Below, piece after piece: positions 1 through 38,053 of a stretch of 38,053 bases of DNA. Made by a program: the position numbers and the translations under genes. Source of the stretch: Blastopirellula marina DSM 3645. Its GTDB lineage: Bacteria > Planctomycetota > Planctomycetia > Pirellulales > Pirellulaceae. Location: positions 354,558 through 392,610 of the forward strand of contig NZ_CH672376.1 in the NCBI RefSeq assembly GCF_000153105.1, written 5' to 3'. Numbering within the stretch: the first letter of the stretch is position 1; each line of letters starts with the position of its first letter. A model generated the notes under the pieces. The model made no database searches. It saw only the letters and a program-made list of their open reading frames with translations, and was not told where the DNA came from.

Positions 1-50
1 TGGCGCCTTCTTCTTATGGCGACTTTTTCAGCCCCTGTCAGTTGGATTCG

Positions 51-1811
51 CTACATCCCGAGATAGGCCATCGCGGCCAAGCGGAGCCAGACGAATGCGA
101 CCAGCGTGAAACTGGCCCAGATCAACATTCGATTGACGCGATGCATCCGATAGACGCCAAAGACTTCGGCCAGGGATGCCGGTGGGGGCGTTTTGACCCA
201 GTCAGGAAGCATTTTGTTCCAGAGTTTCTTCCAGCGCGACAAGATCTGGTGGATCCAACTCGGCAGCGCGAAAAGTCGCAACGGGCGAAATCGGACGATG
301 TCGCCGCCGGTCATCCGGACTCGCTCGGTCAAATGTCCTGCGAGCCAGTGATAAATGGCCGCGGCCGCGCCTCCTTGGTCTTCTTCGGCAGGGCCGTGAA
401 ACTGACCGCAATACTCGGCTAGAGAAGGAGTTCGGCGAAACATCTTCGCTTTTTGCCGTAGTCGAGCGACGTAGACGTTGAGGATTCCGCGTTGCCAGAT
501 CGCGGCGACGATGAGGATGGTCCCCAGCCAAAAGATCAATCCTTCGGCGCCCCCCAGGACCAGCCAAAACTGCATGGGCCAATTCTCGGCCGATGCGATC
601 CGCGGCAGTAGAGCATAGTAGCGATCGACGGCGAATCGCTCAAACTCGGGCGATTGGAGCGGCAGCTTCTTCGCCGCTTCCTGCAGTTGCAAAAAGCTGG
701 CGTCCGGCGTTGGTTCGATCATTTCTCGCGGCGTCGGGATCGAAGGACGAAGCAAAAACGGCGCGAAAAACAGGAGCATCCAGGCCGCCATGATTGGCAA
801 TCGCCGCCAGGTATAGGTCTGCAGCAGCGTGTTCCAGGGATCTTGCGCCTGGGAAGTGAACTCGTCGCCGGCCAGAAAAGTTTCGTCCAGCAGCAGGCCT
901 TGGACCGCCGTCAATTGGCATCTGCCTAGGTTGGCTTGCCGCAGGATCGCGCCATGAAAGCTGGCTCGCGTAAAATTAGCTCCCAGACAGGAGGAACCGG
1001 TCAGATCGGCGTTATCCAGCTTGGCGCCGGCGAAATTCGCGTTGTGGCCGTTGGCGTAGTGCAGATTCGCTTCGTCCAGGTCGGCGCCTGCAAAGTTGGT
1101 TTGTTCGAGGGTTCCTTCATTGAGATCGGCCAGTCGAAGCTGAGCGCCGCTACAGTCGGCGTCGGTCAGATTGATTCGCGGCATGCGCGCTTTGGCCAGT
1201 TGCGCCCCTTGAAGATCGCAATGACGGCAGTCGGCTTCCGCGAGTTGAGCGCCGGAGAAATTGGCCAGTTTCCACTGGGCGGCGACCGCGGTCACGCCAG
1301 AAAGATCGGCTTCCGCGAGTTGGGCGCCGGTAAAATCCGAGCGGGAGAGATCGGCCCGGGCAAAGTTCACGTCCTGAAAATTTGCCTGTTTTCCACTAAC
1401 TTCCCGCAAATCGCAGCCGGGCAATTGAGCCTGGCAAAAGAAGGCCCCGTCAAGATTCGCCCCCCTAAAATCGGCGCGACGGTAGGAAGCTCCTTCTAGA
1501 TGGACCGGCTCGAAGCGAGGATTGTCGACGGCCGGCTGCTCTAATCTCCAGCGATTCCAGCGCGCAAATCGCTCTGCCGAGCCTGATTCGAGGGCGAGTT
1601 CGGCCTCGAGCCGGGCCAAGTGAGACCAGTCGCCGCTAAAATTGGGATGTCGTCGGCGCAATTCGGCCAAACTCGCTGGCTCCAGCACCCCTTCGTTGTA
1701 GGGCGCTCTGGACGCTCGGCGAGTTTCGGTGAAAATAGCGCCTCCGGGCTGAGAATTCATGTTCGCTTTTGTGCGTGCCGCCCGACGAGTGAGCCGATCG
1801 CCCACCGCCAT
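51..1811 (-). CDS. Membrane-anchored pentapeptide-repeat protein
   Basis: The protein is 586 residues long. Residues of about 105-320 are a run of pentapeptide repeats of the A(D/N)Lxx type (for example ANLDGAFF, ADLSRSDFTGAQL, ANFAGAKLDNADL), which in this family fold into a right-handed quadrilateral beta-helix. The C-terminal half has hydrophobic segments near residues 340-360 and 415-440 and one at the extreme C-terminus, so it is probably anchored in the inner membrane. No catalytic motif is visible, and pentapeptide proteins are usually scaffolds or binding surfaces. The first ATG lies at 1811; a second ATG at 1760 is possible, and neither has a clear Shine-Dalgarno sequence. The gene diverges from the ABC-F gene across about 130 bp. 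Its specific function is unknown. Confidence 0.85.
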   Translation of the reverse strand: MAVGDRLTRRAARTKANMNSQPGGAIFTETRRASRAPYNEGVLEPASLAELRRRHPNFSGDWSHLARLEAELALESGSAERFARWNRWRLEQPAVDNPRFEPVHLEGASYRRADFRGANLDGAFFCQAQLPGCDLREVSGKQANFQDVNFARADLSRSDFTGAQLAEADLSGVTAVAAQWKLANFSGAQLAEADCRHCDLQGAQLAKARMPRINLTDADCSGAQLRLADLNEGTLEQTNFAGADLDEANLHYANGHNANFAGAKLDNADLTGSSCLGANFTRASFHGAILRQANLGRCQLTAVQGLLLDETFLAGDEFTSQAQDPWNTLLQTYTWRRLPIMAAWMLLFFAPFLLRPSIPTPREMIEPTPDASFLQLQEAAKKLPLQSPEFERFAVDRYYALLPRIASAENWPMQFWLVLGGAEGLIFWLGTILIVAAIWQRGILNVYVARLRQKAKMFRRTPSLAEYCGQFHGPAEEDQGGAAAAIYHWLAGHLTERVRMTGGDIVRFRPLRLFALPSWIHQILSRWKKLWNKMLPDWVKTPPPASLAEVFGVYRMHRVNRMLIWASFTLVAFVWLRLAAMAYLGM

Positions 1812-1943
1812 GTTCTCGTAAGAGCTTGCCGCCGTCAGATGGGCGTCAACGTTAGAATACGGCTGTTCCGTTATTTTGGGTAGGTTCGACTTGATGAAGA
1901 ATTGGTTAGCATTCTTTCATTTTTCTTTAGAGACCGTAGCTCC

Positions 1944-3746
1944 GTGACTCCGCTGATCCAGATACAAAACGTCGTCAAACGATTTGGCCATAAAGTATTG
2001 CTTGATGGGGCGAGCGCTTCGCTGATCGAGGGGCAAAAGGTGGGGATGATCGGTCGCAACGGCGCCGGCAAGTCCACTTTGTGTCGCGCGATCCTGGGAG
2101 ATGAGGAACTGGAAAAAGGAGATGTGATTCTTCACCCCAAGCTCCGGCTCGGCTATTTGCGGCAGCACGATCCGTTTGAAGAAGGGGAAACCGTCGTCGG
2201 CTTTCTGATGCGCGACAGCGGCCAGCCTGATTGGAAATGCGGCGAAGTCGCCGGTCAATTCGAGATTAAAGGAGCGATGCTGGAGTCTCCGGTGCGGCAG
2301 CTTTCCGGCGGCTGGCAGACCCGCGTCAAGCTTACCGCGCTGCTTCTGCACGACCCCAACTATCTGCTGCTCGACGAACCGACCAACTTTCTTGACTTGC
2401 GGACGCAAATGTTGCTCGAGCGGTTCTTGCTCGATTTCCGCGGCGGCGTCATGGTCGTTTCGCACGACCGAGCCTTTTTGAAGCAGACTTGCACGCACAC
2501 GCTGGAATTGGCGCGCGGCAAGCTGCAGATGTTCCCCGGCGACGTCGACGCCTATCTCATCGTGCAGGAAGAACGCAAAGAGCACGATCAGCGCGTCAAC
2601 GCTTCGGTTAAAGCGAAGCAAAAGCAGTTGCAGCGGTTTATCGACAAAAACCGAGCCGCGGCCAGCACCGCGAGTCAGGCCCGCAGCAAAGCAAAGCAGT
2701 TGGATCGCCTGCAATTGGTCGAGATCGAAGAATCGGACGCGTTGGCTTATGTCCGAGTGCCGATCGTCGAACGGCGCCGCGGAACGGTCGTGCGCTGCGA
2801 TAACATGGTGATCGGCTACCCCGACAAAAAGATCGCCGATCAAGTGACCTTGGATATCGAGCACGGCTCACGAATCGGCGTGGTCGGCGACAATGGTCAA
2901 GGAAAGACGACGCTGCTGCGAACGTTGGTTGGATCGATCGAGCCGCTGGATGGAGATGTGAAGTGGGGACATCACGCCGATGTCGGCGTCTACGCCCAAC
3001 ACGTTTATACGACGCTGCCCCAGAATGATACGGTCGAAGACTATCTGCGCAGCGCCGCCGATCCAGACGTCAGCACGCAACAAGTGCTGAATGTCGCCGG
3101 CAGCTTTCTGTTCCGCGGCGAGGATGTCAAAAAGAAGGTCAAGGTCCTCAGCGGTGGTGAGCGAGCCCGACTATGCTTGGCGGGTCTGCTGTTGGGCAAG
3201 CACAACGTGCTGATCCTCGACGAACCTGGCAACCATTTGGATGTCGAAACGGTCGAGTCGCTGGTCCGCGCGCTGGAGTCGTATAACGGCACGATCATTT
3301 TCACCAGCCATGATCGCTACTTCATGAAGAGCGTCGCGACCAATATTGTGGAAGTTCGCGATGGCCAGGTGATTCATTTTCCCGACGACTACGACCACTA
3401 CGTCTATCGCTTGAACCAAGAGATTGACGAAGAAGGGGGCGCTGCCAAAGGAGGCAAATCGCCGGGCGGCGGCGATCATCACAGCGTCGGCGGAGATCGC
3501 AGCGATCGCCGTGACCGCAATAAGCAGTTACGGACGATGCGAAAAGACCTGCAAAAGATCGAAGTCAAGATCGCGAAGATGGACGATGAGAAAAAGGCGA
3601 TCAACGCCCAGTTGATGAAGCTGACCGACGCCAAAGAAGCGCAAAAGACGCATGAACAGTTGCTCGCCATAACGCAGGAGCTTGAGCAACTGGAAGAGCA
3701 ATGGTTGGCGCTGAACGAAGAGCTGATGGAAGCGGACGAGTATTAG
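1944..3746 (+). CDS. ABC-F family ATPase, Uup/YheS-like, ribosome-associated
   Basis: About 600 residues with two ABC ATPase domains and no membrane segment, the layout of ABC-F proteins that act on the ribosome (translation factors or antibiotic protection). Domain 1 has Walker A GRNGAGKST, signature LSGGW and Walker B LLLDEPTNFLD. Domain 2 has Walker A GDNGQGKTT, signature LSGGER and an unusual Walker B LILDEPGNHLD, with Gly where Thr is usual. Between them lies the charged helical P-site tRNA-interaction-motif linker, rich in KAK and SQARSKAKQLDRL. The last 100 residues or so are a charged coiled coil like the Uup C-terminal domain, preceded by a Gly/Asp-rich spacer. I prefer the GTG at 1944 because the family homology begins there (TPLIQIQNVVKRFG); an in-frame TTG at 1902 would add 14 unconserved residues. 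It could be any ABC-F subfamily; the Uup assignment rests on the coiled-coil tail. Confidence 0.9.
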   Translation: MTPLIQIQNVVKRFGHKVLLDGASASLIEGQKVGMIGRNGAGKSTLCRAILGDEELEKGDVILHPKLRLGYLRQHDPFEEGETVVGFLMRDSGQPDWKCGEVAGQFEIKGAMLESPVRQLSGGWQTRVKLTALLLHDPNYLLLDEPTNFLDLRTQMLLERFLLDFRGGVMVVSHDRAFLKQTCTHTLELARGKLQMFPGDVDAYLIVQEERKEHDQRVNASVKAKQKQLQRFIDKNRAAASTASQARSKAKQLDRLQLVEIEESDALAYVRVPIVERRRGTVVRCDNMVIGYPDKKIADQVTLDIEHGSRIGVVGDNGQGKTTLLRTLVGSIEPLDGDVKWGHHADVGVYAQHVYTTLPQNDTVEDYLRSAADPDVSTQQVLNVAGSFLFRGEDVKKKVKVLSGGERARLCLAGLLLGKHNVLILDEPGNHLDVETVESLVRALESYNGTIIFTSHDRYFMKSVATNIVEVRDGQVIHFPDDYDHYVYRLNQEIDEEGGAAKGGKSPGGGDHHSVGGDRSDRRDRNKQLRTMRKDLQKIEVKIAKMDDEKKAINAQLMKLTDAKEAQKTHEQLLAITQELEQLEEQWLALNEELMEADEY

Positions 3747-4093
3747 ATAAAGGTTTTCGGCCGGGGATCACTTGAAGTAGAATAGTAGGACCCAAACGCG
3801 GAATTGCTTCTCGATACGATTCAAAATAAGGTCGATCTCTACGCGGCTTCGCCGCTCTTGGGCGAAGGTCGCAACGATCTCGGCCCTGATCTGCGGATAT
3901 TCTCAGTGCATTTCCTCATGGTGGTCTCCGCGATCATACCGAGCGGTGTCGTGATTGAGCGTGTGATCCCTGGGACGCGAGATTTCCCCCGGACATTTTG
4001 AAGGCGAAGCCGCTGGTTGCAGCAATTTCGCTCCGTTTTCTGACCGAAGCACGAAAACGTGAATCGAGCGAAAAGCGGAAACGGCGAACTTCG
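3747..4093. other. Convergent intergenic region, 347 bp, no convincing gene
   Basis: This stretch separates the ends of two convergent genes. Short open frames exist on both strands (for example 65 codons from 3804), but none has a ribosome site, recognisable domain or plausible protein composition. A 7-bp inverted repeat, CGTTTTC at 4034-4040 and GAAAACG at 4053-4059, lies about 35 bp beyond the stop of the minus-strand gene and could help end its transcript, although no T-run follows on either strand. A compact GCGGC/GCCGC hairpin is at 3843-3855. Confidence 0.5.
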
Positions 4094-5557
4094 CTACTCG
4101 ACTTCTTCAATAATTTGCAGAAAGCGTACGACGCTTGTTCGTTGTCGCCCGATAGTCGCCAAGGAAGCGAGAATGTTTTGCGCGAGTTGTCGCTGCGTTG
4201 CGTGCGACTGGGGATTGGGGGGCGCATCCTCCTGCGCCGCTTCCTCGCCAGAATCCTCCAGCGACGCTTTCAGACCGGCCAACAACGCGGCGCTGGTCGC
4301 GATCGTGCCGTCGGCGAAGTCGTCGAGCCGCTGTTCCGCTTGATTGAGTTGGGAGAACGCTTCCTTAAGGATACGGAGCGCGAGCGAGTCGTGCGGGCCG
4401 AACAGCTCCGCAGCGCTTGCCGCCGATTGCAAGTCGGCCAGGTTTCCGCTTTCGCCGCCCAGCGACTCCGGCGTCAGATTCGGCAGAGCGAGCGTGGTCA
4501 CATCACCCATTGCCGTCGACAGACGAAACTGCCAGACTCCCTCGTCACTCAGCGTGATGGGGTCGAAATCGCCGGTGAACCCGGCCGCAAATTCAATCGC
4601 AAATTGAGCCGCTTCTTCGTTGACGACGATCCGCTCGCCGGTAAGCAATTGCCCATTGATTTCGGCCGTCACTTCCGACCCGGCGGCAGCAGCAGGCGCG
4701 ATCACTCGTCCTACGATAGAAGGTCGCGCCGCGAACAGGCCGTCGTCGCCGCTCGCGTCTCGCTTTCCGGCGCCGTCGGTGGCGTCAAACTGGCCAAAGT
4801 GAACATTGACCGAGAGGGTCGCTTCGGCGCCGGGGAAGACGCTTTCGAGCGAAAGTTGATCGCCTTCGGCGGCGCTGCGAACGCCGGTCAGAGCCGTGGA
4901 TGCGTTGATTTGCTCGGCGGCCGCTGCAAGCGATTGATTTTGCGTGAGAGAAATCAGGTCGCCGCCAAAGGGGCCGGTCAGTGTAAAGTCGGCGTCGGTC
5001 GTCAGTTGGCCGTGCTTCCCATGATAGATCAAGGTCGCCGGTTTCGCGGCGGAGAGTCGCGTGGGGCCCGATATTCGGTCTACGGTTACTTCGCGGACCT
5101 GCGATCTGTTTTGGCCGCTGACGCGAAAGTCGCATGATCCGTCGAGCAGCGGACGATGATGGAATTCTTCTATGGCGAGACGATAGATTTCGCGAAGCGC
5201 CTGGTCAATTTTCGCGCGTTTGACGGTGATCTGGTCTGGCCGGCAAGTGGGATCGACGATCGAGAGCGAATCGGACCGAATTTGGTTTAGTTGGGTTCGA
5301 ATCAGATCGATCGTTAATTGGGCCTGAGCGGTTACCGAAGTCGCGAAATCGACCTGTGCTAGAGCGCCGGTAATCACCCGCACGCGATCCGGGAAATCAG
5401 CTTGGGCAAACAAAGCGCTCGCGTCATCGCAATAATCAGCGTCGGATGAATCGATCTCATAGCGCAGTTCCATTTGCGCCGCGCCCGCGTGCTCTCGTTG
5501 CAGTTGGCTGAAGAGCGTCTGCTCGCAGCCGCTGACCTGTGCTCCGATTCGGATCAT
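4094..5557 (-). CDS. Divergent flagellin/FlgL-like filament protein
   Basis: 487 residues. Residues 60-140 resemble the conserved N-terminal D1 helices of flagellin, ending in AKIDQALREIYRLAIEE then RPLLDG, which parallels the flagellin pattern of a helix followed by N/G-x-LLDGS. Residues of about 205-255 match the flagellin_IN repeat (QSLAAAAEQINAS, then a TGV and QLSLES pattern). The C-terminal part is again helical (ALRILKEAFSQLNQAEQRLDDF), as expected for the terminal helix that packs against D1. The usual INTN start is absent and the first 50 residues are unusual, so this is neither a typical flagellin nor a clear FlgL. The stop of the c-di-GMP gene lies 24 bp upstream on the same strand, suggesting co-transcription. 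It may be a minor filament or junction protein. The family call is fairly sure; the exact role is inferred. Confidence 0.7.
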   Translation of the reverse strand: MIRIGAQVSGCEQTLFSQLQREHAGAAQMELRYEIDSSDADYCDDASALFAQADFPDRVRVITGALAQVDFATSVTAQAQLTIDLIRTQLNQIRSDSLSIVDPTCRPDQITVKRAKIDQALREIYRLAIEEFHHRPLLDGSCDFRVSGQNRSQVREVTVDRISGPTRLSAAKPATLIYHGKHGQLTTDADFTLTGPFGGDLISLTQNQSLAAAAEQINASTALTGVRSAAEGDQLSLESVFPGAEATLSVNVHFGQFDATDGAGKRDASGDDGLFAARPSIVGRVIAPAAAAGSEVTAEINGQLLTGERIVVNEEAAQFAIEFAAGFTGDFDPITLSDEGVWQFRLSTAMGDVTTLALPNLTPESLGGESGNLADLQSAASAAELFGPHDSLALRILKEAFSQLNQAEQRLDDFADGTIATSAALLAGLKASLEDSGEEAAQEDAPPNPQSHATQRQLAQNILASLATIGRQRTSVVRFLQIIEEVE

Positions 5558-5581
5558 CGTACGCTCTGTCCCTTTCGCGAT

Positions 5582-7822
5582 TTACCGCCGATTGTCCGTC
5601 GGCGGTCGTTTAAATTTCGCCGTTACGCGATCCCAAAGAGTCGGCGCTTCTTTTTCGACGCCGACGACTCCTTCGCTAAAATCGTGCACCATCAGATAAG
5701 ATTGCAAGCTAGCCATCAACTGACGAGCACGTTGCAACGCATCGCTGCGGCGGCGATCACGACTGCGGCGCGGCGCCACCGAGACTTCGATCACCGTGCT
5801 GGTCATGCCGCGCTCGTCCTGCTGTTCGCGGGGACGAATCGACATGACCAGTGCGGCTCCGCGATCAGAATTCCGCCGTGTGATGCCAAAGGTGTCGCCG
5901 TCAAAAGCCAGCGTCAATTGCTGTTCACTGGTATCGATGACTTCCGCGACATGGTCGGTCAAAAAGCCGCGGAGTTTTTCCCAGACCATTTTCAGGGGCG
6001 CTCGCGTCGTCATGGTACGCTCGACCAGCGCGTCAGGCGAGCGATGTGCGAACAGCGCCGACCACCAATTTCGCCGCTCTCGTTTTTCGGGGTCATCGCG
6101 GCCCGAGCCTAGCTGGATCACCATGTTGCGTCCCAACTCTTTCGCCTGCAGCAGGGCGCGATCGGCGCGATTGAGCATTGACTCCGGCGTGTCGCCGGCT
6201 TGCAACTCGGTGACGCCGAAGCTGGCTTTCAGGTTCTTGCCCCCCAGCGAAGGCTGCGCGGTCGCTGCGACTTCTTGGCGGATCGCTTCGGCGCGTTGTG
6301 CGGCCGTTTTCATATCGCAATGGCCGCAGACCAGCACGAATTCTTCGCCGCCATAGCGAGCGGCGATATCGCCAGGCAACGCATGACGCTTCAAATGCGA
6401 CGCGAAACTGACCAGCGCGTCGTCGCCAGCCTGGTGACCATAGTTGTCGTTGATTCGCTTGAAGAAATCGAGATCGCAGATGATCAGGCTGCAAGGTCGG
6501 GTCGTCCCGCTATGCTTGCGGACCATTTCGTTCAAAGCTCGATCCAATTCGGAACGATTCGCCAGACTGGTCAGCGGATCACGCGTCGCTTTGACGTGCA
6601 ATGAACGAAGCTGTTCTTCCAGACGCTGAATGCCGCTGGCGTCGCAAAGCTGTAACGTGGCGCCGCGTCCAATTCCGTCTTCGGTGATGACCGGCGAGAT
6701 GTGCGCGGTGATCGCCGAATACTCTCCTTGTGCGTCACGGATCGTCAGTCGCAACACGGATTGCAGCCCGCTTTGGATTGACGCCGCGAGCGGATCTTCT
6801 CGTTCTGGCAAGAAGCGTCCCGATGCGTCTCCCATGCCGACGAGCTTTGGCGACCAATTGCGATTCAAAACCGATTCGGCCGACAACCCGGTCAACGTTT
6901 CCGTCGCATGATTCCAACGCAATATCTTCAGATCGGCCCCGACGTAGATCAGCCCGTCGTGAACGTTGCGAAACAGGTTCTCATGAAACAGGCTCAGCAA
7001 TTGATTGGGGCGTTCGGTTCGCTGGGGGATCATGTGATCCCAGTGCGAATTCGACTGAGCCGGCGACAAATCGCGCAGCCATTGTTGGGCGACGTCGTGC
7101 TGCAGTTTGTTGGAGAACCGCATCTGGAACGTACAAAAGTCGCTCACTAACTCAGGATCGAACTGCGATCCGGCGTAAGCGAACAACTCGGCCAAAGCGC
7201 GATCTTTGCTGCGTGCTCGACGATAGACTTGATCGGTGATCATGGCATCGAACGCATCGACAATCGCCAGCATGCGTGCGCCGCGCGGGATATCGTCGCC
7301 GCAAAGTGGGAATGCGCGCTTACTGCCGTCGAACCAGGCGCCTGCATGCCGGATCACGGCCATGATGCCGGCGTCCGAGCAGCAATGTTCGATGATTTCA
7401 ACGCCGGCCGCGTGATGTTCGTCCATCAGCGCCAGTTCTTCGTCGTTTAGTTTGCCTGGTTTCGCGAGCAGGTAGTCCGGCACCGCGAGCTTGCCGACGT
7501 CATGCAGCAGCGCGGCGACTTCCAGTTCGTCTCGTTCCGAGTGGGAGTTTCCACGCACCGCCGCCCAGGTCGAGATGCTGGTCGCAACGCGCAGCGAATG
7601 CGCGGCAGTCGGAGGATGTTTCGCTTTGAGCGCCGTAAACAGACTGCTGGCGACCCCCAAGCGTACCTGAACGAGTTGGTTTTGCTGCTCCAAAGCCGCC
7701 GCGACCAGCGCTTCGTCATCGATTTCTTCGGTGCGCAGCAGCAATTGCTGCAGCGCTCCGAAGCGATGATCGGTCGACTCTCCAGGATCAACGCCGAAAT
7801 CGGCGGATGAATCGGTGTCCAT
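5582..7822 (-). CDS. HD-GYP-like / PAS / GGDEF c-di-GMP turnover protein
   Basis: 746 residues, no signal peptide or membrane segment. Residues 60-230 form an HD phosphohydrolase domain with His75, His107-Asp108 (LLHDVGK), His136/137, His159 and Asp189, but the GYP segment is degenerate (FDGSKRAFP instead of a GYP loop), as is the usual HHE. Residues of about 280-395 look like a PAS sensor (NVHDGLIYVGADLKILRWN). Residues of about 412-570 are a GGDEF diguanylate cyclase with GGEEF at 491-495. The inhibitory RxxD site upstream is missing (Leu482 replaces Arg), so feedback inhibition is unlikely. The last 145 residues or so are an unassigned domain with an Arg-rich stretch. It probably makes, and may also degrade, c-di-GMP. 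It heads a likely two-gene operon with the flagellin-like gene. The start is ATG 7822, with no clear ribosome site. Confidence 0.88.
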   Translation of the reverse strand: MDTDSSADFGVDPGESTDHRFGALQQLLLRTEEIDDEALVAAALEQQNQLVQVRLGVASSLFTALKAKHPPTAAHSLRVATSISTWAAVRGNSHSERDELEVAALLHDVGKLAVPDYLLAKPGKLNDEELALMDEHHAAGVEIIEHCCSDAGIMAVIRHAGAWFDGSKRAFPLCGDDIPRGARMLAIVDAFDAMITDQVYRRARSKDRALAELFAYAGSQFDPELVSDFCTFQMRFSNKLQHDVAQQWLRDLSPAQSNSHWDHMIPQRTERPNQLLSLFHENLFRNVHDGLIYVGADLKILRWNHATETLTGLSAESVLNRNWSPKLVGMGDASGRFLPEREDPLAASIQSGLQSVLRLTIRDAQGEYSAITAHISPVITEDGIGRGATLQLCDASGIQRLEEQLRSLHVKATRDPLTSLANRSELDRALNEMVRKHSGTTRPCSLIICDLDFFKRINDNYGHQAGDDALVSFASHLKRHALPGDIAARYGGEEFVLVCGHCDMKTAAQRAEAIRQEVAATAQPSLGGKNLKASFGVTELQAGDTPESMLNRADRALLQAKELGRNMVIQLGSGRDDPEKRERRNWWSALFAHRSPDALVERTMTTRAPLKMVWEKLRGFLTDHVAEVIDTSEQQLTLAFDGDTFGITRRNSDRGAALVMSIRPREQQDERGMTSTVIEVSVAPRRSRDRRRSDALQRARQLMASLQSYLMVHDFSEGVVGVEKEAPTLWDRVTAKFKRPPTDNRR

Positions 7823-7903
7823 AAGGTGCAGGCGTCAGGCGGGCGAAACAGGAGGCCGAGACAAGAAAGCAGGCTCTCGGCGGATTTATAACACTTTGGA
7901 GAA

Positions 7904-7932
7904 AACCTAGGTCGCGAATGGTCTAAGGTCAA
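7904..7932 (-). promoter_or_regulatory. Candidate sigma70-type promoter for the c-di-GMP gene
   Basis: Reading on the minus strand, TTGACC (7932-7927) is followed after 17 nt by TAGGTT (7909-7904). The -35 matches consensus at five of six positions and the -10 at three. It would give an untranslated leader of roughly 75 nt before the ATG at 7822. Weak evidence, from pattern only. Confidence 0.3.
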
Positions 7933-8037
7933 ACCAGTAACCAGAAGAGACTGGCTCGTTGCCCCCAGCAGTATGATGCGATACCGTAAGCATCGCCGGT
8001 TGTAGTGATGTTAACGATTCCCCGGGAGGCGATACTC

Positions 8038-8892
8038 ATGCGTTTGGTCACTTATCAAAGCGAAGCAGGTCCCCGTGCGGCGGTTGCCCGCGGCGACGAT
8101 TTTATTGATCTTCACCATACCGATCACACGCTGCCGACTGACATGAAGTCGCTGCTAGCGCTGGGTGACGTCGCTCGCGAGAAGGTTCTCGCTGCGCGCG
8201 AGCATGGCGATCCGATCCCGGCGGGATCGCGGATTTTGACCCCGATCATCAATCCCCAAAAAGTGATTTGCGTCGGTCTTAACTACGCCGATCACGCCAA
8301 AGAGACCGGCGCCACCGTCGGGGATGAGCCGGTTATTTTCAACAAATTTCCGTCGGCTTTGATCGCCGACCATGACGAAATCCATCTCCCCCCCGAAAGC
8401 AGCCAGGTCGACTACGAAGCGGAACTGGTCGTCGCGATTGGGACCGCCGGCAAGCATATTCCGCAGGGAGAAGCGATGAGCCATGTCGGCGGCTATTGCT
8501 GCGGCAACGATATCTCCGCTCGCGACTGGCAAAAAGGAAAGCCGGGCAAGCAATGGCTGTTGGGAAAGACGTTTGATACATTCGCTCCGCTGGGGCCGGT
8601 ATTGTACACGCCGGATGAAATTGCCGACCCCAATAACCTGGCGATTCGCTGCCGTTTGAACGGCGAGACGATGCAAGAATCGTCGACGAGCCAGCTGATT
8701 TTCAAAATCGACTTTCTGATTTCGTACCTGTCGAACGTGGTGATGTTGCAGCCAGGCGACCTGATTTTTACCGGCACTCCGCATGGAGTCGGCGTGGCGC
8801 GGGATCCGCAGGTCTTTCTGCAGCCAGGCGATCAGGTCGAAGTCGAGATCGAAGGACTCGGTTTGCTGACCAATCGGGTAGCGATCCGCTAG
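8038..8892 (+). CDS. Fumarylacetoacetate hydrolase (FAH) family protein
   Basis: 284 residues, cytosolic. The FAH fold is shown by the run ICVGLNYADHAKE (about 78-89), the metal-binding pair Glu127/Glu129 in DYEAEL, Asp158 in GNDISARDWQ, the GKTFDTFAPLGP segment and the C-terminal TGTPHGVGVARDP motif. Family members cleave or isomerise 2-oxo/diketo acids: 2-hydroxyhepta-2,4-diene-1,7-dioate isomerase, acylpyruvase, oxaloacetate decarboxylase or ureidoglycolate lyase-like activities. The sequence does not decide which. The start is ATG 8038 because GGGAGG at 8024-8029 sits 8 nt upstream; an earlier GTG at 8005 has no such site. It appears to be a single-gene unit; the 5' region is shared divergently with the c-di-GMP gene. 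Confidence 0.9.
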   Translation: MRLVTYQSEAGPRAAVARGDDFIDLHHTDHTLPTDMKSLLALGDVAREKVLAAREHGDPIPAGSRILTPIINPQKVICVGLNYADHAKETGATVGDEPVIFNKFPSALIADHDEIHLPPESSQVDYEAELVVAIGTAGKHIPQGEAMSHVGGYCCGNDISARDWQKGKPGKQWLLGKTFDTFAPLGPVLYTPDEIADPNNLAIRCRLNGETMQESSTSQLIFKIDFLISYLSNVVMLQPGDLIFTGTPHGVGVARDPQVFLQPGDQVEVEIEGLGLLTNRVAIR

Positions 8893-8935
8893 CAATCGTG
8901 GGAGAGTTGCGCGGTTGCGCAAGAAAAAATTCCAG

Positions 8936-8960
8936 CCGAGCCTGACTTTAGAAGGCTCGG
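8936..8960 (+). terminator. 7-bp hairpin after the FAH gene
   Basis: CCGAGCC (8936-8942) and GGCTCGG (8954-8960) are perfect inverted repeats around an 11-nt loop, starting 44 bp past the FAH stop. No T-run follows, so it is at best a Rho-assisted terminator or an mRNA 3' end. A second small inverted repeat, TTGCGC/GCGCAA, lies at 8907-8922. Both would fall inside the next gene if that gene began at TTG 8915, which argues for its start at 9050. Confidence 0.4.
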
Positions 8961-9049
8961 TCGGACTGCCGAACTCCTATAGGTATCAGGCCTCTCCTAG
9001 CGGCGAAAGGATTCGTCGTTTCACATTTGCTAGCACAGCGTCAGGGAAG

Positions 9050-10735
9050 ATGGAATTCAGGCGGAACGCAACGCGCGACGATCGTCGTCGACGCGCCATT
9101 CTCGATGATCGTAACGCGGCTGGTCGCGATGCCGACGCCAGCGGTGAAGACGCAACCAACGGAAAACGGGCTCGACGATACTCATCGCAGGCCCTGTTGG
9201 AGCGGCGCGTTCGCATTGTGGATCTGATTCCGCTCCATTGGAGCTCGGTCGGCGCCTACTATCTGCTGGGCGTCGTGTTGATCGGTCTGTTGGCGGCGTT
9301 GCACTACTACGCCAGCGCAAAGGCGTCGTTCGCCGATTTAACCACCGTCAATAGTTTGGGCGGATGGTTGGCGGTGGTCGCGTTTTGGACCGCAACGCAA
9401 ACAGCACTGGTAATTTATCGCATTCGCCGTCACCGCTTGGACGACTATCGGGGCCGCTATCATGTTTGGTTGTGGGCGGTCGCCGTGTTGGGAATTGCGG
9501 GAATCGATCTGTTGGTCGACTTTCGCAATCCGCTGGGGCAGTTGATCGAGCAAGCCAGCGGGCGTCAATTTGCTGAACTCGAGCATGGTTGGGCGCTGCT
9601 GGTCGCGACGACGTTCTACGGCTTAGCTTTTGCCCGGATCGTGTGGGAAATTCGCGCCAGCCGCGGCGCGATGGCGGTCGCTTTGCTTTCGATCGCGACC
9701 TTGGGGACATTTGTCGCCGCGCAAGCGAACTTGATCTTATGGCCGCAACAGATCGACGCCGCGCTGTCGACCTGCGTCCTTTACCTAAGCGGCATGTGGC
9801 TGATGTCGATGATGCTGATGCAGTACGCTCGTTTTGTCTGGATGGATGCGATCGGCATGATTGCCGTCCGCGCCGTCGCCGAAACGACAGAAGCGGTCGA
9901 GAAGGCGCCGGCCAAGACCGCACGTCGCCGCCCGACGATCGTGAAGAAAGAGGGAGCGGAGGAGCAGGAGACTGCGGCCGAGGCCGACTCCGAATCAGGT
10001 TGGTTCTCGTGGGGCGCAAAGAAGTCGAAGCCGGCATCCGAAGAAGAAACGGAGAAAACGCCTGCACCGAAGCGAACCGCGAAACCCGCCGCCAAGACAG
10101 CCGCCAAGGAGAGCGAAGAAGAAGCGCCGGCAGAAAAGAAACGAGGTTGGTTCGGCTTCGGCGGCAAACGCCAAGCCGAAGCGGAGACGCCCACCCAAGG
10201 CGTGAAAGAAGTCGCCAAGCCGGCGACGCCCAAACCATCGGTCGCCAAGAAAGTGGTCGAGACCAACGAAGCCGAGTCGCCGAAACGGGGCTGGTTTGGC
10301 TTTGGAGCGAAAAAGGAAGCTGCCGACGACGTAGCGGCCGAAAAGCAGAAACCGGTCAAACCGGTCGCCAAGTCGACGCCCAAGCCGGCGGAAAAAGCCC
10401 CTGTTAAAGAGGAGCCCGCTGCCGACGAAAAGAAGCGGGGTTGGTTTGGCTTTGGTGGAAAAGCGAAGTCGGAAGCAGAGCAGCCGGTCGAGAAAAAGCA
10501 GGCCGCATCGCCGTTAGCTTCCAGCGCTCGCCGCGCGATGTTAAAGCAACAACAGGCCGAGACGGCGGCTCCAGCGGAAACGTTAAAAATGGAGCCGCTG
10601 ACGCTCGGCGGTGGGAGTGACGACAACAGCAATGATGACGAGATCGCGATGCTGGAAGCGAAGCCGGATCACTTGCTCTCCAAAGCCGAGCGACGCCGCT
10701 TAAAGAAATTGAAGCGACGCGGCGTAGCAGCGTAA
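9050..10735 (+). CDS. Six-helix membrane protein with GWFGFG-repeat tail
   Basis: About 561 residues from ATG 9050 (AGGGA lies a few bases upstream; an in-frame TTG at 8915 would add 45 residues). After a charged Arg/Asp-rich N-terminus come about six hydrophobic helices between residues of about 75 and 290. The C-terminal half is a long, probably disordered Lys/Ala/Glu/Pro-rich cytoplasmic tail. It carries four copies of a GWF(G/S)(F/W)G(G/A)K motif beginning at residues 317, 366, 414 and 464, that is every 48-50 residues, separated by AKPAAK/EEEAPAEKK-like linkers. The extreme C-terminus is a basic helix, SKAERRRLKKLKRRG. I recognise no named family. The motif array may be a multivalent docking or membrane-contact tail. 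The gene ends 9 bp from the convergent asparaginase gene. Confidence 0.8.
   Translation: MEFRRNATRDDRRRRAILDDRNAAGRDADASGEDATNGKRARRYSSQALLERRVRIVDLIPLHWSSVGAYYLLGVVLIGLLAALHYYASAKASFADLTTVNSLGGWLAVVAFWTATQTALVIYRIRRHRLDDYRGRYHVWLWAVAVLGIAGIDLLVDFRNPLGQLIEQASGRQFAELEHGWALLVATTFYGLAFARIVWEIRASRGAMAVALLSIATLGTFVAAQANLILWPQQIDAALSTCVLYLSGMWLMSMMLMQYARFVWMDAIGMIAVRAVAETTEAVEKAPAKTARRRPTIVKKEGAEEQETAAEADSESGWFSWGAKKSKPASEEETEKTPAPKRTAKPAAKTAAKESEEEAPAEKKRGWFGFGGKRQAEAETPTQGVKEVAKPATPKPSVAKKVVETNEAESPKRGWFGFGAKKEAADDVAAEKQKPVKPVAKSTPKPAEKAPVKEEPAADEKKRGWFGFGGKAKSEAEQPVEKKQAASPLASSARRAMLKQQQAETAAPAETLKMEPLTLGGGSDDNSNDDEIAMLEAKPDHLLSKAERRRLKKLKRRGVAA
9998..10465 (+). repeat. Four-copy GWFGFG motif array within the membrane protein
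   Basis: The codons for the first Gly of each copy are at 9998, 10145, 10289 and 10439, giving spacings of 147, 144 and 150 bp. The peptides are GWFSWGAKK, GWFGFGGKR, GWFGFGAKK and GWFGFGGKA. Copies 2 to 4 are each preceded by a Lys-Arg pair; copy 1 is preceded by DSES. The linkers vary in sequence but keep the same Ala/Lys/Glu/Pro composition and length. Confidence 0.85.
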
Positions 10736-10744
10736 GCAACGTAG

Positions 10745-11713
10745 TCAAAGATTAACGCACGCTTCCAAACGCGTGCCGTCTCCGTCGGTCACGGCGATTT
10801 GTTTGGCGCCGCGGATCGCGACCCCGGCATGGCGACCATCTTTGTGCAGCAGGAACAACTGCAAATTGAAGGCGATCTTACCGGCGTCGTCCCGTTCCTG
10901 CGCGGCGGCATGTTTGGCGACCATCGCCAGCGTTTCGAGTCCCGCATCGACCGGGCTGGCTCCGCGTCCCATTTGATACACGGCCTGAAAGCTTGAGCAA
11001 TTCAGCAGGTTCGCTTCGCCATGACCCACACTGCCGCAGGTTCCCATTTCGTTGTCGACATAAAGCCCGGCGCCAAAGATCGGTGAGTCGCCGACGCGCC
11101 CCGGCATTTTGAAGCAATGACCGCTGGTCGTCGTCGCACAGGCCATATCGCTGCCGGCGTCGCGCGCGGCAAGATGAACCGTACCGCCGGACGCTTTCTC
11201 ACCGGTGACCGGATAGTAGCGTTCGAACTCGGCGATGGTTTCGGCGTCAAACTCGCCGGGCTGCGGGGGGAGCCAATCTTTGCCGCGACATTCCAGCCGT
11301 TTCCAATAGAGCCAGATCTGGCGCGCCTTCTCGGTTAGCAGGTTCTCCTCGACAAAGCCGTTGGCTCGGGCGAACTCCAGCGCTCCGTCGCCGCAAAGCA
11401 TTGCGCGACGCGTCTGTTGCATCACCAATCGCGCGACTTGGGCGGCGTGCCGCACTCCTTTCAAACCGATGACCGAACCGCCGCGATGTTGCGGGCCGTC
11501 CATCACCGCCGCGTCTAGCGTCACTTCGCCGCTGGCGTCAGGCAGCCCGCCGTAGCCGACGGTCAATTCGTCGGGATCATCTTCCAGCAGCGTGACTCCC
11601 GCGACGGCAGCATCGAGAGGAGACTTCCTCGCCGTCATTTGATCGTAAGCCAGGCGCGTCGCATCCAGCCCGTTGGCCGAAGCAATCGTTTTTTGCAGAG
11701 AGATCGCGGGCAC
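10745..11713 (-). CDS. Ntn-type N4-glycosylasparaginase / isoaspartyl peptidase family
   Basis: About 322 residues. It shows family-2 asparaginase features: a GGTVHLAA segment with the probable autoprocessing nucleophile Thr178, followed by ATTTSG, then GRVGDSPIFGAGLYVDNE and a GSVGHGE element, in the same order as glycosylasparaginases and isoaspartyl peptidases. These enzymes self-cleave before the Thr into alpha and beta chains and hydrolyse GlcNAc-Asn or isoaspartyl/asparagine amide bonds. Homology begins near SLQKTIASANGL, so no signal peptide is evident. I prefer GTG 11713 because AGGA at 11726-11723 gives a 9-nt spacing; an upstream TTG at 11773 lacks a site. The substrate cannot be fixed from sequence. 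The gene lies 87 bp downstream of the DUF2207 gene on the same strand and may be read with it. Confidence 0.88.
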   Translation of the reverse strand: MPAISLQKTIASANGLDATRLAYDQMTARKSPLDAAVAGVTLLEDDPDELTVGYGGLPDASGEVTLDAAVMDGPQHRGGSVIGLKGVRHAAQVARLVMQQTRRAMLCGDGALEFARANGFVEENLLTEKARQIWLYWKRLECRGKDWLPPQPGEFDAETIAEFERYYPVTGEKASGGTVHLAARDAGSDMACATTTSGHCFKMPGRVGDSPIFGAGLYVDNEMGTCGSVGHGEANLLNCSSFQAVYQMGRGASPVDAGLETLAMVAKHAAAQERDDAGKIAFNLQLFLLHKDGRHAGVAIRGAKQIAVTDGDGTRLEACVNL

Positions 11714-11800
11714 GGAAGTAATTCCTGGAGAAGAGTTCGTGTTGAAGTGGCGCAATCGTTGACAGCAACCCAAAATGTCGTGGCCGTTAGCCTACCAAAA

Positions 11801-13798
11801 TTACCAGCCGCCGCCGCCTCCGCCTCCACCGCCGCCGCCTGAGGAACCTCCTCCGCCGCTGCTTCCCCCTTTGCTGGGACTGACCGACGAGGATGAGACG
11901 GCTCCGCCGATTGCGCCGGCCAGCGCTGCGCCAGTTAGCATGCGGCCTGTGTTGCTCATGCCAAACGGCGACGACGAATGCGCCGGGCTACGATTCAGGT
12001 TGGAATTGAATCGGCTCGCGTCCAACACCTTTCGCCCGAGTTGCTCGTACCAGCCATCTTTCATGTCCAACGCCATCGCCCAAGGGAGCCGATCGTCGTA
12101 CAGCGTCGCGCCTTCTTCTGGCGAAGCGGCGTACTGCACTTGGCGGACGAACTCTCCTTCGAGCCATTGCCGATAACCATCCAGTTGATCGAGCATTTGG
12201 CGTCCTTCGGGGGTGGGACGTTTCATCCAGTGATAAAATCGCCAGGCCATGATGACAAGCAGGACCACGCCTAATGGAATGTAAATGCTTATGTAATAAG
12301 CGAAGATTCCGAGCACGACAAATTCAGCGATAAAGAACGGAGTCGCGAACGCCGTGATGAAGATCGCTCCGCCCAACGCTAAGCCGCGCTGCACTGTACC
12401 GCCAGGACCAAACAAGACCAAGCTCCATGTGGTCCAGACCATCGTTCCCAGGAAGAAGACGCCGATCGTCCAGAACGAAAGCCAGGCCGTAAAGAACAGC
12501 CCCAGCGGATAGTTGGGGGACGACAGGATCGCCATGATCATGCCGGCGATCGAAATCGAAATGCCCCAGAAGGTCCACCAGCCGTTCACCCGGAAGTACG
12601 TGCCGCGATAATTTTCGGCCAGGGCCGATTTGAACTTGGAAACCGCGGCCCCGATCACTTGGTGCTGCGTTTTGGTGAAGGTGATCTGTTTGCGATCGTC
12701 CAAGAGCCCGCGCAGCAGCGCCTCGACATCGGGAGGCAGTTCCGAGAATCGCCCTTCGTCGATCTTGCGCAAGGTATAGTCGCCTGACTCGCTGCAAGAC
12801 AACGAGACGACTCCGCGCGCTGCGGCGTAGACCAGCGCTGCGGCAAGAGACTCGCTGTCGAATCCCATCCGCGCAATATAGCGTGCTGCGGCGGGAGAGA
12901 TGTTCGCCGGAGGTTCGTCCTGCACCAAGATTGCACCCGGCGCTGGGTCTTTGCCGACCATGATCCAGCCTGCCGTATAGGCGCCCAGGGCGCAGAACAA
13001 CGTTAGCAGCGTCAGCAGGACGTCGGGATTGTCTTGCAGCAATTGGTTCGACAGTTCGCTCGACGCAGGAAAGTTGATGGCGCCGGCTGGAAATATTACC
13101 GACGCGGTCCAACTTTCCTTGGCGTCCAAGGGAGCCGTCGTTTCCAGCTTCACCTGACCAGCCGGCGCGTCCAATTGTCGCCAGGCTTGTTGTTTCTCTC
13201 CTTCGGCGCCGGTCCAAGCGGCGACGGTGATTTCGTCGGCCTTGAAATCACGGGGCAAATGAATTGTGACGCTCGAGCGCTCTATCGGAAAATCCCAGAA
13301 GTTTCCGGTGACGTTCCAATACAGTTCGTCCTCTGCTTCGCCGTCGTAAACCCAATCGGTCGTGACGTATTCGAGCGTGTAGGTATAGGTTCCCTTGGTG
13401 AGCGGCTTGTTCGCTTGGCCGAGATAGATGCGCGCATCGTGGGGGCGGTTGTCATCCGGTTCTTCCACCCGGAAATGTTCTGGTTTACCGTCGCGCGTGG
13501 CGCGTACGACGTCAAAGTCATGGAGCAGTCGCAGCCCCAGCAGGGGATAGCTGATGACCGGGAAATCACGGTAGACGCCTCGGCGGATCTTATCGCCAAG
13601 CGCGGTGACTTCGATCGTTTCGACAACGCGCAACGACGCGTCGGGTTGGATATGAATCTCGACATCGTAACGATGAATGGTTTCCGCGAGCGGCAAATCT
13701 TGATTGTCGACATCGTCCGCATGCAGCGCCAACGGCGGCAAAACGATAAAGATCACGAACAATGTTGCTTGGATGAGTTTCCAGCATTGCATCAGCAT
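11801..13798 (-). CDS. DUF2207 membrane protein with polyglycine C-terminus
   Basis: About 665 residues from ATG 13798 (ATG 13792 is equally possible; GGGGAAGA lies just upstream). An N-terminal signal segment (LFVIFIVLPPLALHA) is followed by the DUF2207 extracytoplasmic domain (about 30-265), which begins with an IHRYDVEIHIQPDASLRVVE pattern. There is a membrane helix near 275-300, a cytoplasmic segment, a cluster of three or four helices near 430-530, and a Gly/Ser tail ending in Trp. This is the layout of the YciQ-type family, whose function is unknown. The glycine-rich tail is also known in that family. It is annotated as an integral membrane protein only. Confidence 0.85.
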   Translation of the reverse strand: MLMQCWKLIQATLFVIFIVLPPLALHADDVDNQDLPLAETIHRYDVEIHIQPDASLRVVETIEVTALGDKIRRGVYRDFPVISYPLLGLRLLHDFDVVRATRDGKPEHFRVEEPDDNRPHDARIYLGQANKPLTKGTYTYTLEYVTTDWVYDGEAEDELYWNVTGNFWDFPIERSSVTIHLPRDFKADEITVAAWTGAEGEKQQAWRQLDAPAGQVKLETTAPLDAKESWTASVIFPAGAINFPASSELSNQLLQDNPDVLLTLLTLFCALGAYTAGWIMVGKDPAPGAILVQDEPPANISPAAARYIARMGFDSESLAAALVYAAARGVVSLSCSESGDYTLRKIDEGRFSELPPDVEALLRGLLDDRKQITFTKTQHQVIGAAVSKFKSALAENYRGTYFRVNGWWTFWGISISIAGMIMAILSSPNYPLGLFFTAWLSFWTIGVFFLGTMVWTTWSLVLFGPGGTVQRGLALGGAIFITAFATPFFIAEFVVLGIFAYYISIYIPLGVVLLVIMAWRFYHWMKRPTPEGRQMLDQLDGYRQWLEGEFVRQVQYAASPEEGATLYDDRLPWAMALDMKDGWYEQLGRKVLDASRFNSNLNRSPAHSSSPFGMSNTGRMLTGAALAGAIGGAVSSSSVSPSKGGSSGGGGSSGGGGGGGGGGGW
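11807..11871 (+). repeat. Low-complexity CCN/GGN triplet tract
   Basis: Nearly continuous CCG/CCT/CCA triplets on the plus strand encode the Gly/Ser tail of the DUF2207 protein on the minus strand. Such triplet runs can change length by slippage. An insertion or deletion of whole triplets would keep the frame. Confidence 0.7.
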
Positions 13799-13976
13799 TC
13801 TTCCCCAAATCAGTAGTGAACCTTGCCGGCTTGATCGCCCCCCAACGATCCGTTGGATGTAAATCAAGTTGGCGTCGCATGAAGGTTTGTCGGAAATGGT
13901 CGTCTCCTGATCCCAGAGGCTTGCAGGACATTTCGACAACCGACAAAATCTTCTTCGCTGTGAAATCTTTCTTCGT

Positions 13977-14015
13977 CGCCGGGTCCTGCTGCTTACAGGT
14001 CCGGCGATTTTTTTT
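13977..14015 (+). terminator. Hairpin with T8 tail, oriented for plus-strand transcription
   Basis: CGCCGG..CCTG pairs with CAGG..CCGGCG around a CTGCTTA loop (13977-14006), and is followed by A and eight T residues (14008-14015). This has the form of an intrinsic terminator for transcripts read on the plus strand, yet no plus-strand gene lies upstream for several kilobases. A second possible pairing, CCGGCGA with TCGCCGG across the T-run, is symmetrical. On the minus strand the same hairpin lies about 35 bp after the glycosyltransferase stop but lacks a U-run there. Confidence 0.6.
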
Positions 14016-14050
14016 CGCCGGCGACTCCGCTTATTTAACGGTCAGGCCGG

Positions 14051-15322
14051 TTATTCGGCGGGGGAGTCGCAAGTCAACATACGCTCGATTTCGTCGGCCG
14101 TGCGGGCGACTCCCTGGGGATTCGCCAGGCGAGCCGAAGTCTCGCGGCAGGCGGCGGCCATTTCGTTCGATTGCAACAGATATTGCAGCTTTTTCGCAAT
14201 TTTTCTAGCCCGAAAGTGATTCGGATAGAGCGTGCTCCCCAGACCGAGTCGCTCGATCCGCTCAGCATTGTCGGGCTGATCGTGACTGAGCGGCATAATC
14301 AAATGCGGAACGCCGGCCGCGATGGCTTGCGAGAGAGTGCCGATTCCGCCGTGATAGACCAGCGCCGCGCAGTGAGGAAGCAGTTGCGATAGGGGAACGT
14401 ACGAAAAGTGACGCACGCTGCTGGGCAACTGCGGCGGAAGTTGCTCGGGAAAGCGTGTTAACAGAATCCCGCGGCGGCCCAGCAATTGGCAAGCGGCGGT
14501 CGCTTCGGCGAAGAATGATTGCCCATTGAGCATCGCCGAACCGGGAGTAAAGACGATCGGCGGATCGCCGGCGTCGAGAAACGTTTGGACTTCTTCCCCC
14601 AAGTCTCCCAATTCCGCTTCGTCCCACAGCGGAAAGTCGGTCAGCACCGTATTCGCGGGCCAATCGACTTGCGGCGGCGCGTACCACTGAGGGAACATGC
14701 CGATCACTTTTTGGGGCGAATGAAAGAGGTGCGTCGCTCGAGCGATCGGCGGCAAACCGAGCTCGCGGCGGAATGCATTGGTCGAGCTTTTCAGCGCGGG
14801 GTCGACCACAATGCTTTGGGCCAGGCCATAGATCCAGGCGTTCCACCACCGGGGCAATCCCGATCTGGCAGGCATGTGCCGCACTAATCGTGGGGGGCGG
14901 ATGTCGCTCCACATGACCGATGGCTGCAAATGAATCGTGACCAGCGGCAGCCCCAGTTTTTCATGGGCCATCTGCAACCCTTGCGACAGCGCCGTTCCGA
15001 CCAGCACGAGATCCTTGTCACCGGTAGCGACGGCCTGGGAAATGGTTTCGTAATGCCGGCGCTGCCAAGGCAAGATCAAGTTGCGAGCAATCGTGCCGAA
15101 ACCGCGCAGCGGATGAAAGATGTTCGGGTCCTTGATGATCCGCTGGTATTCCTCGATCGTATCGACCGCCTGGAAGTCGACGGCCGCTTTTTCGGCCAAG
15201 TCGCGAAAGTGTTCGCTGGTATGCAGACGAACGTCATGTCCCCGGCGCATGAGCTCGCCGGCGATTGCAATAAATGGATGCACGTCGCCGTAGCTGCCGA
15301 CGGGAAAGAGGAGCACGCGCAC
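14051..15322 (-). CDS. GT1-family glycosyltransferase (UGT/MGT-like)
   Basis: 423 residues, GT-B fold. The N-terminus MRVLLFPVGSYGDVHPFIAIA is the acceptor-side Rossmann start typical of sterol/macrolide/UDP-glucuronosyl transferase relatives (GT1). The C-terminal half has the nucleotide-sugar site: VFTPGSAM near 258, YHGGIGTLSQAIAAGVPHLIMPLSHDQPDNAERIE (split about 327-361), with the His-Gly-Gly and Asp-Gln residues that contact the sugar nucleotide. It probably glycosylates a small lipophilic acceptor or lipid. The acceptor cannot be told from sequence. The start codon is GTG at 15322 with no clear Shine-Dalgarno. The gene lies 41 bp downstream of the VWA lipoprotein gene, so the two are probably co-transcribed. 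Confidence 0.9.
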   Translation of the reverse strand: MRVLLFPVGSYGDVHPFIAIAGELMRRGHDVRLHTSEHFRDLAEKAAVDFQAVDTIEEYQRIIKDPNIFHPLRGFGTIARNLILPWQRRHYETISQAVATGDKDLVLVGTALSQGLQMAHEKLGLPLVTIHLQPSVMWSDIRPPRLVRHMPARSGLPRWWNAWIYGLAQSIVVDPALKSSTNAFRRELGLPPIARATHLFHSPQKVIGMFPQWYAPPQVDWPANTVLTDFPLWDEAELGDLGEEVQTFLDAGDPPIVFTPGSAMLNGQSFFAEATAACQLLGRRGILLTRFPEQLPPQLPSSVRHFSYVPLSQLLPHCAALVYHGGIGTLSQAIAAGVPHLIMPLSHDQPDNAERIERLGLGSTLYPNHFRARKIAKKLQYLLQSNEMAAACRETSARLANPQGVARTADEIERMLTCDSPAE

Positions 15323-15363
15323 GGCGATGTCATTTTGTTCAGAGGAGGAAAGCGTGGGCTAGT

Positions 15364-16986
15364 TTACGCTTCGGTCCATCGCCAGCCGATTGGCGTTTCG
15401 AGTTCGCGTCTGGCCAACTCGGCCCAGGGAGTATCGGGGTGCTCGTTGATCACGCGTTGCAGCGCTTCGACGGCTTGCTTGCGGACCTTTTCGAGTCGGC
15501 TGCCTGCTTCGCTGAGCGAATCGGCCGGCTGCAAGATCCACGTGTCATGGCTCGCATCGTCAAACTTGCGGCCCGATTTCAGCAACGCCAACATCTGGTT
15601 GTAGCCGTTGGTGCGGGCCAACGCGGCGGCGGCTCTGCCGAGCGCCAGGTCATAGCTGGCTTGCCAGCGGGGATCGGTGATCTGGTCGCGATCCGATTCG
15701 GCGTCGCTCAGCCGGTTGTAGATCGCTTCTAGCGGCGGCGCCAAGCGGGCCGGAAGTCGCTGCGCCGCGTCAAGACTGCGCTTCAGCGCCGCTTCGTCTC
15801 CGGTGCGGAAGTTGGTCGACGGCGCGGTGATTGCGCCCCCCGGCGGCAAATACGAAACCGCGTCAAGCGCGGCCAGCGCTTTGTTGCTTGACAGTTTTTG
15901 TTGGTACTCGTCCGCCGAAAGGAATTGCGGCGGATATTTGCGACGATACTCGCCGCCGTAGACGCTGGCGTTGCCGGGCCACGAACCAAGTGCACTGGAG
16001 CGAACAATCAAATAGGCGCCGCCGGTGGCGCGGCACAGGTAGTTCAACGCAAACGGCCCGAAGCCGCTGTCGATCTCTTGCGAGCCGAAGCCAGACGACG
16101 TGAAGTCGAGATTGATTCGTTGCAGGCGACGAGTCTCGGGACCTTGCACGATCGCCGGTTTGCCATCCTTGCGGCTTTCGGCGGTCTGCATCAGCCCTGA
16201 TAGGCGTCCCAAGGGCGCCGGCACGCCGATCGCGTGAATCTTGACTCCCAGCGGACGCGCCTTGGCGATCACCGCGTCGACCATGTCTTGATCGTCGCCG
16301 GCTTCGTCGGTGACGATGACGATGGCGACGGCGCGATTTTGGGCTTGAAACTTTCCGTATTTGTCGAGCGCTTGATTCACTGCGGCGAAGATCGGCTCGG
16401 CGCCGCTGTCATCACTGGGCAGTTTGCCGATTTGATCGCGAACCAGTGCGAGGTCGCTGGTCGGTTGGTCGATCAGAAATTGCGGAGACGCTCCGCCGAC
16501 TGCGACCACTGCCGAGGTCAACTGATCCGCCGATTTGCCCGCCAGCGCGCCGGCCAAGTCGTCATACATTTTGGGCGCCGCGTCTTGAAAGCCCCGCTTG
16601 AGCGCCGAGGCCGATTGCGTCGTATCGACCATCCAGACGATGAGAGCCGGCGAATATTCGATCGTGTTTTTCAGGTCGGCGCCGATTCGCGAGACGGCGT
16701 CACGCACGTCGAGTCGTTCTTCCATGGTTCCGCCGCCGGCCGTTTTGCCGCCGCGTAACGATGTGGTGCGGATCATCGTGCCGCGCGCTTCCGCTTCACG
16801 ATTCTTACGCGCCGTCACTTCGGGGTCCTTGGGCGGAGTGGTCGCTTTCGGCGGAGCCGTCGGAGCGGCCATCTTTTTGGCCGGCGCCGGTTTGGCGAAC
16901 GGATTGCGAATTCCGACATTGTCACAGCCGGTCAACAGTGCAAGACCGAGCATCAAGAACCAGGGATAGCTACGAACGAGCGGCAT
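15364..16986 (-). CDS. Secreted VWA-domain lipoprotein
   Basis: About 540 residues from ATG 16986, chosen because AGGA lies 8 nt upstream and the lipoprotein signal starts there; ATG 16995 is the alternative. The signal peptide ends in the lipobox LLTGC, giving lipidated Cys21. A Pro/Ala/Lys-rich spacer follows. A von Willebrand A domain spans about residues 110-260, with a MIDAS-like DTTQS motif (matching DxSxS with Thr), then IVIVTDEAGDDQ and IHAIGVPAP. The C-terminal third is helical, with a TPR-like segment near the end (ALQRVINEHPDTPWAELA). It is likely anchored in a membrane facing the periplasm and binds a protein partner in a metal-dependent way. It is followed by the glycosyltransferase gene and diverges from the DUF1080 gene. 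Confidence 0.85.
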   Translation of the reverse strand: MPLVRSYPWFLMLGLALLTGCDNVGIRNPFAKPAPAKKMAAPTAPPKATTPPKDPEVTARKNREAEARGTMIRTTSLRGGKTAGGGTMEERLDVRDAVSRIGADLKNTIEYSPALIVWMVDTTQSASALKRGFQDAAPKMYDDLAGALAGKSADQLTSAVVAVGGASPQFLIDQPTSDLALVRDQIGKLPSDDSGAEPIFAAVNQALDKYGKFQAQNRAVAIVIVTDEAGDDQDMVDAVIAKARPLGVKIHAIGVPAPLGRLSGLMQTAESRKDGKPAIVQGPETRRLQRINLDFTSSGFGSQEIDSGFGPFALNYLCRATGGAYLIVRSSALGSWPGNASVYGGEYRRKYPPQFLSADEYQQKLSSNKALAALDAVSYLPPGGAITAPSTNFRTGDEAALKRSLDAAQRLPARLAPPLEAIYNRLSDAESDRDQITDPRWQASYDLALGRAAAALARTNGYNQMLALLKSGRKFDDASHDTWILQPADSLSEAGSRLEKVRKQAVEALQRVINEHPDTPWAELARRELETPIGWRWTEA

Positions 16987-17176
16987 GAATCGCATCCTAA
17001 GTGAATCGGCGAGCAATGGAGCGGCGGCGCCCCTTGGACCTTCCCGTATTCTACCTTTCCTTTCCGTTAGGTCGAGCCAGCGGCGCCGGAAGCTTGCATC
17101 CCCCTGGTTGGTAAACGAGAATAAAGGGACTTCTCGCCATTTTTCTCCATTTCCCCGCGCTCGGAGCCTCCGTGCC

Positions 17177-18172
17177 ATGCCTTGCTTATTCTCCTTTCGG
17201 CTTGTTTTATCTCTTCTGCTGCTTGGTTGCGGCTCTGTCCTGCTGGCTGATCCGACGTTTACCGATCCCAAAGAAGCGGGCGCAGATTACGACGTCCAGG
17301 GCGAGTACCAGGGAGTCTTGGGACCTGACAAGGTGAAAATCGCCGCGCAGGTGATCGCCAAAGGGAAAGGCAAGTTTCACGCCGTTGGAATGCCAGGCGG
17401 ATTGCCAGGCGATGGGCTGAAACCAGACGAGAAGAAGCTGGAGGCCGATGGAGAGCGGGAAGGGGAGATGATCGTCTTCCGCCATACGACCGAGGATGGT
17501 GGGGAGGTTCGTGCGGAGATCAAGGACGGAATCATGTACGTCTACGGCGGCGACAATCAGCTGGTGATGGAGTTGTCCAAGGTCTTCCGCGAAAGCGAGA
17601 CGATCGGCGCCAAACCGCCAGCCGGCGCCGTCGTGTTGTTTGACGGCTCGAATCTCGACGCGTGGATGAACGCCAAGATGACCGAAGATGGTCTGATGGA
17701 GCAAGGCGCGACCAGCAAGCAGCTGTTTGATGACCACTCGATTCATATCGAATTCTTGTTGCCGTTCATGCCGGAAGATAGCGGCCAGGCACGCGGCAAC
17801 AGCGGCTTATATCTGCAAGGACGCTATGAAGTGCAGATGCTCGATTCGTTTGGTCTGTCAGGCGAGGACAACGAGTGCGGCGGTCTCTACACGCTGAAGA
17901 AGCCTGACGTCAACATGTGCTATCCGCCGCTGCGCTGGCAGACGTATGACATTGACTTCACTGCGGCGAAATATGAAGACGGGAAAGTCAAAACCCCGCC
18001 GCGAGTCACGGTCAAGCACAACGGCGTGCTGATTCATGACAAGGTTGAGCTGCCGGCCGACAAAAACACCCGAGCCGCTCCGGTGCAAGCGGGACCCGAG
18101 CCGGGGCCAGTCTATCTGCAGAATCACGGCAACCCGGTCCGCTATCGCAATATCTGGGTGAAGACCAAATAG
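17177..18172 (+). CDS. Secreted DUF1080 (3-keto-disaccharide hydrolase-like) protein
   Basis: About 331 residues from ATG 17177, chosen because a signal peptide begins there (FSFRLVLSLLLLGC); an open frame continues upstream to 16985 without signal-like sequence. LLLLGC could be a lipobox, or cleavage could follow VLLA. Residues of about 32-135 are a conserved N-terminal extension seen beside DUF1080 in planctomycetes (QGEYQGVLG, GKGKFHAVGMPGGLPGDG). Residues of about 140-331 are the concanavalin-like DUF1080 domain: VVLFDGSNLDAW, then GNSGLYLQGRYEVQMLDSFG, and a YRNIWVK C-terminal strand. The family includes 3-keto-glucoside hydrolases. It probably acts on carbohydrate outside the cytoplasm. 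The Asn-Ser-Gly and Tyr-Glu-Val-Gln core is intact. Confidence 0.88.
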   Translation: MPCLFSFRLVLSLLLLGCGSVLLADPTFTDPKEAGADYDVQGEYQGVLGPDKVKIAAQVIAKGKGKFHAVGMPGGLPGDGLKPDEKKLEADGEREGEMIVFRHTTEDGGEVRAEIKDGIMYVYGGDNQLVMELSKVFRESETIGAKPPAGAVVLFDGSNLDAWMNAKMTEDGLMEQGATSKQLFDDHSIHIEFLLPFMPEDSGQARGNSGLYLQGRYEVQMLDSFGLSGEDNECGGLYTLKKPDVNMCYPPLRWQTYDIDFTAAKYEDGKVKTPPRVTVKHNGVLIHDKVELPADKNTRAAPVQAGPEPGPVYLQNHGNPVRYRNIWVKTK

Positions 18173-18208
18173 CGGTCAATCGGCGTCGATGCGGGTAGAA
18201 TCAGCGGT

Positions 18209-18736
18209 ATGAAAACGGATGCCGATCAAAACCCGTTCGCTTCGCCGCGGGCCGCTCAAGCAGATCGTGATACGCCGCTGCAAATCGAAGGCGCGACGCC
18301 GTTGGACGTGCGCGGGTTTTGCTATGCCTGCGGCGCGCCAGGCGACCAAGACTTTCAGCAGTCGTTCTATTGGGGACGGCTGCTGGTCGACTACTCGCTT
18401 TGCCAAAATTGCCTTTGGCGCCGGCCCTGGCAACGCGCTTCGTTGCTAGTGAACGGTTCGCTGACGATCGCGGGGTTCTTGATCGCCGGGTATGCGGTGA
18501 TTCTCGTCCGTTTGATCCTGGGAGACTGGAGTAATGATTTCGCCAGACTGCTCGCGTCGCTAGGAATCGTGGTCGCGATCGCCACCGGATTTCTGGTGCT
18601 TGCGAATATCGTGCTCCGGCTGTTCGCAGTCTTCCATTGGTATCCGACCAGTGTCGGCCGCGGGGTTTATCGGCTTACATCGCTGAACCGGAATTTCGCC
18701 GAGAACTATTTTCGGCGGTTGGCGGAGGAAGAATGA
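18209..18736 (+). CDS. NPFASP-motif zinc-ribbon membrane protein 1
   Basis: 175 residues. The N-terminus carries NPFASP at residues 8-13, a short motif common at the start of planctomycete membrane proteins. Cys38-x2-Cys41 and Cys65-x2-Cys68 can form a zinc ribbon. Two hydrophobic helices follow at about 78-102 and 110-140, then a basic C-terminus. No Shine-Dalgarno precedes ATG 18209; TAGAAT lies 8 nt upstream at 18196-18201 and could be a -10 box of a nearly leaderless transcript, which is speculation. The gene overlaps the next by 4 nt (ATGA). It is related in layout, less in sequence, to the two following genes. Function unknown. Confidence 0.75.
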   Translation: MKTDADQNPFASPRAAQADRDTPLQIEGATPLDVRGFCYACGAPGDQDFQQSFYWGRLLVDYSLCQNCLWRRPWQRASLLVNGSLTIAGFLIAGYAVILVRLILGDWSNDFARLLASLGIVVAIATGFLVLANIVLRLFAVFHWYPTSVGRGVYRLTSLNRNFAENYFRRLAEEE

Positions 18737-19326
18737 CCGAGCCGCCAGAAAATCCGTTCGCTTCACCTGGCGTCGATCAAACCTTTGAGTATGCTCCCGA
18801 CGCAGAGTCTGCGCATAACGCCCGGTTTACGATTGAAATGGGAAAGATTGTCGGAGACTCGCCGCTGGCATTGCCGATGGTTTGCTTGCACTGCGCGGCC
18901 AATATCAAAGAAAACTTGGGCGAACGGATGATCGACAGTTTTGAGCGTCCAACATTGCGAAAGAATGAACAAGAGGGACCGCTATCCGTCTCTTATTCGA
19001 TTTGTCCAGAATGTGGGGAGAAAGCAGAGATTTGGCAGCGTCGACGTGGAATCGCCCTTTGTGTCCTCGTATGTCTTTTGATCGCTGGACCGGTGTCCCT
19101 TGGTCTGCTGTTCGCGGTTTTCTATTCGCCCGCTGGTCTCGACCGCGCGGCTTTAATATTCGCCTTCGTCTTTATCTTTATCTTTATTGTTGACGTCGGC
19201 GGAATTTATGGTGTCGCCTATTGCGAAGCGAAGGCGCCAAATCGACTTGCCTTGGCCAGGGCCGTTGGATATACAATGATGCTCTCTGGCGCAGGCAGAA
19301 AATTTGTCGAACGATTTCAAGAATGA
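18733..19326 (+). CDS. NPFASP-motif zinc-ribbon membrane protein 2
   Basis: 197 residues from ATG 18733, which overlaps the previous stop in ATGA and follows GGAGGAAG. NPFASP lies at residues 7-12. Then come IVGDSPLALPMVCLHC (Cys51/Cys54) and SVSYSICPECGE (Cys91/Cys94), forming a probable zinc ribbon, then WQRRRG and two hydrophobic helices at about 107-130 and 138-162. The C-terminal block VAYCEAKAPNRLALA...LSGAGRKFVERF is shared with the next gene. Clearly a tandem paralogue of that gene. Probably an inner-membrane protein with its N-terminus in the cytoplasm by the positive-inside rule. Function unknown. Confidence 0.78.
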   Translation: MTEPPENPFASPGVDQTFEYAPDAESAHNARFTIEMGKIVGDSPLALPMVCLHCAANIKENLGERMIDSFERPTLRKNEQEGPLSVSYSICPECGEKAEIWQRRRGIALCVLVCLLIAGPVSLGLLFAVFYSPAGLDRAALIFAFVFIFIFIVDVGGIYGVAYCEAKAPNRLALARAVGYTMMLSGAGRKFVERFQE

Positions 19327-19354
19327 TCGACGATTGTTACCTCGGGAACATCAA

Positions 19355-19942
19355 GTGAACCAACCGCCTGAAAACCCGTATGCTTCGCCGGGTGTCGATG
19401 AGATCTTTGAGGGGGAACCGATCCTCGAAGCGGAAGTCGTATGGAACGAAGAGTTTTCTTTGCGTGTGGGGAATATCGTCGGTGATTCTCCGCTGTCGTT
19501 GCCCGATGTCTGTTTGTACTGCGCCGCTGATATCGTCGACGATCTGGGAATCCGACAGAATAATCATTTCCATCGACTTCGGTTACTGGAAGCGGAGAGC
19601 CCCGTTTCGATGAACGTTTCCTATTCGGTCTGCGCGAAGTGCATCGAAGCTGCTCAGTCGTGGCGTCGCCGGCGTGGCAAATCGCTCTATTTCATTTTGG
19701 CGGCATTCGTGGGCGGAACCATTTCTTTTGCAGGCATGGTCACCCTTTCGGAAGCGGATCATCGTCCCAATAGCCTATTCACAGGGCTGTTCGGAATATT
19801 TGCGACAGCAGGGGTCGGCGGATTTTTCCGCGTCGCCTATTGCGAATCGCAATTGCCCAAAGGTCTCGCCTTGCAGAAGTTTGCTGGCAATACGATGACT
19901 CTCGCTGGCGCAGGCTGGAAATTTATTCAGCGTTTTCGTTGA
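19355..19942 (+). CDS. NPYASP-motif zinc-ribbon membrane protein 3
   Basis: 195 residues from GTG 19355, chosen because the N-terminus NQPPENPYASPGVDE then aligns with that of the preceding paralogue and GGGA lies 7 nt upstream; the frame opens earlier, at TTG 19304. Cys53/Cys56 in IVGDSPLSLPDVCLYC and Cys93/Cys96 in NVSYSVCAKC repeat the paired-Cys layout, followed by WRRRRG, two hydrophobic helices, and VAYCESQLPKGLALQ...LAGAGWKFIQRF. It arose by tandem duplication with gene 2. No function is known. Confidence 0.78.
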   Translation: MNQPPENPYASPGVDEIFEGEPILEAEVVWNEEFSLRVGNIVGDSPLSLPDVCLYCAADIVDDLGIRQNNHFHRLRLLEAESPVSMNVSYSVCAKCIEAAQSWRRRRGKSLYFILAAFVGGTISFAGMVTLSEADHRPNSLFTGLFGIFATAGVGGFFRVAYCESQLPKGLALQKFAGNTMTLAGAGWKFIQRFR

Positions 19943-20030
19943 GTCTCCTCTGCCGATAAGCAGCAGAACCCGAACGCGTTACAATTCAGTTGGAGTGGGG
20001 CGACGCAACCAACAACAGTAGAGCAATCCA

Positions 20031-20834
20031 ATGCAAGGCGAACGAATACCAATCGGCGAAGTAACCTTAAACGTCGTCATCCGCGGCGAAGGAGAGCCGG
20101 TCCTCTTGGCGCATGGGTTTCCCCTGGATCATTCGATGTGGGAAGCGCAGATCAACGTGTTGGCGGCCGAAGGGTATCAGGTGATTGCGCCCGACCTGCG
20201 TGGATTTGGAGAGAGTGATCCGGCGACCGACAAAACGACGATGGCCCAGTTTGCCGACGATCTTTCGCGCCTGCTGGCCAAGTTGAACGTAACGCAGCCG
20301 GTCACCTTCTGCGGGCTCTCGATGGGAGGCTACATCGCGTGGCAGTTCTTTCAGCGGCACCGCACGCGGCTCGCGCGGTTGATCCTGTGCGACACGCGGG
20401 CCAATGACGATGACGAGAAAGTCGCGCGCGGCCGCCTGGTGATGGCGGCCGAAGTCGAACGGTTCGGCGTTGCAAAAGTTCCCAGCACGATGGTTCCCAA
20501 ACTCCTCTCACCGATCTCCTTTGAGAAGAACGCCGCCGTCGTGCAGTCGCTCGAAGCGATGATCCTCCGGCAAGATCCCGCAGGCGTCGCCGCCGCGCAG
20601 CGCGGCATGGCTGAAAGGGAGAATGTGGTCCATCTGTTGCCAACGATTGACGTGCCGACGCTGGTGATTTGTGGCGAAGCTGACTCGATCACGCCGCCTG
20701 ACGTGATGCAAGAGATCGCCGCCGCGATCGCGGACTCCCAATATGTCGAAATCGCCGGCGCCGGGCACATGGCGCCGATGGAGCGTTCGGTCGAAGTGAA
20801 TACTGCGATTCTTAACTTCTTGAAGACGAGTTAA
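20031..20834 (+). CDS. Alpha/beta-fold hydrolase
   Basis: 267 residues, cytosolic. A standard alpha/beta hydrolase: oxyanion-region HGFPLDHSMW (28-37), DLRGFGESD (55-63), nucleophile elbow GLSMGG with Ser97, acid Asp218 in CGEADSITP and base His246 in GAGHMAPME. The catalytic triad is complete. It belongs near the 3-oxoadipate enol-lactonase/esterase group, but the substrate is not determinable. The start is ATG 20031; no strong ribosome site is visible. Its TAA stop shares bases with the stop of ptsI on the other strand (TTAA at 20831-20834), so the two convergent genes overlap by 4 bp. Confidence 0.88.
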   Translation: MQGERIPIGEVTLNVVIRGEGEPVLLAHGFPLDHSMWEAQINVLAAEGYQVIAPDLRGFGESDPATDKTTMAQFADDLSRLLAKLNVTQPVTFCGLSMGGYIAWQFFQRHRTRLARLILCDTRANDDDEKVARGRLVMAAEVERFGVAKVPSTMVPKLLSPISFEKNAAVVQSLEAMILRQDPAGVAAAQRGMAERENVVHLLPTIDVPTLVICGEADSITPPDVMQEIAAAIADSQYVEIAGAGHMAPMERSVEVNTAILNFLKTS

Positions 20835-22627
20835 CCATCCGTATCGAGCTTCGCAATATCGGGCGAGATCTCTTCCAACTCCATTCGCAAAAATCGCTTC
20901 ACTTGGTTGGTCGTCTTCATTTGCAGCGCGCGAGCCAATAGCGACTCGGCTCGTTCGATGGTGATTTGCGAAGCGAGTTGTTTGATCGTCGGCACAAACG
21001 CAGGGCTCATGCTAAAGCTGCGCAGTCCCATTCCCAGCAGCAGGATGAACGCACGCGGTTGGCCCGCCATCTCGCCGCAAAGGGTGACGGGAACGCGGGC
21101 CATGTTGCAGGCGCGGATGACATCGTTCAGCGTATGCACCACCGCCGGAGCGAGCGGTTGGCAAAGGTTGCTGACCTTCGGGTTATCACGATCGGCGGCC
21201 ATCAGGTATTGGACCAGGTCGTTGGAGCCGATCGAAACGAAGTCGACCAGATCGAGCATCGAACGGATCACGACCGCGGCGGCGGGAACTTCGAGCATCA
21301 TTCCAACTTTGACGTCGGCGAACGGTTTTTTCTCTTCGATCAGTCGGCGTTGGGCGCGGCGCACGAAGCTGCGAATTTTGCGTAGTTCCTCGACCGTCGT
21401 GATCATGGGGAACATCATGCGGACTTCGCTCCCTTCGATGCCGACCCCGGATTGCAGGATCGCCCGAATTTGCGACATGAAGAACTCGGGGTGTTCAAAC
21501 GAAAGCCGCACGCTGCGCCAGCCCATAAAAGGGTTCGCTTCGTTGTGGTTATGCCCTAAGTAGGCGACCGTCTTGTCGCCGCCGATGTCGAGCGTACGAA
21601 TCGTCACGGTGCGGTTAGGGCTGGCGTTGATCACCTGGCGATAGATGCCGATCTGCTCCGCTTCGTCCGGAACATTTTCGTGCGTCAGGTAGAGGTATTC
21701 GGTTCGATAGAGTCCGACTCCGCCGGCGCCCATCGCCGAGGCCGCCGCGGCGTCTTGGACGTTGTTGATGTTGGCCATCAACTCAATATCTTGCCCACAA
21801 GCGGTGCAAGCCGGCAAATCGCGATTCGCGGCCAGCTGATCCTTCAGGTCAAAAAACTCGCGCTCCAGCTTGCGATAAGCCGACAGCTCTTCCGCTTCGG
21901 GATTGATGACGACAATCCCTTCGCGGCCGTTGACGACGATCGTGTCGCCCGTTTTTACTCGAGCTGCGATTCCCGGCACGCCAGAGACCGCCGGAATGCC
22001 GCGACTACGCGCGATGATCGCAGCATGGCTCGTCTGACTGCCGCGCTCGGTCACGATCCCATGAACGTCGGCGTCTCCCAGCGCGACCGCTTGCGAGGGG
22101 AGCAACTCGTCCGCGACGACGATCAGCGGCCCCTTTAAACAGCCATCCCCCCCATCGGGATCGTTGAGGACATCGGTCAGATAGGCGCTAAGGCGAATAA
22201 TGACATCGCGAATGTCATTCAGTCGCTCCTGCAGGTAGGGATCGCCCATCCGGGAAAACAGGAGCGTGTATTCATCGAGGAGTCGATGAAGCGCGCCTTG
22301 GGCCGTCATTCGCTCGTCGACGATCCAATGGCGGATTTTGTTGGTGAAGGCCGGATCACGCAGAATCGTGCGATGAGCGGCGAAAATCGCCGCTTCGTCT
22401 TTGCCGACCTGGCTTTCCACCTTCGACTGCAAAGCGCTCAGATCCGAGGAAGTTTGGTCTCTAGCGGTCTCGTAGCGAGCGAGTTCCTGCGTGATCTCGT
22501 GGGGTTCTAATTTCGTCTTTTCGGGATTCACGAAAATTTCGAGAATGCAGTAGGCGGTGCCGACGGCGACTCCGGGGGAGACTGCTATCCCCTTATGTAG
22601 GTCTGACACGGTCGAAAAGTCCGCCAT
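20831..22627 (-). CDS. ptsI: Phosphoenolpyruvate-protein phosphotransferase (PTS enzyme I)
   Basis: 598 residues, about the usual enzyme I length. The N-terminal swivel/His domain holds GSQTSHAAIIARSRGIPAV with phospho-acceptor His201. The PEP-binding TIM barrel contains GGVGLYRTEYLYL, TLDIGGDK, NPFMGWRSVR, VGMMLEVPAA, DFVSIGSNDLVQY and the catalytic Cys517 in VTLCGEMAGQP. All key residues are present, so it should transfer phosphate from PEP to HPr. Neither an HPr gene nor a PTS permease gene is in the window, consistent with a reduced, possibly regulatory PTS. It is transcribed divergently from the fatty-acid-like operon across about 250 bp and has its own candidate promoter. Confidence 0.95.
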   Translation of the reverse strand: MADFSTVSDLHKGIAVSPGVAVGTAYCILEIFVNPEKTKLEPHEITQELARYETARDQTSSDLSALQSKVESQVGKDEAAIFAAHRTILRDPAFTNKIRHWIVDERMTAQGALHRLLDEYTLLFSRMGDPYLQERLNDIRDVIIRLSAYLTDVLNDPDGGDGCLKGPLIVVADELLPSQAVALGDADVHGIVTERGSQTSHAAIIARSRGIPAVSGVPGIAARVKTGDTIVVNGREGIVVINPEAEELSAYRKLEREFFDLKDQLAANRDLPACTACGQDIELMANINNVQDAAAASAMGAGGVGLYRTEYLYLTHENVPDEAEQIGIYRQVINASPNRTVTIRTLDIGGDKTVAYLGHNHNEANPFMGWRSVRLSFEHPEFFMSQIRAILQSGVGIEGSEVRMMFPMITTVEELRKIRSFVRRAQRRLIEEKKPFADVKVGMMLEVPAAAVVIRSMLDLVDFVSIGSNDLVQYLMAADRDNPKVSNLCQPLAPAVVHTLNDVIRACNMARVPVTLCGEMAGQPRAFILLLGMGLRSFSMSPAFVPTIKQLASQITIERAESLLARALQMKTTNQVKRFLRMELEEISPDIAKLDTDG

Positions 22628-22662
22628 TAACGTGGGATTTGGAAGCGATACATCCGCTCGCG

Positions 22663-22668
22663 ATTATA
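22663..22668 (-). promoter_or_regulatory. Consensus -10 box for ptsI
   Basis: TATAAT read on the minus strand (22668-22663) lies 35 bp upstream of the ptsI ATG and would give a leader of about 29 nt. The -35 region at 17 nt spacing (GTATGT) is poor, so the promoter may need an activator or another sigma factor. Confidence 0.4.
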
Positions 22669-22783
22669 GTAGGGATTCGATCGGGACATACCCTCGGTCC
22701 ACATTTTCCCGTCTGTTGATACGCAGCGAATTGGAGTAAAGTTTGCATAGCCGCGAACTGCTAAATGGCGCTCTTTAACCAGC

Positions 22784-22812
22784 TTGTGACGTTTTTTCAG
22801 CGTGGCTATACT
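22784..22812 (+). promoter_or_regulatory. Sigma70-type promoter of the FabZ-ACP-FabZ-KAS operon
   Basis: TTGTGA (22784-22789) and TATACT (22807-22812) are separated by exactly 17 nt. The -10 matches consensus at five of six positions and the -35 at four. The predicted start site is near 22819, leaving a leader of about 57 nt before ATG 22876. Confidence 0.55.
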
Positions 22813-22832
22813 AGTGAGCTTTGACTTTGGGA

Positions 22833-22848
22833 CCTAGTTAGCACTAGG
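22833..22848. promoter_or_regulatory. Palindrome in the operon leader, candidate operator
   Basis: CCTAGT-TAGC-ACTAGG is a perfect 6-bp inverted repeat with a 4-nt centre. It lies about 15-30 bp downstream of the predicted transcription start, a position where a bound repressor would block elongation. A further ACTAGT palindrome overlaps the -10 box at 22810-22815, so three CTAG tetramers fall within 40 bp. Confidence 0.4.
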
Positions 22849-22875
22849 GATTAAGTAGGATTTTGGGACGCCGGC

Positions 22876-23352
22876 ATGCGATTCACCCTGATTGATCGAA
22901 TTACCGATCTGGTTCCGGGGGAGCGAATTATGGCGACCAAATGCCTATCGCTCGCCGAAGAATATTTACAGGATCACTTTCCCAAGTTCCCGGTTATGCC
23001 GGGCGTATTGATGCTGGAAGCGATGACGCAGACCAGCGCTTGGCTGATCCGTGCTTCCGAGGATTTCGCGCATAGCGTCGTTATTCTCCACGAAGCGCGG
23101 AACGTCAAATACGCCGACTTTGTCGAACCGGGGGAAGTGCTGACGGTTACCGCCGATTGGGTCAAGCAAGAAGGAAGCTTGACCTCGCTGAAGGTAAAAG
23201 GGACCGTGGCCGGTAACATGGCGGTCAGCGCGAAATTGGTGCTGAAGCGCTATAACGTGGGGGGGGACGAGTTGACTCCCACCGATCGGTTTGCAATCAG
23301 CAAGTTAAAAGAAGTTTTCAATTTACTGTATCCTGAAGGCGGCCGCGCTTAG
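22876..23352 (+). CDS. FabZ-like 3-hydroxyacyl-ACP dehydratase, copy 1
   Basis: 158 residues, a single hot-dog fold. The FabZ signature is clear: DHFPKFPVMPGVLMLEAMTQT (split here as DHFPKFPVMPG and VLMLEAM) with catalytic His34 and Glu48. Further on come VKYADFVEPGEVLTV and a C-terminal strand, as in FabZ. It would dehydrate 3-hydroxyacyl-ACP to trans-2-enoyl-ACP in the cytosol. ATG 22876 is first in a four-gene plus-strand unit. The short active-site helix and a 25-residue C-terminal extension differ from housekeeping FabZ, so this is probably a specialised paralogue. It could also be a non-catalytic partner of copy 2, although its active-site residues are intact. Confidence 0.88.
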   Translation: MRFTLIDRITDLVPGERIMATKCLSLAEEYLQDHFPKFPVMPGVLMLEAMTQTSAWLIRASEDFAHSVVILHEARNVKYADFVEPGEVLTVTADWVKQEGSLTSLKVKGTVAGNMAVSAKLVLKRYNVGGDELTPTDRFAISKLKEVFNLLYPEGGRA

Positions 23353-23391
23353 CCGGCTTGCTTAAGAAAGCCGCGGTGCGGCAAGCGACAA

Positions 23392-23412
23392 TCTCACCCA
23401 CCTTGGGTGAGA
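23392..23412 (+). other. Intercistronic hairpin before the ACP gene
   Basis: TCTCACCC (23392-23399) pairs perfectly with GGGTGAGA (23405-23412) around a 5-nt loop. A weaker GCTTGC/GCAAGC pair (23356-23361 and 23381-23386) precedes it. No T-run follows. The position, between the first dehydratase and the ACP gene and about 40 nt before the ACP start, suits an RNA processing or stability element that raises ACP expression relative to its neighbours. Confidence 0.45.
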
Positions 23413-23453
23413 AGCCATCTATTTCCTGGTTCAGCTTTGGAGAACGCATTCAG

Positions 23454-23840
23454 ATGCCGACGGAACAAGAAGTCTTCGAGAAGGTTCGCGAGGCCTTAGT
23501 CGACGCCCTAGGAGTTGACGAAGATGAAGTAACTCCGGAAGCGACGATGGTCGGCGACCTCGGCGCGGAATCCATTGACTTCCTCGATATCGTCTTCCGA
23601 CTGGAGAAGGCCTTTGGCATCGAGATTCCTCGGGCGGAATTGTTCCCCGAAGATATCTTGACGAACGCCGAATACGTCAATGACGGAAAAGTCACTCCCG
23701 AGGGACTTTCTGAACTGAAAAAGCGGATGGCCTTTGCCGACCTGTCGAAGTTTGAACAAAACCCGCAGGTATCGGAATTCGGTAATTTGCTGACGGTGAA
23801 CGACATGTGCAAATATGTCGAGAGCAAGTTGGCGGCGTAA
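23454..23840 (+). CDS. Long acyl carrier protein
   Basis: 128 residues from ATG 23454 (GGAGA upstream at about 23439). The phosphopantetheine site is Ser40 in GDLGAESIDFLDIVFRLE, the ACP DSL motif with Glu for Asp. Acidic helices before and after are as in ACPs. Normal ACPs are about 75-80 residues. Here some 35-40 extra residues (about 75-112, including VTPEGLSELKKRMAFADLSKFEQ) lie between the IEIP helix and the final TVNDMCKYVESKL helix. The extra segment could give partner specificity. It sits between two FabZ-like genes and upstream of a KAS gene, so it is very likely the dedicated carrier for this pathway. Confidence 0.9.
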   Translation: MPTEQEVFEKVREALVDALGVDEDEVTPEATMVGDLGAESIDFLDIVFRLEKAFGIEIPRAELFPEDILTNAEYVNDGKVTPEGLSELKKRMAFADLSKFEQNPQVSEFGNLLTVNDMCKYVESKLAA

Positions 23841-23911
23841 CGAGTCGTTGATCTTTGTGCTGATTGCAATCGGCGATCAGCGCGAAGGTCCGCTTGGAAG
23901 GGATCAGGGGA

Positions 23912-24448
23912 ATGCGTTGGTATTGGGTTGATCAGTTCCTCGAATTCGAGAGCGGAAAATCGGCCAAATCGATCAAATCGATTTCGCTCGCCGAAGAACA
24001 TCTGCATGACCACTTCCAAGGCATTCCCATCATGCCCCACTCGTTGGTCATTGAGGGGATCGCCCAAACCGGCGGACTTCTAGTCGCCCAATATTACGAT
24101 TTTCGAGAACGCGTCATTCTGGCGAAAGTATCGAAGGCAATCTTCCATTTTGCCGCGGTGCCCGGCACCCAACTGATTTACTCGGTCGAAGCGCACGATA
24201 TCCGCGAAGATGGCGCCTATATCTCGGCGACCAGTCATTGTGGAGAGCGATTGCACGCCGAGGTCGAATTGTTCTTTGCTCATCTGGACGAGCATGACAA
24301 TGACCGGCAACTGTTCGATACCGCTGATTTTCTGCAGTTGCTGCGAATTTATCGGCTCTTCGACATCGGAAAGAATGCCGACGGGTCGCCGATCCAGCCG
24401 CCGCAATACATGCTCGATGCGGAAGCGGCGGCATTGGGCCAAAATTAA
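23912..24448 (+). CDS. FabZ/FabA-like hot-dog dehydratase, copy 2
   Basis: 178 residues from ATG 23912 (GGAAGG about 10 nt upstream). SISLAEEHLHDHFQGIPIMPH then SLVIEGIAQTGG parallels copy 1 residue for residue, with His34 and Glu48 at identical positions. The Gly of the MPG motif is replaced by His (MPHSL). A C-terminal extension of about 45 residues (LLRIYRLFDIG...PPQYMLDAEAAALG) is not found in standard FabZ. Copies 1 and 2 probably arose by duplication and may form a heterodimer or act on different chain intermediates. It could act as a dehydratase, an isomerase or a structural subunit; the sequence does not decide. Confidence 0.85.
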   Translation: MRWYWVDQFLEFESGKSAKSIKSISLAEEHLHDHFQGIPIMPHSLVIEGIAQTGGLLVAQYYDFRERVILAKVSKAIFHFAAVPGTQLIYSVEAHDIREDGAYISATSHCGERLHAEVELFFAHLDEHDNDRQLFDTADFLQLLRIYRLFDIGKNADGSPIQPPQYMLDAEAAALGQN

Positions 24449-24581
24449 CCGCGCGCTGGATGCTCGATCGGACCGATAATATCAAAGATAGAGCGGACTG
24501 GCCGGTATCGTTTGCCGGCTTGTCTGCGTCTAATAATCGGTAATGTTCGCTTAGTTTCTCTTGTTTGGAGCTCCAGTCGTC

Positions 24582-25868
24582 ATGAGTCGACGAGTCGTCA
24601 TCACTGGAATCGGTATGATCAATCCGATGGGGCACGACGTCGAGACCGTCTGGTCTGGCCTGAAAGAATCGAAGTCGGGCGTCGCCCGAACGACGGTTTT
24701 TGACGCTTCCAACTTCCCCACCAAAATCTCGGCCGAAGTTCGCGATTGGAGCATCGACAAGTGCGGTGAAGATCTCAATCGCTGGGAGAACATTGGTCGC
24801 CATACGCGATTTGCCATCGGCGCCGCCAAGCAGGCGGTTTCCGACTCCGGCGTGTTGGACGGCTCCCTCGATCCGACGCGTTTGGGGGTTTATCTCGGTT
24901 GCGGAGAAGGGGATCAAGACTTCTTCGCTTTCACCACGATGGTGACCGCCGCGATGTCGGTAGACGGGGAATTCGACAAAGCCGCTTTCATTCGCAAAGG
25001 ATTAGAAACGCTCGATCCTCGCCGCGAACTGGAACAAGAGCCGAGCATGCCCAGCGCCCACTTGGCGTCGCTGTTCAACGCTCAAGGCCCGAACGCGAAC
25101 TGCTTGACCGCTTGTGCCGCTAGCAGCCAAGCGATCGGCGAAGCGACCGAACTGATTCGCCGTGGGACCGTCGATGTGATGCTGTCAGGCGGCGCTCACA
25201 GCATGATTCACCCGTTTGGCGTCACCGGCTTTAATCTGTTGACCGCGCTGTCGACCAGCAATGACGATCCGACCAAAGCGTCGCGTCCCTTTGATCGTCT
25301 GCGCGATGGTTTTGTCTTGGGCGAAGGCTCGTCGATGGTCGTGCTCGAAGAACTGGAGCACGCTAAAGCTCGCGGCGCCCATATCTATGGCGAAGTCTTG
25401 GGTTACGGCACGACGGCGGATGCGTTTCGAATTACCGACACGCACCCCGAAGGCCGCGGCGCGATCAGCTGCATGAAGATGGCGATGGCCGACGCCAAAG
25501 CGAATGTCGAAGACATTGACTATGTCAACGCTCACGGCACTAGCACCGAAGTCAACGACAAGGTCGAGTCGCTCGCGTGCCGTCAGGTCTTTGGCGCCAT
25601 GGCCGACAAGATTCCGGTTTCCAGCACCAAAAGCATGATGGGGCATTTGATCGCCGCCGCCGGAGTGACCGAAGCGATCGTCTGCTTGCTGGCGATTCGC
25701 GACAACGTGCTGCCGCCGACGATCAACTACGAAAACCCAGATCCAAATTGCAATTTGGACTACGTCCCTAATTTCGCTCGCGACGCGAAAGTCGACATCG
25801 CGCTGAACAACAGCTTCGGTTTCGGCGGCCAAAACATCACGCTCTGTCTTGGTCGATACAAAGCGTAA
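24582..25868 (+). CDS. 3-oxoacyl-ACP synthase, KAS II (FabF)-like
   Basis: 428 residues from ATG 24582 (GGAG 11 nt upstream). A thiolase-fold condensing enzyme with the full triad: Cys178 in LTACAASSQAIGEA, His318 in VNAHGTSTEVND, His355 in KSMMGHLIAAAG with Lys350, and the C-terminal NNSFGFGGQN loop. It elongates acyl chains by decarboxylative condensation with malonyl-ACP. Compared with FabF it has a longer segment before the Cys (about residues 108-168), where FabF forms the dimer interface and acyl pocket, so chain-length or substrate preference may differ. It is last in the operon and ends 1 nt from the convergent PQQ-propeller gene. Confidence 0.92.
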   Translation: MSRRVVITGIGMINPMGHDVETVWSGLKESKSGVARTTVFDASNFPTKISAEVRDWSIDKCGEDLNRWENIGRHTRFAIGAAKQAVSDSGVLDGSLDPTRLGVYLGCGEGDQDFFAFTTMVTAAMSVDGEFDKAAFIRKGLETLDPRRELEQEPSMPSAHLASLFNAQGPNANCLTACAASSQAIGEATELIRRGTVDVMLSGGAHSMIHPFGVTGFNLLTALSTSNDDPTKASRPFDRLRDGFVLGEGSSMVVLEELEHAKARGAHIYGEVLGYGTTADAFRITDTHPEGRGAISCMKMAMADAKANVEDIDYVNAHGTSTEVNDKVESLACRQVFGAMADKIPVSSTKSMMGHLIAAAGVTEAIVCLLAIRDNVLPPTINYENPDPNCNLDYVPNFARDAKVDIALNNSFGFGGQNITLCLGRYKA

Positions 25869-25869
25869 A

Positions 25870-27039
25870 TCACGGCGCTTCACGGTTGTAGTTTCCGCGC
25901 TGCGGGCCACCACCGTCCTGAGACCAGACGCCGTTCCTGCCGTTCCCAAGAGAGTAGCAGCATAGTACGCCGCGCTGTTGCTTTCGGCAGAGGATCACGT
26001 CATCCCAAAGGCATTCCATGAGATGGGCGCTGGGCATCGGGGTCTGCCAATCGATGACTCCTTGAGTAGGATCGACGCAGTAAAGCTGGTCGACATGTTG
26101 CAGGTAAATCCGGTCTCGTCCCGCGATCATGCGATCGGTGGTAAAAGCCAAGACGACCGGAAGTTGGATCGTCCATGCTTCTTCACCGTTTCTGGCTTCT
26201 ACGCCTACTAATCTGCAATCGTCATAAGCGGAGCTGATAACAATCCAGTCCAAGCAAGGGACGACGTTCGTCTTCAACTTGTACTTCGTTTTCTGCGACC
26301 ATTTTTCTACGCCTCGAGCAAGATCGTAGCAGCTAAGGCTGGATTTGCTGCGGTTGCAAGCATAGACGTTGTTTCGATAGACGGAGTAATCGATTCCGTT
26401 GGATGCAGGCGCTCTCCAGCGAAGCTTTCTATTTTGATCATTCAAGCAATAAACGTAGTTGGAATCGCGGATAAGAACTCGACCGGGCGACAGAATTGGA
26501 GCGTCGGCAAGATAGGAATCGCCTTGCTTGAGCCACCAGTCGCCTTTGCCGTTTCTCGCGTCGATCGCGAACAATCTGCCGCTCGCGTGAACAAAGATGT
26601 CATTTCCGTCAACAGAAATCATGCCCGACTTAAACGGCATTTGAACGTGCCAAATAGACTTGCCGGTTCTCGTTTCTATGGCGTAGAAGTCGCCGCGATC
26701 GGTGCTTACGTAGAGCACATCCTCCGACAAGCAGAGATTGGCCAGTCTCAAAGCCGTCCCTGATGTCTCCGTTTCCCAAACGACGTTTCCCGACTTCAAA
26801 TCTAGCGCGTAGAGCACGCCGGTTTTTACATTACTACCTCGTCCGGTCGTGAAAACCAAGGAGCCGTTAGTGCAAACCGGTCCCAACTGATCAGAGAGTT
26901 CTCCTCGCGGAGAAACCCACGTCCAAAGGAGTTGGCCTGGTTTAGCTTGGGCCTGGGCCAATGCCGATGAGGGAGCTACGGCAGAAATCACGGCCAGGGA
27001 ACAATAAATGGCCAATTGAACGAAAAATCGCTTGTTCAT
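25870..27039 (-). CDS. Secreted PQQ-like beta-propeller (BamB-like) protein
   Basis: 389 residues with a Sec signal peptide (FFVQLAIYCSLAVISAVAPSSALAQA) and AGGAG 5 nt before ATG 27039, a strong ribosome site. The mature part has repeated propeller blades of the PQQ_2 type: VLYALDLKSGNVVWETE, DFYAIETRTGKSIWHV, RLFAIDARNGKGDWWL, LSCYDLARGVEKWSQ, LVGVEARNGEEAWTI and YCVDPTQGVIDWQ. That is six or seven blades, as in BamB and quinoprotein-like proteins. No PQQ ligand residues can be confirmed, so it is more likely a scaffold or binding protein than a dehydrogenase. The gene lies 79 bp downstream of the chemoreceptor gene. Confidence 0.85.
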   Translation of the reverse strand: MNKRFFVQLAIYCSLAVISAVAPSSALAQAQAKPGQLLWTWVSPRGELSDQLGPVCTNGSLVFTTGRGSNVKTGVLYALDLKSGNVVWETETSGTALRLANLCLSEDVLYVSTDRGDFYAIETRTGKSIWHVQMPFKSGMISVDGNDIFVHASGRLFAIDARNGKGDWWLKQGDSYLADAPILSPGRVLIRDSNYVYCLNDQNRKLRWRAPASNGIDYSVYRNNVYACNRSKSSLSCYDLARGVEKWSQKTKYKLKTNVVPCLDWIVISSAYDDCRLVGVEARNGEEAWTIQLPVVLAFTTDRMIAGRDRIYLQHVDQLYCVDPTQGVIDWQTPMPSAHLMECLWDDVILCRKQQRGVLCCYSLGNGRNGVWSQDGGGPQRGNYNREAP

Positions 27040-27118
27040 TTCCTCTCCTCACTAGTCGCACCGGAGTTACTAGCAAGGGATTTTAAGCGATTAATCCTGC
27101 ATTTGGCATCGAATTAAT

Positions 27119-29389
27119 TTAAACTTCAAACCGCGCCACTGCAGCTCGCAGTTTATCGGCGATGGTCGATAGTTCGATGCTGGTCGTGTTGGCGGCCGTC
27201 GCGTGCGAAGCGGTCGTTTCGGCCGCGCTGCTGACGGCGACAATTTCGTTGACGATCTGCTCGCCGGCGACATTCGTTTCGGAGATCCCGGCGGCGACGG
27301 TTTCGAGCGACGATGTCGCGGAGCCGACGCTGCTGACCACTAGGCGCGTCGTGACGTTTTGCTGTTCGACGGCCGAAGCGATCGATTGCGACATCGCGTC
27401 GAGTTCGGCGATGACTTCGGCCACGCGTGCGATCGATTCGATCGCGGCGCCGCTCGATTTCTGAATGCCGGCGATGCGACGGCTGATGTCTTCGGTGGCT
27501 GCGGCCGTCTGTTTCGACAGAACCTTCACTTCGCCTGCGACGACGGCGAAACCTTTGCCTGAATCTCCGGCGCGAGCCGCTTCGATCGTCGCATTCAAGG
27601 CCAACAGGTTGGTTTGCTCAGCGATGTCTTGAATCGTATCGATGAAGGCGCCAATTTCGCTCGCGGCGTGCCCCAACTCATCAATTGTCTCGCGACTATT
27701 GCCGGTCAGCTGACTCGCGGATCGCGCCGAGCCGGAGGTTCGCTCGGCGTTTTTCGCAATCTCGGTGATGCACGAGGACATTTCCTGCATGTTGTTAGAG
27801 ATCAGCGAGAAGTTGCCTGAGATTTCTTCGGTGAGATGATTCATCGAATCGATCTGGGCCGAAATCTCTTCGGTCGCGGCGGTGGCGCTGGCCGAGCGAG
27901 TTCGCGTGTTGTCGGCCTGTTGCGTCAAAAAGCCGGCGGTCGCCGCCATGTTGCCGGAGGCGCCGTTCAAACTTTCCGCCTCTTGCGCTAAACCGATAAT
28001 GATCTCACGCAAGCTGGAGATTAATTGGTTGAAGGCGACGGCCAGTTGACCGATCTCATCCTCACGACGAATATCCAGCGTATGCCTTAGATCTCCGTTC
28101 GCCACCTGAGCGGCCAGCGTCGTCATCTGTGACAACGGTCTTGTGATCGAGCGGGTCAGCATCCAAGCGATCCCAGCGCCAAGCAAGATTGCAATTCCGC
28201 CGGCAAGCGTAGCGCGATAGGTGGAAGTCGCCGCTCGCTCGGCTGTTTGGGCGGCGATTTGCGTCGCGGAAGTCTCTGCGTTTTGGGCGATGTGCTCGAC
28301 CAGCGGTTCGATCTGATGCACCGCGGCGCGAAGCTGCTGTTCCAACTGGGCGAGTTGCCGGTCTTCTTGCACCAGCAAGTCGAAGGCTTGCAGATAGTCG
28401 GCGATCGAAGTCCGGATTTGAGCGACCGATTTTGGATCGACCAACGAGTTTTCAAACGCGGCGACAAACTGCTGGGCCGCTGCGTGCGTTTGTTGGATGT
28501 ATTTGGGATCGTTCCGCAGCAGATAATCTTTCTCACGGCGACGAATCATCAACAGGTTCGCCGTCGCGCCAGGGACATAATGCTTTAGCAATCCTTGCTC
28601 CATGGCCAGGCTCGCAGCCGCCAAGCTGCCGTTGCTGGAGGTTCCGGCAATTTCCTGCTCCAGCGAGGTGACGACGCCGGACAATAGTTCCATCTGCGAC
28701 TTTTTCAATTCGGCGTCGTACTGGCCGCTTTGCAGCGATTGCTTGATTTCTTCAATCGCTTTGACGAGCTCTTTTCGGTTGGCGCTCTCTTTTGTGCGAC
28801 TGTCGCTTGCGTAGCGCTGCAGCGCCGCGACTTGGAGATACAGCTTGTCGACGTCAAACTTTTTGACGTTGTCTTCCAGGTCGTGGACGACGTCACGAAA
28901 ATGGCCTTGCAAGCCGGAGTTATGATCGATGCCGCGTCGCTTCCAGCTTTCGGTCAACTCGACAAACGCGTTGCGATAGTCCACGGCCGCAGTCGCAATC
29001 GCGCTGGCGTCAGCAGCGGCGGCTTCATCCGCTAACGATTGCGCCAGTCTATCGATGGTCGCCGTTTCGGCAAGCAGTGACGCGTAACTGGCCGCATGAA
29101 GTTCGATATATTTGGGATCGCGCCGCAGCAGGAAGTCTTTTTCATTGCGGCGGCACTGCAGCATTGCGGCATTCGCCTTTTCGACGTGCGTTTGCAGCGA
29201 GATTTGACCGTGGAGCAGCGAGTTATAGTTCTCGACGGTTCTGCGGATCGCCAGGTGATAGATCAACATGCCGATGCCCATGACCAGCAGCACGATCGCG
29301 AACGCCCCACCGATTTGGTAGCGAATACTGACGCGGCCGAGAGGATTCAGGCGAAAGCGCGTAGGTTGGTTGGGGTCGATACTGGTCAC
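27119..29389 (-). CDS. Methyl-accepting chemotaxis protein with HBM-like sensor
   Basis: About 756 residues from GTG 29389, chosen because AGGG lies 8 nt upstream and homology starts there; an open frame extends to 29545. TM1 is at about 25-48 and TM2 at 393-413. The periplasmic part of about 340 residues is all helical and carries the same motif twice, [16 protein letters not shown] (80-95) and [16 protein letters not shown] (283-298), about 203 residues apart, as in helical bimodular (HBM) ligand-binding domains. A HAMP domain follows (414-466), then the signalling hairpin with tip [20 protein letters not shown]. No CheR-binding pentapeptide ends the protein. No che genes are nearby. Known HBM receptors sense organic acids; the ligand here is unknown. 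Confidence 0.9.
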
Positions 29390-29703
29390 CGAAATTGCCC
29401 TGAGCGAAAGTTGTGGATCGATCGTGAAAGGGGGCGGGAAGATGCGGCCTACTCCCCTGGGAAGGGAAATAAAATCTAGCGATGAAGGGTAGATCGATCT
29501 TGATAGATGTGGCGAAAAAGCATCGTACGGTTCTCCGTAATTCAACGTCGTTTAGGCAGTCGTAATCGCTGGAATCGGATTTTCCGGTCTTTCCGGTCGC
29601 CTGGATCGAGCAAACGGGGCGAGAATCAGAGAGCGGCAAGGTATAATGGGATCGGCTTTCCCCGGAACGAATCCCACCTGCCTGCCCCCCCATTCAGCTC
29701 TCG
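29390..29703. other. Divergent regulatory region, 314 bp
   Basis: The region separates the chemoreceptor start (minus) and the ThuA/heme protein start (plus). It holds a perfect 9-bp tandem direct repeat, TTTCCGGTC at 29581-29589 and 29590-29598, and a consensus TATAAT at 29642-29647 on the plus strand. An open frame in phase with the chemoreceptor covers 29390-29545 but has no conserved-looking sequence. No other gene is seen. Confidence 0.5.
29642..29647 (+). promoter_or_regulatory. Consensus -10 box upstream of the ThuA/heme gene
   Basis: TATAAT, a perfect -10 hexamer, lies 57 bp before ATG 29704. The -35 at 17 nt (GCGAGA) is poor. The tandem TTTCCGGTC repeat ends about 43 bp upstream of it, in a typical activator position. 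Confidence 0.4.
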
Positions 29704-32700
29704 ATGCCGCCCATGAAACGCACTTCGCTCGCTCTGTTGATTGTCTGTCTGCTCGTCTCCTCGGCGCTGGCGGCTCCTAAGCCGCTCAAGGCCCTGCTCG
29801 TGACCGGGGGCTGTTGCCATGACTACGACAGTCAGAAGAACCTGATCAAGATCGGCCTGGAAGAACGAGCGCTGATCGAAGTCACAGTGGTTCATCAAGG
29901 GGGCTCCACCACCGACACCAAGATCCCGCTCTATCAAGATCCGAATTGGGCCAAGGGATACGACATCGTCCTGCACGACGAGTGCTTTGCAGGCGTCAAC
30001 GATCCCGCTTGGACGGCTCGCGTGTTGAAGCCGCATCAAGAAGGCGTACCCGGCGTGGTGATTCACTGTGCGATGCATTGTTATCGCGACAAGACGGATC
30101 AATGGTTCAAGTTTTGCGGCGTCACCTCGCATGGGCATGGGGCTCAATATCCGCACGAGGTTTTGAACGTCGACGCCGAGCATCCCATCATGGAAGAATT
30201 TGGCGCCGCATGGGCCAATCCGAAGGGAGAGCTGTATCACATCGCCAAGCTATGGCCCAGCGCCCACGCGTTGGGAGTCGCCAAAAATCAAGACAACGGC
30301 AAAGCCGAGACGTGCGTCTGGGTCAATCAATATGGGGACACGCGCGTCTTTGGAACCACGCTAGGACACCACAACGAAACGGTCAGCGCCGACAAGTTTC
30401 TCGATCTGCTGACGCGCGGCACGCTATGGGCCTGCGACAAGCTGAACGACGACTACCTAAAGCCGGAAATGCCGAAATTGGTTCCGGTCAACCTGGCGCA
30501 GGGCAAGTCGACGACGGCGTCGAGTGAAGAAACCGACAAAAGCAACTTCAAGCAGCTGGCGGTCGACGGCGATCCGGCGACTCGCTGGTGCGCCGGAAAT
30601 GGAAGTGCGCCGCAGTGGTTGATCGTCGACCTCGAAACGCCGCAGTCGATTCACGCCTGCGAGATTGATTGGGAGTCGGACCAAACGATCTATCGCTATA
30701 CGGTTGAAGTCTCGCCTGATCAAAACGTCTGGAAGACCGTGGTCGATCGCTCCCAGAACAATGGAGACCGCAATCACCAATTTGATTTTACGGCCGATGA
30801 CGTTCGTTATGTTCGCGTGCAATATCTCGGCAGCAACACCGGCGGTTGGGGAAGCATTCGCGAGCTGTCGGTTTTCGGCGATAAGTTTGTGACGGTCGAT
30901 CCGGTCGCCGACGCCAACAGCGCCGACGCGGAACTTTTGGCCAAAGTCAAAGTTCCGGCGGAGTTTGACGTCACGCTGTTCGCCGCTCCGCCGGCGGTCA
31001 CTTATCCGGTTTATGTCGCCGCGGCGCCAGACGGCGTTTGCTATGTTTCGGTCGACAAAAACGGTTCGCTTGATCGCAAGCTGAATCGCGGCGCCATCTA
31101 TCGCCTACGCGATATTGATGGAGATGGCCGCGCGGATGAATCGAAGTTATTCGTGTCGGATGTCGACTCGCCGCGGGGGCTGGTTTGGGATCGTGATCGC
31201 TTGTACGTGATGCATCCGCCGCATTTAAGCGCTTTCATCGACCATGACGGCGACGGCGTAGCGGACGAAGAGAAAGTGCTGGTCAAAAACATCGCTTTTG
31301 ATTTCAAAGGTCGGCCGGCCGATCATACGTCGAACGGCGTCACCCTGGGGATCGACGGTTGGCTTTATCTGGCGATCGGCGATTTTGGGTTTATGGAGGC
31401 CGAAGGCGCCGACGGGACCAAGCTGCAATTCCGCTACGGCGGCGTCATTCGCGTTCGACCCGATGGGAGCGGACTGCAGGTTTACTCCCGCGGCACGCGC
31501 AACATTCTCGAAGTGGCGCTCGATCCGCAGCTAAGTGGGTTTACTCGCGACAACACCAACGACGGCGGCGGCTGGGATATTCGCCTGCATCACTTCAGCG
31601 GGCTCGAAACGCATGGCTATCCGCGGCTGTACATGAACTTTGGCGATGAGATCGTACAGCCTTTGGCCGACTACGGCGGCGGTTCTGGCTGCGGCGCGCT
31701 GTACTTGAGCGAACCGGGATTCCCCGGTGAATATGGAGATGCGATCTATACGGCCGATTGGGGCCGCAGCATGATCTATCGCCATCTGCCGCAAGCCGAC
31801 GGCGCCACGTTTACCGCGGACCAAGAGGAATTCATCAAGCTGCCGCGCGTGACCGATTTGGATGTCGACGCGCAGGGCAACATTTACGCGACCAGTTGGG
31901 ACGGCGCCACGTTCACTTATAACGGTGAGCATGTCGGCTCGCTGATCCGCGTGACCCCCAAGGGATATCAGCCTCAACCGGTTCCTGATTTTCTCACGGC
32001 GACATCGGCGGAACTCGTGAAGCTGATCGCCGATTCGGCCAGTCATCGCATTCGTCTGGCCGCTCAACGAGAACTGCTGGCCCGCAACGTGGATGACGCG
32101 TCGGTCGCCGCTTTGACCAGGCTGGTCGAAAACAAATCGGCGCCGCTCGACAATCGGGTTGCGGCGATCTTCGCGCTCAAGCAATGGCTCGGCGAGCAGA
32201 GCCATGCGATTTTGGCGAAAGCGGCTGCAGACGAAAGCGTGCAAGCCTTCGCAATTCGCGCGTTGGCCGATCGTTGGGATCAGCAAGCAGAGATCCCGGT
32301 CGACCTGCTGTTGGCGAGCTTGAAGTCGAGCGATGCTCGTACGCAGCTCGAAGCGATCGTGGCGCTGACGCGGTTGGGCGACGTCAAAAATGCCGCGGCG
32401 CTGACCTCCTATTTGGACCATCGCGATCCCGTCATCGCGCATACCGCGGTGCAATCTCTGATCCTGTTGCAAGCTGCCGACGCCGCGTTGGCCGTAATCG
32501 ACAATCCCCAAGCGTCGCCTGCCCAGCGAACCGGAGCGATTCGCGTGGTGCAGTCGTTGCACGACGCCGATGTCGTCACCGCGTTGATCGCACGTTTAGC
32601 GAAAGAGCAAGACGCCGCGCGTCGCAGCGATCTGCTGATCGCGCTCTGCCGACTTTACAACCATGAAGGCACATGGACCGGGCAAAGCTGGGGCACGCGT

Positions 32701-33957
32701 CCCGATACGCGTGGTCCCTACTATCAGCCAGAGCCGTGGAGCGAATCGCCGCGCATCGCCGCCGCGCTGAAGAGTCAGCTGGAATCCCTAGCGCCGACCG
32801 ATGCCGAGTTTCTGTTGAAACAATTGGCCCGTCATCGCGTCGATCTCGACGGCAGTTTGCAACTGGTGTTGGCTCGCGCCGCTGCCGACGCTCAGTTTGT
32901 GCCCGCCGCGGTCACCAAGATCGCGGCCGGCGATTCGCTGCCGAGCGAAGCGATTCCGTTGCTCGAAAGCGTGGTTGCCGACGAAACCGCGGCAGCAACC
33001 GTGAAATCAGCGGCGGTCATCGCTTTGTTGCGATCGCAGGATAAAAAGGTGTTGGCCTCCGCTCACGCCGGTTTGAACATGCTGCATCGCGACGCGAAGT
33101 CGAAGGCCGCTTACTTGGCGGCGTTCGATGCGTTTAAAGACTCAGAGCGGTTGAGCCGCTGCGTTCATCCGTTGCAAGAGATGGCGGACTCCAACGCTGG
33201 GACCGCATCTGCGTGGGCCGACGCTGGACTGGTTTTGCTTTCGCAGCAGAAAAAGCTATCTCCGGAAGTGCAAGCGATTGTCACCAAGTCGATCGACTCT
33301 GGCTGGAGCGATCGCCCGCGTCAACGACTTCAAGCCGTCTATCTGGCGAATGATCGTCAGGCCGAAGAAAAGATCCTCGAACTGCTCGCGTCCAGCGATC
33401 CCCAAGTCAGCGCCGCCGCGCAGCGGATCGCCAACGCTTGGCGAATCAAGGCCGAAACGCCGAGCGGACCGAAGCTGAAGACGATGCAACCGGCCGACAT
33501 CCTCGCCCAGGTGATGAAGAAGAAGGGGGATGTAAAGCGGGGCGAACAACTCTTCGCCAAGCTTACCTGCAATCGTTGCCATACGGTCGACCCGAACGAA
33601 AAGCCGATCGGTCCTTACCTGCCGCAGGTCGCCAAAACCTACAAGCGCGAGCAGTTGGCCGAATCGGTCCTGTTGCCGAGCAAGACTTTCGCGCAAGGTT
33701 TTGTCACCAACATCTTTTTGCTCGACGACGGACGCGTGATGACGGCGTTCGTCACCAGCGAAGCGGCCGACGAAATCATCATTCGTGACGAACAAGGGAA
33801 TGAACACAAGCTTGACCCGGATGCGATCGATGCTCGCAAGAAGAGCGAGGTCTCGGTGATGCCCAAGGGGCTGACCGACGAGATCACGCTGGACGAGTTC
33901 ACTTCGTTGATCGACTATCTGCAATCGTTGGCCGCGAAGGCGCCAAGCGCCAAGTAA
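29704..33957 (+). CDS. Giant ThuA / discoidin / PVC propeller / HEAT / heme-c protein
   Basis: 1417 residues, exported by the signal LALLIVCLLVSSALAA. ATG 29713 is an alternative start; neither has a ribosome site. In order: ThuA-like domain (about 25-250; ALLVTGGCCHDY, VIHCAMHCYR, FGTTLGHHNETV); F5/8 type C carbohydrate-binding-like domain (about 262-390; NLAQGKSTTASS, VDGDPATRW, SIRELSVFGD); PVC-type membrane-bound dehydrogenase propeller (about 415-760) with two Asp-rich calcium-like loops, DIDGDGRADE and DHDGDGVADEE; HEAT-like helical repeats (about 775-1250); and a Pirellula-type heme domain with Cys1289-Asn-Arg-Cys-His1293. It probably oxidises or handles sugars outside the cytoplasm and passes electrons to the heme. 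The combination of parts is planctomycete-like. No substrate can be named. Confidence 0.9.
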   Translation: MPPMKRTSLALLIVCLLVSSALAAPKPLKALLVTGGCCHDYDSQKNLIKIGLEERALIEVTVVHQGGSTTDTKIPLYQDPNWAKGYDIVLHDECFAGVNDPAWTARVLKPHQEGVPGVVIHCAMHCYRDKTDQWFKFCGVTSHGHGAQYPHEVLNVDAEHPIMEEFGAAWANPKGELYHIAKLWPSAHALGVAKNQDNGKAETCVWVNQYGDTRVFGTTLGHHNETVSADKFLDLLTRGTLWACDKLNDDYLKPEMPKLVPVNLAQGKSTTASSEETDKSNFKQLAVDGDPATRWCAGNGSAPQWLIVDLETPQSIHACEIDWESDQTIYRYTVEVSPDQNVWKTVVDRSQNNGDRNHQFDFTADDVRYVRVQYLGSNTGGWGSIRELSVFGDKFVTVDPVADANSADAELLAKVKVPAEFDVTLFAAPPAVTYPVYVAAAPDGVCYVSVDKNGSLDRKLNRGAIYRLRDIDGDGRADESKLFVSDVDSPRGLVWDRDRLYVMHPPHLSAFIDHDGDGVADEEKVLVKNIAFDFKGRPADHTSNGVTLGIDGWLYLAIGDFGFMEAEGADGTKLQFRYGGVIRVRPDGSGLQVYSRGTRNILEVALDPQLSGFTRDNTNDGGGWDIRLHHFSGLETHGYPRLYMNFGDEIVQPLADYGGGSGCGALYLSEPGFPGEYGDAIYTADWGRSMIYRHLPQADGATFTADQEEFIKLPRVTDLDVDAQGNIYATSWDGATFTYNGEHVGSLIRVTPKGYQPQPVPDFLTATSAELVKLIADSASHRIRLAAQRELLARNVDDASVAALTRLVENKSAPLDNRVAAIFALKQWLGEQSHAILAKAAADESVQAFAIRALADRWDQQAEIPVDLLLASLKSSDARTQLEAIVALTRLGDVKNAAALTSYLDHRDPVIAHTAVQSLILLQAADAALAVIDNPQASPAQRTGAIRVVQSLHDADVVTALIARLAKEQDAARRSDLLIALCRLYNHEGTWTGQSWGTRPDTRGPYYQPEPWSESPRIAAALKSQLESLAPTDAEFLLKQLARHRVDLDGSLQLVLARAAADAQFVPAAVTKIAAGDSLPSEAIPLLESVVADETAAATVKSAAVIALLRSQDKKVLASAHAGLNMLHRDAKSKAAYLAAFDAFKDSERLSRCVHPLQEMADSNAGTASAWADAGLVLLSQQKKLSPEVQAIVTKSIDSGWSDRPRQRLQAVYLANDRQAEEKILELLASSDPQVSAAAQRIANAWRIKAETPSGPKLKTMQPADILAQVMKKKGDVKRGEQLFAKLTCNRCHTVDPNEKPIGPYLPQVAKTYKREQLAESVLLPSKTFAQGFVTNIFLLDDGRVMTAFVTSEAADEIIIRDEQGNEHKLDPDAIDARKKSEVSVMPKGLTDEITLDEFTSLIDYLQSLAAKAPSAK

Positions 33958-33959
33958 GC

Positions 33960-33983
33960 CGCGGCGAGGACCTTTTCGCCGCG
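33960..33983 (+). terminator. 8-bp GC-rich hairpin just after the giant heme gene
   Basis: CGCGGCGA (33960-33967) and TCGCCGCG (33976-33983) pair perfectly around an 8-nt loop, starting 3 nt past the stop codon. No T-run follows. It may be a terminator or a 3'-end-stabilising hairpin before the MazG-like gene. Confidence 0.45.
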
Positions 33984-34037
33984 TGGTCGGCAGTTTAAGC
34001 TGGCGGTTTTCGCTCCCCTTGTATGCGGAACCGCCTA

Positions 34038-34457
34038 ATGACTGACGAAGCGCCGTCGCTGAATACGCTGATCGATCGTCTGACGACCGACGACGAAACC
34101 TCGGTCGCCGCGATCAAGCAGATGATTTCGCAGTTTGTCGCCGAACGGGACTGGCGGCAATTTCACGCTCCCAAAAATATCAGCATGGCGCTGGCGGTCG
34201 AAGCGGCTGAGCTGATGGAGCATTTTCAGTGGCTCACGGTCGAAGCTTCGCGTGAAGTCGAGTCTGACGCCGACAAAATGACCGCCATCGGCGAAGAATT
34301 GGCCGATATCTTATGTTACGGGCTCGCATTGGCCAACGAGCTGAATATCGATGTCGCCGCCGCGATGAGCGACAAAATGCGGAAAAACATTCGCAAATAC
34401 CCCAAAGACGAATATCAAGGGCGGTACGGCAAAGACGATCCAGGGCGCCGCGACTAG
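34038..34457 (+). CDS. MazG-like nucleotide pyrophosphohydrolase
   Basis: 139 residues from ATG 34038; an in-frame ATG at 34023 would add five residues and neither has a ribosome site. It is the all-alpha NTP pyrophosphatase fold of the dCTPase/RS21-C6 (XTP3TPA-like) type: RDWRQFHAPKNISMALAVE, then the metal-binding EAAELMEHFQW with Glu58/Glu61, then EELADIL with Glu87/Asp90. These enzymes remove pyrophosphate from (d)NTPs, often dCTP or modified nucleotides, as house cleaning. The metal ligands are complete. It lies between two giant heme-protein genes on the same strand, but its role appears unrelated to theirs. Confidence 0.9.
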   Translation: MTDEAPSLNTLIDRLTTDDETSVAAIKQMISQFVAERDWRQFHAPKNISMALAVEAAELMEHFQWLTVEASREVESDADKMTAIGEELADILCYGLALANELNIDVAAAMSDKMRKNIRKYPKDEYQGRYGKDDPGRRD

Positions 34458-34604
34458 CCGCATTCGGCAGAGACCCCGACCAGGGAGTTGCTCGAAGTTT
34501 TTCAGCCGATTAGGCTAAAAGATTCGACGCCGTTCCCCTCCCGCCTAGGCGTCGTCGATCCCCCAGGCCGTTCTCTGTCGTTTGTTCTACCAAGGTCGAT
34601 CGTC

Positions 34605-37600
34605 GTGAAGCTATTTGCCCCGATTCTCGCGCTGGCGTTGTCGACGCTTGCGCACGTCTCTTTCGTTCGTGCCCAAGACGATGTCCCCGAACCAGAGACG
34701 CCGCAAGTAGCGCCGGCTTCGGACGAAGGGAAGAACGCGATGTCGGGCTTCCAGTTGCCTGAGGGGTTCCAGGTCGAACTGTTCGCCGCCGAACCGCGGA
34801 TCGCCAATCCGGTCGCATTTTGCTTCGACCCGACGGGGCGCGTGTTCGTCGCCGAGACTTTCCGTCAAGGCAAAGGGGTCGAAGACAATCGGGGGCACAA
34901 TTATTGGCTCAACGACGATCTCGCGGCGCAATCGGTCGCAGATCGCCGCGCCTATATTCTCAAACACCATCCCGAAGCGAAAGAGTCTTACACCAAGCAT
35001 GACGATCGCATTCGTCTGATCGAAGATCGCGACGGCGATCACCAAGCGGATCATGATTCGGTCTTCGCCGATCATTTCAACGACATCGTCGAAGGAACCG
35101 GCGCCGGCGTACTCTGGATGAATGGAGATCTGTTTTACACCAACATTCCCAATCTGTGGAAGCTGCGCGATACCGATAACGACGGCGTCGCCGACGTGCG
35201 CAAAGCGTTGTACAACGGCTTCGGCGTTCGTTACGCGTTCCGCGGTCATGACATGCACGGCCTGGTGATCGGCAACGACGGCAAGATCTATTTCAGCATC
35301 GGCGATCGCGGCTACAACGTCCGCACCAATGCCGGCGTGCTCAAGGATCCCGGCAGCGGCGCGGTCTTTCGCTGCAATCCGGATGGAACCGAATTGGAAG
35401 TCTTCTACACCGGTCTGCGCAATCCGCAAGAGCTGGCGTTCGACGACTATGGCAACTTGTTCACCGGCGACAATAACTCTGACAGCGGCGATCAGGCGCG
35501 TTGGATTTATCTGGTCGAAGGGGGGAACAGCGGCTGGAATATGGCTTACCAGTATCTCAGCGATCGCGGGCCTTGGAATCGAGAAAAGCTTTGGCATCCG
35601 TTCCACGAAGGTCAGGCCGCCTATTTGAATCCGCCGATTCGCAACTTTGCCGACGGACCGAGCGGCCTGGCGTACTATCCCGGCGTTGGCCTGGGCGAGA
35701 AGTATCGCGGTACGTTCTTTCTGTGCGATTTCCGCGGTGGTCCGGCTAATAGCGGCGTCCGCTCGTTCAAACTGAAGAACAACGGCGCTACTTACGAGAT
35801 GATCGACGATCAGCAACCGATCTGGCGCATCTTGGCGACCGACGTTGACTTTGGACCGGATGGCGCGATCTATGTAAGCGACTGGGTCGACGGTTGGAAC
35901 GGTCTGAACAAAGGGCGGCTCTATCGCTTCTTCGATCCGAAAGAAATCGATCAGCCGATCGTCAAAGAGATGCAAAAGCTATTGGCCGCAGGCTTTGCCG
36001 ACAAATCGACCGAAGAGCTGGCCCAACTGCTGGCGCACGCCGATCGTCGCGTTCGCCAAGGAGCTCAGTTTGAGCTGGCCAATCGCGACGCGCTTGAAGC
36101 GTTCAACCAGGTTGCGACCAGCAGCGATAATCAACTTGCTCGCCTGCATGCGATCTGGGGGATTGGTCAAATCGCCGACAAGCTGCGCGACGTTCGCGAA
36201 CGTGCCGAGCCTGCGATGACGCTAAGCGAAACGCTGGTCAAAGACGCCGATCCCGAAGTTCGCGCTCAAGCGGCCAAAGTGCTGGGAGATCTCGAAGTTC
36301 CGGCATCGCTTGTCGCGCTGCTGAACGACGAGAACCCGCGGGTGAAATACTTTGCGCTGGTCGGCGTTTCCAAAGGAAATCATTTTGGCGACACGCGTCC
36401 GATGTTCGAGCGGATCGTCGAGATCCTCGCCGAAAACGACGATCAGGATCCCGTCTTGCGCCATGGGGCCGTATTGGCCTTGGCCGCGACGCGCAACGTC
36501 CAGCAGATCGGCGATCTGTCAAAACATGACTCGGTCGCCGTTCGTCGAGGCGCGGTCGTTGCGCTGCGACGACTGCATAGTCCGTCGATCGTGCGGTTTT
36601 TGGGGGACGGAAACGAGTCGATTGTGCTAGAGGCGGCTCGCGCGATTCATGACTTGCCGATGGACGCCGCGATGCCGCAACTTGCCGGCTTGATCCACCG
36701 CGGCCTGAAAGATGACGCTTTGTTGCGCCGCGTCTTGAATGCGAACTTCCGGCTTGGTGACGCCGAAACGGCCGCCGCTTTGGCGGAGTACGCCGCTGAT
36801 TCTAACGCGCCGGAGTCGATGCGGTTGGAAGCGATCGCGATGCTGCAAGATTGGGCCGAGCCGTCGCCGCTCGATCGCGTGCTGAACTTCCATCGCCCGT
36901 TGGAAAACCGCGACGTCGAAGTCGCGAAAGCCGCGCTGGTCACGCAACTGCCGGGCCTGTTGGCCGGGCCCGAAAAAGTTCGCAACGCCGCCGCACAGTT
37001 GGCCGCCAAGTTTGGCATTCAAGAGGTAGCGCCGGTCTTGATCGCGCTGATGAATGACGCGCAGCAAGCTCCGCAAACGCGGGCCGATGCGTTGACCGCC
37101 GCGGTCGCGCTCAATGCGGATAACAAGTCGGTCGTGCTGGATGCGCTTTCGTCGGATGTGCCGGAGGTTCGCGCCGCCGCGCGTTCGTTGCTCGTGAAGG
37201 TCGCTCCCGATCAGGCGATCGCCAAACTTTCGGACGGCGTGAAAGCCGACACGATGGTCGAACGTCAGCAGGCGCTTGCTTCGCTGGCGGCGGCCAAGTT
37301 GGATGGCTCCACCGCTGCGATCGCCGCTCAAGTCAAGGCGCTGTTGGCCGGCGAGGTTCCGATCGATACGCAACTCGACGTGTTGCAAGCCGCCGAAGCG
37401 AACAGAGACGACAAGTCGGTGGGGGATCTGCTGGCCAAGTACGAAGCGACGCTCGACGCCGCCGATCCGCTGTCGGTCTATCGCGCCGCATTGGCCGGCG
37501 GCGATGCCGAGAAAGGACGCAAGATTTTCTTTGAGAAGACCGAAGTCTCCTGCGTTCGTTGTCACCGCGCGCAAGGAATCGGCGGTCGCGTCGGTCCCGA

Positions 37601-37943
37601 ATTGGACAAGATCGGCGCCGAAAAGGAGTCGGAATATCTTCTGGAAGCGATCGTGCGCCCCAACGCCAAGATCGCGAAAGGCTTCGAGTCGGTCATGGTC
37701 CTGACGGTCGACGGACAGACCCTCTCCGGCGTGTTGAAAGAAGAGACCGACGACGCGCTGAGCCTGGTCAACGCCGAAGGCAATCTGCTAACCATCCCGC
37801 AGGATGACATCGACGTCCGCAAAGCGGCGAACTCGCCGATGCCGGAAGATATCTACAAGCATCTTTCGCGGCCAGAGATTCGCGACCTGGTCGCCTTTTT
37901 GTCGAGTCTCAAACGCGGCGCCAGCGAAGCGGGACACGAATAG
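34605..37943 (+). CDS. PVC propeller / HEAT / heme-c secreted protein
   Basis: About 1112 residues from GTG 34605, chosen because AAGG lies 9 nt upstream and a signal peptide (KLFAPILALALSTLAHVSFVRA) begins there; the frame opens at TTG 34488. Residues of about 45-450 are the PVC-type membrane-bound dehydrogenase propeller, starting FQLPEGFQVELFAAEP and RIANPVAFCFDPTGRVFVAE, with Asp-rich loops EDRDGDHQAD and RDTDNDGVADV and GLRNPQELAFDDYGN. About 460-940 are HEAT-like repeats. The C-terminal domain is a Pirellula-type heme module with Cys983-Val-Arg-Cys-His987 and a probable distal Met in NSPMPED. It is a paralogue of the preceding giant protein without its ThuA and discoidin parts. It probably acts in an extracytoplasmic redox role. 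Confidence 0.9.
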   Translation: MKLFAPILALALSTLAHVSFVRAQDDVPEPETPQVAPASDEGKNAMSGFQLPEGFQVELFAAEPRIANPVAFCFDPTGRVFVAETFRQGKGVEDNRGHNYWLNDDLAAQSVADRRAYILKHHPEAKESYTKHDDRIRLIEDRDGDHQADHDSVFADHFNDIVEGTGAGVLWMNGDLFYTNIPNLWKLRDTDNDGVADVRKALYNGFGVRYAFRGHDMHGLVIGNDGKIYFSIGDRGYNVRTNAGVLKDPGSGAVFRCNPDGTELEVFYTGLRNPQELAFDDYGNLFTGDNNSDSGDQARWIYLVEGGNSGWNMAYQYLSDRGPWNREKLWHPFHEGQAAYLNPPIRNFADGPSGLAYYPGVGLGEKYRGTFFLCDFRGGPANSGVRSFKLKNNGATYEMIDDQQPIWRILATDVDFGPDGAIYVSDWVDGWNGLNKGRLYRFFDPKEIDQPIVKEMQKLLAAGFADKSTEELAQLLAHADRRVRQGAQFELANRDALEAFNQVATSSDNQLARLHAIWGIGQIADKLRDVRERAEPAMTLSETLVKDADPEVRAQAAKVLGDLEVPASLVALLNDENPRVKYFALVGVSKGNHFGDTRPMFERIVEILAENDDQDPVLRHGAVLALAATRNVQQIGDLSKHDSVAVRRGAVVALRRLHSPSIVRFLGDGNESIVLEAARAIHDLPMDAAMPQLAGLIHRGLKDDALLRRVLNANFRLGDAETAAALAEYAADSNAPESMRLEAIAMLQDWAEPSPLDRVLNFHRPLENRDVEVAKAALVTQLPGLLAGPEKVRNAAAQLAAKFGIQEVAPVLIALMNDAQQAPQTRADALTAAVALNADNKSVVLDALSSDVPEVRAAARSLLVKVAPDQAIAKLSDGVKADTMVERQQALASLAAAKLDGSTAAIAAQVKALLAGEVPIDTQLDVLQAAEANRDDKSVGDLLAKYEATLDAADPLSVYRAALAGGDAEKGRKIFFEKTEVSCVRCHRAQGIGGRVGPELDKIGAEKESEYLLEAIVRPNAKIAKGFESVMVLTVDGQTLSGVLKEETDDALSLVNAEGNLLTIPQDDIDVRKAANSPMPEDIYKHLSRPEIRDLVAFLSSLKRGASEAGHE

Positions 37944-37963
37944 TCGCGCAGCTGGCCGTCCAA

Positions 37964-38002
37964 TTTGGGAGAGTCGGCTGCTCGCTGGCCGCTTCTCCCA
38001 AA
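37964..38002 (+). terminator. Hairpin downstream of the second heme gene
   Basis: TTTGGGAGA (37964-37972) and TCTCCCAAA (37994-38002) are a perfect 9-bp inverted repeat, with inner CGGC/GCCG pairing. It begins 20 bp past the stop codon. There is no T-run after it. Nothing else is visible in the last 110 bp of the window. Confidence 0.5.
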
Positions 38003-38053
38003 GACTTGCGAGTTCGCGTCCTAGCCGGCTGTGCCCTTGGATAGGCGTATCGA

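Follow-up and report, generated by a model that had tools for sequence, protein, structure and literature searches.

The window, a stretch of 38,053 nucleotides from Blastopirellula marina DSM 3645, contains four consecutive plus-strand genes in the order FabZ-ACP-FabZ-KAS, an arrangement confirmed by their open reading frames and by Pfam matches that all exceed the gathering cut-offs. The first gene (22876..23352, +) encodes FabZ1, a FabZ-like (3R)-hydroxyacyl-ACP dehydratase subunit of 158 aa (Pfam FabA, 65.3 bits). Next are a long acyl carrier protein (ACP) of 128 aa (23454..23840, +; PP-binding, 48 bits) with phosphopantetheine Ser40 and FabZ2, a putative FabZ-like partner subunit of 178 aa (23912..24448, +; Pfam FabA, 48.6 bits). 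The last gene (24582..25868, +) encodes a beta-ketoacyl-ACP synthase II-like protein of 428 aa, referred to here as KSalpha (ketoacyl-synt N, 151.8 bits, and C, 127.4 bits). All catalytic residues named in the initial annotation are present (His34/Glu48 in both dehydratases, Ser40 in the ACP, and Cys178/His318/His355 in the KAS), along with Lys350 in the KAS. The intergenic gaps are 101, 71, and 133 bp, and the operon is flanked by a PtsI-like gene and a PQQ-repeat gene, both on the opposite strand. Describing the operon as self-contained was an overstatement, since FabG, FabD, and FabI are absent from it; we also found no ligase, thioesterase, acyl- or glycosyltransferase, or export gene in the operon. 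A consensus scan detected a possible weak promoter, TTGTGA-17-TATACT (22784..22812, +), but two promoter-like matches in the operon region against 1.7 expected provide no evidence of promoter function for this match. Position 22784, at which the initial annotation started the operon, is the position of one such match.

The gene order, which the initial annotation had proposed to check, proved to be conserved around 110 other long ACPs. The prevailing order was FabZ1-(FabG)-ACP-FabZ2-KAS(-KAS). In 99 of the 110 loci, a FabZ-like gene flanked the long ACP on both sides, a level of conservation beyond chance. FabG was inside the operon in 20/110 relatives, and two adjacent KAS genes were found in 13/110, a count that excludes one locus (L143) where both KAS matches look like a single gene. 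Another locus (L166) contained FabZ1, FabG, and ACP, with no FabZ2 or KAS within 9 kb downstream. Of 198 genomes sampled from the class, 195 encode the long ACP, a distribution that indicates a core system rather than a sporadic cluster and argues against the specialized partial-set pathway that the initial annotation had envisaged. Nor was the system absent outside Pirellulales, the other half of the proposed check, since the long ACP was class-wide and also occurred in parts of other classes. In the phylum sample, it was present in 31/199 genomes. The phylum search produced a sharp E-value gap, from 2.2e-31 to 4e-14, between an upper group and the rest, with 168/199 genomes lacking an ACP at the upper-group level. 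Among the open-licence papers listed by our literature searches, no title or abstract start describes this operon.

Relative to an ordinary ACP, the long ACP has approximately 50 additional residues, located after helix 2 and before the last helix. In the family alignment, D35-L36 and A38-E39-S40-I41-D42 were invariant. Foldseek searches with the AlphaFold model (pLDDT 90.9) ranked AcpXL (2kw2) third, after two ordinary ACPs. The window ACP scored 55.4 bits against the AcpXL family NF005079, below the cut-off of 83, and is longer than AcpXL. In rhizobia, the acpXL-fabZXL-fabF1XL-fabF2XL-lpxXL cluster provides very-long-chain acyl groups for lipid A, according to the part of PMC5613085 consulted. 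As described there, that cluster resembles the system studied here in its enlarged ACP, its own FabZ, and two adjacent KAS genes, with no FabG or FabI named in that part of the text, but it has a single fabZXL where the window operon has two FabZ genes. Furthermore, we found no LpxXL-type acyltransferase in the window operon or among the identified recurring neighbor families of relatives.

Conservation in the two dehydratases was asymmetric, a feature missed in the initial annotation. FabZ1 retained His34 in 103/103 rows and Glu48 in 98/103, and FabZ2 retained Glu48 in 107/107 and His34 in 66/107. Across 100 paired rows, the combination of FabZ1 His and FabZ2 Glu was intact in every one, whereas the opposite combination of FabZ1 Glu and FabZ2 His was intact in 59, with the His lost in 36, the Glu lost in 5, and both lost in none. 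Trees indicated at least six losses of the FabZ2 His and at least three of the FabZ1 Glu, the number of His losses being approximate due to a few FabZ2 rows (family f16 and L075) that are hard to align at this residue. In one genome (G554), FabZ1 and FabZ2 are fused into a single 360-residue frame, with both His and Glu in the FabZ1 half and Tyr in place of His, but Glu intact, in the FabZ2 half; neither FabZ adjoins the ACP at the corresponding locus (L102). Four operons without FabZ1 (L126, L139, L148, and L161) belong to genomes with a FabZ1 containing His and Glu elsewhere (E value of 9.6e-32 or better). The fusion and these displaced FabZ1 genes increased our confidence in the best explanation.

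The FabZ2 hot-dog model (pLDDT 92.5) had FabZ structures as its top Foldseek matches, and active sites of hot-dog dimers draw residues from both subunits, as stated in the part of PMC2698920 consulted. The residue pattern over 100 rows and the natural fusion point to FabZ1 and FabZ2 as paired half-enzymes, from which we infer a physical FabZ1:FabZ2 pair. A heterodimer with a single site fits both the 100-row pattern and the one fusion; the window FabZ2 retains both His34 and Glu48, so each dehydratase could act alone in this genome. A heterodimeric dehydratase is also found in mycobacterial HadAB, which works with AcpM on very long chains and in which one subunit is catalytic and the other holds the chain, as far as described in the part of PMC4491049 used here. 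In that account, however, the dyad is His-Asp within HadB, which differs in sequence, whereas the dyad here would be His-Glu split over two FabZ-like chains.

KSalpha scored 477 bits against TIGR03150 (fabF), under the equivalog cut-off of 493.75, which places it outside the housekeeping set, and 469 bits against the broader subfamily NF005589, over its cut-off of 387. In a KAS tree built with hand-chosen rows (21/47 anammox-like and 10/39 other KAS rows), KSalpha formed its own clade of 16 rows (SH-aLRT 99). Cys-less KAS proteins, which we term KSbeta, constituted 8 of 87 operon KAS rows, each encoded by the leading gene of a KAS pair, whether complete or cut off, in a comparison confined to called ORFs of 380-480 aa in which the window KAS counts twice; family f16 keeps the Cys in its first KAS. 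The window operon has one KAS and thus no KS-CLF pair in the cluster, but the genome encodes two orphan Cys-less KAS elsewhere, at C2:2204878 and C3:204063, which the initial annotation had missed. One has Glu for Cys and the other Ser or Asp, with the C3 protein having Ser aligned at the Cys position and an adjacent Asp. Both group with the first KAS of operon pairs (19 rows, SH-aLRT 99). An insert of 13-19 residues, located after residue ~110 in KSalpha, is common to KSalpha and KSbeta, and none of the compared housekeeping or anammox-like KAS has it. The corresponding segment is 70 aa in the window protein versus 56 in FabF; it spans 69-75 aa in 37 rows, 56 in 24 rows, and 54 in 1 row.

KSbeta-type matches at 1e-60 occurred in 19 genomes, all of which have the long ACP. 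Of the 12/31 long-ACP genomes without such a match, four (G031, G093, G127, and G142) carry an operon whose first KAS lacks Cys. The co-occurrence, the shared insert, and the adjacency in some relatives are consistent with a physical KSalpha:KSbeta pair. The neighborhoods of orphan KSbeta genes are not conserved and gave no product clue. Of 17 stretches compared from other genomes, two (G069 and G181) have KSbeta next to a housekeeping-type FabF, as does a third genome, G048; this FabF may be the partner of KSbeta there. Two orphan Cys-less KAS have also been listed for Rhodopirellula baltica, NP_865682 with Asp and NP_866153 with Glu (Rattray 2009, Table 2), resembling this genome in their number and in the Glu-for-Cys member. 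In the Rattray tree, as far as that source was consulted, these grouped with Kuenenia proteins, whereas the two of B. marina group with operon first KAS; R. baltica itself was outside our compared set.

The initial annotation recognized that these would be the housekeeping genes if the genome had no other FabF, FabZ, or ACP. A housekeeping FabF is encoded at C2:1109464 (618 bits on TIGR03150, against 477 for the window KAS) and adjoins fabG and acp, with rpmF and fabD identified there by eye. Thus, FabF and ACP copies exist, and the fabG-acp-fabF cluster elsewhere makes the window operon a second set, in agreement with the separate KAS clade and with the annotated view of a dedicated set apart from housekeeping FAS II. 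For FabZ, the genome contains two further FabZ-like genes, C2:1053243 and C2:4139102, but inspection of the housekeeping cluster revealed no fabZ, and all FabZ-like proteins encoded in the genome score below the NCBIfam FabZ cut-off (99.3 bits for FabZ1 against 113). FabZ1/FabZ2 might therefore also be the general dehydratase of the cell. Extended to the class, this reasoning would make FabZ1/FabZ2 and KSalpha the substitute for a missing housekeeping FabZ, producing ordinary fatty acids with the housekeeping ACP, and the KSbeta gene that follows plsX-fabD-acp-fabF in G069 and G181 (gene names assigned by eye, with the sequences inspected for G181) would be in keeping with it. We consider such a replacement quite unlikely given the two further FabZ-like genes, the company that FabZ1/FabZ2 keep with a divergent ACP in 99/110 loci, and the 168/199 phylum genomes without such an ACP.

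Another possibility is a reducing type II polyketide synthase (PKS) of the aryl-polyene kind that forgoes enoyl reduction and yields a conjugated polyene acyl chain. According to the parts of PMC8041823 and PMC8358021 consulted, the aryl-polyene PKS (ApeO-ApeC, ApeI-ApeP, and ApeQ) has the same minimal enzyme set, with a KS-CLF pair, a FabG-like reductase, its own ACP, and a heterodimeric dehydratase, ApeI/ApeP, with a single site; an enoyl reductase is likewise absent from the window operon. However, ApeC is a half-size CLF in that account, whereas KSbeta is full length and encoded in trans here, and the window operon lacks the accessory genes described for the E. coli cluster. The identified recurring neighbor families include no E. 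coli-type ligase, thioesterase, glycosyltransferase, or lipid exporter, and presence in 195/198 genomes of the class is more in line with a core lipid than with a pigment, so that we regard a polyene product as unlikely. Functionally, the set is comparable to the AcpXL and aryl-polyene KS-CLF systems, yet it belongs to neither. Kinship with the anammox ladderane set, also raised in the initial annotation, would predict ladderane-like or polyunsaturated chains, and the candidate cluster kuste3603-3608 does combine an ACP, FabZ, KAS, and a Cys-less KAS, as described in the consulted parts of PMC2649909 and PMC4790861. That cluster nevertheless has a different ACP and KAS of different clades, and the window operon has no radical SAM or phytoene-desaturase-like gene. 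The long ACP was found in 0/10 sampled genomes of the anammox-like families f44 and f75, anammox-like KAS pairs grouped with housekeeping FabF (25 rows, SH-aLRT 99), the insert was absent from all 21 anammox-like KAS rows compared, and a tree uniting all Cys-less KAS in one clade was disfavored (p-AU of 0.024, with one long-branch KAS of B. marina left out). Together, these four results led us to reject anammox kinship, making a ladderane-type pathway highly improbable. The putative anammox label of f44, f75, and f95 derives from HZS_alpha matches in frames of ~800-850 aa together with active-site replacements. HZS_alpha matches occur in 76/392 genomes, so such a match alone is a weak marker; the KAS replacements, Val-Asn-Lys-Glu and Phe-Asn-Lys-Glu, are those given for Kuste3606 and Kuste2805 in the portion of the Rattray table consulted.

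Ten recurring neighbor families were scanned by Pfam and a few more were read by eye, with neighbor offsets resting on 85/111 loci since the ACP was not called as an ORF in 26. These families included DUF1501, PtsI-like, Hsp20, and PSCyt2/PSD1 proteins, a weak GXGXG match, a sigma-54 regulator, a SIS-CBS protein, an MFS transporter, and ribosomal S12; the remaining one, of unknown kind and overlapping an ACP, is probably an artifact. No acyltransferase was among the identified recurring neighbors. Seven loci have a SIS-CBS gene at a distance of 4.7-8.4 kb downstream, and this kind of protein includes the Kdo enzyme KdsD, which offers at most a faint hint of a link to LPS. LpxC was found in 195/199 phylum genomes against 31 with the long ACP, so lipid A does not require the long ACP, and co-occurrence with LPS genes was discarded as a discriminator because LpxC is near-universal. 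Lipid A of Pirellula and Planctomyces is reportedly, going by the title of work by Kerger from 1988, uniquely high in long-chain beta-hydroxy acids.

We propose, with a probability of roughly 0.65, that housekeeping FAS II is accompanied by a second type II acyl synthase, with the four genes as its conserved core and with a paired KAS and a paired dehydratase. At the level of sequence, our comparisons show the conserved gene set and order, the residue patterns, the one FabZ1-FabZ2 fusion, the clades, the insert, and the co-occurrence on which this model is built. The long ACP would carry the growing chain, and KSalpha would elongate it with Cys-less KSbeta as its partner, encoded directly upstream of KSalpha in some relatives and in trans here. 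FabZ1 and FabZ2 would act as one heterodimeric dehydratase whose essential site combines the FabZ1 His and the FabZ2 Glu, and ketoreduction would be performed by FabG, supplied here by the housekeeping cluster. With the enoyl reductase of the cell, the set would then produce a long- or very-long-chain acyl group for the envelope, most likely destined for lipid A or another outer-membrane lipid. By analogy, a long-chain envelope acyl group is a tentative assignment for the product, and we found no report in the literature of what this gene set makes.

Retention of the long ACP in 195/198 genomes of the class suggests a role in core physiology. The cell envelope of planctomycetes is much debated, and their lipid A contains unusual long-chain acids; this operon offers a small, concrete target. 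Furthermore, the residue pattern and the natural fusion lead to a sharp, testable claim that one active site is formed from two different FabZ chains. For the type of Cys-less KAS known from Rhodopirellula since 2009, our results propose a partner and argue against the earlier grouping with anammox ladderane candidates. More speculatively, the operon could represent a core pathway of the class Planctomycetia built on obligate half-dead FabZ1:FabZ2 and KSalpha:KSbeta heterodimers, in which two alternative KSbeta proteins encoded in trans determine which of two chain lengths or outputs is reached on a single oversized ACP, with a product new to lipid biochemistry. If true, the acyl product of this half-dead-heterodimer pathway would be a defining envelope lipid of Planctomycetia.

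The operon occupies positions 22876-25868 of the window and consists of four plus-strand genes encoding FabZ1, a 128-residue ACP (the long ACP), FabZ2, and a KAS II-like enzyme, with intergenic gaps of 101, 71, and 133 bp. All catalytic residues listed for these proteins in the initial annotation were found. Because the genes on both flanks lie on the minus strand, a PtsI-like gene upstream and a gene for a PQQ-repeat protein downstream, the operon forms a stand-alone unit. Of the 85 loci for which offsets were available, 11 again had this PtsI-like neighbor, encoded on the opposite strand. The operon contains no enoyl reductase or malonyl transferase and, in the window, no ketoreductase. Further along the window, a plus-strand ORF of 1417 aa (29704-33957) bears no relation to the operon.

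The four genes had been expected to be the housekeeping set if the host encoded no other FabF, FabZ, or ACP. For FabF and ACP, this expectation failed, as the same genome (6.66 Mb, three contigs) carries a separate FabG-ACP-FabF cluster at C2:1108248-1110195, preceded by genes that look by eye like rpmF and fabD. FabF of this cluster scored 618 bits against the fabF equivalog versus 477 for the window KAS (cut-off, 493.75), and the two enzymes are 41% identical. Thus, the window operon is distinct from the housekeeping set. For FabZ, the outcome was mixed: two further FabZ-like genes are present, but all four such proteins of the genome fall short of the NCBIfam FabZ cut-off of 113 bits (99.3, 70.9, 78.4, and 109 bits), so that the window pair might also serve as the general dehydratase of the cell.

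The genome also contains a second unusual acyl gene group at C2:4136900-4144100 (L092, 12905-18430; L093, 1782-3035), encoding a KAS III-like protein on the opposite strand, an enoyl-reductase-like SDR, FabZ, ACP, KAS, and two flavin amine-oxidase-type oxidoreductases that appear phytoene-desaturase-like by eye. In content, this group is closer to anammox and Desulfotalea sets than the window operon is. Two large synthase frames were also observed, one of 3638 aa with two KS and three ACP matches (C2:3235532-3245026) and one of 2565 aa with KS, a reductase-like stretch, and ACP (C3:27951-34689).

We counted gene order at 110 long-ACP loci, 30 from the phylum sample and 80 from a contig profile search (the top 80 among 446 relatives, whose titles point mostly to Pirellulales and include Rhodopirellula and Stieleria); the latter set is biased toward close kin, with a search scope centered on the phylum. 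FabZ1-ACP-FabZ2-KAS was found at 57 loci and FabZ1-FabG-ACP-FabZ2-KAS at 12, so that the proposed conservation of gene order was borne out, with FabZ1-(FabG)-ACP-FabZ2-KAS the most frequent arrangement. FabZ1-ACP-FabZ2 without a near KAS occurred at 12 loci and at 5 more with FabG, an order with two KAS at 10, at 2 more with FabG, and in 2 odd forms, and partial orders, some at contig ends, at 10. Overall, KAS lay downstream of the long ACP in 90 of the 110 loci and FabG inside the operon in 20. One counted two-KAS case, L143, looks like a single gene split by alignment. FabZ1 was not beside the ACP in L126, L134, L139, L148, and L161; L102 had ACP and KAS with neither FabZ adjoining, and L166 had no FabZ2 and no KAS at the locus. 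At seven loci (L111, L125, L129, L141, L144, L150, and L152), the gene for a SIS-CBS protein, which we take to be KdsD-like, follows the long ACP on its own strand at a distance of 4.7 to 8.4 kb.

The two dehydratases differ in which catalytic residue is retained. In FabZ1, His34 was present in all 103 rows including the window and Glu48 in 98 (5 Gln), and in FabZ2, Glu48 was present in all 107 rows and His34 in 66 (33 Tyr and 8 other or gap), with a few FabZ2 rows aligning poorly around His34. On trees built without the catalytic columns, these patterns require at least six losses of His in FabZ2 and three of Glu in FabZ1. Among 100 rows with both genes readable (the window and 99 loci), His of FabZ1 and Glu of FabZ2 were intact in every one; the opposite pair was intact in 59, without His in 36, without Glu in 5, and without both in none. 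A search for FabZ1 in six genomes, five order exceptions and that of L133 as a positive control, gave a match in all six (9.6e-32 or better). In the four genomes whose operon lacks only FabZ1, the gene is placed elsewhere and keeps His and Glu. In the genome of L102 (G554), FabZ1 and FabZ2 are fused in one 360-residue open frame (L273), on a contig other than that of ACP and KAS; both His and Glu are kept in the FabZ1 half, and in the FabZ2 half Glu is kept but His is replaced by Tyr.

In FabZ enzymes generally, the His and Glu of one active site are contributed by different chains. A predicted FabZ1:FabZ2 heterodimer with one essential active site would explain both the residue pattern and the fusion, which two homodimers do not. 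Hot-dog dimers are described as having active sites composed of both subunits (PMC2698920), and the predicted pair resembles aryl-polyene ApeI/ApeP, a published heterodimeric dehydratase with a single site (PMC8041823). Against a heterodimer, the window FabZ2 retains both His and Glu, and the structure models are single chains.

The ketosynthases may be paired likewise. The catalytic Cys was kept in 79 of 87 KAS rows (the window present twice); all eight Cys-less rows came from the leading position of a KAS pair, either complete or truncated by a contig end. The window genome encodes two Cys-less KAS outside the operon, one at C2:2204878 with Glu at the Cys position and one at C3:204063 with Ser or Asp. 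A 62-row tree, made by a quick method without bootstrap from hand-picked rows, recovered three groups, each with SH-aLRT of 99: these orphans joined the KAS that comes first in the operons (19 rows), the window KAS joined the one that comes second (16 rows), and housekeeping FabF joined anammox-like KAS (25 rows). A careful 56-row tree also supported the window clade (26 rows, 100/97). In family f16, the first KAS keeps its Cys and branches in between. The length of the segment that follows KAS residue 100 divided the rows in a way that does not depend on the tree: it was 69 to 75 residues in 37 rows, comprising the orphans and both operon types, against 56 residues in 24 rows and 54 in a single row. 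This region of FabF lines the acyl pocket and the dimer contact, so an altered acyl pocket is likely in the KAS with the insert.

With the Glu-type KAS as the query, 19 of the 199 phylum genomes gave a match at 1e-60, and all 19 have the long ACP; the matches outside the class were the operon's own first KAS. Twelve long-ACP genomes had no Glu-type match at 1e-60. In G069 and G181, a run of plsX, fabD, acp, and fabF (assigned by eye, with sequences read for G181) is followed by a gene for the Cys-less KSbeta. This placement links KSbeta to fatty acids, but it could also mean that FabF is its partner. Both the tree and the insert separated anammox-like KAS from the window-type Cys-less KAS, unlike Rattray 2009, in which two R. 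baltica paralogues, Asp and Glu, grouped with those of Kuenenia (PMC2649909). Placing every Cys-less KAS in one clade was disfavored (p-AU 0.024), which is moderate evidence given the long branches.

Matches to the long ACP at 1e-8 or better occurred in 78 of the 199 genomes and split into two sharp groups. The upper group comprised 31 genomes (2.2e-31 or better, full length, 47 to 100% identity), including all 12 of the window's class; the best match below it was 4e-14. In a wider class sample, the long ACP was present in 195 of 198 genomes (176 of 177 good assemblies), single-copy in nearly all, and therefore belongs to the core genes of the class; elsewhere in the phylum its distribution is patchier. 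The named relatives indicate that this class is Planctomycetia. Four MAG contigs titled Candidatus Kuenenia stuttgartiensis (L125, L137, L153, and L156) carry the window-type operon with ACPs 69 to 73% identical to that of the window; these titles are probably wrong. A second, divergent long-ACP family (L088 to L091 of G149, G065, G117, and G044) has proteins of 130 to 144 aa that are 32 to 36% identical; three of these four loci also carry FabZ-like or KAS genes on the stretch concerned.

The predicted model of the long ACP (confidence, 90.9) forms the extra segment as short helices. Foldseek ranked ordinary ACPs first and second and AcpXL (2kw2) third, with close E-values, and the long ACP scores under the AcpXL family cut-off. 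AcpXL is a carrier of very long chains, and by analogy the long ACP may carry them too. In the enzymes that it lacks, the operon is also much like the acpXL cluster, which makes very-long-chain lipid A acyl groups (PMC5613085). Kerger 1988, as cited in PMC3422733, reported that the lipid A of Pirellula and Planctomyces is uniquely rich in long-chain beta-hydroxy acids. These analogies make a long envelope acyl chain a tentative candidate for the product. LpxC, found in 195 of the 199 genomes, is almost universal, so its co-occurrence is no test of a lipid A link. Outside the class, LpxC frames measure about 430 to 490 aa in many genomes, and an LpxC-FabZ fusion is possible there; among the class matches listed, they measure about 296 to 366 aa. 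A polyene product seems unlikely, and general fatty-acid duty slightly more so.

We place a probability of about 0.65 on a paired architecture of FabZ1:FabZ2 and KSalpha:KSbeta, where KSalpha is the window-type operon KAS, and hold the dehydratase half higher than the ketosynthase half. The operon is real, conserved, and not ordinary. As predicted from its sequences, it belongs to a kind already known, the type II acyl synthases whose subunits are heterodimeric; what stands out is its core status across the class together with a predicted split active site.
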